Shown here: positions 1 through 64,000 of the stretch, one piece after another
Position numbering within the stretch: position 1 is the first letter of the stretch
Layout: every line of letters starts with the position of its first letter
Assembly (NCBI GenBank): GCA_023301025.1
Contig: JALZUR010000020.1
Location: 1-64,000 of the forward strand
Length of the DNA: 64,000 nucleotides
Direction: 5' to 3'
Origin: Bdellovibrionales bacterium
GTDB lineage: Bacteria > Bdellovibrionota > Bdellovibrionia > Bdellovibrionales > UBA1609
The notes under the pieces: generated by a model
Database searches by the model: none
The model's input: only the letters and a program-made list of their open reading frames with translations
Told to the model about the DNA's origin: nothing
Made by a program: the position numbers and the translations under genes

Positions 1-960
1 AATTTCAGTTACACAAGTGTTATCTGTATATAGTCGTATTAGATTGCCATTTAGTATTCCACCAACTCTTATTGTTGGTGTTGTATCAATCCCAGGACTA
101 ACAGCAGGATTAACAAGTGAAAGTAAAGTAGGTGCAGCTGCTAAGGGTATTAACTCATATTGTACTGTAGCTACTGAGCAGTTTGATCTATCTGCTGCAT
201 TTGATTCTTGAGTAGCATAAAAATTATAAACACCAAGAGCCAATGCTGGAGTTGTTAAATCTATGTTTGTTCCAGAAGATACACCATTTACTATTTCTGT
301 AGAACAAGCGCTATCAGTATAGAGTCTAACTAAGCTTCCGTTTAACACACCACCTACTCTAACTGTTGGAGTAGAATCAACTCCTGGACTTGTCGAAGGA
401 GCAAAAAGAGTTAGAAGAGTTGGCTCTGAGAGCACAGGTACAAGCTCATATTGCACAGTTGCAACTGAACAATCAGATTGATCATCAACACTTGTTTCTT
501 GAGTCGCATAAAAATTATAAGTCCCTAAAGCTAGAGATGGTGTTGTTAAATCAATATTTGTGCCTGAAGACACACCATTTACAACCTCAGTTGAACAGGT
601 GTTATCTGTAAAGAGTCTTACTGTACTCCCATTATCTACACCTGAAACTCTAATTGTCGGTGTATCAAGAATTCCTGGGCTTGTAGATGGGTTTACTAAA
701 GTTAGATTTGCAATGGTATTTAGAGGTGGGATCACATCTTGTATTACTTCATAATTCGCAAAACTAACTGAACAGTCTGATCGATTCTCTCCATCTTCAG
801 ACTCTTGAGTTGCATGAAAGATATAAGTTCCAAGTGCTAAATTTTGTAAGTTAAAAACTACAGAATCACGAGAGTTACTTTCTAAATCAGCTATTTCAGT
901 TGTGCATAGACTATCTGTATAAAGTCTTATTCTTGTATTTCTTAATATCCCACCAACTCT
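1..960 (-). repeat. Tandem protein-coding repeats, 291 bp period (97 aa), first N-terminal unit ~309 bp
   Basis: The equivalent 'actct' positions end at 69, 360, 651 and 960; repeated motif TPTIRVGGVLNGSLVRLYTDSACSTEIVNGVSSGTNIDLTTPALALGTYNFYATQE. Confidence 0.85.
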
Positions 961-1152
961 AATTTCTGGGTTTGGATCAACAGATCGATTAGAGTCAGGG
1001 CTTTGTAAAAAAACATATTCTGGCGAATGAAGATTACCATTTCTATCGACTAGACTTAGGTTACTAAACTCAACAGGTGCTCCTGAGTTACAAGAAACAA
1101 TAAATGTAGCCATTAAAGATATGTATAGTAATTTTAGTACTTTAGTCGTCAT
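1..1152 (-). CDS. Repeat-containing lipoprotein, C-terminus runs off the window (partial)
   Basis: Open minus frame from ATG at 1152 (MTTKVLKLLYISLMATFIVSCNSGAPVEFSNLSLVDRNG...) to base 1; lipobox-like Cys; tandem ~97 aa repeats. Absent from the ORF track, probably because it has no stop inside the window. Confidence 0.85.
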   Translation of the reverse strand, partial: MTTKVLKLLYISLMATFIVSCNSGAPVEFSNLSLVDRNGNLHSPEYVFLQSPDSNRSVDPNPEIRVGGILRNTRIRLYTDSLCTTEIADLESNSRDSVVFNLQNLALGTYIFHATQESEDGENRSDCSVSFANYEVIQDVIPPLNTIANLTLVNPSTSPGILDTPTIRVSGVDNGSTVRLFTDNTCSTEVVNGVSSGTNIDLTTPSLALGTYNFYATQETSVDDQSDCSVATVQYELVPVLSEPTLLTLFAPSTSPGVDSTPTVRVGGVLNGSLVRLYTDSACSTEIVNGVSSGTNIDLTTPALALGVYNFYATQESNAADRSNCSVATVQYELIPLAAAPTLLSLVNPAVSPGIDTTPTIRVGGILNGNLIRLYTDNTCVTEI

Positions 1153-1385
1153 ACTATCTTTTTCGTCTCTTTAGGCACCTGACTTAAGTAGAGAGCTTAA
1201 ATGTCTTATCAAGAAATATGCAGTTATGAGACAAAAAAAAAAATATGAGCTATGCTTTAAAAATTTGTATTATTTTTATACAATATGTATTTAAAAGTAG
1301 ATTGATACACATCTAAAAAATAAAAATTGCTAAATTACTGTGATTAAGCTGCTTTTAGAGTCTCACTTTAGATCACATAAAAAAA

Positions 1386-2606
1386 TTAAAAATTAAAAGC
1401 TTTTTTTATAATCTGAAAAATTTGGGTATTTTCAAATGTACCTTTAATCTTTTCAGATCCCTGACCCTCAGCATATAAGGTGACATCAACTCCTGTATGG
1501 GTTGAATCCACAGGGTTAGATCCATGAAGCGGATCACTGGAAAGCTTAAGTATTGGAAATAAAGGCCCTAATCCCTTTTTCTTTTGAGTCTTCTTAATAT
1601 GGCCTTTTTTATCAAAAAAACTTGATGAGTCACTAATAGGACCATTAACAGCTAAACCTCCAGTATCATGATCAGCTGTCACAAGGACAAGTGTGTTTTT
1701 TAAAAGGTTATTCTTTTTAAGATACACCATAGTCATTTTAACTGTTTGATCAAAGGCAATCATTTCACTTAAAGCAGTTTTATGTTTTCTTAAATGAAGT
1801 GCATGATCAATTCTTGCCCCTTCAACCATTAAAAAAAATCCCTCTTTTTTATTAGCGGCACACTTTAAGGCTTTTGCAGTTAGGTTTTTTAGTGAAATCT
1901 TTTTTTTAGTTTTTAGATCCATTTGATCATTAAAAGGTAAGTGCTCCTCAGAAAAAACACCTACAATTCGATTCTTCTGACAGAGATTGATATTCTTTGA
2001 ATTCTCTACGAGCTTAAATTTTTCTTCTAATTTATTTTTATAAGGATCTACAAATTTCTTACCACCTCCTAAGATAAGATCTACAGGGCTTTTATAAAGA
2101 TCGAGGGCGATTTCATTATACATATCACGATGGGGAACATGTGAAAAAAAAGCCGCAGGAGTGGCATGTAGAATATGACTAGTTGTAACTAAGCCAACAT
2201 ATTTATTTTTTTTAGCTGCAATTTCTAAAATAGTTTCATATTTTTTTATGACTTTTTTATTTATCACTGAAACACTTAAGGCTTTATTTTTAGTTTTATA
2301 ACCTGTAGCCATGGCTGTTGCAGAAGCTGCAGAATCAGTTACAGGAGAGTCTTCAGAGTAGGTTTTAATCTTTGCTAGGTTTTTAAAACTATCTAAGCTT
2401 AACTTTTTATTTTTTCCTAAATGTTCAACTCGCGCAGCAGAGACTACTGAAGGCCCCATGCCATCTCCAATAAACAAAATAACATTTTTTACAGGTTCAA
2501 CCTTTTGATTGCTTTGAGACTTAGAAAGGCCTGCACAGCTTAAATGAAAAAACAAAAAGATAGCTACAGAAAAAAAGACAAAACACTGCTGTCTTAAAAC
2601 TCTCAT
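1386..2606 (-). CDS. Alkaline phosphatase family lipoprotein
   Basis: VKNVILFIGDGMGPSVVSAARV, DSAASATAMATGYKTKN and VTADHDTGGL motifs of the alkaline phosphatase superfamily; N-terminal lipobox-like LSCAG. Confidence 0.9.
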   Translation of the reverse strand: MRVLRQQCFVFFSVAIFLFFHLSCAGLSKSQSNQKVEPVKNVILFIGDGMGPSVVSAARVEHLGKNKKLSLDSFKNLAKIKTYSEDSPVTDSAASATAMATGYKTKNKALSVSVINKKVIKKYETILEIAAKKNKYVGLVTTSHILHATPAAFFSHVPHRDMYNEIALDLYKSPVDLILGGGKKFVDPYKNKLEEKFKLVENSKNINLCQKNRIVGVFSEEHLPFNDQMDLKTKKKISLKNLTAKALKCAANKKEGFFLMVEGARIDHALHLRKHKTALSEMIAFDQTVKMTMVYLKKNNLLKNTLVLVTADHDTGGLAVNGPISDSSSFFDKKGHIKKTQKKKGLGPLFPILKLSSDPLHGSNPVDSTHTGVDVTLYAEGQGSEKIKGTFENTQIFQIIKKAFNF

Positions 2607-2693
2607 AATCTAGACTCCATTTCTAAGGTACGTTTGATAACGTCGTACCTTAAAACATTAAGTCTCTCAATGCCTTAAACTATTAATAAAGGC

Positions 2694-3959
2694 TTAAAGC
2701 GGAGGCTGAGGAGATGGTTGCGGCTCTTTTAGTCGCTCAATTAAAAAATCGATAGCTTTATTCGCAGTAACAGGGTTAATCCATGAGGTCGTTATTAAAG
2801 TTGAAACATGTCCCCCTGGGATAAATGAGGTTTCGGGCTTTCCCATCTGCTCATATAGGTCTATTTGAGATACAGTTGGCACAAGTTTATCTTTTGTAGC
2901 AAGTATCAAATACGCTCTTTCTTTATCTTCTGCAGACACTAGATCAAGTGGATCATCCTTAATGTGCTGAGCTAGATAATACTGGTAAGACTCTTTAGAA
3001 TTAATACCTAAATGATTCATTTGAATAGCTCTTGTGTCTTTAAAAAGATCAATGTCTGATTCAGCAACTATAAAAGGTATATTTCCACCACCTACAGTTA
3101 GAACAGAACCTTTTATTGCTCTGTCGCGACCAACGATCATGCTTCCAAGAATAGCTCCAAAGCTTGAACCCCAGTAACCTACTCTATTTGGACTAAGCTC
3201 AGCAATAGGAAGTTCTGTAACTTTTTCTCCTAAATTTGTTTTAAGCACACTAAAATTTCTTAAAATTTCCAAGTTTTTAACTAAAATACGCGCATATCTA
3301 TCTATGTAGTTTTGATAAAGATTAAAATCTAGAGGGTCTTTAATTTCTGGAGTAGGATCAAAGAGAACTTTTTTCCACAATCCAAACCACCATCTTTCAT
3401 AACTAGATTCAGGTGTTAAAGATGAAACACCTTTTTTACAAAGCTTTCTCCACATACCACCTTCAATAAGCATTGTTGTTCCATTTAAACTTGGAGCCAA
3501 AACAACACTGCTGCCTAAAGCTTTTTTGTTTAAACTCTTTGGTGGAATTGTCAAAATAGATGAAGCCCATTTATAATCGCTAACAGTTTCATCCTGATAT
3601 TTGTGAAACAGCCTAAACTGATAACATCCACCAGAAACACCTTTATAATTTAAGAATATATCTTTATCTAAATTCTTACTTATAATTCTTGGATCGTAAT
3701 CTCTTAAATGTTTTGGAAAAATCTTTTTTTCTACAAGAGTAATCAGATAGTCTACAAAAGCGTCTTTATCAAAGCTTCTAAGATTTGATGAATCTAAGAA
3801 CTCAAGATTCATCTTCTCTAAATCTTCAACAAGGCTTTTGTTCTCTCTTTCTTGATCTTCAATAGATTGTTGCGTGATTTCTGGTAAAGCTACACCGTCA
3901 TTAGAATATGATGGAGTAACTAGCAAACCTGTAAACAGTAGTACAAATAGTGTTTTCAT
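2694..3959 (-). CDS. Secreted alpha/beta-hydrolase-like protein
   Basis: Signal peptide MKTLFVLLFTGLLVTPSYS; GxSxG-like motif GYWGSSFGAILGS; late D and H (ATKDKLVPTVSQ, PGGHVSTLI). Confidence 0.6.
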   Translation of the reverse strand: MKTLFVLLFTGLLVTPSYSNDGVALPEITQQSIEDQERENKSLVEDLEKMNLEFLDSSNLRSFDKDAFVDYLITLVEKKIFPKHLRDYDPRIISKNLDKDIFLNYKGVSGGCYQFRLFHKYQDETVSDYKWASSILTIPPKSLNKKALGSSVVLAPSLNGTTMLIEGGMWRKLCKKGVSSLTPESSYERWWFGLWKKVLFDPTPEIKDPLDFNLYQNYIDRYARILVKNLEILRNFSVLKTNLGEKVTELPIAELSPNRVGYWGSSFGAILGSMIVGRDRAIKGSVLTVGGGNIPFIVAESDIDLFKDTRAIQMNHLGINSKESYQYYLAQHIKDDPLDLVSAEDKERAYLILATKDKLVPTVSQIDLYEQMGKPETSFIPGGHVSTLITTSWINPVTANKAIDFLIERLKEPQPSPQPPL

Positions 3960-4178
3960 AGTTTAACTATTCGGACCTAAAAAGTTAAAACTATTACATA
4001 TTTAAGCACTTACAGTACTTGGTCTAGCCAGACTCTTAAAAACTAAGTGATTTCAAGCACTAAAGAACTTAGGTCTGTGTATCAAAAATTAGCATTTTCT
4101 TTTAGGTACGAAAAAACTTGAAAACAAAATTTAATTAAAGGATCGAAAATTGATGGTAGATCTACCAAAAATGTAAAA

Positions 4179-4263
4179 TGGTACCCGCGAGAGGGGTCGA
4201 ACCTCCAAGCCTTGCGGCACTAGATCCTAAGTCTAGCGTGTCTGCCAATTCCACCACACGGGC
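4179..4263 (-). tRNA. tRNA-Leu (anticodon UAG)
   Basis: Reverse complement GCCCGTG...CTAGACTTAGGATCTAG...GGTTCGACC...CGCGGGTACCA; 7-bp acceptor stem, class II variable arm, encoded CCA. Confidence 0.93.
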
Positions 4264-4384
4264 ACTAAAATGTAAAATAAAGCTAATTGAATTCATTTGC
4301 TAAGGCAATAAATATTTAGCCTTTTCTTAAACTTTAAACTAAATGCCAAACCAAGCTTTAAAGCGTAGTTGGTTAAAATTTAAA

Positions 4385-4774
4385 CTATGATTTTGCAATC
4401 AGTTTTTTATAATCAGAAGGCTTAAGAAGTGAAGCGAGCTCTTTTTCTGAGTCCATTTCAATTCTAATCAACCAACCGTCATTCCATGGGTCATCGTTTA
4501 TGATACCAGGATTGTCGATAATTGCAGAATTCATTTCAATAACAGTGCCTGTTACTGGTGAAAAAAGATCACTTACAGATTTAACACTTTCAATCACACC
4601 AAATGTTTCGTTTTGTGTGACCTTTAAACCTTCATCTTTTAATTCAGCATAAACAATCTCACCTAGGGTGTCTTGCGCGTAGCCTGTAACACCAACTGTT
4701 ACAATATTTTCGTCGACATAGGCCCACTCATGCTCTTTTGTGTAGTATAAATCATCTGGAACTTTATTAGACAC
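4385..4774 (-). CDS. gcvH: Glycine cleavage system H protein
   Basis: YTKEHEWAYVDENIVTVGVTGYAQDTLGEIVY and lipoylation site ESVKSVSDL. Confidence 0.97.
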   Translation of the reverse strand: MSNKVPDDLYYTKEHEWAYVDENIVTVGVTGYAQDTLGEIVYAELKDEGLKVTQNETFGVIESVKSVSDLFSPVTGTVIEMNSAIIDNPGIINDDPWNDGWLIRIEMDSEKELASLLKPSDYKKLIAKS

Positions 4775-4828
4775 TTTTTCTTACCTCTGGTTTTTCAATT
4801 ATGTTTTATGATAAACACATCTACTGAA

Positions 4829-5902
4829 TTAAATATTTTTTACAAAAGGTAGTGAAACAATCTCAGATTGTACAAATTTGTCTCTTACCTTTACCTGAAC
4901 CTTTTTTTCGCGCTCAACAGACTTTTTGTCAATCCAAACCATTGCAATGCCCTGGTCCAAAACTGGAGAAAGTGTTCCGCTGGTAACATGCCCTATAAGT
5001 TTGCCCTCTAACGAAAAGATCTCATAGCCTTTTCTTGGGATGGCTCGCTCTAAAGATTTAAGGCCTTTTAATGCATGAGTAGCCTTATCTTTAAGCTCTA
5101 ATAAAGCCTCATAACCTAAGTAGCCTTTTTTAGTTTTGCTAATAGTAAACCCCATACGACGCTCAAAGGGGTTTGAGTCTTCAGAAAGTTCATTTCCGTA
5201 TAGGTTTAAAGCCGCTTCTAATCTTAAAGAATCTCTTGCAGCTAAACCACACGGCTTTGCCCCCTTTTCAATAAATGAGGTCCAAAGGTTTAATGCTTTT
5301 TCAACAGGCACAAAAATTTCAACACCTGGCTCTCCAGTGTAGCCAGTTTGAGCAATGATTAAGTCTTCAGTTTTCATAAACTGAAACGGCTTTAAACTTT
5401 TAACACCAGTGTAAAGCTCTTCACAGATGTCTAATGCTTTTGGACCTTGAAGTGCAATTTGAGCCCAAGACTCACTTTCATCTGTCACTTGTGCATCAAA
5501 TGAAGAGGTGTTTTCTAAAACATGTTTATAGGCTTTTTGTAAGTTAGAAGCATTAACACAAACCAAATACTGTGTAGTTTCTTCTATGCAGTAGACAATT
5601 AAATCGTCTACGACCCCTCCTCTACTGTTGCAAAAAAATGAGTACTGGGCATGACCTTTTTTAAGATTATCAATATCTGTGGGTAGAAGGTAGCTTAAAG
5701 CTTTCAGAGCTTCAGGCCCTCTAAAGAAAAGTTCTCCCATGTGACTCACATCAAATAAAGAGGCCTTATCTCTGGTGAAAAGATGCTCTTGCTTTATACC
5801 TTCAACATATTGAATGGGCATCTCCCAACCAGCAAAAGAAGTCATTTTCGCACCATTGTTTTTGTGCCACTCATGTAAGGGTGTCTTTTTTAAATCTGTC
5901 AT
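4829..5902 (-). CDS. gcvT: Aminomethyltransferase (glycine cleavage T protein)
   Basis: KKTPLHEWHKNNGAKMTSFAGWEMPIQY; LFDVSHMGELFFRGPEAL; GLAARDSLRLEAALNLYGNEL. Confidence 0.97.
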   Translation of the reverse strand: MTDLKKTPLHEWHKNNGAKMTSFAGWEMPIQYVEGIKQEHLFTRDKASLFDVSHMGELFFRGPEALKALSYLLPTDIDNLKKGHAQYSFFCNSRGGVVDDLIVYCIEETTQYLVCVNASNLQKAYKHVLENTSSFDAQVTDESESWAQIALQGPKALDICEELYTGVKSLKPFQFMKTEDLIIAQTGYTGEPGVEIFVPVEKALNLWTSFIEKGAKPCGLAARDSLRLEAALNLYGNELSEDSNPFERRMGFTISKTKKGYLGYEALLELKDKATHALKGLKSLERAIPRKGYEIFSLEGKLIGHVTSGTLSPVLDQGIAMVWIDKKSVEREKKVQVKVRDKFVQSEIVSLPFVKNI

Positions 5903-5962
5903 AGTTTTAAGTTAACCTCCACAACCAATTTTTTTTCAAACAGTTCTTCGTTTATCAAGTCT

Positions 5963-6823
5963 TTATTTACAGTCCAGTTTGCTTTCGATCAAAGAAAATA
6001 AGTTTTCCAATAGAGTGCTAACCGTCATCGGCCCCACACCGCCAGGAACAGGAGAATAGCTAAGATTTTTTTCTTCGGAGCCTTCAGGATTAAAATCACC
6101 TACTAACTTAGCGTCTTTTCCTCTATGAATGCCAACATCCACTACAATAGCACCCTCTTTGAGATCAGCTGCACTTACAAATTCTGGCCTACCGGCAGCA
6201 GCAACAACCAAATCAAAGCTTTTTAAAGAGTCTTTTAGGTTTTTAGTTTTTGAATGGCAAACCGTAACCGTTGCGTTTTCACGGGTGAGCATCCAAGCCA
6301 TGGGCCAACCCACAGTTTCGCTTCGGCCTATGACACAGGCTTTTAATCCCTCAAGCTCTATGCTGTGCTCTCTTAAAAGCTCAATGATTCCTTTAGGGGT
6401 GCAAGGTTCAGCAAAAGCCTCACCTTTGATCATCAACCCCATATTCATTGGACTTAAACCATCAACATCTTTTCTAGGGTCAATGTACATCAAAGGATCA
6501 AAGCCTTTTAAAGATTCAGGAAGCGGTAGCTGAACAAGCAAACCATCAACATTAGAGTCATTGTTTAATTTTAAAATCAAAGATTTTAACTCTTCCTTAG
6601 TGGTCTTCGAGTCAAGCTTGTGAAGTTTACTAGTAACAGCTGTGGCGATGCATAGCTTTTCTTTGTGACCAACATACACCTGACTTGCAGGGTCCTCACC
6701 TACTAAGACCACATGTAAAGAGGGGGCTCTACCTAACTTTTCAGTTAAGTACTTAACTCTTTTTACGTAATTTAACTTTTTTTTTTGCGATAAAGCTGAA
6801 CCATCTAAAATCAAAACAACCAC
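5963..6823 (-). CDS. folD: Methylenetetrahydrofolate dehydrogenase / cyclohydrolase
   Basis: VDGLLVQLPLPESL, CTPKGIIELLREHSIELEGLKACVIGRSETVGWPMAWML, PVPGGVGPMTVSTLLEN. Confidence 0.97.
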   Translation of the reverse strand: MVVLILDGSALSQKKKLNYVKRVKYLTEKLGRAPSLHVVLVGEDPASQVYVGHKEKLCIATAVTSKLHKLDSKTTKEELKSLILKLNNDSNVDGLLVQLPLPESLKGFDPLMYIDPRKDVDGLSPMNMGLMIKGEAFAEPCTPKGIIELLREHSIELEGLKACVIGRSETVGWPMAWMLTRENATVTVCHSKTKNLKDSLKSFDLVVAAAGRPEFVSAADLKEGAIVVDVGIHRGKDAKLVGDFNPEGSEEKNLSYSPVPGGVGPMTVSTLLENLFSLIESKLDCK

Positions 6824-6826
6824 CTT

Positions 6827-8404
6827 TTAAAACTTGATATATTTACTTTTGTCCCAATACAAGGGGTTTAAGGGATCACTTGCATTTATTTTCGTTTTTT
6901 TTGATAAGAGGTAATACGAACCTTTATTGTAAAACAGCGGGGCAATAATACTGTCTTTTCTCACTTTTAAAATAATATCTGAGACAATTTTGTTTCGCTT
7001 TTCAAGATCAAAAGTGACTTTAAGTTTTTCTATCAACGCATCCACATCTTGGTTTTTATAACCAAAAAAATTATAAAAATAGTCAGAGCTAAAGGATGAT
7101 GCTGAACTGCCTTTATAAAGCGAACTAGTTGACAAAAAAGAGTCAAACTTTCCTTCTCTTAAAAGCTTATAAGAGCCAGTCGATCTAACTGTCGTGCCAA
7201 TACTAACTTGAATACCATTTTTTTTGAGTTCTTCTTGTATTAAACCCGCTATAAGTTCTTCTTCATAAGTGTCTGCTAAAATTTCAAAACTAAGACGTCT
7301 TAACTTGCCATTGAGATTTTTTTCACGAATCCCATCCTTATCTAGATCTCTCCAGCCTTCTTTTTCTAAAATTTTATTCGCAAGCTCTACATCAAATTTT
7401 AAAGGTTCACCTTTTGGATAGTCTGGCAAATCTGGATCAAACATATCTAAAGAGCGTTTCAACTTACCTTCAAAGATTTTATTATTAATAAAGTTATAAT
7501 TTATAAGATGAGAAATGGCTTTTCGCATCTGACCTGTAAAAATGTCTTTTCTAATGTTGAAACTTAAAAATACTTGATAAGATCCATCCTTCTCATTTTT
7601 AACAAAATTTAACTTATTCTTCTTTATTTTCAAAAAACTAAGAAAAGAGTTTATAGGAAAGATATCAAGCTCATCTGAATCCACCATCTGAAAAGCCAAT
7701 GTGATATCTCTGATGAAAACAACTTTAAGCTCATCTATTTTTAGTTTACTAGCGTCACCCCACCAGTTGTTATTTTTACTAAGTTTTAGACTTTCGTTAG
7801 TCTTAAAACTTTTTAGCTTGTAAGGGCCAGTTCCAATTAGTGTGCTATGCCATTTTGATTTGTTTTTTAGATTGTAAAACTTTTTAGGAAAAGCTCTTAA
7901 CTTAGTTAAAAAATTTAAACTTGACTCAAAAGTCATTTTAGAAAAAAAAACTCTTAATTTATACTCACCTATAAGCTCAATCTTACTAACATTCAAATCT
8001 TCATATAAAGGCCTCCAAAGATCAGCCTCATAACTTTTATTTAAAAAACTTTCATAAGTAAACTTTATGTTTTTATTCGTTAATTTTTCACCGTTATGAA
8101 ATTTAACGTTTTTTCGAAGTTCAATAAAAATTTCTTTTTTGTCTCTATCAATTTTATATTTCAGTCCAAGCACTGGCTTAAGCTCACCATTTTTTGCTTC
8201 TTTAAATAGGGGTTCAAATAAAAATCTTACAGTGTTCCAAGAGCTCATCCCAGTTGTTTTATAGGGGTTTAATGTTTGCACACTATGAAGAAAGCCCAAC
8301 TTTAAACGAGAGGTATTAGCTTTATTTTTATTTTTCGTACAGCCAAAGTTTAGGGTAGAAACCAAAAATATAGAACTAAGCCAAATAACCGTTTTTTTTG
8401 TCAA
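6827..8404 (-). CDS. ABC transporter substrate-binding protein (SBP_bac_5, oligopeptide-binding type), lipoprotein
   Basis: Lipobox LNFGCTK; LNPYKTTGMSSWNTVRFLFEPLF; FHNGEKLTNKNIKFTYESFL; C-terminal IAPLFYNKGSYYL. Confidence 0.88.
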   Translation of the reverse strand: MTKKTVIWLSSIFLVSTLNFGCTKNKNKANTSRLKLGFLHSVQTLNPYKTTGMSSWNTVRFLFEPLFKEAKNGELKPVLGLKYKIDRDKKEIFIELRKNVKFHNGEKLTNKNIKFTYESFLNKSYEADLWRPLYEDLNVSKIELIGEYKLRVFFSKMTFESSLNFLTKLRAFPKKFYNLKNKSKWHSTLIGTGPYKLKSFKTNESLKLSKNNNWWGDASKLKIDELKVVFIRDITLAFQMVDSDELDIFPINSFLSFLKIKKNKLNFVKNEKDGSYQVFLSFNIRKDIFTGQMRKAISHLINYNFINNKIFEGKLKRSLDMFDPDLPDYPKGEPLKFDVELANKILEKEGWRDLDKDGIREKNLNGKLRRLSFEILADTYEEELIAGLIQEELKKNGIQVSIGTTVRSTGSYKLLREGKFDSFLSTSSLYKGSSASSFSSDYFYNFFGYKNQDVDALIEKLKVTFDLEKRNKIVSDIILKVRKDSIIAPLFYNKGSYYLLSKKTKINASDPLNPLYWDKSKYIKF

Positions 8405-8534
8405 AAGACCTCCTAATATCCAAAAAAGAAGTGAAAATGCTTAATCAGCTGACACCAGTCTCTTTTTCTTAAAAGTTTAAAACTCTTGCATTTTAATTTG
8501 AGTGAGAATAAACATATATAAGTTCAGGAGTCAT

Positions 8535-9035
8535 ATGGAAAAGGTTAAAGTTAACAACGACGGTTCAATCGATTTTAAAACAGGGGAATCTATTCCGACC
8601 ACGGCTAAAAGATTTCGTCAAAGCCCTGAAATTGAAGCCTTTTATCGATTTGTCTATGAAAATGACTTAAGAGAAGAAGCTCTCACAATTTTAGATGAAA
8701 TCAGAGACGAAAGAGAAGATTTAAAGCTCTTAGAAAAAGAAAAGAAAAAAGAAGCTAAAAAGTTAGCCAAGGCCACAGCAGTAGCTGAAAAAAAGAAAAG
8801 TACAACAGAAGCGAAAAAAGCATCTACTAAGGCTGTAAGTAAAACTCCAGCTAAAAAGACAGCAAAAAAAGCTTCGACTAAGAAGAGTACAGCTAAAAAA
8901 GCCACTCCTGCGAAAAAAGTAGCCTCAAAAAAAGCTGCTAAAAAGGCTACATCTAAAAAGGCTACATCTAAAAAGAAGAGCCCAGCTAAAAAAGCTAAAG
9001 CTAAAAAAACAGCATCAAATAAAAAGAAAAAATAA
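8535..9035 (+). CDS. Small protein with histone H1-like Lys/Ala/Thr-rich tail
   Basis: Start moved from 8502 to ATG 8535 (AGGAG upstream); MEKVKVNNDGSIDF... followed by KKA/TKKA repeats. Confidence 0.8.
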   Translation: MEKVKVNNDGSIDFKTGESIPTTAKRFRQSPEIEAFYRFVYENDLREEALTILDEIRDEREDLKLLEKEKKKEAKKLAKATAVAEKKKSTTEAKKASTKAVSKTPAKKTAKKASTKKSTAKKATPAKKVASKKAAKKATSKKATSKKKSPAKKAKAKKTASNKKKK

Positions 9036-9045
9036 ACTCAAACTA

Positions 9046-10623
9046 CTAAAAGTTTGGTTTAAAAGAAGTGTTCCAGTTGCTGGCATCAATATCAAAGCCA
9101 GTTGAGTCTACAACAGCTGCCACTGTCCACCCTCTTAAGTTTTGGTTAAATCGCTCAGCTTTGTTAAACATTCCACTCATGTCAGTAACTCTAGAAACAT
9201 TCCATGCCCCAATGTCTTGATTAAAATTTGCAGAAAGTCTAAACATTTCATGCATGTCGGTCACTTGACCCACATTCCATGAACCTATGTCTCTGTTAAA
9301 AACTTGATTTTGATAGAACATCCCAGACATATCTGTAACACTTGAAGTGTTCCAACTGCTAATGTCACCATTAAAGGCTATTGCTGAATGAAACATGTCT
9401 TTCATATTTGTAACAGAACTTACATCCCATCTGTTTAAGTCAATATTTAAAAAATCAACACTAAAAAACATTGAACTCATATCTGTAACTTTCGATACAT
9501 TCCACGACCCAATATCTTGTGCAAAGGCATTAGCAGTATTAAACATTGAACTCATGTTAGTAACGTTTGATACGTTCCATGGGCTTATATTTTGATTGAA
9601 TCTATAAGAACGCTCAAACATTGAACTCATGCTAGTAACACTGTTGACTCTCCAACCACTAATATCTTGATTGAAACTTTGTGCATCATAAAACATTCGA
9701 TCCATACTTCTTACACTGCTCACATCCCAACTGCTGATATCTAAATCAAACATCGGTGTGTTTTCAAAAGTAGATCTCATATCAGTTACACTTGTTGTGA
9801 TCCAGTTGCTAAGATCTCCAACACTAAAAGACACGGCACCATCAAAAGTTCTTACCATACTAGTAACTCCAATTGTGCTGCCCCCACTTACAGAAATTAA
9901 ATTAATACAGTTTTTAAATGCACCATCTAGATTTACAAGTCCTACATTTCCTAAGTCTAGAACTGAAATAAGTTTAGTGGCATCATCTCGCACATCTTCA
10001 TAAGACCAAGCCTCTACAACACCAGCAATAACAACTCTGAATGCTCCAACTTTATCACCATAGTCATGGAAGCGATCTACATCATCACTAGAATTTACAG
10101 TTGATGAAGTTCCATCTCCCCAATCCACAGAAAAATTATAATTGAACCCAGTTTTTAAAGGGAGTGTTAAATCATTCTCACCCTCTTCTAATAAAAAATC
10201 CATAACCATTAAATCATTTGCATACTCATAACTTACAAAAGAACTTGAACATTCAGAACGGTCTTTGCCTTCAATCTCTCTTGTAGAGAAAAATGTATGT
10301 GTTCCAAGTGTAAGATTCGAAACTGGTATATCTACATAATCAATTTCTGCAATTGCACGACCAACTTCAAATTGACACTCGCTATCTGAATAGATTTTAA
10401 CTATATTATCAGAACCAACACCACCGACACGAACAACAATTGAATCTACAATATTGGGAGTCATAGCTGGGGCTGCTAATGTCATAAAGTTTGGAGCAGA
10501 GAATCTTCCGTTTCTATCTACAGAATTGATTGTCGAAAACTCAACATCTGAACCAGAAGAACAAGCCACCACAAAAAGACTAAGAAAACTGATAAGAATA
10601 AATATTATTTTTTTACTGTTCAT
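9046..10623 (-). CDS. Surface lipoprotein with BspA-like (DUF285) leucine-rich repeats
   Basis: Track start 10734; better start at ATG 10623 giving MNSKKIIFILISFLSLFVVACSSGSD lipoprotein signal; many VTDMSGMF...FNQDIGSWNVS units. Confidence 0.9.
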   Translation of the reverse strand: MNSKKIIFILISFLSLFVVACSSGSDVEFSTINSVDRNGRFSAPNFMTLAAPAMTPNIVDSIVVRVGGVGSDNIVKIYSDSECQFEVGRAIAEIDYVDIPVSNLTLGTHTFFSTREIEGKDRSECSSSFVSYEYANDLMVMDFLLEEGENDLTLPLKTGFNYNFSVDWGDGTSSTVNSSDDVDRFHDYGDKVGAFRVVIAGVVEAWSYEDVRDDATKLISVLDLGNVGLVNLDGAFKNCINLISVSGGSTIGVTSMVRTFDGAVSFSVGDLSNWITTSVTDMRSTFENTPMFDLDISSWDVSSVRSMDRMFYDAQSFNQDISGWRVNSVTSMSSMFERSYRFNQNISPWNVSNVTNMSSMFNTANAFAQDIGSWNVSKVTDMSSMFFSVDFLNIDLNRWDVSSVTNMKDMFHSAIAFNGDISSWNTSSVTDMSGMFYQNQVFNRDIGSWNVGQVTDMHEMFRLSANFNQDIGAWNVSRVTDMSGMFNKAERFNQNLRGWTVAAVVDSTGFDIDASNWNTSFKPNF

Positions 10624-10978
10624 ACATATCAAATCGACAGTCAAGACTTTGGTCTTGAGATAAAAAGAGCAATAGTGTCTCACTCTGATTCTATTTTCGT
10701 GAATTTGTACAAATTTTTTAGAAAGTGTTGCCAAATCTTAGCGATAGATTGAAGTCTTACTCATTTTGAAACAAAAAGTCTTAATAGTATTTAATCTTTC
10801 TTTTTCTGATAAAAGCTCAATCAAATACCCATTAAACTGTATGTTAGTTGAATAAATGTAAAAAATTTACACGTATAAAGATGAAACAAAAGCTCTGTAG
10901 CCCTTATTTGAAAGGCCTTGTTTTTAGTTATATATAAGGCACTCTTTTTGCTAGTAGATATGTATAACAGGAGCTTAT

Positions 10979-11989
10979 TTGTTTATGAAAACTACCATTT
11001 TAAATAATTTAGATTTTAGCATTTATTCAGCTTTTGTATTTACTTTTGCACTCTCATTTGCACCAACTTATTCATTCGCTGGTGAAAACTGTACACTTCG
11101 CTCTAATGGTCTTTCTCACTTTAGTGAAATAAGTGCAGGCTTAAAAAAAGCTGCATGGTACTCAGATCGTGACAACTCTATGACTTCTATTCCTAGTGAT
11201 GAGGGTGTTGGGGCTGCACAAATTATTTTTGCTGACTCTGGTGGCACATCTCAAGGTGTACAAGTTGCTCCAGGTTGTTTCTTAATCCCTGCTCATCGTG
11301 GAAATGATAAACGTGTAGAAAATATAAATGATGACTCTTCTTTCGCTGCAATAATTCATTACCCTATGGATCCTAAAAACATGATGAAACTAAAATCTTC
11401 TGATAAAATGGTTTCGCCTTGGTTTAACTCTACTGATAGAAAAGCTACTGGCGATTATGTTCTAGTGAAAGTAGACTCTCCACTAAACCCAAATGATTAC
11501 ATTAAACCCATCCAAGCTAGTGATGAAAGACTTGTATCTGCTGATATAAATGGTGAACTTTCTGTTCACCTTTACAGAGGTAAAACAGTTTTTAAAACAG
11601 ATAAAAATGGTGTCCCTGATTTTATTGATGAAAATGCTGTTTATGGTAAAGGTCTTGAGGAGTATGCTAAAATTTATCAATCACCTCAAAGAGTAAATAC
11701 ACCATGCCAAATTGGATTTGGTTTTAATGATGTTTTAGGTCATGACTGCCCTACAGAAAAATCAGTTTCTGGAAGTCCTTATGTTAGTAATATTAATGGA
11801 AAGGATTATTTAATTGGGATGCATATTCAAGGTGCTCCAAAACTCAGAGATAACTTTATTACAGAGCGTGGTGGAAATCTCTTAATTCAATCTAAACACT
11901 TTTGCAAAGACTATAAAAATGTCTGTGGTATGGAGTGTGCTAAACTTAGCGATGTACTTCCAGAAAAAAGTGCTGCTCTAAGCATTTAA
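10979..11989 (+). CDS. Secreted protein, probable trypsin/V8-like serine protease
   Basis: Signal peptide ending SFAG; candidate triad: GCFLIPAHRG (His), GDYVLVKVDSPL (Asp), CPTEKSVSGSPYVSNINGKDYLIGMHIQG (Ser). Confidence 0.6.
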   Translation: MFMKTTILNNLDFSIYSAFVFTFALSFAPTYSFAGENCTLRSNGLSHFSEISAGLKKAAWYSDRDNSMTSIPSDEGVGAAQIIFADSGGTSQGVQVAPGCFLIPAHRGNDKRVENINDDSSFAAIIHYPMDPKNMMKLKSSDKMVSPWFNSTDRKATGDYVLVKVDSPLNPNDYIKPIQASDERLVSADINGELSVHLYRGKTVFKTDKNGVPDFIDENAVYGKGLEEYAKIYQSPQRVNTPCQIGFGFNDVLGHDCPTEKSVSGSPYVSNINGKDYLIGMHIQGAPKLRDNFITERGGNLLIQSKHFCKDYKNVCGMECAKLSDVLPEKSAALSI

Positions 11990-12096
11990 TTTAAGAGTGT
12001 TGCGACATCTTAGCTATTGTTGCACATAGTAGTCTTTTTTCTCAATATTACTACTAAAGTCTTAAAATAAGACTTAACAACTACCGATAAAACTAT

Positions 12097-14025
12097 GTGT
12101 ATAAATCTTTATTTTTAGTGCTGATCACTACTTTACTGACTTCTAAAGGCTTTTCAAATGATGAATGCGTTGATTTAGTTAATAGAATCCATAACAACGC
12201 TATTACTAAATTTGAAAAGTACTGTACAAATCAAAAAGTTTTAGACAAAGAAGCAAACGAGTTTGATTGCAACATTGGTGATACAATTTTTAAAGAATAC
12301 AACACATGTATTGAGTTCATTAACAAAAAAAATCAATGTCTTTCGATAAACTTCAATTGGAATCCAATCGAAAGTTTTACAAACCAAAAGCCTTGGGTTG
12401 GAAAATGTGAGTCAAAATGTGCTGATGGTACCGATTTAAGGTACTTAGGTGGGCGCGAACAAGACTATATATGTATGTGTCCAAAAGGTTTACTTAAAAA
12501 AAATATTCTACCTGGAGAAGCTTTTGAGGATTGTAATTCTGAGAGTAGTGAAAGTATTCATAACTCTGAAGATACAGGTGGTTACGGTGCAAAAGAAACA
12601 ATTGACTCTAATCCAATTAAAGAAAAACTAGAAAAACAACTCGAAGACGAAAGAGAAAAATCTATTCAAACATGCAATGAAAAATTTGAAACGTATCAAA
12701 ACAGATGCAATGATGTGAAAGTTAATATTTTAAGTACAAAAACTCTTCCTAACTCATTTTTTTCAAATGCAGAATCATGCACACAACTTAGAAACGATTC
12801 AAACATAAGCAAAAATGTTGTAAACAACCAACACAGAAACTGCACTAATTTACAAAGAGGACTTGATTCGTTTTGTAAAACAGAAACAGGCTCACTCACT
12901 GAAGGCGATGTAACTGTGCTTTCACTTGAAATTAATCAAAATAAACATACACTAGATGGCTCAGCTGCAGTACTAGCCCAACTTAAAGCTAAATCAACAG
13001 CTGCAAGTATAGATTTAGACAGCGTTAACCAAAAAGCTCAAAACTGTATTGAAGCTTTCACACAAGATGTAGATACATCTTCTCCTGTTGCATCATCTGC
13101 CAAAACATTTGATCCTGATCTTCTTAATGCAGGTCAAAATTTATTTAATAGTGCAGCATCTTTATCTAGCGGAGGAAGTGGGGAGCTTTCGGGTGGGGGC
13201 TCTGGGCGAGTATCAAATTCTAAAGGCTCTAACACAGCCTTTAATTCTGGCGAATTAGGTGGCGGGGGAAGCGGCTCTAACACAAGCTTTAGTTCTAGTG
13301 AATTAGGTAATGGTGGCGGCGGAGGTTCTAACAACACGAGTACCCTTGCTGGACAAGACATAGGCTTTAGCAGTGATGCTTTTGACACTGAAACAGATCA
13401 AAGCAGTCTAAATAAGGGCAGTTCACAAAACAACACTCAAAGAAACTTAAGCTCGCAAGCTTTGAGCAATGCTCAAAGAGGTGCACAGCAGCAAAACTCA
13501 AGACTTTCAGGGCTGTCTGGTGGAGCACTTGGATTAGGCTCATCATTTGGTGCAGGAGTAGGCTCACAAAACACAGGTGGATTAAAAAAGAATGGAAAAC
13601 GCCAAACCACTGGAAGCTATGAAAGTTCAGATCACAGAAATCTAATTAATGGTTATAAGAAAACAAAAAAACATCTCGGACGGACTCTAACCTATCACCC
13701 AGATGATCTTAAAAAACATGGAAGAGAAAAACTTTTGAAAATGGCAAAAGAAGCTGAAAAAAGGACTAAAACAGGAGCTCCACTAGTTTTTGATGGAGTA
13801 AGCTTTATGCCTGATTTTTTAGAAATGCAGAAGTCTAAAAAATGGAAATACTATCACGATCGAATGATGAAGCGCTTCTACAAAGTTGACACTGAAAAAG
13901 TAAAGAAAAATGCCTTTCATCCTTGTGTACTTAAACACGAGTGCTACTCAAATGAAGACTACAACATCTTTAGACTGCACCATTTAAGATATCAAAAGTT
14001 AGTAGATCAGCTCATTACAGATTAA
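12097..14025 (+). CDS. Large secreted protein with Cys-rich N-terminal part and Gly/Ser-rich low-complexity middle
   Basis: GTG start, signal peptide MYKSLFLVLITTLLTSKGFS; GGSGELSGGGSG...ELGGGGSGSNTSFSSSELGNGGGGGS. Confidence 0.8.
   Translation: MYKSLFLVLITTLLTSKGFSNDECVDLVNRIHNNAITKFEKYCTNQKVLDKEANEFDCNIGDTIFKEYNTCIEFINKKNQCLSINFNWNPIESFTNQKPWVGKCESKCADGTDLRYLGGREQDYICMCPKGLLKKNILPGEAFEDCNSESSESIHNSEDTGGYGAKETIDSNPIKEKLEKQLEDEREKSIQTCNEKFETYQNRCNDVKVNILSTKTLPNSFFSNAESCTQLRNDSNISKNVVNNQHRNCTNLQRGLDSFCKTETGSLTEGDVTVLSLEINQNKHTLDGSAAVLAQLKAKSTAASIDLDSVNQKAQNCIEAFTQDVDTSSPVASSAKTFDPDLLNAGQNLFNSAASLSSGGSGELSGGGSGRVSNSKGSNTAFNSGELGGGGSGSNTSFSSSELGNGGGGGSNNTSTLAGQDIGFSSDAFDTETDQSSLNKGSSQNNTQRNLSSQALSNAQRGAQQQNSRLSGLSGGALGLGSSFGAGVGSQNTGGLKKNGKRQTTGSYESSDHRNLINGYKKTKKHLGRTLTYHPDDLKKHGREKLLKMAKEAEKRTKTGAPLVFDGVSFMPDFLEMQKSKKWKYYHDRMMKRFYKVDTEKVKKNAFHPCVLKHECYSNEDYNIFRLHHLRYQKLVDQLITD
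13225..13335 (+). repeat. Two adjacent 48-bp coding repeats plus a partial third
   Basis: ggctctaacacagcctttaattctggcgaattaggtggcggggga at 13225 and ggctctaacacaagctttagttctagtgaattaggtaatggtggc at 13273, then ggttctaac at 13324. Confidence 0.75.
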
Positions 14026-14225
14026 TCTTAAAGTACAAAGTATCTGCTCGTTAAAAGATATTTAAATACTCAAATACAAAACAGATGTCTATAGTTAACC
14101 AAGATTCACTAAAGTGACATTATTTGTCGCTTCAATTGAAAGTATACCCTCTGTTTAAACCTCATATCCAACAGCGTTAAACTCAGCATGGCATCTTTGT
14201 TGCAATTTTTAAGTTGGAGGATGTT

Positions 14226-14471
14226 ATGTACAAATTAATAACAACAATTACAACTTTAATCTTTTTTGTGGCTTTTACAGCTGAGTCAAAAGAATCTGTA
14301 GCTTCTAAAAGAGCTGAAGATAAAAAAGCACAAAAAGAGCTAACTTATGAAATTGAAACCATCGGACAAACTAAGCTTCAGTATAAAGATCTTAAACAAG
14401 AAGATGAACTTGAAGGCGATAGATTTGTTCAGTCTTGGTATGATGACGTTAGTAAGATTCCAAACGAATAG
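14226..14471 (+). CDS. Small secreted protein
   Basis: Start at ATG 14226 with GGAGG at 14217; signal peptide MYKLITTITTLIFFVAFTAESK, charged remainder. Confidence 0.7.
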   Translation: MYKLITTITTLIFFVAFTAESKESVASKRAEDKKAQKELTYEIETIGQTKLQYKDLKQEDELEGDRFVQSWYDDVSKIPNE

Positions 14472-14481
14472 TTAAAAACAT

Positions 14482-14505
14482 TATCCGTATGGCGGATACT
14501 TTTTA
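14482..14505 (+). terminator. Short intrinsic terminator-like hairpin
   Basis: TATCCG-tatgg-CGGATA followed by CTTTTT. Confidence 0.5.
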
Positions 14506-14551
14506 ATTTAAAGTTCACTTAAATTACATTTAAGCTAAGCCGAGCTTTTGC

Positions 14552-14583
14552 AAAAACCTCTTGTATATCAGGAGGTTTTTTTT
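14552..14583 (+). promoter_or_regulatory. Hairpin with T8 tract overlapping the Shine-Dalgarno of the pilin-like gene
   Basis: AAAAACCTC (14552-14560) / GAGGTTTTT (14572-14580), 9 bp perfect; contains GGAGG, followed by ATG at 14584. Confidence 0.6.
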
Positions 14584-14838
14584 ATGAAAAAACAGACAAA
14601 AAAACAAAAGGGACAAAGTCTTACAGAGTACTTAATACTTGTAGCCTTAGTTGCCGTATCAGCTATTGGAGTAGTGGAACTTTTAGGACAAACCACCAGA
14701 ACTCAATTTGCAAACATAACAAATGCTCTTCAAGGAAGTCATGCAAAGCAAATAAAATCAGAAAAAATTAGAGAAACACATCATTCTAAAAAAGATTTAA
14801 GCAATTTTATGAGAAATTCATCTGGCAGAAATAACTGA
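14584..14838 (+). CDS. Flp/Fap-type (class III prepilin-like) pilin
   Basis: MKKQTKKQKGQSLTEYLILVALVAVSAIGVVELLG: G/QSLTEY cleavage and hydrophobic helix typical of Flp pilins; start moved from 14548. Confidence 0.8.
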   Translation: MKKQTKKQKGQSLTEYLILVALVAVSAIGVVELLGQTTRTQFANITNALQGSHAKQIKSEKIRETHHSKKDLSNFMRNSSGRNN

Positions 14839-14870
14839 TGGGATGATCAGTTGATCACTTATATTTTAAA

Positions 14871-15290
14871 ATGACAAAAGAAAACAAATATAAAACACCA
14901 AAAGAGAGCGTGACCAGAAAATCATCTCAATCAGGACAGGCCTTAATTGAAACAACTGTTATACTGTTATTTTTAGTTCCTTTTGTAATTTTACTTTTTT
15001 CAACATCATATTTGATCTACTCATCTGAAATTTCATCTTTTAAACTCTACAGAACTCTCATTTGCACAGAAGAGTTAAAAAAAACAGAGTATCAGTGTAA
15101 AAAAAAGGTATTAAAAGAGCTTCAGTCTTTTTTATTCTTTCACGAAGATTTAAAACTTAAGTTACAAACAAATAATGCACTTAAAAGTATTGTTCTAAAT
15201 TCTAAGTATCAACCTATTAAGTTTTTAAAACCGTTAAGCCTAAAATATAGAAAAGAACTTAAAGTCAAAAGTAGTAGTAACCTACCATGA
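14871..15290 (+). CDS. TadE-like pseudopilin
   Basis: SQSGQALIETTVILLFLVPFVILLFSTSYLI, TadE-like G-x(3)-E motif and hydrophobic segment. Confidence 0.7.
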   Translation: MTKENKYKTPKESVTRKSSQSGQALIETTVILLFLVPFVILLFSTSYLIYSSEISSFKLYRTLICTEELKKTEYQCKKKVLKELQSFLFFHEDLKLKLQTNNALKSIVLNSKYQPIKFLKPLSLKYRKELKVKSSSNLP

Positions 15291-15937
15291 TGTTTTTTCT
15301 ACCTATCACAACACTTTTTATAACAGGATTAATGGCAGCACTTGCTTTTATTGGAGTTAGAAAAACTCTTACAAAAGAGCTAAACCTTTGCATAACAAAA
15401 GTCACATACATTCAAAGAGAGCACAGGGCCACAACTAACAAACTTCTTAGTATGAATAAAACTGCAAAAATTCTAAGAGTTTCAAGAAAAACTGCGAAAG
15501 CTGCATATCTTCTAGCTATTCCTGGCCCCCCGAAAGCTACAGCCTATACAGCTCTTAATGCTGTTAAATACTCACAAAAAGTTTTTAGACTTAGACAAAA
15601 TTATCTTATTCAAAAGTCACACCTTAAAACTGTAAAATTTTACAAATCTATGCTTTTGAATGGCTTTATGCAAAAGTCATATAATTTTCCAAACTTAAAA
15701 ATCAGGAAAACTCATAAAGAATCTGATAGCCCAGGATATGAACTTATTGATGATTACACGAAAAAGAAAAGTCTTGTTTTTTTTAAATACATAAATCTCT
15801 TAGAGTATGTCCCAAAATCTTTAGTACGATTCTTAAAACAAAAAAATTTTTCACACATACAAAAACTAAATTGTGGTTCAACTCTATTAGAAAAGGATAA
15901 AAAGGCATGGAATATAAAGCTAATCATGGGCAAATAG
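15287..15937 (+). CDS. Membrane-anchored protein of the pilin-like cluster
   Basis: N-terminal TM MMFFLPITTLFITGLMAALAFIGV; ATGA-type overlap with preceding ORF. Confidence 0.65.
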   Translation: MMFFLPITTLFITGLMAALAFIGVRKTLTKELNLCITKVTYIQREHRATTNKLLSMNKTAKILRVSRKTAKAAYLLAIPGPPKATAYTALNAVKYSQKVFRLRQNYLIQKSHLKTVKFYKSMLLNGFMQKSYNFPNLKIRKTHKESDSPGYELIDDYTKKKSLVFFKYINLLEYVPKSLVRFLKQKNFSHIQKLNCGSTLLEKDKKAWNIKLIMGK

Positions 15938-16065
15938 CAATTGAAGTCATACTTATTGTATTTGCTTTGGTTTTAATTTTAGTAAATTTTAGTACAGGAA
16001 GCAGCAACTACTTAAAGCTTCATAAAAGTGTAAATCAAGATGAACTTAGAACACTCAGTCTTTAA
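15907..16065 (+). CDS. 52-aa TadE-like pseudopilin (not in ORF track)
   Basis: MEYKANHGQIAIEVILIVFALVLILVNFSTGSSNYLKLHKSVNQDELRTLSL*; overlaps both neighbours, G-x(3)-E followed by a hydrophobic helix. Confidence 0.7.
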   Translation: MEYKANHGQIAIEVILIVFALVLILVNFSTGSSNYLKLHKSVNQDELRTLSL

Positions 16066-16567
16066 TAAGTACTTTAATCCAAAGTATGAAAAACAAGTTT
16101 TATTTTCACTAGGCCTTCTAAGCTCTTTAATGGTTTTAATAGTTTTTTTTCTACTAGATGAAAAACCACTCATTGAAACACAAGTAGAAAGTACAATGAA
16201 TCTGTCCGTGATGATTCCAGAAGGTCATATTCTCTACCCTTTTGAGGTAGAAAATTATGAAGGAGTGGATTCTCTTTTAGACACCTATAGTATGGTTAAA
16301 GTCTACTCATCAATAGATGGAAGCCTTTTAGCCAAAAACATAAAAACCTTAAGGGCTCCGAAAGATCCCTCAAAACTAGCTTTTCTTATACCTTTTGAAG
16401 TAGCAGATTTTTTTGCAAGACAAGGACAAGTTTATAGAATCGTTGTTCAAAAGTATGATCCAAATAAAAAAGCTAAAATTGTAAGAAAAAAACCTTTAAC
16501 ACAATCAAAAAAACAAAAGACATCAGTAACTTTTGGAAGTTTAAAAGATGAAACTAAAGATAATTAA
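16040..16567 (+). CDS. CpaB/RcpC-like pilus assembly protein (tentative)
   Basis: Single N-terminal TM; MIPEGHILYPFEVENYEGVDSLLDTYSMVKVYSS...LLAKNIKTLRAPK...AFLIPFEVADFFARQGQVYRIVVQK resembles RcpC/CpaB layout. Confidence 0.5.
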   Translation: MNLEHSVFNKYFNPKYEKQVLFSLGLLSSLMVLIVFFLLDEKPLIETQVESTMNLSVMIPEGHILYPFEVENYEGVDSLLDTYSMVKVYSSIDGSLLAKNIKTLRAPKDPSKLAFLIPFEVADFFARQGQVYRIVVQKYDPNKKAKIVRKKPLTQSKKQKTSVTFGSLKDETKDN

Positions 16568-16586
16568 TATAAGTTATGATTTTTTA

Positions 16587-17666
16587 ATGAGAACAAAGAT
16601 TAACTTTATGTTTATCTTACTGATAAGCTTTTTTAGCATAAATACCTTAGCAAATGGAAAAGTTATAGCCTTAGGATCACAAACTAAAATAAAAGATTTT
16701 AAAGACTACCTAATAGATCACCCTGCATACATCTCCCTAAGCCAAAAGCTTATCGATCAAAAGATACAGTTTGCAAATGCCCTCATTGAAGACAAATTTA
16801 ACTTAGCTGTAAAAGGACTTGTTTTAAAAGATCTAACCCCCTCAATCTTTATATTCAAAGAAATCACTGATTTTCATAAAAAATCTTACATCTTTTCAAA
16901 TAAAAATCTTAATATCTACAGTGAATCTTTTTATAGGCTAGCTAACATTGATCGCACACATTCAGACTACTGGATGAACAAGGGTATTTACTTTAACCCT
17001 ACATACAAAATATCTGAAGAGATTTTTAATCCTTATATAATAAAAGAACAAAACTTAGAGAAGACACGTTTACACCCCTATTTTTACAGATTCAGCACTA
17101 AGCCAATTACAGCTCGCTGGTCTAGGCTTTTTATTAACGGCTTTGAGGTTAAAAATGAAACTCTCATACACCCTAGTCAGCGCTATACCTTACTCTACTT
17201 TAGAGAGGGAAAAATTCCTTTACAGACCGAACATGAAGGTACAGAGTTTCAGAAAATGCAAAAGCCAAAAATGACTTCTATGAATTTTGGAAACTGTCAA
17301 AAACCTAAGTTTTTTGAAGATACACTTAGAAAAAGTGTCGATGCTGTTTTTTACTCTAAAGACTGTATCATCACTAAGAATGATTTTAATAAAAACCTCT
17401 TACTATCAAGTGAAGCAGAAGACAGTCTAGAAATTTTTGACTCTTCTTCAGACTTTTACAAGAGTAAAATAAAAAATATAAACTCTTTTACATCTAAGAA
17501 TAAACCTCTTAATCTATCAAAGCCTTTAAGTAAAAAAGCTTTTTTTAAAAGAAAAAAAACCTGGTACATTATTACTGGTGGACTAATTTTAACTTCAGCT
17601 GCTCACTTTTTTAAAAATAAATTAAACTCAAAACCGCAGATAAAACCAGTACATCATGAAAAATAA
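16587..17666 (+). CDS. Secreted hypothetical protein with C-terminal TM anchor
   Basis: Start at 16587 gives signal peptide MRTKINFMFILLISFFSINTLANG; C-terminal TM TWYIITGGLILTSAAHFF. Confidence 0.65.
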   Translation: MRTKINFMFILLISFFSINTLANGKVIALGSQTKIKDFKDYLIDHPAYISLSQKLIDQKIQFANALIEDKFNLAVKGLVLKDLTPSIFIFKEITDFHKKSYIFSNKNLNIYSESFYRLANIDRTHSDYWMNKGIYFNPTYKISEEIFNPYIIKEQNLEKTRLHPYFYRFSTKPITARWSRLFINGFEVKNETLIHPSQRYTLLYFREGKIPLQTEHEGTEFQKMQKPKMTSMNFGNCQKPKFFEDTLRKSVDAVFYSKDCIITKNDFNKNLLLSSEAEDSLEIFDSSSDFYKSKIKNINSFTSKNKPLNLSKPLSKKAFFKRKKTWYIITGGLILTSAAHFFKNKLNSKPQIKPVHHEK

Positions 17667-18825
17667 GAAAAATATTTTTGATTTTGACAAAAGCTTTGAC
17701 AGTCACGTTCATTTTTTTGGAGTGGGCTTGAGTGCTACAGACTGGATTATAAAATCAAAAACTCTTGCGCTTCCTAAGCATTTAGAAGAAAGAAATTTTA
17801 TAAAAGGCTTTGGCTTAGATACGAATATTTCTGAAGAGGCGTTAGAAAGTTTAAAAAAAGAACACCCTAATAAAGAGTTTTGCTTGTCATTTACTGATGG
17901 ACACAGCTCTTTAGTGTCTAAGAATTTACTAGAAAAGTACAATTTTATCCCAAATCTAAAAGAATCAAAAGAGCATAAAGATTTTGTAAGTCTTTATGAA
18001 ACTGAAAGGGATAAGTTTTTAAAGTGTTTGCCAAAAAGAAGCTATAATGATCTTAAGCTTATGGCTCTTAAAGCTTTTGAGTACTTTGAAGCAAAATCTA
18101 TAAAAAAAATAAGGCATATGACCTGCACAAAGATGCAGTGGGATGTTTTAAAAGAACTCTACTCTATAGATAACTATAAACACCCTACTCCAAAACTTGA
18201 AATACACTGTTACTTTGCAGATTTTATGGAGCAAACTTTTGAAGAAGCTTATGAAGCTTACTCTTACGCCTCAAAAAACCCAATTCATACAAAAACACCA
18301 TTAGTTAAAGCCTCTGGCTTAAAGCTTTTTGTGGACGGTTCATTTGGGCAAAATACGGCTTATGTCTCTTGTTTTAAAGACTCCACACCTAGACTTAGCT
18401 TTGAAGATTTAAAAGAGCGTATGACTAAGATACTTATCAAGAAAAAAATCTCTTTAGCTCTTCACTGTATAGGAGATCTTGCTTTAGAGATGTCTATAAA
18501 GATCTACAGTGAACTTTTTGATTTAGACCAAAACTTAGCTGAACTTCATATTGAGCATGCACCTATTTTTACAAAAGAAAGCCTTAGCATCTTAAACTCT
18601 AAAGACCTTAAGATAAATTTTCACTTTCAGCCATCACACTGGATAGAAGATCAACACTGGTACAGAAAGAATAAGTCTAAACTTAAGGATCACAGCATAT
18701 ACCCTTTTAATGAACTCAACTCTCTTGATTACTCTTTTTTCATGGGGAGTGATGCTCCTGTTGAAGAGAGCAGTAATGACAAAACTATTGATGGATTAAC
18801 TTTTATTTCAAAAGATCAAACTTAA
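17656..18825 (+). CDS. Amidohydrolase-family (amidohydrolase_3-like) metallohydrolase
   Basis: FDSHVHFFGVG (HxH), HCIGDLALEMSI, LHIEHAPIFTKES, FFMGSDAPVE. Confidence 0.8.
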   Translation: MKNKKNIFDFDKSFDSHVHFFGVGLSATDWIIKSKTLALPKHLEERNFIKGFGLDTNISEEALESLKKEHPNKEFCLSFTDGHSSLVSKNLLEKYNFIPNLKESKEHKDFVSLYETERDKFLKCLPKRSYNDLKLMALKAFEYFEAKSIKKIRHMTCTKMQWDVLKELYSIDNYKHPTPKLEIHCYFADFMEQTFEEAYEAYSYASKNPIHTKTPLVKASGLKLFVDGSFGQNTAYVSCFKDSTPRLSFEDLKERMTKILIKKKISLALHCIGDLALEMSIKIYSELFDLDQNLAELHIEHAPIFTKESLSILNSKDLKINFHFQPSHWIEDQHWYRKNKSKLKDHSIYPFNELNSLDYSFFMGSDAPVEESSNDKTIDGLTFISKDQT

Positions 18826-18835
18826 AAAATAAAAT

Positions 18836-20965
18836 CTACTGGCTTCCACCAAATTTCGATAGAAGCTCTTTTTCAGCTTTTTTTGATAGTCTTTCATAAC
18901 TTTCAAATTCCATTGAAAAGCTAGCCCTACCTTGGCTTAAAGATCTAATGTCTGTGGCATAACCAAAAAGCTGCGCTAAAGGCACATGTGCTAGCACCAC
19001 TTGTTTATCTCCTTTTTGATTCATACTAAGTATTTTTCCACCCCTAGCGTTTAAATCCCCAACAACTGACCCCACAAACTCTTCAGGAGAGGTGGCTTCA
19101 ACTTTAAAAACAGGCTCATAAAGCTTCACTTCAGATTCTTTAATAGCTTTTCTCACAGCTTGGCTCGCAGCAACTCTGCAAACTCCTGCAGTGGTTTGCT
19201 CTAAATCATACTCTAACTTATCTAATGTAATTTTTAAGTCCATCATCGGATAACCAGCAAGAGGTCCCGATGATGCGGCACCAACTGCCCCCTCTTTAAC
19301 ATACCTTAGCCATTCTTCTGAATCTTTTTCTTTAATTTCTACTTTTGAAATAAATACTGTACCCGTAGATTCAGATAAAGTCTCAACTGACACTCCAACA
19401 CCTGCCCACTCTATACTTCCATTTACATTTCTTTCAAATTTAACTTTGGCTTTATTTAAAGACTCTACTTTTTCTCTGTAAGAGACCTGTGGCTGTCCAA
19501 CATTTGCAGAGGCTTTGTACTCTTTTAAAAGACGGTCTACTAAAATATCTAAATGAAGCTCTCCCATTCCTGACAAAAGGGTTTGTCCAGTTTCTGGATC
19601 TTCACTAACCTGACATGAAGGGTCTTCTTTTTGTAAAGCTATTAAACCATCCTCTAATTTTTTTTGATCAGCAGAAGACTTTGGTTCAATAGCAACTGAG
19701 ATCACAGGATCAGGAAAACTAATGCGTTCCAAAACCACTGGTCTTTTTGAAGAGCATAAACTGTCTCCAGTGGCTGACTCTTTAAACCCAACAACTGCAG
19801 CAATATCTCCAGCCTTTACCTCTGAGATCTCTTCTCTTGAGTTAGCATGCATTTTAAAGAGTTTTCCAACGCGTTCTTTTTTACCTGTTCTTGGGTTTAA
19901 AAGCGCATCTCCTGTTTTAATAACTCCTGAGTACACTCTTATAAAATTTAGTGTTCCAGAAAAACTATCTCTTGCTACTTTAAAAAGTAAAGCACACGAA
20001 GCTTCATCAAAACTTGTCTTAACACTAATAGATTTATCTTCTTTTTTGGGATCTTTTCCTAAAACCTCCATACGATCTAAAGGAGAGGGTAAAAAATCAA
20101 GCACTGCATCTAGTAGAGGCTGAACTCCTTTGTTTTTAAAGGCGGATCCACAAAAAACAGGGCATACTTTTAGTTCTAAGACAGCTTTTCTTAATGTAGC
20201 TTTAAGATCTTCTTCAGTAACCGCTTCACCTTCTAAATACTTTTCTAAAAGCTCATCATTATACTCGCAAATACTCTCAATCATTTGCTCTCTGTATTTA
20301 TCAACTTCTGCTTTAAGTGTTTCAGTCATAGAACTCGGAAGTTCATTCGAAAGATCAACAACTTCAAATTCACTTCCTAGATCTTCTCCAGACCAGATGT
20401 AGGCTTTATAACTGATAAGATCCACTAGGCCTTTAAAGTTTTCTTCAGCTCCAATAGGATACTGAACAGCTAGTGGATTTCCACCAAGCTTTTCTCTAAT
20501 ACTCTCCATTGCGGGGATAAATTCAGCCCCGACGCGGTCCATTTTGTTTATAAAGGCAATGCGTGGAACAGAATACCTATCAGCTTGTTTCCACACAGTT
20601 TCTGATTGAGGCTCTACTCCATTTACTCCGTCAAAAACTGCAACAGCCCCATCTAAAACTCTTAAAGATCTCTCAACTTCAATTGTAAAGTCCACATGTC
20701 CTGGGGTGTCTATGATATTGATCTTATGATCATTCCAGTAACAGGTGGTGGCAGCAGAAGTAATGGTTATACCTCGCTCTTGCTCTTGCTCCATCCAATC
20801 CATAGTGGCTTGGCCATCATGAACTTCACCAATTTTATGACTCTTACCCGTGTAGTACAGAATTCTTTCGGTGGTAGTGGTTTTACCAGCATCAATGTGA
20901 GCCATAATGCCAAAGTTTCTAGTGGATATGAGATTTTCGACTTTTTTAGGCTGCAGGTAAGACAT
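18836..20965 (-). CDS. fusA: Elongation factor G
   Basis: [48 protein letters not shown], full-length EF-G. Confidence 0.98.
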
Positions 20966-21052
20966 AACACCATTGTTATCATTTAATTTATAAAAGAGGT
21001 ATAAATTTTTAGACTAAGTTTAGACTGAAGACGTAACTTTTGTGTCTGAAAT

Positions 21053-21085
21053 AAAAAAAGCCGAGAGGTTACTCTTGGCTTTTTG
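21053..21085 (-). terminator. Intrinsic terminator between rpsG and fusA (near-symmetric)
   Basis: AAAAGCCGAGAG-gtta-CTCTTGGCTTTT stem with flanking A/T tracts. Confidence 0.8.
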
Positions 21086-21129
21086 TTATCTTAATCTGTA
21101 ATGTTTAGACTGAAATGTCTAAATGTAGA

Positions 21130-21603
21130 TTACCAGCTAAAGTGTGAGAATGCTCTGTTGGCTTCTGCCATTTTATGAACGTCTTCTCTCTTTTTAATTG
21201 AGTTTCCTCTATTGTTAAAAGCATCTGCAAGCTCTGAAGCTAAACGCTCATGCATAGATTTTTCAGATCTTGATCTTGCATAAGAAATAACCCAACGCAT
21301 AGCAAGTGTTAAACGACGTGAAGGTCTAACTTCAACAGGCACTTGATATGTAGCACCACCTACTCTTCTTGATTTGACCTCTAATGCAGGTTTAATATTT
21401 TCGATAGCTTTTTTGAAAACTGTTAAAGGCTCTTCACCTGGAACTTTTTCTCTTAGAGTATCAAAAGATTTATACAAAATATTTTGAGCAACAGATTTTT
21501 TACCATCTAACATAAGACGGTTAACAAATTTAGCAACAATTGTATCGTTGTAAATAGGGTCTGGGAGAACTTCTCGTTTTACACTTCTTCTTCTACGTGA
21601 CAT
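21130..21603 (-). CDS. rpsG: 30S ribosomal protein S7
   Basis: [20 protein letters not shown]...; [16 protein letters not shown]. Confidence 0.98.
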
Positions 21604-21622
21604 TTAATTTAATCCTTCTGAT

Positions 21623-21997
21623 TTAGCCCTTAGGCTTTTTTGCACCATATTTAGAACGGCCAGATTTTCTATCTTTAACACCTTGCGTGTCTAAAACACC
21701 ACGTACAACGTGATAACGAACACCAGGTAAATCCTTTACTCTTCCACCACGAATAAGAACAACACTGTGCTCTTGTAAGTTATGACCAATTCCAGGAATA
21801 TATGAAATCACCTCAAAACCGTTAGAAAGTCTAACTTTTGCCACTTTTCTTAAGGCAGAGTTCGGTTTTTTAGGTGTAGTTGTATAAACTCTTGTGCATA
21901 CACCTCTTTTTTGAGGGCATGACGCAAGCGCCGGAGAGGCAGTCTTTGATTTTTGCAGCTTTCTTTCTTTTCTAATAAGCTGGTTGATAGTAGGCAT
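21623..21997 (-). CDS. rpsL: 30S ribosomal protein S12
   Basis: [13 protein letters not shown]...[30 protein letters not shown]. Confidence 0.98.
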
Positions 21998-22108
21998 AGT
22001 TTTCCTTTTTCCTCTATTGAAGCAAGAGCGAAAAGTAAAATGAGATCAACTTTTGGTCAAGTTAAAACCCAGTTTTTATCGCTCTATGTTTGCTTTCTTA
22101 CAATTTAG

Positions 22109-25100
22109 TTACACTCGTCTTGTTGTATCATCAGTTGTTTGGGGCGTTGCGGCCGTGCCTCCAAAACCCGGAAGAGAAGACGCAAGTCCATCATCCTCGT
22201 TGTCCACCTGAATCTTCCATCTCTTATAGGCTTGAACCCCAGTTCCAGCAGGAATTAAGCGACCCATAATGATGTTTTCTTTTAATCCATCAAGTTTATC
22301 TTCTTTAGCATTTATCGCAGCTTCAGTTAAAACTTTTGTTGTTTCCTGAAATGATGCAGCTGAAATCCAGCTCTCGGTGCTTAAAGACACTCTTGTGATA
22401 CCTAAAAGTAGAGGCACAAACTGCGCAGGCTCTCCACCCTCAGCTAAAACTCTTTCATTTTCAGACTGAACTCTAAACCTATCAACCTGCATATCATTTA
22501 AGAACACAGTGTCACCTGGAGTTGTTACAGTCACTTTTGAAAGCATCTGTCTTACGACCACTTCAATGTGCTTATCGTTAATACCCACACCCTGAAGACG
22601 ATAAACTTCTTGAACCTCATTTACTAAGTATTCAGCTAAAGCCTTCACACCTTTTACAGCTAAGACATCATGTGGATTTGTTGGTCCATCCATTAAAGCA
22701 TCACCAGCTTTTACATATTCACCTTCACGAACAGCAAAATGCTTTCCTTTAGGGATTAAGTACTCTCTGGCCTCACCAATATCTGGAGTAACAATTACTC
22801 TTTGTTTTGTTTTTACATCTTTACCAAAACTCACATAACCATCAATTTCTGTAACAATGGCAGCTTCTTTTGGTTTTCTGGCTTCAAAAAGTTCTGCAAC
22901 ACGCGGAAGTCCACCTGTGATGTCTCTTGTTTTTGAAGTCTCTCTGTGAAGCTTTGCTATAACATCTCCGGCGTGAACATCGACACCTTCGTTAGTCATG
23001 AGCTGTGCTCCAACTGGAATAACGTATCTAGCAGGTGTTGAACGCCCTTCAATCTTCATAGGCTCACCATTTGAATCGTTGATAATCACGGTTGGTTTGT
23101 CATCTCCAGATTTAGTATCTGTAATAACTTTTGTAGCAAAACCAGTCACAGGATCTAACTGTTCTGACATAGTTTTACCTTCAACAATTCCTAAGAAACC
23201 AATCTGACCTGTGGCCTCTGCAATGATTGGATTTGCATATGGATCCCACTCACAAATCGTATCACCTTTTTTGACCGTATCGCCTTCTTTTACAAAAAGT
23301 GTCGTTCCATAAACCACTGACATTCTGTCTCTTTCACGGCCCTCAGAATCCATAAGTAAAATGTGGCCACTTCTGTTCATAGAAACAAGCTGACCTTTTT
23401 TATTGGTTACAGATCTAACGTCCTCTAACTTTACAACTGCATCCATTCTTGCAGTATGCACCGACTGTTCAACTGCTCTACTCGCTGTTCCACCTAAGTG
23501 AAAGGTACGCATTGTAAGCTGCGTTCCAGGCTCACCAATTGATTGTGCTGCAATAACACCAACAGCTTCACCAAGGTTAACTGTTGTACCACGAGCTAAA
23601 TCTCTACCGTAACATTTTACGCAAACACCACGTCTTGTTTTACAAGTTAATACTGAACGAATATGAATTTTATCAACACCAGCTTTATCAATCTTTTTAA
23701 CATGCGCTTCAGTGATCTCTTCACCATTAGCCACAAGTAGATCTTCATTGTAAGGATCTCTAACGTCTTCTAAAACTGTACGACCTAGAACTCTTTCACC
23801 TAAAGGCTCAATGATTTCACCAGCCTCAACTAAAGCTGTCATCTCAATGCCCACTTCAGTTTTACAATCCAATTGATTGATCACAACATCTTGTGAAACA
23901 TCAACCAAACGACGAGTAAGATACCCAGAGTTTGCTGTTTTTAAAGCCGTATCTGCGAGACCTTTTCTTGCTCCGTGAGTAGAGATAAAGTACTGCAAGA
24001 CTGAAAGGCCTTCTCTAAAGTTTGCTGTAATTGGCGTTTCAATAATTTCACCAGAAGGTTTGGCCATTAAACCCCTCATCCCAGCAAGCTGTCTGATCTG
24101 TGCAGCAGAACCCCTGGCACCAGAGTCAGCCATTACAAAGATAGAGTTAAAGCTATCATCAACCACTTCTTTACCTTCAACTGCAAACTTTTCAGTTTCA
24201 ATTCCGGCCATCATGACTTTTGCAACTTTATCACCAGTTTGAGCCCAAATATCCACAACTTTGTTATAGCGCTCACCATCGGTAATTAAACCTTCATCAT
24301 ATTGAGCTTCAATTTCTAAAACTTCACTCTCAGCAGTTTCAATCATTTCTTTTTTCGTGGCAGGAATTTTTAAATCATCTAAACAGATAGAGATTCCAGC
24401 TTTTGTAGAATAGGTAAAACCCATCTCCATAATTCTATCAGCTAAAATTGCCGTAGACTTACCACCAGCTAAACGAAATGATCTATCGATAAGTTCAGCA
24501 AGCTGTTTTTTACCTAAAGGTTTATTGATCACATCAAAAGGAACCTCTGCAGGTAAAACATCACTAAAGATAACTCTACCAATTGAAGTTTCATAAATTT
24601 TTCCTTGGACTCTTGCTTTTACTTGAGCTTGCAAGTGAACGTCCCCTGACTCATGAGCGTATAAAACTTCGTTTACACTTCCAAAAAGTCTTCCTGTACC
24701 TTTTGCTCCGGGTCTAATACGAGTCATCCAGTAACATCCAAGCACAATATCTTGCGAAGGATTGATAACTGGTTTTCCGTTTGCAGGAGATAAAATATTG
24801 TTTGTAGACATCATTAGAACACGAGCTTCAACCTGTGCTTCCACAGACAAAGGAACATGAACAGCCATTTGATCTCCATCAAAATCGGCATTAAAAGCTG
24901 TACAAACTAATGGATGTAAACGAATCGCTTTACCTTCATGAAGAACAGGTTCAAAGGCTTGAATACCAAGTCTGTGAAGTGTTGGAGCTCTGTTAAGCAT
25001 TACAGGATGTTCTTTAACAACTTCAGATAAAATATCCCAAACTTCAACAGCTTCATCTTCAACCATTTTTTTAGCTTGCTTGATAGTTGTGGCAAATCCA

Positions 25101-26263
25101 CGCTCTTCTAGTTTTGCAAAGATAAAAGGTTTAAAAAGTTCTAAAGCCATCTTCTTAGGAAGACCACATTGGTGAAGTTTTAAATTTGGACCCACAACAA
25201 TAACCGAACGACCAGAATAGTCCACACGCTTACCAAGTAGATTTTGTCTAAAACGACCATGCTTACCCTTAAGCATATCACTTAGGGATTTAAGTGGACG
25301 TTTGTTTGCACCTGTAAATGTTTTTCCACGACGACCGTTGTCTAAAAGAGCATCAACTGCTTCTTGAAGCATACGTTTTTCGTTTCTTATAATGATATCA
25401 GGAGCGTTTAACTCTTGAAGTCTTTTTAAACGATTGTTTCTGTTGATCACTCGTCTATAAAGATCGTTTAAATCAGAAGTTGCAAACCTACCACCATCTA
25501 GCGGAACTAAAGGTCTTAGATCCGGTGGAATTACAGGAAGAATACTAAGCATCATCCATTCAGGTTTATTAGAGTTACCTTGAAAGGCTTCTAAAACTTT
25601 AAGTCTTTTCGTTAGTTTTTTAATTGCAGCTTCAGATTTTGCATCTTTAAGCTCAAGTCTTAACTTCTTACAAAGATAATCAACATCAACATTTTTTAAA
25701 AGTTCTAGTACACCAGTTCCACCAATATCAGCTTTAAAGTTTGGACCAAACTCTTCTAAAGCAGCTTGATAAGCTTCTTCGCCTAAAACCTGCCCCTCTT
25801 CTAAAGTAGTCTCCATTGGATCTGTTACAACAAAAGCTTCACAGTAAAGAACTCGCTCAACGTCTTTTAATGTTAGATTTAAAATATTACCAATACGACT
25901 TGGAAGAGATCTTAAAAACCAAATGTGAGCCACTGATGAAGCAAGTTCAATGTGACCCATACGCTCACGTCTAACCTTAGACTGCGTTACTTCAACACCA
26001 CACTTTTCACACACTACACCTCTAAACTTCATACGTTTGTATTTTCCACACAAGCATTCGTAGTCTTTTATGGGACCAAAAATCTTTGCACAAAATAAAC
26101 CATCGCGTTCAGGCTTAAATGTTCTGTAGTTAATTGTTTCTGGTTTTTTCACTTCACCAAAAGACCAGCTCTTAATAAGGTCTGGAGAGGCGAGGCCAAT
26201 TTTTACCCCTTCAAAAGCTAGAGGATCTTTGGGCTTATCAAAAAAGTTTAATAAATCTTTCAA
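22109..26263 (-). CDS. rpoC: DNA-directed RNA polymerase subunit beta'
   Basis: [16 protein letters not shown] catalytic motif; [23 protein letters not shown]. Confidence 0.99.
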
Positions 26264-26278
26264 CTGCGTACTCCTTTA

Positions 26279-29200
26279 CTACTGTAATTCCGCTTGAGGT
26301 TTAACTGCGCCTTCATCATCGTTGGTCAACATATCTGATTCAATAAGCTGTACATCTAAAGCCAAACTCTGAAGTTCTTTTAATAAAACGTTAAAGGACT
26401 CAGGTAGACCTGGCTCAAGCACATACTCACCTTTAACAATACTTTCATACATTCTAGTTCTTCCAGCAACATCATCTGATTTAACAGTTAAAAACTCTTG
26501 CAGACAGTAAGCAGCACCATAAGCTTCTATGGCCCAAACCTCCATCTCACCTAGTCTTTGACCACCAAACTGCGCCTTACCACCTAATGGCTGTTGAGAC
26601 ACAAGTGAATACGGCCCAATAGATCTTGCATGGAGTTTTTCTTCAACCAAATGGTGAAGCTTAAGCATGTACATGATTCCAACTGTTACTGGGTTTTCAA
26701 AAGCCTGACCTGTACGACCATCAAACAAAATAGTTTGGCCAGTCGTTGGCAAATTGGCTCTTGTCAAAAGCTCTTTAATTTCACTCTCTCTAGCTCCATC
26801 AAATACAGGAGTAGCCAAATGAATTCCGTTTCTAACTTTTTCAGCCATGGTCTTGATAGATGCTCTGTCTGCTTTTTCAAGCTTTTCAGAAATCTCATCA
26901 TCGCCATAAACCATTTGAAGATGCTTCCTAACTTTATCTTCTTCAAACTCTTCAAGCATTTCATCAATTTGTTTACCTAAAGCTCTTGCAGCGGCACCTA
27001 AGTGGATTTCTAAAACCTGACCGATGTTCATTCTTGACGGTACACCAAGCGGATTTAAAACCATGTCTACTGGAGTTCCATCATCAAGATATGGCATATC
27101 TTCAACAGGTAGTACTTTTGAAATCACACCTTTGTTTCCGTGACGGCCGGCAAATTTATCACCCACTTGAAGCTTTCTTTTAATGGCTACATAAACTTTA
27201 ACCATTTTAACTACACCAGGAGGTAGTTCATCACCTTTAAATAGATTGTCAATTTTATCATCGAAAACCAATTTAATAGCTTCTAATTTATTACGAGCAC
27301 CATCAACAATTCTTACAACTTGCTCTTCAAAAGCAGGCTCTAAAGGAAGATAGCTTAACAACTCAAACGGAATACTTTCTAAATCAGCGTCAGTAATTTT
27401 ATCACCTTCGTTGAGTAAAACTTTTGATCCATCTTCGTTTAAAAGCTCACCTATTGTTTTTTGACCAATCAAAATACCTTTAAGTTTATCAAGGGCTGTG
27501 TTTTTAATAACGTTTTGTTCAATCTCAAAGTCTTTTTGCATCTTAATTTTTTTGTCATTAAGTATACTTAAAAGTCTTTCACTTTGATTGGATGTATCTC
27601 TTGAATAAACTTGTGCATCAATAACTGTGCCTTTTACTCCAGATGGAACTCTTAAAGAAGTATCTCTAACATCTCCGGCTTTATCACCAAATATTGCTCT
27701 TAAAAGTTTTTCTTCAGGCGAAAGCTGAGTTTCACCTTTTGGTGTAACCTTACCCACTAGAATGTCACCAGGTTTAACCTCAGCTCCTATTCTAATAATA
27801 CCAGAAGCATCAAGCTCAGATAAAGCCTCTTCACCAACATTTGCGATGTCTCTAGTGATCTCTTCTTTACCTAACTTTGTATCACGCGCCAGACACTCAA
27901 ACTCTTCAACGTGAACTGAAGTGTAAACATCATCTTTAATAAGTCGTTCTGAGATTAAGATAGAATCTTCAAAGTTATAACCCATCCAAGGCGTAAATGC
28001 GACGAGGATATTTTGACCTAAAGCTAACTCACCAAGCTCTGAAGATGGACCATCAGCGATGACATCCCCTTTGCCCACAGCATCACCAAGTCTGACAATA
28101 GGTCTTTGGTTAAAGCATGTGTTTTGGTTCGTTCTTTGATATTTAATCAAATTGTAAATATCAATGTTTGCACCAAGCTCTCCACCACGTGCAAAACGAC
28201 GGATAACAATTCTTGAAGCATCAACCTGCTCTACAATTCCATCATTTGTAGCAACAACTGAAGTTCCAGAATCTTTTGCCACCAAACGCTCAACACCTGT
28301 CCCTACAAGTGGTGCGCAAGCTTTTAAAAGAGGAACAGCTTGTCTCTGCATATTTGAGCCCATAAGTGCTCTGTTGGCATCATCGTGCTCTAAAAATGGA
28401 ATCAAAGAAGCAGCAATTGAAACTAACTGACTCGGTGAAACATCCATAAGACTAACATCTTCTTTGTTTACAATTTCATATTCACCATCGTGTCTAACGT
28501 TCACTTTGTCTTGGGTGATCTTATCCACTTTTCTTTCATTGCGATCAACCTGCGCAATTTTTTGCCCAGCCTCTTGCAGTGCAGATGTGTATTTGATCTC
28601 TTCAGAGATTTTACCCTCATCAACAGATCTATAAGGTGTTTCAATAAATCCATGTTTATTAATACGCGCGTAAGTAGCAAGGGATGCGATTAAACCAATG
28701 TTTGGACCCTCAGGTGTCTCAATTGGGCAAATACGACCATAATGCGTAGGATGTACATCTCTAACCTCAAAGCCCGCTCTATCTCTTGTTAAACCACCGG
28801 GTCCAAGAGCTGAAAGTCGTCTTTTGTGTGTGATTTCAGAAAGTGGATTTGTTTGATCCATAAACTGAGAAAGCTGACTTGAGCCAAAAAACTCTTTTAC
28901 AACAGCGTTAACAGGTTTTGCATTGATAAGATCATGAGGCATCATAGTCTCTAAATCTTGAAGACTCATTCTTTCTTTGATGGATCTTTCCATACGAACC
29001 AAACCAACACGGTATTGGTTTTCTAAAAGTTCACCAACAGACCTTACACGACGATTACCTAAGTGATCGATATCATCCACTAAACCTTGACCATTTTTAA
29101 GATTGATCATGGTTTTAACAACAAACATGATATCATCATTGGTAAGAGTTTGCTTTTCAATAGGCTTTTCTTCAAAATCAAAGTTAAATCTGTGATTGAT

Positions 29201-30442
29201 CTTTAGACGACCTACTTCGCTTAGGTCGTATGTTTCTGGATCAAAAAAGAGTTTGTTAAAAAAGGCTTCTGCCGCTTCAATTGTTGGCGGCTCACCTGGT
29301 CTTAGTCGCTTGTAAATATCAATTAAAGCCTCACCTTTTGTAGAAACCTTATCTACTAAAAGTGTGTTTCTTAAGTAAGGTCCAACAGATAAACCATCAA
29401 AAAATATAACAGAAAATTCGTTAACACCTAATGATTTAGCCTGGTCTAAAACTTCCGTAGTTGTCTCAGAGTTAATATCAGCAACAATTTCACCTGTTGC
29501 AAAATCAACAATTGGCTTAGTTAAAGTTTTTCCAACCATGTCCTCTGGAGAGATTTCAATTCTTTCTAGCTTAGCCTCTTTCATTTTACGAACAACAGCG
29601 CGTGTAACACGACGCCCTTCTTTTACTAAGACCTCACCACTCTTCGGATCTTTAATATCAGAAAGTGCTCTTTGCCCGGAAAGACTATCGATATCAATAT
29701 ATCTAAAGTACTGACCGTTTTCATAAACAACTCTATCAGAGTCATAAAAGAAATTTAGAAGTTCTTCATCATTGTAACCAAGTGCTTTTAATAAAACTGT
29801 AACTGGAAACTTACGTCTTCTATCAATTCTGCAATAGAGTAAATCTTTTTGATCAAATTCAAAGTCTAACCATGAACCTCTATACGGGATCACCCTAGCA
29901 CTGTATAAAAATTTACCTGTTGTACTGCCCTTACCACCATCGTGATCAAAGAAAACACCAGGCGAACGGTGAAGCTGACTTACAACAACTCTTTCTGTTC
30001 CATTAACAATAAATGAACCATTTCTTGTCATTAAAGGAATTTCACCAAGATAGACTTCTTGCTCTTTAACATCTCTGATGGATTTAGCCTCTGTGGCCTC
30101 ATCAATATCAAAAACAATTAAACGAAGAGTCACTTTTAACGGGGACGCAAAAGTCATCCCTCTTTGTCTACACTCATCAACGTCATATTTAGGGGGTTCT
30201 AAAGTATAGCCCACAAACTCTAAACTAGAAGTTCCATTAAAATCTGTGATTGGAAAAACAGATTTAAAAACACCCTCTAATCCAGTATTTTCTCTTCTTT
30301 CAAAATCAAACTCTTTTTGTAAAAAGTCTTCGTATGATTTTTTCTGAAGCAATATTAAATTTGGAATATCGATAACTACACTGTTTTTAGCGAAGCTTTT
30401 TCTAAGCCTAATGTTAGAAGCTGTAACCGCTTTTTTAGCCAT
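26279..30442 (-). CDS. rpoB: DNA-directed RNA polymerase subunit beta
   Basis: [39 protein letters not shown]; likely start [10 protein letters not shown] at 30442 (track 30460). Confidence 0.99.
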
Positions 30443-30642
30443 ATATTTTATTCTCCACACTCATATGAGTTTGATCAATGAAGTCTTTTTAAAAGACTAC
30501 CTGTCAATTTTTCTAATTATAAATACGCCTTACTTCTAAGACGTTGTTTTTAAGCTTTATTTTAAGTTTAATGATCTTTGTGTTTGTAGATATTTTTTAT
30601 CTTTACAGCCACATACATTAAAAAAACAAAACTCATATTAAA

Positions 30643-30669
30643 CCCCAGGCCATTTATAAAAAGCCTGGG
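30643..30669 (-). terminator. Terminator-like hairpin downstream of rplL
   Basis: CCCAGGC ... GCCTGGG 7-bp stem, in the rplL-rpoB gap. Confidence 0.5.
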
Positions 30670-30691
30670 TATACATGTTAGTAAAAACCAA

Positions 30692-31063
30692 TTACTTGAT
30701 TTCTACAGTAGCGCCGGCTTTCTCTAAAGATTCTTTTACTTTATCAGCCTCATCTTTAGGGATACCTTCTTTAACTGCCTTAGGTGCACTTTCAACAAGC
30801 TCTTTTGCTTCTTTAAGTCCAAGACCAGTGATTGCTCTTACTTCTTTGATCACATTAATTTTACTTGCTCCAGCTCCAGCTAGGATCACATCAAATTCAG
30901 TTTTCTCTTCAGAAGCAGCAGCTCCACCAGCACCAGCTGCAGCTACGGCTACAGGTGCAGCAGCACTTACGCCCCACTTTTCTTCTAACATCTTTACAAG
31001 TTCAGCTACCTCTAAGACAGGTAGAGTTGATAGTTCATCAACAATTTTATTTAAATCAGCCAT
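30692..31063 (-). CDS. rplL: 50S ribosomal protein L7/L12
   Basis: [39 protein letters not shown]. Confidence 0.98.
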
Positions 31064-31166
31064 TCTATTTTTCCTCCAAAATTATTATAAATACTGAAAA
31101 TTTGTCTATTATTTTAAGTTTTAATTAACAAAGTCTTATTGATTTTGTTAATAATGCTTTTACTTT

Positions 31167-31697
31167 TTATGCTTCATTTTGCTTGTCTGAGTAAGCTTTC
31201 AATACGGTGACCATACCTTGCGGTACTCCTGCTAAAGCTCTCGCAAGTTGACTTGCTGGGGCTTGTAGAGTCCCTAAAAGCTTAGCTCTTAGTTCATCTT
31301 TACCAGGTAGAGTTGCTAAGAACTTAATTCTGTTCTCATCTAACTCTTCACCACCCATAACACCACCCTTAATCTTGAGACATTCAAGATCTTTAGCAAA
31401 ACCAGTTAAGGTTTTGGCAGATGCTGGGGCTTCTTCATAAGCAAAAACAAAAGCGTTTGTACCAACTAGCTTTTCTGAGAGTACTGCACTTTCCTGTTCG
31501 TGGTCGGCTAAAGCTCTTTTCGCTAGAGTGTTTCTAGCTACTTTCAACTCTGATCCAACAGATCTTAGAGCTTTTCTAACCTCTGTGACCTCTTCCACAC
31601 TTAGACCCTTAAAGTCTACCAGGAATGCTGCTTTGGACTGCTCAAATTTACTAGCTAGATCTTTTACAAGCTCTGCTTTTCTTTGACGTGTAAGCAA
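31167..31697 (-). CDS. rplJ: 50S ribosomal protein L10
   Basis: LTRQRKAELVKDLASKFEQSKAAFLVDFKGLSVEEVTEVR. Confidence 0.97.
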   Translation of the reverse strand: MLTRQRKAELVKDLASKFEQSKAAFLVDFKGLSVEEVTEVRKALRSVGSELKVARNTLAKRALADHEQESAVLSEKLVGTNAFVFAYEEAPASAKTLTGFAKDLECLKIKGGVMGGEELDENRIKFLATLPGKDELRAKLLGTLQAPASQLARALAGVPQGMVTVLKAYSDKQNEA

Positions 31698-31724
31698 TGT
31701 TCTATCCTCCTTTCTATTATTTCT

Positions 31725-31850
31725 TTAGCTTTAGGCAGAAAGGGAATCCCTTACCTCACCTGGCCACAACCTATGAAAGTTGCAATTAAGCCATTAGTCT
31801 TTAAAAGCTAATGGCGCCATGGTATCTCTGGCCTGCTAAAGATTATAAAT
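31725..31850 (-). promoter_or_regulatory. Probable ribosomal protein L10 leader
   Basis: Position directly upstream of rplJ; paired segments (ccattagtctttaaaagctaatgg; aaagggaatcccttt). Assignment is by position and pairing only. Confidence 0.45.
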
Positions 31851-31882
31851 CTTATTAATCTAAAATCTTTTTAGTTAAATTT

Positions 31883-32587
31883 TTAATTCACCAAAGACTG
31901 AGCATCTGATGTGTCTAGTTTTATACCTGGACCCATAGTTGATGAAACAGTCATTGTTTTTAAATAAACACCTTTGCTTGATGAAGGCTTAGCCTTCATT
32001 ATGCTTGTAATAAATGCAGAAAAATTATCTTTAAGTTTATCAGCACCCATTGAGGCTTTACCAATAGTTGCATGGACAACACCTTGTTTTTCAACACGGT
32101 AGCTAAGCTTACCTTTTTTCTCTGCAGTCACAGCATCACCAATGTTTAGTGTCACAGTTCCTACTTTTGGATTGGGCATCATGCCTCTTGGACCTAAAAT
32201 CTTTGCAACTTTTGATACAGTAACCATCATGTCAGGTGTAGCCAAAGCCTTATCGAAATCTAACCAACCACCTTTGATTTTTTCAACTAGATCATCACCA
32301 CCAACAAAATCTGCACCTGCAGCTTTGGCCTCTTCTTCTTTTGGTCCTTTTGCAAAGACTAAAATACGAACCTCTTTACCGAGTCCATGAGGAAGAGAAA
32401 CTGCTCCTCTAACCTGCTGATCTGACTGTTTTGGATCAACTCCAAGACGAACAGCAAAGTCTACAGACTCATCAAATTTTGCTTTTGGAGAGTCTACAAG
32501 AATATTCAGAGCCTCAGCTACTGGATATTTTTTATCTCTATCATATTTACTTTTAATACTTTTTGTTCTTTTAGAAACTTTTGCCAT
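31883..32587 (-). CDS. rplA: 50S ribosomal protein L1
   Basis: [33 protein letters not shown]-type L1 sequence; [16 protein letters not shown]. Confidence 0.98.
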   Translation of the reverse strand: [234 protein letters not shown]

Positions 32588-33013
32588 TTAAGCCTCCACT
32601 TCCAAGCCCATAGACTTAGCTGTTCCAGCAACCTGAGCCATAGCAGACTCAAGACTTCCACAGTTCAGATCCGGGAGTTTAGTTTTTGCAATCTCTTCAA
32701 TTTGAGATTTCTTAACAGTTCCTACTTTATCTTTTTGAGGCATCTTTGATCCACTCTTCAGATTCATAGCTTTTTTTAGAAGAACTGACACTGGTGGACT
32801 TTTTACTACAAAAGTAAAAGACCTGTCTGCATAAACTGTGATAATTACTGGAGCAATGGTATCACCCATTTGCTGAGTTTTAGCATTAAACTGCTTACAA
32901 AACTCCATAATATTCACACCATGCTGTCCGAGTGCCGGTCCAACGGGAGGCGATGGATTCGCTTTCCCTGCCGGAATCTGTAGCTTAATCATACCTGCTA
33001 CTTTTTTTGCCAT
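32588..33013 (-). CDS. rplK: 50S ribosomal protein L11
   Basis: [38 protein letters not shown]. Confidence 0.98.
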
Positions 33014-33105
33014 TTTCCCACTCCTAGGTTTTTAAGGTCACTTTTTATAAATTAAAGTGATAAAATTTTTAAAATATAAATATCTGTTAAAGCTATTACC
33101 AGCTT

Positions 33106-33642
33106 TTAGTTCTTATTCACCTGAACAAAATCTAATTCAACTGGAGTAGGGCGTCCTAAAATCATGACAGCAACTTTAACCTTGCCTTTCTCTTCGTTGA
33201 TCTCTTCAACTGTTCCATTAAAATTATTAAAAGGACCATCAATAACTGTTACAGACTCTCCAATTGAAAAGTTTACTTTAGCAATTGAGGCAATAGCTCC
33301 AGCTTCCATGTCTGTAACCCTTAAAACCTGATCCTCTGGCACCGGTAGAGGCTTTTTTGAACCACCGCCAGCACCTAAAAAGCCTGAGACTTTTGAGCTA
33401 CTTTTAACTAGGTGCCACGTATCATCATTAAGGACCATTTGAACAAAAATATATCCAGGAAAAAACTTCTTCGCACGTTGTTGTTTTTTGCCCTTAATCA
33501 ACTGAACTACATTTTCTGTTGGAACAAGAATATCTCCAAAAGACTCTTCTTTACCTTGAGAAACAATTCGTTCTTCAATTGCAGCTTTTGCAATGGACTC
33601 ACAGCTTGTTTGAACGTTTACAATGTACCATCTTTTTTCCAT
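33106..33642 (-). CDS. nusG: Transcription termination/antitermination factor NusG
   Basis: RWYIVNVQTSCES, KKFFPGYIFVQMVLND, KOW region GPFNNFNGTVEEINEEKGKVKV. Confidence 0.97.
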   Translation of the reverse strand: MEKRWYIVNVQTSCESIAKAAIEERIVSQGKEESFGDILVPTENVVQLIKGKKQQRAKKFFPGYIFVQMVLNDDTWHLVKSSSKVSGFLGAGGGSKKPLPVPEDQVLRVTDMEAGAIASIAKVNFSIGESVTVIDGPFNNFNGTVEEINEEKGKVKVAVMILGRPTPVELDFVQVNKN

Positions 33643-33661
33643 TTAAACTCCCAAACTTATA

Positions 33662-34057
33662 TTAACGATCAAAAAGTAAGGCTAAAGCTTTACCCGCTAC
33701 AATATCAAAACCAGCTAAAATCAAACCTGCAATCAAGATCATTATACCGACAGCAATTGTTAAAGACTTTATATCTTTTTTACTTGGCCAAACGACCTTA
33801 GAAGTTTCATTGATAACTTCACCTGCATAGGCTTTATTTTTTTCTGACAACTGAAGCCACAAGAATAAGCCTAATCCACAGATTAATGGAAAACCGTGAA
33901 ATACAGCTGGAATAGCCTTTAAACGGGCGATAACTGGAAAACTACCAGCAGCCGTGTCAAAGAGTACTCCTGTAACCCAAAAAACAAGGGCTGCAGCTAT
34001 AAAAAACGAGAGTGTCATGAATTTTTTGACCGCTGATTTGTCCAAAAAGAACTCCAT
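33662..34057 (-). CDS. secE: Preprotein translocase subunit SecE
   Basis: EVINETSKVVWPSKKDIKSLTIAVGIMILIAGLILAGFD; extra N-terminal TM segments. Confidence 0.93.
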   Translation of the reverse strand: MEFFLDKSAVKKFMTLSFFIAAALVFWVTGVLFDTAAGSFPVIARLKAIPAVFHGFPLICGLGLFLWLQLSEKNKAYAGEVINETSKVVWPSKKDIKSLTIAVGIMILIAGLILAGFDIVAGKALALLFDR

Positions 34058-34292
34058 ATTATTAAAAAATTTTAAAAGCCTCTATGTTTTACAAATAAAA
34101 TAAGCCTTGTCACGCTATTTTTTACTTTTTAAAGACATTGTTATTAATTCTTAACGCCCCCCAAAATGTTAATTCATAGGCTTGATAAGAAATCAGTAAG
34201 GTTGCTCTGTATAGATGTCAGTTAAAATAAACGATACTGTTTATTCACTAGATCGCAAAAATTCATTGAATTGATTATAATAGACTCTTAAA

Positions 34293-34369
34293 TGGCAGGG
34301 CAGGAGAGATTCGAACTCACAACCGGTGGATTTGGAATCCACTGCTCTACCAATTAGAGCTACTACCCT
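34293..34369 (-). tRNA. tRNA-Trp (anticodon CCA)
   Basis: Reverse complement AGGGTAG...GTGGATTCCAAATCCAC...GAGTTCGAATC...CTGCCCTGCCA. Confidence 0.94.
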
Positions 34370-34390
34370 GCAAAAAAATAATACTTTGAT

Positions 34391-34430
34391 AAAAAAAGCC
34401 AAAGAGGATTATAAGACTCTTTGGCTTAAA
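34391..34430 (-). terminator. Intrinsic terminator downstream of tuf
   Basis: AAGCCAAAGAG ... CTCTTTGGCTT perfect stem with T7 on the minus strand. Confidence 0.8.
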
Positions 34431-34469
34431 AATAGAAACTTTTGACTCTAATTAAAGAGAAAAAAAGCT

Positions 34470-35660
34470 CTACTCAACAATTTCAGTTACAACACCGGCT
34501 CCAACTGTTCTTCCACCTTCACGGATGGCAAAACGAAGCTCTTTTTCCATCGCGATAGGACAGATCAACTCGCAGTTCATCTCAACTCTATCACCTGGCA
34601 TAACCATTTCTACACCTGCGTTAAGCTCAACAATACCTGTTACATCAGTAGTTCTGAAATAAAACTGTGGTCTGTAGCCATTAAAGAATGGCGTGTGTCT
34701 TCCACCTTCTTCTTTACTTAAGATGTAGGCTTCACATTTAAACTTTCTGTGAGGGTTGATAGATCCTGGTACTGCTAAAACTTGACCTCTTTCAACATCT
34801 TCTTTTTTAACACCCCTTAGTAAACAACCACAGTTGTCTCCAGCTTGGCCTTCATCAAGAAGCTTACGGAACATTTCAATTCCAGTAACAGTTGTTTTAG
34901 TAGTTTCTTTTACACCAACAATTTCAATCTCTTCACCAACTTTAACGATACCTCTTTCAACACGTCCTGTAACAACAGTACCACGTCCAGAAATTGAAAA
35001 AACATCCTCAATCGGCATAAGGAATGGCTTATCTACTGCTCTTTCAGGAGCTGGGATGTAACGATCTACTTCTGCCATCAACTTAAGAATTGCTTCTTTA
35101 CCGATGTTATCATCTCGACCTTCAACAGCAGCTAATGCAGAACCTTTAACTATTGGAATTTCGTCACCTGGAAACTCATACTTAGAAAGAAGCTCTCTAA
35201 CTTCTAATTCAACAAGCTCTAAAAGCTCTTCATCATCAACCTGATCAACTTTGTTTAAGAAAACAACGATTGAAGGTACACCAACCTGACGAGCAAGTAG
35301 GATATGCTCTCTAGTTTGTGGCATCGGACCATCTGCTGCATTAACAACTAAGATAGCACCATCCATTTGGGCTGCACCCGTAATCATGTTCTTTACATAA
35401 TCGGCGTGACCTGGGCAATCCACGTGAGCGTAATGACGACCTTCTGTTTCATACTCAATATGTGAAGTAGAGATCGTGATACCACGCTCTTTTTCTTCTG
35501 GAGCATTATCAATTTCATCAAATTTAGTAGCCTCTTTACCCGCAGCTTCAGACAATACCTTTGAAATAGCCGCCGTTAATGTGGTCTTACCGTGATCCAC
35601 GTGTCCAATTGTTCCTATGTTTACATGCGCTTTTGAGCGATCAAACTTCTCCTTAGCCAT
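34470..35660 (-). CDS. tuf: Elongation factor Tu
   Basis: [32 protein letters not shown]; full-length EF-Tu. Confidence 0.99.
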
Positions 35661-35902
35661 ATCTTGTCCTCCTAGAGTGCTAAGCTAAAATTATAAAGGC
35701 TGTAGGTTACTTACATTATGCACTACAGCCCAATCTACCTTTAAAAATACTTTTCGAAATTGCCACCAATTTTAATGCTTGTCACACATAATTTTTAAAA
35801 AGAACTTTTGGTCTTTAAAAAAACAAGGTGAGTCAAAGAGGCTACCTAAATACAAATTTTTAAATTCCAATATTAAAACATATTTCATTTAAAGAGTATG
35901 AG

Positions 35903-35977
35903 TGGAGCCCATAGTGAGAATCGAACCCACGACCTCACCCTTACCAAGGGTGTGCTCTACCACTGAGCCATATGGGC
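35903..35977 (-). tRNA. tRNA-Thr (anticodon GGU)
   Basis: GCCCATA...CACCCTTGGTAAGGGTG...GGTTCGATT...TATGGGCTCCA. Confidence 0.94.
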
Positions 35978-35989
35978 TCAATTGAGAAA

Positions 35990-36065
35990 TGGAGCGGGAG
36001 ACGAGTCTCGAACTCGCAACCCTTAGCTTGGAAGGCTAATACTCTACCAATTGAGCTACTCCCGC
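35990..36065 (-). tRNA. tRNA-Gly (anticodon UCC)
   Basis: GCGGGAG...TTAGCCTTCCAAGCTAA...AGTTCGAGA...CTCCCGCTCCA. Confidence 0.94.
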
Positions 36066-36077
36066 TCTAAAATAAAA

Positions 36078-36163
36078 TGGTGGAGAGAGCAGGATTCGAA
36101 CCTGCGAACGCATACGCGAACGGGTTTACAGCCCGTCTCCTTTAGCCACTCGGACATCTCTCC
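36078..36163 (-). tRNA. tRNA-Tyr (anticodon GUA)
   Basis: GGAGAGA...ACGGGCTGTAAACCCGT, class II variable arm...GGTTCGAATC...TCTCTCCACCA. Confidence 0.94.
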
Positions 36164-36165
36164 AA

Positions 36166-36241
36166 TGGAGCTGGATATGGGACTCGAACCCGCAACCTGC
36201 TGATTACAAATCAGCTGCTCTACCAATTGAGCTAATCCAGC
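36166..36241 (-). tRNA. tRNA-Thr (anticodon UGU)
   Basis: GCTGGAT...GCTGATTTGTAATCAGC...GGTTCGAGT...ATCCAGCTCCA. Confidence 0.94.
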
Positions 36242-36477
36242 TACAAGTCTTCAATTTAAAAACCAAAAGCTGGGTGAGGTCAATAACAAAGATACGTAGT
36301 TAACGCTTTAAACATTTAGTCAAAATTTTCTGCAATCTATAAAGGCAGAAAATTAATTTAATTTAATTTTCAAAACAAAATAGCATCAAAAATTTTGTGA
36401 ATAAAACAGTTTTAAAAAATCAACTCAATTCTATTTAAAAAAATAAAAGTTAATAAACATACAATTAAAATCTATTC

Positions 36478-37182
36478 TTAAGTTTTTAAAGCCCAAAGAC
36501 CTAAAGCAACAGATACAGATACATTGTAGCTTGCATCACTTTTTTGCTGAGGAATGAAAACTTGAAAGTCAGATTCTTTTAACAAGGTAGGTCTAATTCC
36601 TTTTTCTTCAGCACCTGCGATTAATACTGTTTTATCAGACGTTTTAACTTTATTTAAGGCTTCGGCACGGTCATCTACGTTAAGTGCATAAGACCAAAAA
36701 CCCATTTCTTTTAAATCTTCAATTTCTTGTTTAAGGTTCTTAACCCTATGAACACACACATGCTCTAAGCCCCCACATGAAACTTTTGAAACAGTAGGAG
36801 TCAAAGATGCAGAGCCTTTTGTAGGTGTAAAAATTGCATCCACTCCCATAAGCCACGCTGTTCTTATAATAGCACCGAAGTTATGAGGGTCTTCAACACC
36901 ATCAAGTGCTAAAATAAAAGACTTATCTTTTTTACTGAAGTCTTTAAATTCAGGATTTTGTGACACCTCACATGAAACTCCTTGATGATTATTACAAAGA
37001 TTATTAAAAAAACTTTCTTTTTTTGTAACAACTTGAAGGTTGTTACTTTTGCATAGTTTCAAAAGTTCTGAAGACCACTTTTTACTCTCTAAAGAACTTG
37101 AAACAAAAACTTTGGTCACAGCCTTTGGCCTAACTTTTAGAGCTTCAAAAACACTGTGTCTACCAACGGCGACTCTACTCAT
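36478..37182 (-). CDS. rlmB: SpoU-family RNA 2'-O-ribose methyltransferase (RlmB-like)
   Basis: LALDGVEDPHNFGAIIRTAWLMGVDAIFTP; LIAGAEEKGIRP; IPQQKSDASYNVSVSVALGL. Confidence 0.88.
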   Translation of the reverse strand: MSRVAVGRHSVFEALKVRPKAVTKVFVSSSLESKKWSSELLKLCKSNNLQVVTKKESFFNNLCNNHQGVSCEVSQNPEFKDFSKKDKSFILALDGVEDPHNFGAIIRTAWLMGVDAIFTPTKGSASLTPTVSKVSCGGLEHVCVHRVKNLKQEIEDLKEMGFWSYALNVDDRAEALNKVKTSDKTVLIAGAEEKGIRPTLLKESDFQVFIPQQKSDASYNVSVSVALGLWALKT

Positions 37183-37865
37183 AGAGATATTTCCTTTAAA
37201 ACATCTTTAGGATCTTTGATGTTAATCAATGATCTGCCCATAACCAAAAAATCTGCTCCATTCTGAAAGGCTTTTTTAGGCGTAACAACTCTTTTTTGAT
37301 CAGAGGTTTCATCCCCAGTAAATCTAATACCAGGACACACTAAAAAAAGATTTGGATGACTCTCTTTAATAAAAGAAGCCTCAGTTGCTGAACAAACAAT
37401 CCCTTCTAAACCAGAGGTAACTACTGCATCAGACAAACTTTTAACCACTCCCTCGCTAGACATAGAAACAAGTGGCAATTTATTGGTTGTTTGATCAAAG
37501 CTAGTCAAAAGTGTCACTGCAAGAATTCTAAAGGGCCTAAGTTTATTTAGCTCTTTTTCTAAAAGGCTTAACTCCTTTAAACACACTTCTCCGTTGAGAG
37601 CATGCACTGTACAAAAAGAAGACCCTAAATTAAAGGCTCTTTTCACAGAGCTTAAAACTGTAGAAGGAATATCAAAAAACTTATAATCAAGAAAAAGCTC
37701 CCCTTGTTCGCTCAAAATTTGCCATTCGTCATTAGACAGTTGGAATCCTAAACGTGGACCAACTTTAAAACCTTTAATATAAGGGCTCCATTTTTTAGAA
37801 AGCTTCAAAGCAGCATCTTTGCAATCAACATCTAAAGCTAAAAAAACATTGGCTTTATCAATCAT
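37179..37865 (-). CDS. pyrF: Orotidine 5'-phosphate decarboxylase
   Basis: NVFLALDVD, LFLDYKFFDIPSTV (DxKxxD), VCPGIRF...PKKAFQNGADFLVMGRSL. Confidence 0.93.
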   Translation of the reverse strand: MIDKANVFLALDVDCKDAALKLSKKWSPYIKGFKVGPRLGFQLSNDEWQILSEQGELFLDYKFFDIPSTVLSSVKRAFNLGSSFCTVHALNGEVCLKELSLLEKELNKLRPFRILAVTLLTSFDQTTNKLPLVSMSSEGVVKSLSDAVVTSGLEGIVCSATEASFIKESHPNLFLVCPGIRFTGDETSDQKRVVTPKKAFQNGADFLVMGRSLINIKDPKDVLKEISL

Positions 37866-39592
37866 CAGGCTAATGCCTCAAGAATAGCCTCATAAGCTTG
37901 ATCTAGAGAAAACTCTTTTTTTACTTTTTCTGAGCGCTTTACAACTTCGACAAGCCCTTTAGAGAAACTTTTATGACCCAACACAAGCCTTACTGGAAAA
38001 CCGAGAAGATCAGCATCTTTAAACTTAACACCAGGTCTTTCTTTTCTATCATCTAAGAAAACTTCAATATTTTTTGTTTCTAACCTTTTAGAAATTTCAT
38101 TGGCAAAAGAGAGCATCTCTTCTTTTAAATCAAGTAAACAAATATGCACTTGAAAAGGGGCAATTGAGAGTGGCCAAACTATTCCATCTTCATCGTGACT
38201 TTGCTCAATTGAAGCCTGAACCACGCGACTCACACCAATGCCATAGCAACCCATTTCAAAACTTTTTGTTTTTCCATTTTGATCTAAATACTCAGCCTTC
38301 ATAGCTCTGCTGTATTTATTCCCTAAGTAAAATATATGCCCTGCTTCAATGCCTCTAATGGACTGTAAAACACCTTCACCAGAAGGCGATACATCTCCAG
38401 CTTCAGCCAAAGTTAAATCAAAAACGCCTTCCACTTTAAAGTCTTTGTGAGGCTTTACACCCTTTTTATGAAAGTGATCTTTGTTCGCCCCAACAATCAT
38501 AGATTTAAAATCTTCTAGGTTCTGATCCATATAAATAGGTCCATCTTTTAAAAGATCTACTGGTCCACAACTTCCAGGTCTAGCTCCTGCAAACTCTAAT
38601 ACCTCATTATCATTTAAAAACTCAGGAAGCTCTTTTAAATTAAGTTCATTTTTAATTTTTATAAGATTTACTTCATCCGATCCCCTTAAAAGAACCGTGA
38701 ACCTAAAAACCTCTTCATCTAAAACTTTTTGTCCTTTAAAAAACATGGTCTTAACAAGTTCTTCTTGAGAAAGATCTAAAAATTTCGAAAGCTCATCAAT
38801 AGTTTTTAGATCTTTAGTTTCAAACTCAACACATTCTAACTCTTGAAGCACTCTTGAATCAGGCTGTGGCATAACTTTCACTCTTGGACAAATTTCAATA
38901 TTTGCAGCAAAATCTCCCTTATCACTCACCATAAGCTGGTCTTCACCAATATCTGCTAAAATCTGAAACTCTTCTGTTAAAGATCCACCTATAGCACCCG
39001 AATCCGCTTTAACAATCCTGTAGTCTAAGCCAAGTTGATTAAAAATATTTGTGTAGGCTTTTTTATAATTATGATAGCTAACTTGGGCTGACTCTTTATC
39101 AATATCAAACGAGTAGGCATCTTTCATGACAAACTCTTTTGCTCTCATTAAACCAAAGCGTGGGCGAATTTCATCTCGGTACTTTGTTTGAATCTGATAA
39201 ACATTGTAAGGAAGATCTTTATAGCTCGTAACACTATTTCTAACATAATCTGTAACTACCTCTTCATGAGTAGGACCAAGACAGAATTCATAACTTTTTT
39301 TATTTTTAAACGTTTGTAAATCAGGATAACCCCAACGTCCAGACTCTTCCCATAAAGATTTAGGCTGCACCACTGGAAAAAGAACTTCATGACAGTCAAT
39401 TTTTGAAAGCTCTTCTCGAATTATGGATTCGACTTTTCGCATGGCTTTTAAAAAAATAAAACCATACGAATATAAACCAGAACCTAGTTTTTTAACTAAG
39501 CCTGCTCTTATCAAAAGTTTATGACTAGAAATCTCAGCATCTGAAGGATCTTCTTTAAATGTTTTATGGCTAAGGTTGCTCCACTTTATCAT
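37865..39592 (-). CDS. proS: Prolyl-tRNA synthetase, bacterial type
   Basis: GLGPTHEEVVTDYVR-like motif 2, YQIQTKYRDEIRPRFGLMRAKEFVMKDAYSF, MGCYGIGVSRVVQASIEQ. Confidence 0.97.
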   Translation of the reverse strand: MIKWSNLSHKTFKEDPSDAEISSHKLLIRAGLVKKLGSGLYSYGFIFLKAMRKVESIIREELSKIDCHEVLFPVVQPKSLWEESGRWGYPDLQTFKNKKSYEFCLGPTHEEVVTDYVRNSVTSYKDLPYNVYQIQTKYRDEIRPRFGLMRAKEFVMKDAYSFDIDKESAQVSYHNYKKAYTNIFNQLGLDYRIVKADSGAIGGSLTEEFQILADIGEDQLMVSDKGDFAANIEICPRVKVMPQPDSRVLQELECVEFETKDLKTIDELSKFLDLSQEELVKTMFFKGQKVLDEEVFRFTVLLRGSDEVNLIKIKNELNLKELPEFLNDNEVLEFAGARPGSCGPVDLLKDGPIYMDQNLEDFKSMIVGANKDHFHKKGVKPHKDFKVEGVFDLTLAEAGDVSPSGEGVLQSIRGIEAGHIFYLGNKYSRAMKAEYLDQNGKTKSFEMGCYGIGVSRVVQASIEQSHDEDGIVWPLSIAPFQVHICLLDLKEEMLSFANEISKRLETKNIEVFLDDRKERPGVKFKDADLLGFPVRLVLGHKSFSKGLVEVVKRSEKVKKEFSLDQAYEAILEALA

Positions 39593-39661
39593 TACAAACT
39601 CTCACTTTTTCTTTTAATTTTTAGGCCGATAAGACTAAGTCTACTTTTTTGTTGAAACATT

Positions 39662-40966
39662 TTACTCTACTTCAATATCATATGCTTTAATTTTTCTATG
39701 TAAATAACTTCTTTCAAGTCCAATAGCCTCAGAGGTTTTAGAAATATTCCCTTTATTCTCAGAAAGCTTTGCAATCAGATAGCTCTTCTCAAATTCAGAT
39801 CTTGCAGCTCTAAAATCACCCATGCCAATGAAAACTGTATTTGTATGTCTAGTTAGGCCCGCATAGTTTAGATCATAAACATCAAATGAATCATTGTTTG
39901 ATAAAATATAAAGACGCTCTACAAAATTTTTAAGTTCCTTAACATTTCCAGGCCAGTCATAAGAGATTAAAAGATCCAAAGCTTTTTGTTGTATAGGCTT
40001 ATAAGCTTCACCAAGTTTTCTAGACTGTTCAAATGAAAAAGCCTCAAATAATACAGGAAGATCATCTTTTCTTTGTCTTAAAGGCTGAATGTTCATCTCT
40101 AAACAAGAAAGCTTCACAAAAAGGTCTTCTCTAAAAAGACCCTTCTTAACAGCACCGCTTAGGATATCTGAACCAGAACTTCCAACAAGCCTTACATTTG
40201 ATATTCGAGCGCTGTTACGCAAAAAATCAGCAAGCTCTACTTGAGCACTTTCTTCTAAGGCTTCAATGTTTTTTAAAAATAGAGTGCCACCGCCTGCTAG
40301 AAAAAACTTTCCATTTTCAGAAAAAAGTTCATCTTTATGAAGCCCTTGAGGTATAGAGTTGCAATTGACACTTACAAATGGACCACTGGCCCTATCACTC
40401 ATATAATGAATATTTCTGGCTACTAAACTTTTACCAACACCTCCTTCACCATAGATAAGATAAGGTGAAGAACTTTTTCCATATTTCATTATAAGAGATT
40501 TAATATTTTGCATATGAGGACTTGAGCCCTCTAAAAGGTAGCTTTCTTTTAATTGAGATAATAGACTGGCTCTTTCTTTTTGTTGCTTTTCAAAAAGCAG
40601 CATGTTTTTTAATGTAATCAAGATCTTATCCATAGAAATAGGCTTTTCGATAAAATCCCAAGCCCCAAGCTTCACAGCTTTAACAGCAGTTTCAATACTG
40701 CCATGACCAGACATAACAATAACATTAGTTTTTTGTTCAAGCCCTTCAAGTTTATCTAAAACTTGAATTCCATCTAAATCTCCAGGCATCCACACATCTA
40801 AAAGCATCACATTGGGTTTAAAATCAGAAATTTTAGCCAAGGCTTCAGTACCAGACTCAGCTGATTCAACTTGAAAGCCTTCATCTTCCAAAGAGGCTGA
40901 AAGAATTTTTCTGATTGAAGATTCATCATCAACAACCAAAACTTTTAAATCCTTAAATTCAATCAT
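39662..40966 (-). CDS. NtrC/NtrX-family response regulator with degenerate AAA+ domain
   Basis: Receiver domain (VLVVDDESSIRK, LLDVWMPG, KP), AAA+ remnant (GEGGVGKS), C-terminal Fis-type HTH (NISKTSEAIGLERSYLHRKIKAY). Confidence 0.88.
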   Translation of the reverse strand: MIEFKDLKVLVVDDESSIRKILSASLEDEGFQVESAESGTEALAKISDFKPNVMLLDVWMPGDLDGIQVLDKLEGLEQKTNVIVMSGHGSIETAVKAVKLGAWDFIEKPISMDKILITLKNMLLFEKQQKERASLLSQLKESYLLEGSSPHMQNIKSLIMKYGKSSSPYLIYGEGGVGKSLVARNIHYMSDRASGPFVSVNCNSIPQGLHKDELFSENGKFFLAGGGTLFLKNIEALEESAQVELADFLRNSARISNVRLVGSSGSDILSGAVKKGLFREDLFVKLSCLEMNIQPLRQRKDDLPVLFEAFSFEQSRKLGEAYKPIQQKALDLLISYDWPGNVKELKNFVERLYILSNNDSFDVYDLNYAGLTRHTNTVFIGMGDFRAARSEFEKSYLIAKLSENKGNISKTSEAIGLERSYLHRKIKAYDIEVE

Positions 40967-40997
40967 AATATTAAAACCCTCAACTTTTGTTTATTCA

Positions 40998-43148
40998 TTA
41001 TATTTTAATCTGCGGCATTTCAATCAAAAACCGCGTCTTACCCTTATTGTCTTTTCCAATTGAAATACGACCCCTGTGATCCTCGATGATCTTTTTAACA
41101 ATGGAGAGTCCTAGGCCTGAGTGGTTGATTTTAGTTGTATACTTACTGTTAAAAACAGTCTGCCAATGGGATTCATCAACACCAGGTCCAGAATCAAAAA
41201 ATTCGATAAAAAACATATTGTCTTTTGCTTCAGGATTTTTCTCTACGTTAATGCTAATTATCTTATTTTCAAAATCACCCATAGCTTCAATAGAGTTTTC
41301 AATTAAATTTATGAAAACTCGATTCATTTTCTCAAAGTCCCAAGTAAGTTTTTCAACAGAAATCATAAATCTAAAGTTAAGATCAGGATGAGAAACTTTA
41401 TAAAGAGCTGATAGTCTTTCAAAAAAATCCTGAACATTAACGATCACAGGCTTCATTTGTGGAAATCTTGCAAACTGATTGAATTCATTAACAAGGTTTT
41501 TTATAAGATCAACATGGTCAATAATTGTTTTGATGCAGTCTTTAAAGATAGGGTCATCGATATCTTTTGAAAACTTTTTCAAAAGTCGTTCTGCAGAAAG
41601 CTTTACTGGCGTTAAAGGGTTTTTGATTTCATGAGCCACACGAGTTGCCACTTCTTTCCAGGCCTTTACTCTTTGATTTTCGCGTAAAAGATCAACGTCT
41701 TCTACAGTTATAAGTGCACCATAACCTTCAAGATTTGCTGTTTTTAAATTAGAGATAGAAATTTGTAAGGACAGTGTTTTTTCTTGAGTAACCTTAATAT
41801 CAACTTCTTGAACATAAACTTCGTCTTTTGTAGATTTAAAGTTTTTTAGCATCTCCACAATTTCTGATGGAAGTGTGTTTTTTTTAATAGGTTCTGTTAA
41901 TGAAAAAATCTTTTGGGCTCTTTTGTTAAAATAAGTCAGATTAAAGTTTTCATCAAACGACATAACTCCTGAACTTACTTGGGACAGCACTGATTTTATA
42001 TACAAACTGGACTGCTCAAGTTCTTTTACAGAGTCTTTTAAATGAACCCTAGTGCTTTTTAACTCAATGATCATTGAGTTAAAATTTTGTATAAGAGCGT
42101 TTAGTTCTGTCATACCAGTTTTAAAACGAATTGGCGAAAACTCGCCTTTTGAAACATTTTGAGTAGCTTCACGAACAGCAAATATAGGACGCGATAGGGA
42201 TTGTGCCAAGTATAGACTGAACCATCCACCAAAAGCTAAGATAACAAGTGTCATGCTTGTTAGAATGAAATAATAGGTGGACTTAAGAGGTATGCGAAAA
42301 GCTTTTGTTTTTTGAAACTCTAGTCTTGATTCAGTTACTGCATCTATTGTTTGAAGAAGAGTAAATGGTAAAACTTTAGATACAATAAAAAAACTGTTAT
42401 AGTCTTCGCTATGAACCAAAGCACTTAACCACTGACCTTGCTCAGTTTTTCTTGAAAAGCTGTGATTTTTCTTATTTTTTATTTTTTTCTTAATCTGTAA
42501 ATCACTAATTTTAGGAAGATAGTAGCCACTCTTTTCCGAATATACAGAAGTAAGATACGGTTCAGAATTAGACGTAGCCTCAGCGCTAAAAAACTCAAGA
42601 GCATCAATACCAAGATTCACGACTTCTTTATCAAGCTCTTTTAAATTTATAGCTTTTAATCTTTTATGTCTTTTATTAATTTGATTAGCTGTGTAGAAGA
42701 GGTCTGATTTTATATCATCGATATACTCCGTAGACAGTCTTGTAGATGTGTCTAAAATGGTTTGTGTTTGATTAGCAAACCACCTATCAAAACTTGAGTT
42801 GATGTAAAAAACAGAGACCAAAAACATAAGAGTTGTTGGGACAAATGCAAAACTCACGAAAGCCAAAAAGAGTCTCGCCTTAAGGCTCTTCCCAAAAGTT
42901 TTAGACTTTGAATCAGCGTACAGTTTTACTAAGTTTCTAGCTAAAAAAAATGTTATTGATAAAAAGACTAATGCATTTAAATTGACTAAGCCAAAAAAGA
43001 AAAGTGCATAAGATAAAGGTAGATCGCTTCCACTATTAACAAATCTAAATAAGATCCAATTTAAAAGAATAAAAAAAAGTCCAAGTGGTCCTAAAAGCCA
43101 AAGCTCTAAAGAACGCCTTTTGCTTTCATCTTGTTCACTACGTATCAT
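40998..43148 (-). CDS. NtrY-like membrane sensor histidine kinase (HAMP-PAS-HisKA-HATPase)
   Basis: TM segments, VATRVAHEIKNPLTPVKLSAERLLKKF H-box, NLIENSIEAM N-box, SGLGLSIVKKIIEDHRG G-box. Confidence 0.92.
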   Translation of the reverse strand: MIRSEQDESKRRSLELWLLGPLGLFFILLNWILFRFVNSGSDLPLSYALFFFGLVNLNALVFLSITFFLARNLVKLYADSKSKTFGKSLKARLFLAFVSFAFVPTTLMFLVSVFYINSSFDRWFANQTQTILDTSTRLSTEYIDDIKSDLFYTANQINKRHKRLKAINLKELDKEVVNLGIDALEFFSAEATSNSEPYLTSVYSEKSGYYLPKISDLQIKKKIKNKKNHSFSRKTEQGQWLSALVHSEDYNSFFIVSKVLPFTLLQTIDAVTESRLEFQKTKAFRIPLKSTYYFILTSMTLVILAFGGWFSLYLAQSLSRPIFAVREATQNVSKGEFSPIRFKTGMTELNALIQNFNSMIIELKSTRVHLKDSVKELEQSSLYIKSVLSQVSSGVMSFDENFNLTYFNKRAQKIFSLTEPIKKNTLPSEIVEMLKNFKSTKDEVYVQEVDIKVTQEKTLSLQISISNLKTANLEGYGALITVEDVDLLRENQRVKAWKEVATRVAHEIKNPLTPVKLSAERLLKKFSKDIDDPIFKDCIKTIIDHVDLIKNLVNEFNQFARFPQMKPVIVNVQDFFERLSALYKVSHPDLNFRFMISVEKLTWDFEKMNRVFINLIENSIEAMGDFENKIISINVEKNPEAKDNMFFIEFFDSGPGVDESHWQTVFNSKYTTKINHSGLGLSIVKKIIEDHRGRISIGKDNKGKTRFLIEMPQIKI

Positions 43149-43179
43149 ATGTCATAAGTTGTAACATTGTTGAGTGTAC

Positions 43180-43605
43180 TTATCTATCCATAGCCTCAAA
43201 AGTTTGTAATAAAGCTTTTGCTACCTCAGAGCCCTTGTTCCCTTTCTTTCCCCAAATACGGTCATGAACCTGTTTGTGGTTGTTAACAGTAAGAACACCA
43301 AACATAACAGGCTTTAAAGTTTCAAGACCTACTTTTAAACAGCCTTCAGTGGCAGCTTGGCAAACATAATCATAGTGATCTGTTTCACCCTTGATCACAA
43401 CGCCGTAGCATAAAACACCATCAGCTTTTTTATTTAAAATAAGGTGTTTTGCAACTAATGGCAGTTCAAAGGCCCCCGGCACAAGAACTTTTATGATCTG
43501 TTCTTTTTCGTAACCAGCTTTTTGCAGCTCTTCCATAGCTCCATCTTCTAATGCTTTTGTATAACGTCTATTAAAATCAGCAGAGATTATGGCTATTTTT
43601 TTCAT
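43180..43605 (-). CDS. ribH: 6,7-dimethyl-8-ribityllumazine synthase
   Basis: VPGAFELPLVAKHL, GVVIKGETDHYDYVCQAATEGCLKVGLETLKPVMFGVLT. Confidence 0.96.
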   Translation of the reverse strand: MKKIAIISADFNRRYTKALEDGAMEELQKAGYEKEQIIKVLVPGAFELPLVAKHLILNKKADGVLCYGVVIKGETDHYDYVCQAATEGCLKVGLETLKPVMFGVLTVNNHKQVHDRIWGKKGNKGSEVAKALLQTFEAMDR

Positions 43606-44690
43606 ACTCTGTTCTCTTTAGAGTAAAAACGTTTGAACGGAAGAGTATCTACTAATGAGACACCAAAAGCTGATAAACCAGAAAGCTCAACTTCAGAGTT
43701 TGTTGCAAGTAAGATTTCTTTAATGCCTAACTGCGAAAGTATTTGTGCTCCGATCCCGATATCTTTTTGATCTCTTTTGGCTTGCGGGGATGAAAAATAA
43801 TTTGAGTGCCTTAAAACAACGACAGCACAGGCATTGTCAAACTCATCGTGTTTTACAAAACTGTTGAGTGCCAAAGAGTTTCTTGAATTAAAAAGATCTT
43901 CAGGTCCTCGGTCTACATGAACTCTAACTGGAACTGGTTTTGTAACATCTAAATTCCCACTTAACATTGCATAGTGTATTTTGTTGTTCACTTTGTCTTT
44001 AAAATAGTGAGTTGCAAGCTCTTTACCAGACTCCGAAGTGAAAGTTTCAGTGTATAGCTTTTCTAAATAAGTTTCATTGTTTAAGCGATACTCAATAAGC
44101 TCTTCAATACTTCCAATTTTTATTCCATGTTTTTTTGCAAAGGCAACAAGTTCCGGCGCGCGAGCCATTGTTCCATCGTCATTCATAACTTCACAAATGA
44201 CAGCACTTGGATCAAGTCCTGCAATTTTCATTAAATCAACACTACCTTCCGTGTGTCCTGCACGCTCTAGCACACCACCTTGTTTGGCTCGTATTGGAAA
44301 AATATGTCCAGGTGTTATGATTGACTGAGTTGTAGCATTTAAGTCAGAAGCGACTCTTATGGTATGAGCTCTATCAGCTGCAGAAATACCTGTAGTGATA
44401 CCTTCTCTTGCTTCAATGCTAACGGTAAAAGCTGTTTTATTTGGAGAGTTATTTTGACTCTCCCCAACCATTAAAGAAAGCCCCAGTTTTTCACACTGCT
44501 TTTGAGACATAGCTAAGCACACAAGCCCTCTTGCCTCTTTAACCATAAAATTGATCTGCTCTGGCTTACAGAACTGGCCTGCTAAAACAAGGTCGCCTTC
44601 GTTCTCACGGTCTTCATCATCCACCAATAAAACCATTTTTCCATTTTTAATGTCTTCAACAAGATCTTCAATTTTATCAAGCACATTCAC
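43602..44690 (-). CDS. 3,4-dihydroxy-2-butanone-4-phosphate synthase fused to a degenerate GTP cyclohydrolase II-like domain (RibBX-type)
   Basis: Intact RibB (DDEDRENEGDLVLAGQF, HIFPIRAKQGGVLERAGHTEGSVDL) followed by a RibA-like region without the Cys zinc motif. Confidence 0.9.
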   Translation of the reverse strand: MNVLDKIEDLVEDIKNGKMVLLVDDEDRENEGDLVLAGQFCKPEQINFMVKEARGLVCLAMSQKQCEKLGLSLMVGESQNNSPNKTAFTVSIEAREGITTGISAADRAHTIRVASDLNATTQSIITPGHIFPIRAKQGGVLERAGHTEGSVDLMKIAGLDPSAVICEVMNDDGTMARAPELVAFAKKHGIKIGSIEELIEYRLNNETYLEKLYTETFTSESGKELATHYFKDKVNNKIHYAMLSGNLDVTKPVPVRVHVDRGPEDLFNSRNSLALNSFVKHDEFDNACAVVVLRHSNYFSSPQAKRDQKDIGIGAQILSQLGIKEILLATNSEVELSGLSAFGVSLVDTLPFKRFYSKENRV

Positions 44691-44757
44691 CTACTATTTT
44701 TACTATTTGCTTTCGTATCTGCATCAATTTATTTAATTTAAAACTTTACGTTTATAT

Positions 44758-45369
44758 CTATCGCTTATCTTTATTAATTAGTCCTGCTCGAATAGCACCC
44801 TTTGCCATAAAGTCATATTCAATATTAACTTTGTCACCAGTTTTGAGCGTATTTAAATTTGTTTTCAGAAGAGTTTCAGGTATTAGACAAACTTCAAAAG
44901 TATCATCAGACACTTCATTAAGTGTTAGACTTACACCCCTGACAACAATTGAACCTTTTGACCAAATGTACTCTGGGTGCTTTTTAACCCTAATCTTTAT
45001 ATTTAAACACTCACCCTCAACTTTTTTAACTTCTAAAACCTCACAGACTTCATCAACATGTCCTGTAACCATATGACCATGAAGTCTAGAACCCATCTTC
45101 ATAGCACGTTCTAAATGTACAGAGTCTCCTGCTTTGAGGTTTGAGTGGTTTGTAACTTTTAAAGTTTCTGCCCCTAAATCAAAAGCTAGAGTTTTTGATT
45201 TAGAAAAATCATCATTAACCAATGTAAGACAAGCTCCATTGATACAGATGCTGTGACCTCTTTCTAGATCATCAAAAGCCTCAGGCTTTTTGACTTTAAG
45301 CACGGCACCATCATCATTTAAAATAACATCAAGAACTTCTGCAGTGTCTTCTATTAAACCAGTAAACAT
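44758..45369 (-). CDS. ribE: Riboflavin synthase, alpha chain type
   Basis: MFTGLIEDTAEV, INGACLTLVN, GHMVTGHVDEVCEV, GVSLTLNEV. Confidence 0.95.
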   Translation of the reverse strand: MFTGLIEDTAEVLDVILNDDGAVLKVKKPEAFDDLERGHSICINGACLTLVNDDFSKSKTLAFDLGAETLKVTNHSNLKAGDSVHLERAMKMGSRLHGHMVTGHVDEVCEVLEVKKVEGECLNIKIRVKKHPEYIWSKGSIVVRGVSLTLNEVSDDTFEVCLIPETLLKTNLNTLKTGDKVNIEYDFMAKGAIRAGLINKDKR

Positions 45370-45372
45370 ATC

Positions 45373-45525
45373 TTATTTTGAAAAGAATCGACTCAAAGTC
45401 ACTTGCTGTTGAAATCCAGACCCATAATTTTGTAAGAAACTGCTCGACTGAGTAGTTTTCACGCTCGCCATAAAGCTAAACATTAGAAAAAAAAATGCTA
45501 ATATATAATCTTGATTTGGTAACAC
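45373..45525 (-). CDS. Candidate 50-aa secreted peptide upstream of ribE (not in ORF track)
   Basis: GTG start; (V/M)LPNQDYILAFFFLMFSFMASVKTTQSSSFLQNYGSGFQQQVTLSRFFSK*; stop 3 nt before ribE ATG. Confidence 0.4.
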   Translation of the reverse strand: MLPNQDYILAFFFLMFSFMASVKTTQSSSFLQNYGSGFQQQVTLSRFFSK

Positions 45526-45886
45526 GTTTGACCTCAATTAAAGTAGCTTTAAATAAAGGCATTTTTAAACTATATTTGCAATGGGAGCTAGGACACGGGC
45601 TTATAATGTAGTGCGTTATATTAGATGGTGAATTATCGGACTTGAAAGATCAATCAACGCCCCATTGTGTATAGTGTTGAAGATATTCGCTCTTTTATCT
45701 CTCAAGCAGCTGAAAACTCTATTTAATAAATTCAGATAAATTTAAAAGTATCTAAACAGAGGGTGTAAATGAGCTTATTTACATTCCAATCTCTAAAAAA
45801 GTTAATGTATGAAATAAAGGCTGGTTTCTATAAAAGACCAACTAACATTTTATGGCCTTTATCTTAAAAAATATATCTCAAAAGTT

Positions 45887-46936
45887 CTATTCTTCTTCTT
45901 GTAGTTTTAAAACAAAAGCTTTTGCACCTTCTTCAATATCTACAAACTGTGTTTCACGAATGACTTTAGCTGAAGCATTGTCCAAACCAAGAGAGACTAT
46001 TTCAACTACAGCTAAAGGATCTTCTACATTTTGCCTTGGTCTTTGAAATCTTAGTGGAGATTCACAAGGAATTTTATCACCTTCCCACTCATAGTCCATA
46101 TTTGATATCCAAAGATAATCTCCAACTTTTAAACCATGCTTTCTTCCAGCATTTATTAAAACATGACTGTCATTTTCAGCATAAACTCTAGCACTCCAAG
46201 GTTCTAAAGCGCCTTCAAACTCTAACTGCTCAATTTTGCTACCTAAAGAATTGATTGTTGTGCTAAGCGTTTTTTTAGTTACTGATGCAAACTCATCTGG
46301 AACGCTCACACTTGGGTTAAAAGTTAAACCAAATAAATTTAAGTTAAGACCACCGCTAAAATCACTTTTTATACCTTTACGTGAAACTGAAGCACCTGTG
46401 TGCGTAAACGTTAAAGGCTCAAAAGCATGAAGATCTAATGACATCACCATTCTTTCAACACTCACATTTGCACCTGTTATAAGCCCACCTGTAAGTCCAC
46501 CAAGACCAATGCTAAGTCCACCACTTAGGGTCATCTCAAAATCTGTAGCAGAACCACTGATCAATGTATCAGGAAGATCTTTTGTACACACTGAAGACGT
46601 GGTGTTTGGAGCTAAAACCGAAAAGTTTGTATTAAATGTGCCTACCATACTGTTCATTTTGTCAGTAAACGAAACAGGGTTAAATCTATCAACTGAAATA
46701 AAATACTCAGAGTTGTTAACTGCTTCAAGATACTGATTGTTAAGCATGCCTTTAAGATCGATTTGAATATTATCATTAACTTTAATCATAGCAGCATCAA
46801 TACCTAAGAAAGATGCACTTCTTTTTAAATGTCTACCACTTCTTCTTTCTTCTTCAGTATCACACCCACTGTTTCCCATAAGTATGAAAACAAGTGGCAC
46901 CAACATGAGAGGCTTTAAAAAATTTTTATGTAACAT
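45887..46936 (-). CDS. Lipoprotein with C-terminal FlgT-like/OB-like region (tentative)
   Basis: Signal LVPLVFILMGNSGCDTEEE; C-terminal VLINAGRKHGLKVGDYLWI...VVEIVSLGLDNASAKVI. Confidence 0.7.
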   Translation of the reverse strand: MLHKNFLKPLMLVPLVFILMGNSGCDTEEERRSGRHLKRSASFLGIDAAMIKVNDNIQIDLKGMLNNQYLEAVNNSEYFISVDRFNPVSFTDKMNSMVGTFNTNFSVLAPNTTSSVCTKDLPDTLISGSATDFEMTLSGGLSIGLGGLTGGLITGANVSVERMVMSLDLHAFEPLTFTHTGASVSRKGIKSDFSGGLNLNLFGLTFNPSVSVPDEFASVTKKTLSTTINSLGSKIEQLEFEGALEPWSARVYAENDSHVLINAGRKHGLKVGDYLWISNMDYEWEGDKIPCESPLRFQRPRQNVEDPLAVVEIVSLGLDNASAKVIRETQFVDIEEGAKAFVLKLQEEE

Positions 46937-47010
46937 ACACTGCTCCTAGCTTTTAAGCCTTTCGGACCAAGGGCTATAAAACTTAGGGCTCGTCTGTAGA
47001 AACTGTATTT

Positions 47011-47046
47011 AAAAAAGAGTTTGTCAAAAAAAACTACACTCTTTTA
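47011..47046 (-). terminator. Terminator-like hairpin downstream of clpB
   Basis: Minus strand AAAAGAGT...ACTCTTTTTT with AT-rich stem and T tail. Confidence 0.45.
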
Positions 47047-47056
47047 AAACTATGTC

Positions 47057-49585
47057 TCACTTTTTAACTTTAAAACTTAGTGCGATGTCTGTAGCATCTA
47101 CCACAACAGATTCACCCTCTTTAAATTCTCTCGAGAGAATCAACTCTGATAAGGGGTTTGAGACCATATTTTGCAAGGCTCTTTTAAGAGGTCTTGCGCC
47201 AAAAGAGGTATCACTTCCTTTTTTGATTATAAACTCTTTTGCCTTTTCAGTAAGAAGCATATCTAAATTCTGAGCACTTAAACGTTTTTTAACCTCTAAA
47301 AGCTGTAAATCTAAAATGTTGATTAAATTTGCTTCGCTTAAGCTTTTAAACTCGATTGCTTCATCAATTCTATTTATAAACTCAGGCTTAAATGTATTTT
47401 TAAGGTCTTTGAACTCTAGATTTGAAGTCATAACAATTAAGGTGTTTTTAAAGTTAACAGTTCTGCCTTGAGCATCAGTTAAGCGCCCCTCATCAAAAAC
47501 TTGTAGAAGTAGATTACAAACATCTGAATGAGCCTTTTCTAGCTCATCTAAAAGCACAATCGAAAATGGAGACCTCTTAACCTTTTCTGTAAGCTGCCCC
47601 CCCTCCTCAAAGCCAACATATCCAGGGGGGGATCCAATTAGCTTAGCAACAGAGTGTTTCTCCATATACTCGCTCATATCAAGTCGAATGATTTTACTCT
47701 CATCATTAAAAATTTGCTCAGACAAAGCCTTAACTGTTTCTGTTTTACCGACGCCTGTTGGCCCTAAAAACAAAAATACTCCAAGTGGTTTTTTTGGATC
47801 AGACAAACCAGCTTTTGATCTTAGCACTGATTTAGAAATAGACTCTAGAGCATGATCTTGTCCAATCACTCTTTTTTTAAGCTGAGACTCTAACTTTAAA
47901 AATTTATCTTTTTCTGAACCAATTAACTTAGAAACTGGAACTCCTACCCACCTTGAAATCACTTGAGCTATTTCTTCTTTTGTCACACTTTCATTTAGTA
48001 AGGATGTTTTAGACTTTTTAAAGTTTTGTTCTGATTTTATTTGTGAATTTTTTAACTGTTTTAAAAGTTCAGGAAGATCACCATACTTAAGCTTTGCAGC
48101 TTCTTCTAATTGACCTGATTTTTCACAAAACTTAATTTTATTTTTAACCTTTTCAACTTTTTCTTTAATATCTTTAACAAAGTTAATCTGTGCTTTTTCT
48201 TTTTCCCATTTAATAACAAGTTCATTTTTAAGCTCATTTTTTTCTAATAAACTTTTGCTTAGATTTTTAATCTTACTAACGTCTTTATCTTCTTCAGACT
48301 CTAAAGCTTTTTTCTCTACTTTTAACTTTAAAATGTCTCTTTGGAGTTCGTCAATTTGAAGAGGGACTGAGTTGATTTCAATATTTAGCTGACTAGCAGC
48401 CTCATCAATTAAATCAATAGCTTTATCAGGTAAAAACCTATGAGTTACATAACGTGAACTAAATTCTACAGCTGCTACCAATGCCTCATCTTTAATGCGA
48501 ACTCCATGATGAAGCTCATACTTCTCTTTTAAGCCTCTTAAAATTGCCACACTGTCATCAAAACTAGGCTCCTCAACAAGAGTGCTTTGAAAACGCCTCT
48601 CTAAAGCTTTATCTTTTTCAATGTACTTTTGATACTCATCAGAAGTTGTTGCACCGATGACTCTTAACCCGCCACGAGAAAGAGCAGGTTTTAAAAGCTG
48701 TGCAGCATCCATAGCACCCTCTGATTTTCCAGCCCCTACTAGTGTATGGAGCTCATCAATAAAAATAATAACCTCACCAGCACTGTCAGTAACTTCATCA
48801 ACCACAGACTTTAATCGTTCTTCAAATTCACCTTTGTATTTAGCACCGGCAACTAAAAGTCCCATATCCAAGCTCATGATTCTTTTGCCAATTAAAGAGT
48901 TTGGAACATCTCCATCAGAAATTCTTTTTGCAAGTCCCTCAACAATTGCTGTTTTTCCAACACCAGGTTCACCAATTAAAACTGGATTGTTTTTAGTTCG
49001 TCTGAGTAAAACTTGCACAGCTCTTCTGATTTCAACGTCTCTGCCAATTACAGGATCTAGTTTATTTTCATTAGCTAAACGTGTTAGATCAATGCAGTAT
49101 TTATTTAGCGCATTTAAAGTTGATTCTGGATTATTTGTGACAATTGATTTTCCATTTCTTTCTTTAAGAATCCATTTTTTTAATTCTTGTTCAGAAATAT
49201 CAAGACTTGAAAGTATAGAACTGTATTCTTCTCTGTGACCAAAAAGATGAAATAAAAAGTGTTCTGTTGATACAAAATCATCATTCATATCGCGTGCTTT
49301 TAAAGCTGCTGTAGAAAGTAGTCTTTGTAAATACACAGCAAAAGACAGCTGTTGTTTTTGTTGTGATTTATTTAACTTATACAGATTATCAATTTTTATT
49401 TTAAGAAAACTTTTAAGATCAATTTTTCTTTCATCAAAAAAATTAAAAAATAAACTCTCTCGTCTTAGCATAAACTCATGAAAAACATGAAATGAAGAGA
49501 CCTCTGAATGTCCTAGCCTTAAGGCCAACTCATGGGCTTTTTGAACAGACTCTAAAACTATTTGAGTAAGGTTGTTTTGATTCAT
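47057..49585 (-). CDS. clpB: ClpB-type AAA+ disaggregase
   Basis: Two AAA+ modules (GEPGVGKTAIVEGLA; LGPTGVGKTETVKALSE), central coiled coil, GSPPGYVGFEEGGQLTEKVKRSPFSIVLLDELEKAH. Confidence 0.93.
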   Translation of the reverse strand: MNQNNLTQIVLESVQKAHELALRLGHSEVSSFHVFHEFMLRRESLFFNFFDERKIDLKSFLKIKIDNLYKLNKSQQKQQLSFAVYLQRLLSTAALKARDMNDDFVSTEHFLFHLFGHREEYSSILSSLDISEQELKKWILKERNGKSIVTNNPESTLNALNKYCIDLTRLANENKLDPVIGRDVEIRRAVQVLLRRTKNNPVLIGEPGVGKTAIVEGLAKRISDGDVPNSLIGKRIMSLDMGLLVAGAKYKGEFEERLKSVVDEVTDSAGEVIIFIDELHTLVGAGKSEGAMDAAQLLKPALSRGGLRVIGATTSDEYQKYIEKDKALERRFQSTLVEEPSFDDSVAILRGLKEKYELHHGVRIKDEALVAAVEFSSRYVTHRFLPDKAIDLIDEAASQLNIEINSVPLQIDELQRDILKLKVEKKALESEEDKDVSKIKNLSKSLLEKNELKNELVIKWEKEKAQINFVKDIKEKVEKVKNKIKFCEKSGQLEEAAKLKYGDLPELLKQLKNSQIKSEQNFKKSKTSLLNESVTKEEIAQVISRWVGVPVSKLIGSEKDKFLKLESQLKKRVIGQDHALESISKSVLRSKAGLSDPKKPLGVFLFLGPTGVGKTETVKALSEQIFNDESKIIRLDMSEYMEKHSVAKLIGSPPGYVGFEEGGQLTEKVKRSPFSIVLLDELEKAHSDVCNLLLQVFDEGRLTDAQGRTVNFKNTLIVMTSNLEFKDLKNTFKPEFINRIDEAIEFKSLSEANLINILDLQLLEVKKRLSAQNLDMLLTEKAKEFIIKKGSDTSFGARPLKRALQNMVSNPLSELILSREFKEGESVVVDATDIALSFKVKK

Positions 49586-49776
49586 AGAACGCTCCTATTA
49601 TAAATGTGAGATCACTTATAACTGTGTCAAGTTACTGTTGTGTATCTGTCAAAAATTTATACTCTTTTCCTCAACTTAAAGATGAAACATTAAACTAAAA
49701 ATTTTAAATGCTCTAAACACTCATCCACAAAGGACTTTGGTTCGATCAGAACAATAGATACAAAGAGGATGTCCAT

Positions 49777-50496
49777 ATGAAAAAACTTATTTATCTAATA
49801 GCACTTACACTTGTTTTGACTGCCTGTGGGGGACAAAACTCTATAGTAATGCAATCAAGCCTTAATTCTACAAATGAAACACCTTCTGCTTCAGATGATA
49901 ATAATGACTCGACTCCAACCAACAGCCCAACACTTTCTGATGAGTATGAGTACAGCGCTGTATCTGAACCACTTGCAGTTTTTGGTATGAACCAAGAAAG
50001 AAATATTTTTGATTTTGAAGCCGAAACAGAACTTTTAAAAATATCTATACCTTTTCCTACACTTGGAATTTTACAAGTTGAAGGTACTGTACCCGACCAA
50101 GAAAATATAAGATATTATACAAATTTAGAAAACCAATCTCTTACCCTAGAGATATCTTTATCTGAGTATATAAGAATATTGAAAACAAATGAAACCTTAC
50201 CTGATGGAAGGCCTATTCCTGGCGTTCCAGGAGGAGAACTTCCACTACATAGTTTTCAGCTTCCAAACACATCTTTAAATATGACTCTATACTTTGGTAA
50301 AGATTATTTTGCCGCTTTTATTGAATCTGACTTTAACCTGCCTTTTAACTTAACAAAGAATATTTTAAGTTCCGACAGAAGATCTATTGTTGGTGTTTTA
50401 GGCTGGGTTGCTGCAAAAGACAGCTACAAAGGTGGCAGTTTTATTTCTCTAAGACTGCCAAGAGAATTGATTGCCTATATCGCAAACTCTCAGTAA
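49777..50496 (+). CDS. Lipoprotein of unknown function
   Basis: MKKLIYLIALTLVLTACGGQN lipobox. Confidence 0.75.
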   Translation: MKKLIYLIALTLVLTACGGQNSIVMQSSLNSTNETPSASDDNNDSTPTNSPTLSDEYEYSAVSEPLAVFGMNQERNIFDFEAETELLKISIPFPTLGILQVEGTVPDQENIRYYTNLENQSLTLEISLSEYIRILKTNETLPDGRPIPGVPGGELPLHSFQLPNTSLNMTLYFGKDYFAAFIESDFNLPFNLTKNILSSDRRSIVGVLGWVAAKDSYKGGSFISLRLPRELIAYIANSQ

Positions 50497-50589
50497 TTGT
50501 ACCCTTAATTAAGTTTAATAAACTTAAGCTTGCTCCAATACTAATTAGTCTTCATTATATAAGAGGATAATTAAAATGGAGCAGTTTTC

Positions 50590-51354
50590 ATGAGTAAAAA
50601 AAAATCAAGTACTAAAAAAACTAATAAAAAAAAAGCTGTGAAAAAAACAGCAACTAAGAAAGCCACAAAAAAAGCTAGTAAAAAGAAAGTGACAAAAAAA
50701 GCTTCTGCTCGTAGCGCCAAAAAAAAGGTTAGTAAGAAAACTAAAAAAAAGACTTCTAAAAAAGTAGCTAAAAAGAAGATTTCTAAAAAAACAGCCAAAA
50801 AGAAGACTTCTAAAAAAGTAGCTAAAAAGAAGACTGTAAAAAAGAATACGGTTAACAAAAAAAAGAAAGTTTTAAAGAAATCAACTAAAAAGAAAACTGC
50901 TAAGAAAACACCTGCGCGCAAGTCTAAAAAAACTACGAATAAAGCTCCAAAAAAGATAAGTGCAAAAGAAAGAGCTTTTAAAGAAAAGCGAGCTAAAGAG
51001 CTAGTTGCAGATATTAAAAACTCAAAACTAAAAAAGAACAAAAGTATTGAAAAAGAGATTAAGCCTGAGACAAAACCTCAAACACCCAATTTAGAGGATT
51101 TACTCTCTAGAAAAAAACATATAACTTCTATAAACCCTTTTGTAGTCAGTAAAAAGCAGGTTAAAACTCAAGTTGCTGGTCATGACAGCGAAGAGAGTCG
51201 TGAGCTTTTTATGGATGGGCTACTAGAAGATTCAAACACTGATGAAAATATTCTTGATATCGAATCTGAAGATGAACAAGAAGAAGAGCTTTACGAAAGT
51301 ATGGACTCTTTAATTGATGAAGAAGATGATCAAGATGACGAAAACTACTTCTAG
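50590..51354 (+). CDS. Histone H1-like Lys-rich protein with acidic C-terminal tail
   Basis: KKK(T/S)KKVAKKK repeats over ~120 aa, then GLLEDSNTDENILDIESEDEQEEELYESMDSLIDEEDDQDDENYF. Confidence 0.82.
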   Translation: MSKKKSSTKKTNKKKAVKKTATKKATKKASKKKVTKKASARSAKKKVSKKTKKKTSKKVAKKKISKKTAKKKTSKKVAKKKTVKKNTVNKKKKVLKKSTKKKTAKKTPARKSKKTTNKAPKKISAKERAFKEKRAKELVADIKNSKLKKNKSIEKEIKPETKPQTPNLEDLLSRKKHITSINPFVVSKKQVKTQVAGHDSEESRELFMDGLLEDSNTDENILDIESEDEQEEELYESMDSLIDEEDDQDDENYF

Positions 51355-51441
51355 AACATAGTCTCGGGTAAAAAAGCTTTTACAAAGACTAAATTTATTT
51401 TAGGACTAACTTACTTAAGTATCTGGTTATCTAAAATCGAA

Positions 51442-51774
51442 CTATTCAGATTTAAGAACTTTTTTAGCTATGTATTTTACTAAGTACTCATTCTTTCCAT
51501 TTTTCTTCTCGTATTTGTAAGAAGCTACGTCGGCCTCTACAAGAACACCTTGGCCCTTCTTTAGAAGACTGCACTCATCAGCTAAAGCGTTTACAGCCAG
51601 AACTTCACATGAATTAGGAGAAGCATTAACCCCACTAAAATTACTGTCCTGATGCTTATTTCTATCAACAGCTACTCTTAAAACCGCATATTCATCATTG
51701 CAGTCTTTGAGCTGATCAGATGTACAATTTTCACCGACAAAACCATCAATTAATGTGCTAAACATTGCCATAAT
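51442..51774 (-). CDS. SSB-like OB-fold protein (tentative)
   Basis: YAVLRVAVDRNK...CEVLAVNALADECSLLKKGQGVLVEADVASYKYEKKNGKNEYLVKYIAKKVLK fits the SSB strand layout; start taken at an internal Met. Confidence 0.5.
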   Translation of the reverse strand: MMAMFSTLIDGFVGENCTSDQLKDCNDEYAVLRVAVDRNKHQDSNFSGVNASPNSCEVLAVNALADECSLLKKGQGVLVEADVASYKYEKKNGKNEYLVKYIAKKVLKSE

Positions 51775-52039
51775 ACACCTCATTACCTTAAGTTACTGAT
51801 CAGAAATTAAAAATTAAATTTCATGATCAAATTCTTAAAAAGAGATAAACCAATAACAAGTCATTGAATAAGCCTATATTGATGATTTCTACCTGAATAT
51901 TATTTTTTTATAAGACACAAAAATTTGTCAAATCTGCATATTTTTTTATTTTAAGGTAGAAAGTATCATATACGCTGAAAAATATACAATTAAGTGTTGG
52001 CGCATAGCTTTTAACCAAACTATTGCTAGATAAGGTGAT

Positions 52040-52318
52040 ATGACTGTAAGAGAGATTTTAAAGCTAAATATGTCTAATCAAAAGATGAGTATTAAAAAGC
52101 TTGCCGTTGATGCAAACATACCTTACTCAACTCTTCAGAGGTACTTCTCAGGTGAAACAGACCTTACTAGTGATAGATTTATTGCTCTGCTTGATAACTT
52201 TAATATAGATCTTTCAACATATATCCACTCTTGTATTTCTGAGAAAAAAAATGAGAGCTACCCAAAATATATTTCTAAAAGCTTATCTAAAATATTTGGA
52301 GATACTGGTGGAATCTGA
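52040..52318 (+). CDS. XRE-like helix-turn-helix protein
   Basis: MSIKKLAVDANIPYSTLQRYFSGETDLTSDRFIALLDNFNIDLSTYI. Confidence 0.75.
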   Translation: MTVREILKLNMSNQKMSIKKLAVDANIPYSTLQRYFSGETDLTSDRFIALLDNFNIDLSTYIHSCISEKKNESYPKYISKSLSKIFGDTGGI

Positions 52319-52859
52319 CCTTCATAAAACAACAAACATCTATGGTCGATCTTTAAGAGACGATTTAGACAGCTTTTTTAATGACTTATCTTTAAGAAAC
52401 GTTCTTGCTGTGTTTGATAAATACGATTACGTACACAATGCTAAGCACTTGTCAGAGATTTTAAGTTTAAACTTTGAAGAGGCAAATGACAAACTAGAGT
52501 GTCTTACAAACCTCGGACTTTTAAAAAATGATGGCAGTAAATACTTTGAAACAAAGCAAACTTACTATCAAGACAACCGAATTTTATCTGATAAAGACAA
52601 GGCCTTTTCTCAAGCAAATCGTTTAATACAAGTTGCAGGCCTTTTAAATGATTCTGATAAATTTTCAGATATTCACTCTATTCAATGCTGTAGAGAAGAG
52701 GATTTGTATGAATTTAAGTTACAAATCAACTCTGCTCTTGAAAAATTGATAGAAAAAACACTTGAAGCACCAAAAAATCAAAAAAATGTTCTCATGAACT
52801 TTATTGTTGGATATACAGAGACTAATCTTAAGAATTTGGAGGATAAAAATGATGTCTAA
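52251..52859 (+). CDS. TIGR02147/DUF4423-like regulator C-terminal part (tentative)
   Basis: SFFNDLSLRNVLAVFDKYDYVHNAKHLSEILSLNFEEANDKLECLTNLGLLKNDGSKYFETKQTYY; overlaps the HTH ORF in another frame. Confidence 0.6.
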   Translation: MRATQNIFLKAYLKYLEILVESDLHKTTNIYGRSLRDDLDSFFNDLSLRNVLAVFDKYDYVHNAKHLSEILSLNFEEANDKLECLTNLGLLKNDGSKYFETKQTYYQDNRILSDKDKAFSQANRLIQVAGLLNDSDKFSDIHSIQCCREEDLYEFKLQINSALEKLIEKTLEAPKNQKNVLMNFIVGYTETNLKNLEDKNDV

Positions 52860-53262
52860 ATTTTCAGTACTTTTAGCATTATTAATAAATGGAAACATGA
52901 CCTATGCCAGAAGTGGCTCTGGTGGTGGAACCATGCCTCAAAGAGCAGTGCAAATTCTTAACACTCAAATTCAAAACAAACCTATCTTCAATCTATCGCA
53001 GCTTCAATCATCAAGACTTAACAGCCTTTTTCACCAAAATAATGATTTAGCTGACAACTTTCTTTTATCTATATCAATTGCCTCATTTATCAAATACGAA
53101 TCCGATGTAAATGAAATCAAGAGGTATAAAGCTTTTTTAGTTGATCATGTAGCATTACAAATGCTGAAAAAAAATCCTAATTTAGATGAAGAAAAAGTTT
53201 TTGCGGCCGTTAGTGAGTTTTATAAATCTTTGTACGAACAAAGAGATACAAGATCTTTGTAG
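52849..53262 (+). CDS. Small secreted protein
   Basis: Start at 52849: MMSKFSVLLALLINGNMTYARSGSGGGTMPQRAVQ; overlaps the preceding stop (coupling). Confidence 0.65.
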   Translation: MMSKFSVLLALLINGNMTYARSGSGGGTMPQRAVQILNTQIQNKPIFNLSQLQSSRLNSLFHQNNDLADNFLLSISIASFIKYESDVNEIKRYKAFLVDHVALQMLKKNPNLDEEKVFAAVSEFYKSLYEQRDTRSL

Positions 53263-53340
53263 TTTAGATTCCAACTCCTAACATTAAAAGTTTAATAGCT
53301 TTTAAATTGACGATCTTTAAAATTTAAAAATACATATCAA

Positions 53341-53379
53341 TTTATAAAAAAAGAGACTATAAGTTTCTTTTTTTATAAA
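53341..53379. terminator. Bidirectional AT-rich terminator-like inverted repeat between convergent genes
   Basis: TTTATAAAAAAAGA...TTCTTTTTTTATAAA, ~14 bp near-perfect arms. Confidence 0.6.
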
Positions 53380-53393
53380 TTCTGAAATTATTT

Positions 53394-54785
53394 TTATGTA
53401 AATTCTAAAACTATTTTTTTATAGTGAGAGCCTCTTTCTCGGTAATCATCAAATATATCAAAACTTGAAGCTCCTGGAGAAAGAAGAACCGTGTCATTTA
53501 TGCGGCTTTTAGAATATGCAAAATGCACAGCCTCATCAAAAGTTCCAATAAGGTAAGTTTCTGCATAATCACCAATATCTCTGTTGATACGCTCTTTAGC
53601 TTCACCGACCAAAACTAAGGTTTTAACTCTTCTTTTGATCTCTTCTCTAAGTGGTGTGTAGTTTAAGTTTGTATCTTTTCCGCCCATAATTAAAATGATA
53701 TTTTCATCAAAAGAACGAAGAGCACGAATAACAGCGTGAACGTTAGTGGCTTTTGAATCATTGTAAAAAGAAACTCCTCCAACTCTCCTAACGTACTCAA
53801 TTCTGTGCTCAAGTCCTGTGTAAGTGTCTATAACTTTTTGGATAGCTTCATGTGTTGCACCTTGCTCCCTTGAGGCAAGAATTGAGGCCATAATATTTTC
53901 AACTGTATGCTGTCCACGTATTTTTTGGTTCTGAGTAGAAAAAACTTCAATTTCAGGACCAGTTCTTACTTTTATTTCGTTTCCGATATTAACAGCTCCA
54001 CCAATATTCATAATCTGTGGTTCTAAAGAGCTTCTTCTTGAAAAGTAAAAAATTCTACCTCTTTGAACAGATGGGTCTCTTGCTAATTCAACTACTGCAT
54101 TGTCATCTGCATTTAAAATACTTGTAGTTGTTTGATTAGTGTTTAAAAAGATTTTCCTTTTTGCATTGATATAATCTTCCATAGTTTTATGACGATCCAA
54201 GTGATTCTCAGCAAGGTTCATAAAAACTATGTTTTTTGGATTAAAATTTACAACATGCTCTAACATGAAACTAGAGACCTCTAGGATCACAACATCTGGT
54301 TCACCATCAAGCATTAAAAGCTCACTTACAGGTTTACCGTAGTTTCCACCAACCCAAACTTTTTTACCAGAAGCTTTAAGCATTTCATAAATTAGAGAAA
54401 CTGTAGTGGTCTTACCGTTAGTCCCTGTGACACCTATAATAGGCTGATCGATAAACTGAGACATGAACTCAAACTCACCTGTTACATGAACACCATTTTG
54501 TCTGGCATAATCAAATATTTTAAGTTGTGCCGAAATACCTGGGCTTAGCATCACAACATCTTGCTCTAAAAAGAGCTTTGGTGTGTGCCCACCAAGATCA
54601 TAATTAACGTCAACACCTTCCATAAGCTCAAGATAGTCCGCTAGTTCTGCCTTAGACTTGTGATCACTCAAAGTGACACGCGCACCCTTAGAACTTAAAA
54701 ATTTAGCAGATGAAACTCCTGTTCGGCCCATTCCAACGATAAGAATCTTCTTATCTTTTAAATCTTCGACTTTCTCAATAAACAT
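53394..54785 (-). CDS. murD: UDP-N-acetylmuramoylalanine--D-glutamate ligase
   Basis: GVTGTNGKTTTVSLIYEML, EVSSFMLEHV, NLAENHLDRH, YNDSKATNVHAVIRAL; start moved to 54785. Confidence 0.96.
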   Translation of the reverse strand: MFIEKVEDLKDKKILIVGMGRTGVSSAKFLSSKGARVTLSDHKSKAELADYLELMEGVDVNYDLGGHTPKLFLEQDVVMLSPGISAQLKIFDYARQNGVHVTGEFEFMSQFIDQPIIGVTGTNGKTTTVSLIYEMLKASGKKVWVGGNYGKPVSELLMLDGEPDVVILEVSSFMLEHVVNFNPKNIVFMNLAENHLDRHKTMEDYINAKRKIFLNTNQTTTSILNADDNAVVELARDPSVQRGRIFYFSRRSSLEPQIMNIGGAVNIGNEIKVRTGPEIEVFSTQNQKIRGQHTVENIMASILASREQGATHEAIQKVIDTYTGLEHRIEYVRRVGGVSFYNDSKATNVHAVIRALRSFDENIILIMGGKDTNLNYTPLREEIKRRVKTLVLVGEAKERINRDIGDYAETYLIGTFDEAVHFAYSKSRINDTVLLSPGASSFDIFDDYRERGSHYKKIVLEFT

Positions 54786-54787
54786 AA

Positions 54788-55864
54788 TTACCTCAGCTTT
54801 AATGTAGCTAAACTTAAGATTGCAAGTAGTATAGATATAATCCAAAAACGAACTATAATTTTAGACTCTTCATAGCCTTTTAATTCGTAGTGATGGTGAA
54901 GAGGAGCCATTTTAAAAATACGCTTACCAGTAAGTTTAAAAGACGCGACCTGACTGATTACAGACAAAGCTTCAACGACAAAAACTCCACCAAGAAGTGC
55001 TAAAAGTATTTCGTTTTTAGTAAGTACTGATAAGATTCCTAAAAAGCCGCCCAAACTTAGACTTCCAACATCACCCATAAAAACCTGTGCGGGATGAGAG
55101 TTGTACCATAAAAAGCCCATACCCGCCGCAACAACAGTTGCGCAAAGGGGAACAAGTTCACTTGCACCTAAAACTGAAGGTATCATTAAATACTCAGCCA
55201 TTTCTAAGTGTCCTGCAACGTAAGATAAAACCATAAAAGCACTTGAAGACACCATAACGGGAACAATAGCTAGTCCATCCAAACCATCTGTTAAATTAAC
55301 AGCATTAGCCGCTCCAACAACAACAAAAGCACCAAAAGGAATGTAAAACCAGCCAAGGTTTAAATAAAAGTTTTTAACAAAGGGAAAATATAGATGTCCA
55401 TCTAAAGCACCTGTAGAAAAGAGATAAACAAGAGAAATAGAAACAATAGTGAACTCACAAATAAGTCTAAATTTACCAGGAAGTCCTTTTGAATTTTTAT
55501 AAATGACTTTTAGACGATCATCCCAAAAGCCAATTAAACCAAAAAGAACAGTCACAGCTACAGCTACTTGAACCAAAGGATTAAAAATATCAATCCATAA
55601 AAAAACGGGAACGAGCATTGCGAGCAGAATTAAACTTCCACCCATTGTAGGAGTTCCAGATTTTTTTAGATGAGATTTAGGTCCATCATCTCTAACAGCT
55701 TGTCCTATTTGTTTTTTAATCAAACCTTTAATAAAAAAGGGGCCCCAAAGCCAGCAAATTAAAAATGAAGAGAAAAAGGATATAAAAGTCCTAAAAGTTA
55801 CATAACGAAAAACATTAAATGCAGAGAATTCTGAAGACAAATGAAGTAGTAATTTATAAAGCAC
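54788..55864 (-). CDS. mraY: Phospho-N-acetylmuramoyl-pentapeptide transferase
   Basis: [71 protein letters not shown]. Confidence 0.97.
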
Positions 55865-55963
55865 GAGCTGTAGCCTTTAATTTTGTGATAGTTTTTTTAA
55901 CTCTCATTTTTACCGTTAATACAATTTTTCAACTTTGCTATTGTTTTATAAAGCACTGCTTTT

Positions 55964-57358
55964 TTATAGAAGTTCAACCTCTACTCCTAGGTCCACTAAG
56001 AATCTTTCTATCTGTGTTCCTCTGGATGCCTTTAAGACAACAACATCTTGATCATGTAACATACTTTTCACATCGAGAGCAAGTTTTTTATTGTAAGTAT
56101 CTGAAATCATTGATGTTTTTTTATAATTCTCAAGTTCAAGACCTTCACTAAAACTAACACCACTTGCACCCAAGAAGACAACAGATTTTGGATTTAGAGC
56201 GCCCACATACTGACCTAGCTTTTTATGTTGCTCTTTAGAAGATTCTCCAAGCTCTAACATCTCTCCTAATATGATATGCAAAGATGAGCTATCAACGGCT
56301 TTAAGAGACTCTAATAACGAAGTCATACTTTGCAAATTAGAGTTGTAACCATCAAAAATATAAGTCCTTTTAGAACTGTTATCTTTTAGAATTTGTGATC
56401 GTCCCCAGGGAGTTTGGAGCTTTTTTAAAGCTGAGACAAGATCTTCTTCAGATATTTTAAGATCTAATCCAGAGGCTAAAGCAAACATTATATTGTAGAC
56501 ATTGTACGAACCAAAAACAGGAGCATGTACACTAAACTTTTTTTGATTCAAAGACACATCAAGCTTTAGCCCACGAAGGGACTCTTCTTTTAAATCTATA
56601 TACACATCAGCTTTAGGATTAGTCCTTGAAACTGTCCAAACCTTTTTAAAGCATTTTTTATACTCCTCAAACATTTTATATGTATGTGGGTTATCAAGGT
56701 TAAAAACGGCAGATTCTTTTTTTGAAAAGCTATAAATTTGTTTTTTTTCGTTAAAAACACCCTCAAGGTTTTTAAGTTTATCTAAATGCGAAGGCCCCAC
56801 GGTTGTTACTATTGATAGATTTGCGTCAGTTAGCTTTGATAGAGCTTCAATTTCACCAGGCGCATTTGTTCCTAATTCACAGATTAAAACTTTATTTCTT
56901 TCTTTTAATCCCAATTGAGTGAGAGGCACACCAATTTCATTGTTAAAACTCTTAGGTGAATAGTGAATGGACATAAAATTGGCGAGCATTTGAGCTGTAA
57001 AAAATTTCGTAGTTGTTTTACCATTTGATCCAGTAACTGCAATTACATAGGGATCACAGTGCTTTACCCATACCTTAGAAAACTTTTGTAAAAAAAGCAG
57101 AACATTATCAACATAGAAAATATTTTCATCATATGTGCTTTTAGATCTTTCATGAGATGTTTTTTCAACAATGCAGGTTAAAGCCCCTTTTTTAAAAGCT
57201 TCATCTGTATATTCTCCACCCTTAAAGTTAGGCCCATTGAGACCTATAAATAAAGCATCTTTTTTTAAAGTTCTTGTATCCGTTGAAATTTCGCTAAACT
57301 CTTCTAGATCAGTTTTTATTTTCACATTCAAAAATTTTTCTAGAAATTTAATATTCAT
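55964..57358 (-). CDS. murF: UDP-N-acetylmuramoyl-tripeptide--D-alanyl-D-alanine ligase
   Basis: VTGSNGKTTTKFFTAQML, NNEIGVPLTQLGL, TTVGPSHLDKL, FDGYNSNLQSM. Confidence 0.94.
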   Translation of the reverse strand: MNIKFLEKFLNVKIKTDLEEFSEISTDTRTLKKDALFIGLNGPNFKGGEYTDEAFKKGALTCIVEKTSHERSKSTYDENIFYVDNVLLFLQKFSKVWVKHCDPYVIAVTGSNGKTTTKFFTAQMLANFMSIHYSPKSFNNEIGVPLTQLGLKERNKVLICELGTNAPGEIEALSKLTDANLSIVTTVGPSHLDKLKNLEGVFNEKKQIYSFSKKESAVFNLDNPHTYKMFEEYKKCFKKVWTVSRTNPKADVYIDLKEESLRGLKLDVSLNQKKFSVHAPVFGSYNVYNIMFALASGLDLKISEEDLVSALKKLQTPWGRSQILKDNSSKRTYIFDGYNSNLQSMTSLLESLKAVDSSSLHIILGEMLELGESSKEQHKKLGQYVGALNPKSVVFLGASGVSFSEGLELENYKKTSMISDTYNKKLALDVKSMLHDQDVVVLKASRGTQIERFLVDLGVEVELL

Positions 57359-58803
57359 AAATTTTTACTCTCTACCCATTTTAAAGCCTCTTGTTTATCT
57401 GAAAGCATAAACATTTCACCTTTTATCTCTTGAGTCTTCTCATGTCCCTTACCAGCAATTAAAACAATAGCATCTGCAATATATGCCTCTTCTAAGGCTT
57501 TAAAAATAGCTTTTTTTCTATCTTGCTCTACAACATATGCTGTTTTTTTATAGCCGATAAGAATATCATCAATTATTGACTCAGCGTCTTCATCTCGCGG
57601 ATTGTCAGAGGTTATGAATGATAAATCTGCATAAGCTTCGGCAACAGCTCCCATCTTGGCTCTTTTGTCTGAGTCCCTATTTCCTCCACAACCGAAAACA
57701 ACAAAAACCTTAGTTTTCAAATCTTTGAGTGTTTTTAAAGCTTTTTCTAACGAGTCTGGAGTGTGTGAATAATCAATATAAGCCATAGGTTCTTTGTTAA
57801 AAATAACAGGCTCCATTCGTCCAGGAGGAGTATTAAAACTCTTAAAGATTCGACTGTCTGGAAAAAATTCATCTCCAAAATGATGACATAAGGTCATTAA
57901 AGCTAATCCAAAATTTGAAATATTATAATCCCCAAGAATTGGTAAGTGCCCCTTTAAGACTTTTGTTTGAGCCTTATTATTAAAGCTTCTTCTAAATTCA
58001 ACATCAAAACCATAACTGTTTTGCTTATAGCTTATTTTAAAATCACCCGAATTAAGAACTTCTACGTCATCCAGCGTATCACTATAAGTAACATCTTTGT
58101 GAACATTAGAACTCATACAAAAAAAAGATTTATCCTTAGCTGCTTCACTAAAGATTTTTATTTTCGCTTTAAGGTACATATCCATAGTCTGATGATAATC
58201 TAAATGATCTTGGCTAAAACTTGTAAAAGCTGCTCCGTCTAAAAATTTAAGTCCCATTCTTTTTTGATCTAAAGCGTGAGATGAGACTTCACACACCAAT
58301 GCCTTCATTCCGTGATCAGTATAATTTTTATGATTAAAAGAATAGAAATCTTCAGCTATGGGTGAAGTAAGCCCTGTATCTAAGACATGTTCTTTAAATG
58401 AATTTTCTACTGTTCCAAAAATTCCTGTTGATATTTCATAACCTTCTAAAAGAGATTTTAGCATATATGCATAGGTGGTCTTACCATTTGTCCCCGTAAC
58501 CCCATATACTTTTAAATTTTCAAAAGACTCTCTATAAAAAAGATGTAAAGATTCAGAAAAAACTTTATGAATGTCTTTTACATAAAATCCTTTTTTAAAT
58601 GTAACAATGTCATGAACAACTGTCATTGCACCTAAACTTAGAGCTTTGTTTAGATTTAGAATTCTAGCCTTGGTAGTGCCACGTAATGAAAAAAATAGAG
58701 AGCCTTTCAAAACTCTGCGACTGTCTTGAGTGATAGACGTTATTTTTGTGCTAAAATCTTTAGCTTTAACATCAATATCATCTAAGAGTTGATTTAAGTT
58801 CAT
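57355..58803 (-). CDS. murE: UDP-N-acetylmuramoyl-tripeptide synthetase
   Basis: GVTGTNGKTTYAYML, EVSSHALDQKR, SFSQDHLDYHQTM, PPGRMEPV, DNPRDEDAESIIDDI (DNPR). Confidence 0.95.
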   Translation of the reverse strand: MNLNQLLDDIDVKAKDFSTKITSITQDSRRVLKGSLFFSLRGTTKARILNLNKALSLGAMTVVHDIVTFKKGFYVKDIHKVFSESLHLFYRESFENLKVYGVTGTNGKTTYAYMLKSLLEGYEISTGIFGTVENSFKEHVLDTGLTSPIAEDFYSFNHKNYTDHGMKALVCEVSSHALDQKRMGLKFLDGAAFTSFSQDHLDYHQTMDMYLKAKIKIFSEAAKDKSFFCMSSNVHKDVTYSDTLDDVEVLNSGDFKISYKQNSYGFDVEFRRSFNNKAQTKVLKGHLPILGDYNISNFGLALMTLCHHFGDEFFPDSRIFKSFNTPPGRMEPVIFNKEPMAYIDYSHTPDSLEKALKTLKDLKTKVFVVFGCGGNRDSDKRAKMGAVAEAYADLSFITSDNPRDEDAESIIDDILIGYKKTAYVVEQDRKKAIFKALEEAYIADAIVLIAGKGHEKTQEIKGEMFMLSDKQEALKWVESKNL

Positions 58804-58855
58804 TACTTAAACCTAATTCTTTAAAGATATAGGTCAACTCAAGTGCAACGCAGTA

Positions 58856-59782
58856 TTATTTTCCTTCAATAGAAACTAAATTTCTGCCTCTGTTTTTAGA
58901 CTTGTATAAAGCTTTATCAGCCTTTTCAAAAAGACGATCCCAATGATCCCCTTTAGTTTTTCTAACAGAAACTCCAGCAGAGACCGTAATAGGCATTCTA
59001 ACACCTTCATAGTCAAAATTATGCGCTTCTATTGTTGCTCTTATTCGTTCAGCAATATTTGCTGATACAGGTATGTCTGAAGAAGATACAACTAGAACAA
59101 ACTCTTCACCACCAAATCTTGCAAAGAAATCTTCACTTCTAATAAGTTTGTCTTTAACTAAGCGTGCAATCTCTTTAATAACATGGTCTCCGGCTGCGTG
59201 TCCGTGCGTGTCGTTAACTTTTTTAAAGTGATCAATATCAAAAACAATTAAACTTAAAGGCTCACCCGTCATATCAGATCTTTTGATAGCCTCAGGCGCA
59301 TAGGCTTGAAGTGCGCCTTTACTGTAAATCCCAGTCATTGCATCAAGCTGCGTTTTATCAAAAGTGGCTTTAGAGGCGACAGTTTCAACATTACCTTTTT
59401 CTAAAAACTTAAAAATAACATTTCCAACTTTAATCTGATCATTATTAACAAGCTTAACAGGCGTTAAAGGAGCGACTGTTTGTTGGTTAATCACTGTCTT
59501 ATTCGTGGACTCAAGGTCCATAATTAAAACATCATTTCCATTTAGAATAAATTTTGCGTGAGATTTACTTACACTTCTATCATCCACGAAAACAGAACTG
59601 CTAGGAGATCTTCCCACCACAACATCAGTTGATGATAAGTGCCACTGTTTTCCAATACTACTTGCTGGTCCCACTAAAAGAACTAAAGCAGCAGGTGCTT
59701 TGTTTGCTGTATCAAGTGTTACCTTCAAAGTTTCACTTGTAACTACGCTTGTTTTCTCTAAATCTTCATCACTGTGCGACAT
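58856..59782 (-). CDS. FHA-GGDEF diguanylate cyclase (DgcB-like)
   Basis: FHA (VVVGRSPSSSVFVDDRSVSKSHAKF) plus GGDEF (FARFGGEEFVLV); start at 59782 (track 59797). Confidence 0.92.
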   Translation of the reverse strand: MSHSDEDLEKTSVVTSETLKVTLDTANKAPAALVLLVGPASSIGKQWHLSSTDVVVGRSPSSSVFVDDRSVSKSHAKFILNGNDVLIMDLESTNKTVINQQTVAPLTPVKLVNNDQIKVGNVIFKFLEKGNVETVASKATFDKTQLDAMTGIYSKGALQAYAPEAIKRSDMTGEPLSLIVFDIDHFKKVNDTHGHAAGDHVIKEIARLVKDKLIRSEDFFARFGGEEFVLVVSSSDIPVSANIAERIRATIEAHNFDYEGVRMPITVSAGVSVRKTKGDHWDRLFEKADKALYKSKNRGRNLVSIEGK

Positions 59783-59803
59783 TTTACTCCACCCCAAAAT
59801 TGA

Positions 59804-60892
59804 TCAACTGATCACGACATCTTCTTCTATCCTATGATAGCCCTTCCACTCTTTCAAGCTGCCTCGAGGTCTAGTGTTTAAATTATCAATCAAAACATAA
59901 GTAAGTTTTGTTATTTTTCCCAATGAATTCACATCTAAAGAGACAATATCTGTCCACGTACCTGTGTTAAAATAATCTTTACCATCAGCCCATTGTCTAT
60001 GTTGATAAACATGTGAGTGACCAAAAATCACTGTGTGAACTCTGTCATCTTTAAGTATGCTTTTTGCTGCATCAGATAAGTCTGGAAATATAGCACTTTC
60101 TAAAAAAACTTTTAAAAGCGTTCTAAAAGACCAAGCTGTGCTGTATGTGCTTTTTCTAAAAATGCTTGATATAAAGTATCCTAAAACTTGGACACAACTT
60201 TTAAACAGCATTACAGGCTCATTGATAAGTGACCATCTGATCATTTTTGGAAAAGGCCTGACCTTATCCACATGCGGGTGCTTTTGCTTAAGTTTTAGTA
60301 CAAAATCAATAAAAAAGTGAGACCCGAAAGGCAAATTTAAAATAGGTTCAGGAAGTCCTTTTCTTAAAAAAAACTTTTTAGGATTCATTCGGTTAGCGGA
60401 TTCATGCATATGCCCATGTTCAATATGAACCCCATCAAAGTAGTAAAGAAGCTGAGCATATTTAACTTCTGTCTCTAAAGCTTCGTTGAGCCTAAGTTGA
60501 ACAAGTGGCCACATCATACCTTGGTCGTGATTTCCAACAACGTAGGTGATAGAATTATTATCCGAAGAGGAGAATTTTTTAAGAGCTTCAAAAACAACAG
60601 GGTGCCCTTCTATGATTCTATTGATCATATCAAGTGTCATAGGCTCAGTGATAACAGGAACAAAGTGGCCTTTGTAATCAATTTGTAAAAAATTGAAAAT
60701 ATCCCCATTTAGTATCAGTTCTACAGGGGTAGCTCTATAGTCTCCACTGGAGTAGTAATCTAAAAATTCTGAAAATTTTCGATCAAAATAAAACTCTTCA
60801 AAAAAATTTCTTGATCCATCAGAGTTTACTAAGCCTGTACCGAAATGCAAATCACTTACAACAATCTTTATGCCTTTTTCGATGTTTTGCAT
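59804..60892 (-). CDS. Calcineurin-like metallophosphoesterase
   Basis: VVSDLHFGTG, LNGDIFNF, VVGNHDQG, HGHMHE, IFGHSHVYQH. Confidence 0.88.
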   Translation of the reverse strand: MQNIEKGIKIVVSDLHFGTGLVNSDGSRNFFEEFYFDRKFSEFLDYYSSGDYRATPVELILNGDIFNFLQIDYKGHFVPVITEPMTLDMINRIIEGHPVVFEALKKFSSSDNNSITYVVGNHDQGMMWPLVQLRLNEALETEVKYAQLLYYFDGVHIEHGHMHESANRMNPKKFFLRKGLPEPILNLPFGSHFFIDFVLKLKQKHPHVDKVRPFPKMIRWSLINEPVMLFKSCVQVLGYFISSIFRKSTYSTAWSFRTLLKVFLESAIFPDLSDAAKSILKDDRVHTVIFGHSHVYQHRQWADGKDYFNTGTWTDIVSLDVNSLGKITKLTYVLIDNLNTRPRGSLKEWKGYHRIEEDVVIS

Positions 60893-60989
60893 TTGTGTTT
60901 TAAACCTACTCTAATTTTACAAAAATTTTTGTTTAGCTCATCTTTTATATTAAGTCTTGAGCTTTGTCTTTTTTTCTAAATTTTTACTC

Positions 60990-62066
60990 TTAATCTTTAT
61001 TCTGGCTTTCTAGCATTGTTAAAGAAAGTTTTAAAGCTTTCATGGTTCGTCTTAAAGCATCTTCTTTCTCATGTAAATGACTTGTAACCTTTTGGCTTCG
61101 TGCTCTAAGCTTTTCTATATCAGCTTTTAGATTCTCATTTTGGCCTTTAAGCTTTAAAAGCATCTCATCTTTACTTTTAGTAACAACATGCTGCTCTTTT
61201 TTGAGTATTTCTAAACGTCCTTCTAAGTCTCTTTCTCTTTCTCTGATACGACTGTATTTTGAGCCTAGTTCATTTTCTAAATTTTCAATTTTTTCTAGAA
61301 GTGTGCTTATTCTTAGATCTTTAGAGGACATAGACTCTTGTAAGATGTCTTTTTCTTCTTTAGAGAGACTTTCTAAGCTTTCAATTTTGGCTTCAAAAGC
61401 TTTGATTTTTTGGTTTTTTTCTTCTGAAAGATTTTTAAAATAATCCCCAGCTCTTGCAAGCTCCTCACACTCAGAGCGAAGTTCAAATAGCTGTTTTTCA
61501 AGTTTTTTAATCTTATCTTGAGCAAATTTTATATAATCTGCATTTTTAAGATCAATAAGTGGATTTCTTCCACTTGCCGGCTCATCCACTTCTTTAACCA
61601 CACCAAATACTCTTGTTGGAAAATCATCAGCTGAAAGACCTGAAGCTTTAGGCTCTGCCATAAGCTCAGGTTTAGACTCAATGAGAATCTCAGTTGCATT
61701 GTCTAAGTGTGACGTGTCTTCAATTGCAGCTTCTAGATCTTTTGCAGCTTTTGATAGCTCATTTTCAAAAGACTCATCGCCTATAGGCGGAGGAACAGAT
61801 GTGCTTTCAAAGTCAGAATATAGATCTTCAGATTGATGCGAAACTTCTGTTACATCAGGCTTATCTGAAAAAGAATCTACTTCAGGTAAAGCTGTTCCAG
61901 TAGGCATATCATCTGAATCATATGCATTATCAAAATTTGTAAGGGCGTCATAAAATTCCGTCTCGTCAACCTCACTAGCTTCCACTAGCGCTTCAAGCAC
62001 GTCATCAGAAATTTGGCTTGAGTCCATAGTAAAATCAGACTCTTTATTTTTATTACGCTTAGACAC
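60990..62066 (-). CDS. Acidic disordered N-terminus plus long coiled-coil protein
   Basis: Asp/Glu/Ser-rich first ~150 aa, then heptad-rich KIKKLEKQLFELRSECEEL...KIESLESLSKEEKDIL... Confidence 0.7.
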   Translation of the reverse strand: MSKRNKNKESDFTMDSSQISDDVLEALVEASEVDETEFYDALTNFDNAYDSDDMPTGTALPEVDSFSDKPDVTEVSHQSEDLYSDFESTSVPPPIGDESFENELSKAAKDLEAAIEDTSHLDNATEILIESKPELMAEPKASGLSADDFPTRVFGVVKEVDEPASGRNPLIDLKNADYIKFAQDKIKKLEKQLFELRSECEELARAGDYFKNLSEEKNQKIKAFEAKIESLESLSKEEKDILQESMSSKDLRISTLLEKIENLENELGSKYSRIRERERDLEGRLEILKKEQHVVTKSKDEMLLKLKGQNENLKADIEKLRARSQKVTSHLHEKEDALRRTMKALKLSLTMLESQNKD

Positions 62067-62226
62067 AAAGTCTTTTCGGTACTCTAAGACCTAAGAATTA
62101 ATCTTTGTCTCAATCTGAATCAAAATAAAACTCATTTATGAGTTAATTTACCAAATTTGTATTTTTTTATGAAACTTTATAAGCTTTAAGCGTGTTTAAC
62201 TATTGGTAAACAAAAAGGGCTTATAA

Positions 62227-62802
62227 ATGTTAAAGAACTTAAAAAGTGGCCTTCTAAAGAAAAAAACTGATGATGAGCTTGTAAAGCTTATTTCAGAAGG
62301 TTCTGAGAGCAGTTTTCAGGTTTTATTTGAAAGATATGCCTCATTGGTTTTAGGTTTCTCTAAGAAAATGCTTGGCGGGCTTGATAAAGCTGAAGAGGCC
62401 TCACAAGAGGTTTGGCTTAAAGTAGTTAAAAATGCACAGTCCTATGACTCAAGAGGACAGTTTAAGTCATGGCTTATGCGAGTTACTAAAAACCACTGCC
62501 TTAATGTTCTTAGAAAAGATTCAAGGCTTGTTTTTACAGATAAGCTTGTAGAAGCCCCTCCTGAAAACACTAAAGATGCTGAGGAGGCCATGCTTTTAAA
62601 TCTTTCTATGAGAGACCTTTCAGAAGCTTTAGATAAACTTCCTGACACCCAACGGGTAGCACTTACGCTTCTTGCCACGACGGAGCCAAGTTATGAAGAC
62701 CTTGCTGAAGAGATGGGTGTTTCACTAGGGGCTTTAAAAAGTATAGTTCACAGAGGAAGAAAGTCTTTAAAGCTTATATTAGAAACAGGAGCTGCAGTAT
62801 AA
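62227..62802 (+). CDS. ECF-family RNA polymerase sigma factor
   Basis: Sigma70 region 2 (FQVLFERYASLVLGFSKKMLGGLDKAEEASQEVWLKV) and region 4 (LPDTQRVALTLLATTEPSYEDLAEEMGVSLGALKSIVHRGRKSLK). Confidence 0.92.
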   Translation: MLKNLKSGLLKKKTDDELVKLISEGSESSFQVLFERYASLVLGFSKKMLGGLDKAEEASQEVWLKVVKNAQSYDSRGQFKSWLMRVTKNHCLNVLRKDSRLVFTDKLVEAPPENTKDAEEAMLLNLSMRDLSEALDKLPDTQRVALTLLATTEPSYEDLAEEMGVSLGALKSIVHRGRKSLKLILETGAAV

Positions 62803-63134
62803 TGAAAAATGAAAATGAATTTTATGAGACTCCTACGGAAAGTCATAAAAAAGCTGTTATAAACACAGTAAAATCAGAACTTAAAAAAAATAAAGACTCT
62901 GCTCCCTCAAAGTATGCATTTTTTTCATGGCAAACAGCAGCTGTTACGGCTTTTGCTTCTTTATTTGTATACTTTCAATTAAACAATCCCTTACAAATTG
63001 ACGAAATGAATTCTAACCTTATAACAGAGCTTGCATCACTTAAGCCCATTGAGCGTGAAGTGATTGAAGAGTTAGAGTTTGTTGAGTTTTTAGACCAAAT
63101 GTCTGAACAAGAGATAAAGGAGATAACACTATGA
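62802..63134 (+). CDS. Putative membrane anti-sigma-like protein
   Basis: Immediately follows the sigma gene with stop/start overlap; single TM AFFSWQTAAVTAFASLFVYFQL. Confidence 0.5.
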   Translation: MKNENEFYETPTESHKKAVINTVKSELKKNKDSAPSKYAFFSWQTAAVTAFASLFVYFQLNNPLQIDEMNSNLITELASLKPIEREVIEELEFVEFLDQMSEQEIKEITL

Positions 63135-63403
63135 TTAAAAAAACTTTTATTTTAATACTTTTTTTAAATTTTTCAGTTGTTAACTTTTCTTTTATTGACT
63201 CATCTTTTTCAAATACGGCTCAAGCCAGGAAAGGTCGCTCATCAGATTTTGACAACTATGAGCGTTATAAAAGCTACAATGCTCCAAAAAAGAAACATTT
63301 AAACGAAACATGGAAAAAGTTTAAAGAGCAGACCCATTGGGATGAACTTTCAGATAAAGAACGCTCAGAACTTAAAAGAAAAGTTTTTAAGAAAAAAAAA
63401 TAA
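63131..63403 (+). CDS. Small periplasmic basic protein (DUF3106-like, tentative)
   Basis: Signal peptide; LNETWKKFKEQTHWDELSDKERSELKRKV; ATGA overlap with preceding gene. Confidence 0.5.
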   Translation: MIKKTFILILFLNFSVVNFSFIDSSFSNTAQARKGRSSDFDNYERYKSYNAPKKKHLNETWKKFKEQTHWDELSDKERSELKRKVFKKKK

Positions 63404-63432
63404 GACGTCTTAAACTTCAAAAAAAATCTGAC

Positions 63433-64000
63433 TCACTTAATTAGCCATGCACTCTGATACTCATGATCTGGATCATACATATCGGCTTGTTTTTTGATAT
63501 TAAATATTCTGTCTCTGGGGTCAGAGCCCACACCAGCATTGTAATTCCAGTTACCCCAATTACTTTCAACATCAAAATCAATAAGGTATTTTTCAAAATG
63601 CTTAGCACCAAGGCGCCAGTCCAAGAACATATGTTTTGCTAGGTAGCTTGCAACATTTTGACGCCCACGATTAGACATCCAACCTGTTTGATGCAGTTCA
63701 ATCATATTTGCATTTACAAAAGGTTCTTTTGTCTCGCCTCTTGCCCATTGATTAAAATAAGCACCGTCTTTATCAACATCATCAATATAGAATACTTTAT
63801 ACCCAAGTCCATTAAGATTAAATATCTTATCTCCAAACTTTAAAGAATAGAGTTTGAAGTACTCTCTCCACATAAGTTCAAAGTAAATCCAGTAGGTAGA
63901 TTCATTTTTTTCAACCTGCTCTTCATACTCTAACAATTCATTCATCACTGTAATTGGTGAAAGTGAACCCAATGCCATCCACGGAGAAAATTTTGTAGAG
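63433..64000 (-). CDS. Cryptochrome/photolyase family, DASH-type, C-terminal part (5' end beyond window)
   Basis: Frame remains open to the window edge (STKFSPWMALGSLSP); GWMSNRGRQNVASYLAKHMFLDWRLGAKHFEKYLIDFDVESNWGNWNYNAGVGSDPRD. Confidence 0.9.
   Translation of the reverse strand, partial: STKFSPWMALGSLSPITVMNELLEYEEQVEKNESTYWIYFELMWREYFKLYSLKFGDKIFNLNGLGYKVFYIDDVDKDGAYFNQWARGETKEPFVNANMIELHQTGWMSNRGRQNVASYLAKHMFLDWRLGAKHFEKYLIDFDVESNWGNWNYNAGVGSDPRDRIFNIKKQADMYDPDHEYQSAWLIK

Follow-up and report, generated by a model that had tools for sequence, protein, structure and literature searches.

Six genes on the plus strand of a draft Bdellovibrionales genome (2.03 Mb, 97.5% complete, 55 contigs) encode a pilin and a set of membrane-bound or exported companions, which raises the question to which machine, if any, they belong. 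The genes lie at positions 14584-17666 of the window, the whole 64,000-nucleotide stretch of DNA that was analysed (C20:1-64000). A first-pass annotation placed these genes and their tight packing correctly, and read them as an orphan, undescribed system in which CpaF and a secretin were missing, or of which part of the machine resided elsewhere. The six genes are mostly overlapping; the successive gaps up to the amidohydrolase gene that follows are +32, -4, -31, -26, -20 and -11.

The first gene, flp3 (14584..14838, + strand), codes for a Flp-type pilin of 84 amino acids in which the Flp motif GQSLTEYLILVALVAV was confirmed. The match of window Flp3 to the Pfam family Flp_Fap (E about 2.2e-4 to 3e-4, 21.4 bits) is under the curated cut-off of 32.2, and the family is matched by all 11 aligned Flp3 relatives. 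G10, E15 and Y16 of the prepilin signature G-x4-EY, which goes with a class III-like leader, are invariant in these 11 relatives; the protein had rightly been called a Flp-like prepilin. The C-terminal KKDLSNFM is conserved as well. The second gene, tadE2 (14871..15290, +), encodes a TadE/TadF-like minor prepilin of 139 amino acids containing GQALIETTVILLFLVPF, with a GQALIE leader and two invariant cysteines. The TadE profile gives an E-value of 0.43 for the window protein and of 3.7e-5 for the best relative, and profile comparison with TadF of the canonical tad locus in the same genome gives 1.5e-5, with a match limited to the leader and transmembrane (TM) segment. The third gene, tadG2 (15287..15937, +), occupies the tadG position and has an in-frame stop codon directly upstream. 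Its membrane-anchored product of 216 amino acids, with an N-terminal TM segment, has no Pfam match, and profile comparison did not pair it with canonical TadE. C35, Q43, N57, Q104 and C196 are invariant in the TadG2 alignment, and most relatives carry a G-type leader, which is absent from window TadG2. The small gene mp (15907..16065, +) overlaps both neighbours and encodes a prepilin of 52 amino acids, GQIAIEVILIVFALVLILVNF, with a GQIAIE leader in which G8 and E13 are invariant. Among 11 members Pfam TadE was matched by 3 and TadF by 2, with no match for the TadG-position protein. The order, size and leader motifs of the minor pilins fit TadE/TadF/TadG and the profile matches are weak; the TadE and TadG assignments are accordingly weak ones, drawn from these profiles and the leader signatures. 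Of the two or three TadE-like pseudopilins proposed earlier, tadE2 and mp have the expected leaders, and the open reading frame at 15287 is the leaderless TadG-position gene.

The fifth gene, cpaB2 (16040..16567, +), encodes a protein of 175 amino acids with a TM helix and a single compact beta-alpha domain. It had been labelled CpaB/RcpC-like, for which sequence profiles give no support: CpaB2 has no sequence match in Pfam, among PDB sequences or to CpaB1 of its own genome. The label is borne out at the level of the predicted fold. The AlphaFold model (pLDDT 85.8) was compared by Foldseek with 350,542 PDB chains, and the best match was RcpC (9gzr_A) with a probability of 0.99 and a modest absolute E-value of 0.049, the first unrelated match having a probability of 0.15. 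The sixth gene, p350 (16548..17666, +), encodes a 372-amino-acid protein predicted to be secreted and membrane-anchored, with a signal peptide, a helical domain, a beta domain with two invariant cysteines and a C-terminal TM helix. Its model (pLDDT 82.5) has no confident match among solved PDB folds. A role as TadD-like pilotin was considered for p350 and found unsupported by Pfam or fold search.

The borders of the cluster follow from comparison with other loci. An Amidohydro_3 family enzyme (17656..18825, +; Pfam 2.3e-13) adjoins p350 in the window and in most relatives, where it is usually encoded on the opposite strand; it is probably an ancestral neighbour of the locus and not a part of the pilus. 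Two upstream genes for secreted proteins of 642 and 85 amino acids had been described as preceding the cluster. Both sit in a ~5-kb insertion that separates flp3 from the ancestral upstream gene (8502-9035), and neither has a homologue in any other locus fetched, for which reason they were rejected as members.

Two sets of relatives were used to study the gene neighbourhood. The first set of 10 relatives was found by search with the 372-amino-acid protein; neighbourhoods were compared and genes aligned, and the neighbourhoods repeat the gene set and its order. The second set, which shares a few genomes with the first, comprised 80 named Bdellovibrionota loci collected via the Flp alignment alone, in which gene families were called by an HMM of each family. 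Here tadE, tadG and cpaB2 accompany flp in 72 of the 80 loci, and mp is present in 68. The ancestral order is folD(-), flp, tadE, tadG, mp, cpaB2, p350, amidohydrolase(-), REC, cpaC2, cpaF2, aspS(-), and is also found in Bdellovibrio bacteriovorus strain kdesi. Where the downstream DNA exceeded 9.8 kb, as in 47 loci, cpaF2 is present in 30 and the response regulator in 37. The six genes are therefore kept in order across relatives, as the annotation had proposed to check, and their own motor and secretin genes are ancestrally adjacent to them.

This neighbourhood also bears on the possibility that the genes encode a Tad-derived secretion device, in which a short pseudopilus works like a piston to export a substrate of its own, such as the secreted protein of 500-700 amino acids whose gene adjoins that of the response regulator, and no surface fibre is made. 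Relatives harbour a gene for a large secreted protein between the amidohydrolase and REC-cpaC2-cpaF2, and the conservation of KKDLSNFM extends beyond the usual Flp core. However, a full-length Flp-type pilin is encoded in every case, no secretion phenotype is known, and for the secreted protein encoded in the window genome the other loci yielded no detectable homologue. Such a device is considered quite improbable.

In the window genome the locus is split. The half with REC, cpaC2 and cpaF2 is located on another contig (C36), adjoining aspS, so that a CpaF and a CpaC2, reported as missing from the window, are present in the genome and part of the machine does lie elsewhere, as the annotation had suggested. 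Two relatives (G002 and G015) have the same layout as the window genome, in that the pilin half adjoins fusA and the motor half lies elsewhere; both halves are retained in all three genomes. A contig-end artefact was excluded: the halves are internal to contigs 127 and 58 kb long, and in G015 the split likewise falls inside contigs, of 146 and 66 kb. Since G002 and G015 share it, the split is a true rearrangement and not an assembly artefact.

CpaF2 of the window genome matches T2SSE (1.6e-32) and the TadA-family model TIGR03819 (2.2e-46, under the cut-off of that model). Walker A, the Glu-box, GE-x-RG and TGH...H are invariant in 12 genomes. CpaF2 forms one clade (support 100/100) in a tree built from 32 CpaF proteins. 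The CpaE-CpaF fusions (100/99) and a third CpaF family of stand-alone proteins (99/99) branch separately from it. Terminal branches of CpaF2 are long, with a median of ~1.3 versus ~0.16 for the fusions, and CpaF2 of the window genome, which lacks the N-terminal domain, has the longest (3.16). CpaC2 proteins of relatives contain a strong Secretin domain (E 1e-34 and 4e-37). CpaC2 of the window genome has diverged, and a Secretin domain search gives no detectable signature. The CpaC2 secretins of the relatives with a split locus have diverged as well.

The system of the window species may thus be decaying or altered, because the CpaC2 signature is lost, CpaF2 is shortened and TadG2 is leaderless. 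Taken to its extreme, this would mean that the ancestral system survives in this species only as a decaying relic; the split and the reduced genome of 2.0 Mb could also be cited for it. Against this, the reading frames of the cluster are all open and overlapping, CpaF2 retains every invariant catalytic residue, and G002 and G015 retain both halves in the same arrangement next to fusA. It is very improbable that the locus is merely such a relic.

The genome was further searched family by family for other Tad genes, and six T2SSE-family ATPases above the cut-off were found. A canonical tad locus on contig C26 encodes TadE-like and TadF-like proteins, CpaB (275 amino acids), CpaC (550), a CpaE-CpaF fusion (753) and TadB (299), and ends at the contig end. 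At the start of contig C30 lie Flp-like genes and the gene of a TadV/CpaA peptidase; because the gene order fits, C30 is taken as the continuation of this locus. TadC is encoded on C55, adjoining FHA-domain genes; TadC of B. bacteriovorus (Bd0470) is also located apart from the main Tad operon (PMC6561027). The cpaF, tadBC, cpaC and tadV genes, absent from the window, are thus all found in the genome, in the canonical locus (C26/C30, C55) and on C36, and with the synteny to cpaF2 and cpaC2 the reading as an orphan cluster lacking a machine was rejected. The canonical tad locus is complete and brings its own Flp, TadE, TadF and CpaB. The annotation thought that such a locus would speak against a separate system if the cluster were also unconserved; the genes of the cluster are nevertheless conserved across the class.

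The genome harbours one TadB (C26) and one TadC (C55), and no second pair. Most of 12 nearly complete relatives have one TadB and one TadC type, besides larger two-domain proteins; additional or weak TadB/TadC matches occur in a few of them. In the locus itself TadB or TadC is not encoded in any relative examined. The second system likewise has no dedicated CpaE/TadZ at its locus and no dedicated TadV/CpaA, A24 peptidases being found only at C30, in the canonical locus, and at C38. These findings suggest that a single TadB/TadC platform is able to work with more than one CpaF motor.

The distribution of the system was determined in a phylum sample of 369 genomes, of which the 144 belonging to the family, order and class of the window were counted, by hand. 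Flp3 was detected in 133 of these genomes and CpaF2 in 132, with 126 having both; Flp3 alone was found in 7 genomes, CpaF2 alone in 6 and neither in 5. Both genes are single-copy at the thresholds applied, and the genomes without flp3 or without cpaF2 are all less than 95% complete. The Fisher p for co-occurrence of the two is 6e-4, a value to be read with caution, being affected by shared incompleteness and relatedness. Judged by its genes, a second Tad-type system appears to be ancestral to Bdellovibrionia and kept by nearly all sampled members. The cluster in the window is probably the pilin and alignment-ring half of this second Tad-type (type IVb) pilus.

From these data a working scheme can be proposed. 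The prepilins Flp3, TadE2, TadG2 and mp would be inserted via Sec, and a shared peptidase, TadV or PilD, would then cleave them. CpaF2, as dedicated ATPase, would act on the only TadB/TadC platform of the cell and polymerise Flp3, with TadE2, TadG2 and mp forming the initiating tip of the fibre. The fibre would leave through a periplasmic ring of the RcpC-like CpaB2 and then through the CpaC2 secretin, in the window species presumably by cooperation of the two separated halves, and p350 may be an inner-membrane-anchored periplasmic accessory. The linked response regulator and a hairpin in the flp3 leader might set the timing of production.

This hairpin (14552..14580, +) has a 12-bp stem and a 5-nt loop and immediately precedes the flp3 ATG. 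It pairs the AGGAGG ribosome-binding site (14570-14575), with an MFE of -15.8 kcal/mol (z = -3.06). Many relatives have similar hairpins in the flp3 leader, with different stem sequences. A stem score of at least 7 pairs was obtained for 76% of flp3 leaders; shuffled sequences reached it in 57% and folD leaders in 42% of cases, so that the excess is modest. The hairpin is not unique to flp3, since amidohydrolase leaders (a small set, n=14) score even higher in the stem test. The leader also contains a TTTTGCA box (14546..14552, +), a TTGC[A/T] element. TTGCA is found 14-60 nt ahead of the start in 40/80 flp3 leaders, 3/53 folD leaders and 2/53 cpaB leaders; this box is much more specific for flp3 than the hairpin. 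In the leader profile its spacing to the -24 GG element is not fixed, and a sigma-54 promoter was rejected.

The pilin itself has been described before, in B. bacteriovorus HD100, and in this respect the system is not undescribed. Four flp genes were distinguished by Avidan 2017, two in the TAD operon (flp1, flp2) and two elsewhere, flp3 (bd3297) and flp4 (bd4000) (PMC5430801). Flp4 is needed for predation. The flp3 gene was silent at all tested times, predation was unaffected by its deletion, and its promoter showed no response to FliA, encoded by bd3318 (PMC5430801). Separately, Capeness 2013 noted the adjacent genes bd3306 (pilQ) and bd3307 (cpaF) beside an RHS element, bd3307 being among the type IVb genes whose expression is reduced in host-independent strains relative to attack-phase cells (PMC3818213). 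In strain kdesi the locus lies at 3.03 Mb of 3.34 Mb, and downstream of the locus relatives have aspS, sigma factors and flagellar genes. Because this position and downstream order fit, flp3 is equated with bd3297, cpaC2 with bd3306 and cpaF2 with bd3307, and the reported adjacency of bd3306 and bd3307 fits the synteny. By gene order and numbering, we infer that the window cluster corresponds to the bd3297 locus and its machine to bd3306/bd3307. As orthologue of the window pilin, flp4 was dropped in favour of flp3 on the basis of position near fliA and bd3306/bd3307: bd3297 precedes fliA by ~20 locus numbers, the same position as that of the window pilin gene. No paper joining flp3 to a bd3306/bd3307 machine was found in the open-licence literature.

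No fibre is known, given that flp3 of HD100 is silent and its deletion without phenotype (PMC5430801). Because the pilin is reported silent and dispensable there, a second pilus would likely be an alternative or conditional surface pilus and not the one needed for laboratory predation, which is the weakest step of the scheme. It is tentatively proposed, with rather less confidence than the assignment of the cluster itself, that a single inner-membrane platform serves two Tad-type pili in Bdellovibrionia. One is the known predation pilus; the other would be near-universal and fast-evolving, with a motor, secretin and single-domain ring of its own, and its pilin would be restrained by the hairpin and made only under a condition unmet in the laboratory. 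A silent flp3 and an unassigned pilQ/cpaF pair thereby become one testable system, kept by nearly every member of a predatory class. Platform sharing furthermore bears on the modularity of Tad machines and on predators running several type IVb pilins.

The Kil apparatus of Myxococcus offers the main competing explanation of the same genes. In Kil, a single fibre is common to several minor-pilin Tips and Flp adapters (PMC12075869), and part of the Kil literature proposes Kil homologues in Bdellovibrionales (PMC8460266). By analogy, flp3-tadE-tadG-mp could be an interchangeable tip and adapter set for the main Tad pilus, with CpaF2 and CpaC2 serving otherwise. The main Tad is complete, the window genome has its pilins apart from the motor, and the genes for Kil Tips are spread over clusters of their own, one of which also encodes a small Flp adapter; these adapters are transcribed at very low levels (PMC12075869). 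A tip set, however, would have no use for the ancestral linkage to a motor, a secretin and an alignment-ring protein, and flp3 and cpaF2 co-occur near-perfectly. We regard this explanation as unlikely, and prefer a second pilus with its own motor and secretin.

Compared with known systems, this putative second pilus shares Flp, CpaF/TadA and, by fold, a CpaB/RcpC-like protein with the canonical Tad/Flp systems (Caulobacter cpa, Aggregatibacter tad-rcp); candidate TadE-like minor pilins are encoded as well, and a secretin is recognised in relatives. It differs from these in lacking its own TadB, TadC, TadV and CpaE/TadZ, in its shorter CpaB2, in the additional p350 and linked response regulator, and, in the window genome, in its two-part arrangement. 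CpaB2 has an N-terminal TM helix and a periplasmic domain in common with RcpC of the Pseudomonas aeruginosa alignment ring (PDB 9gzr, PMC12307814), but is predicted to consist of one compact domain. In B. bacteriovorus, flp3 was treated as lying outside any TAD locus (PMC5430801), whereas here it is the first gene of a conserved unit of six, with an ancestral link to a CpaF and secretin of its own; bd3306 and bd3307 were not linked to flp3 (PMC3818213). Kil is likewise the Tad-type apparatus of a predator, encoded in separate clusters with several minor-pilin sets per genome (PMC8460266, PMC12075869), and the very low transcription of its Flp adapters resembles that of silent flp3. Kil is needed for killing prey on contact; in HD100 predation was unaffected by loss of flp3 (PMC5430801). 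Kil Tip clusters are without a motor or secretin of their own, while the second system, as known from its genes, has both.

The leader of the Flp-type pilin gene flp3 (14540-14583 of the window) was compared with the flp3 leaders of 80 loci, and three candidate regulatory elements were noted. A hairpin immediately 5' of flp3 would sequester the ribosome site. A TTGC[A/T] box, strongly enriched in the leaders of these 80 loci, lies mostly 25-45 nt upstream, and is itself preceded by a TTTAAA-like box.

The window gene at 8502-9035 encodes a lysine/alanine-rich protein with the N-terminus KVKVNNDGSIDF...FRQSPEIEAFYRFVYEND, which is kept in relatives, where the gene lies between folD and flp3. 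In the window genome an insertion of about 5 kb parts this gene from flp3. The insertion harbours a lipoprotein-like ORF (9046-10734) with many FNxDISxWNVSxVTxMxxMF repeats, which by eye suggest a BspA-type surface protein.

On contig C36 a large secreted Gly/Asn-rich protein (locus L009, 10598-12364) adjoins REC-cpaC2-cpaF2, the regulator, secretin and ATPase genes of the proposed second Tad-type system. Relatives carry a gene of similar kind at the same place; no homologue of this protein was detectable among the loci fetched.

A third, stand-alone CpaF-family ATPase of about 370 aa (contig C22, locus L010, 6441-7571) forms its own clade with relatives, and no pilus genes surround it in the window genome. 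The canonical Tad ATPase (contig C26, locus L008, 8430-10691) is a fusion of about 750 aa of a CpaE/MinD-like domain and CpaF, common to all relatives examined. Judged from terminal branches of the CpaF tree, CpaF2 evolves roughly eight times as fast as this canonical enzyme, while its catalytic residues are invariant.
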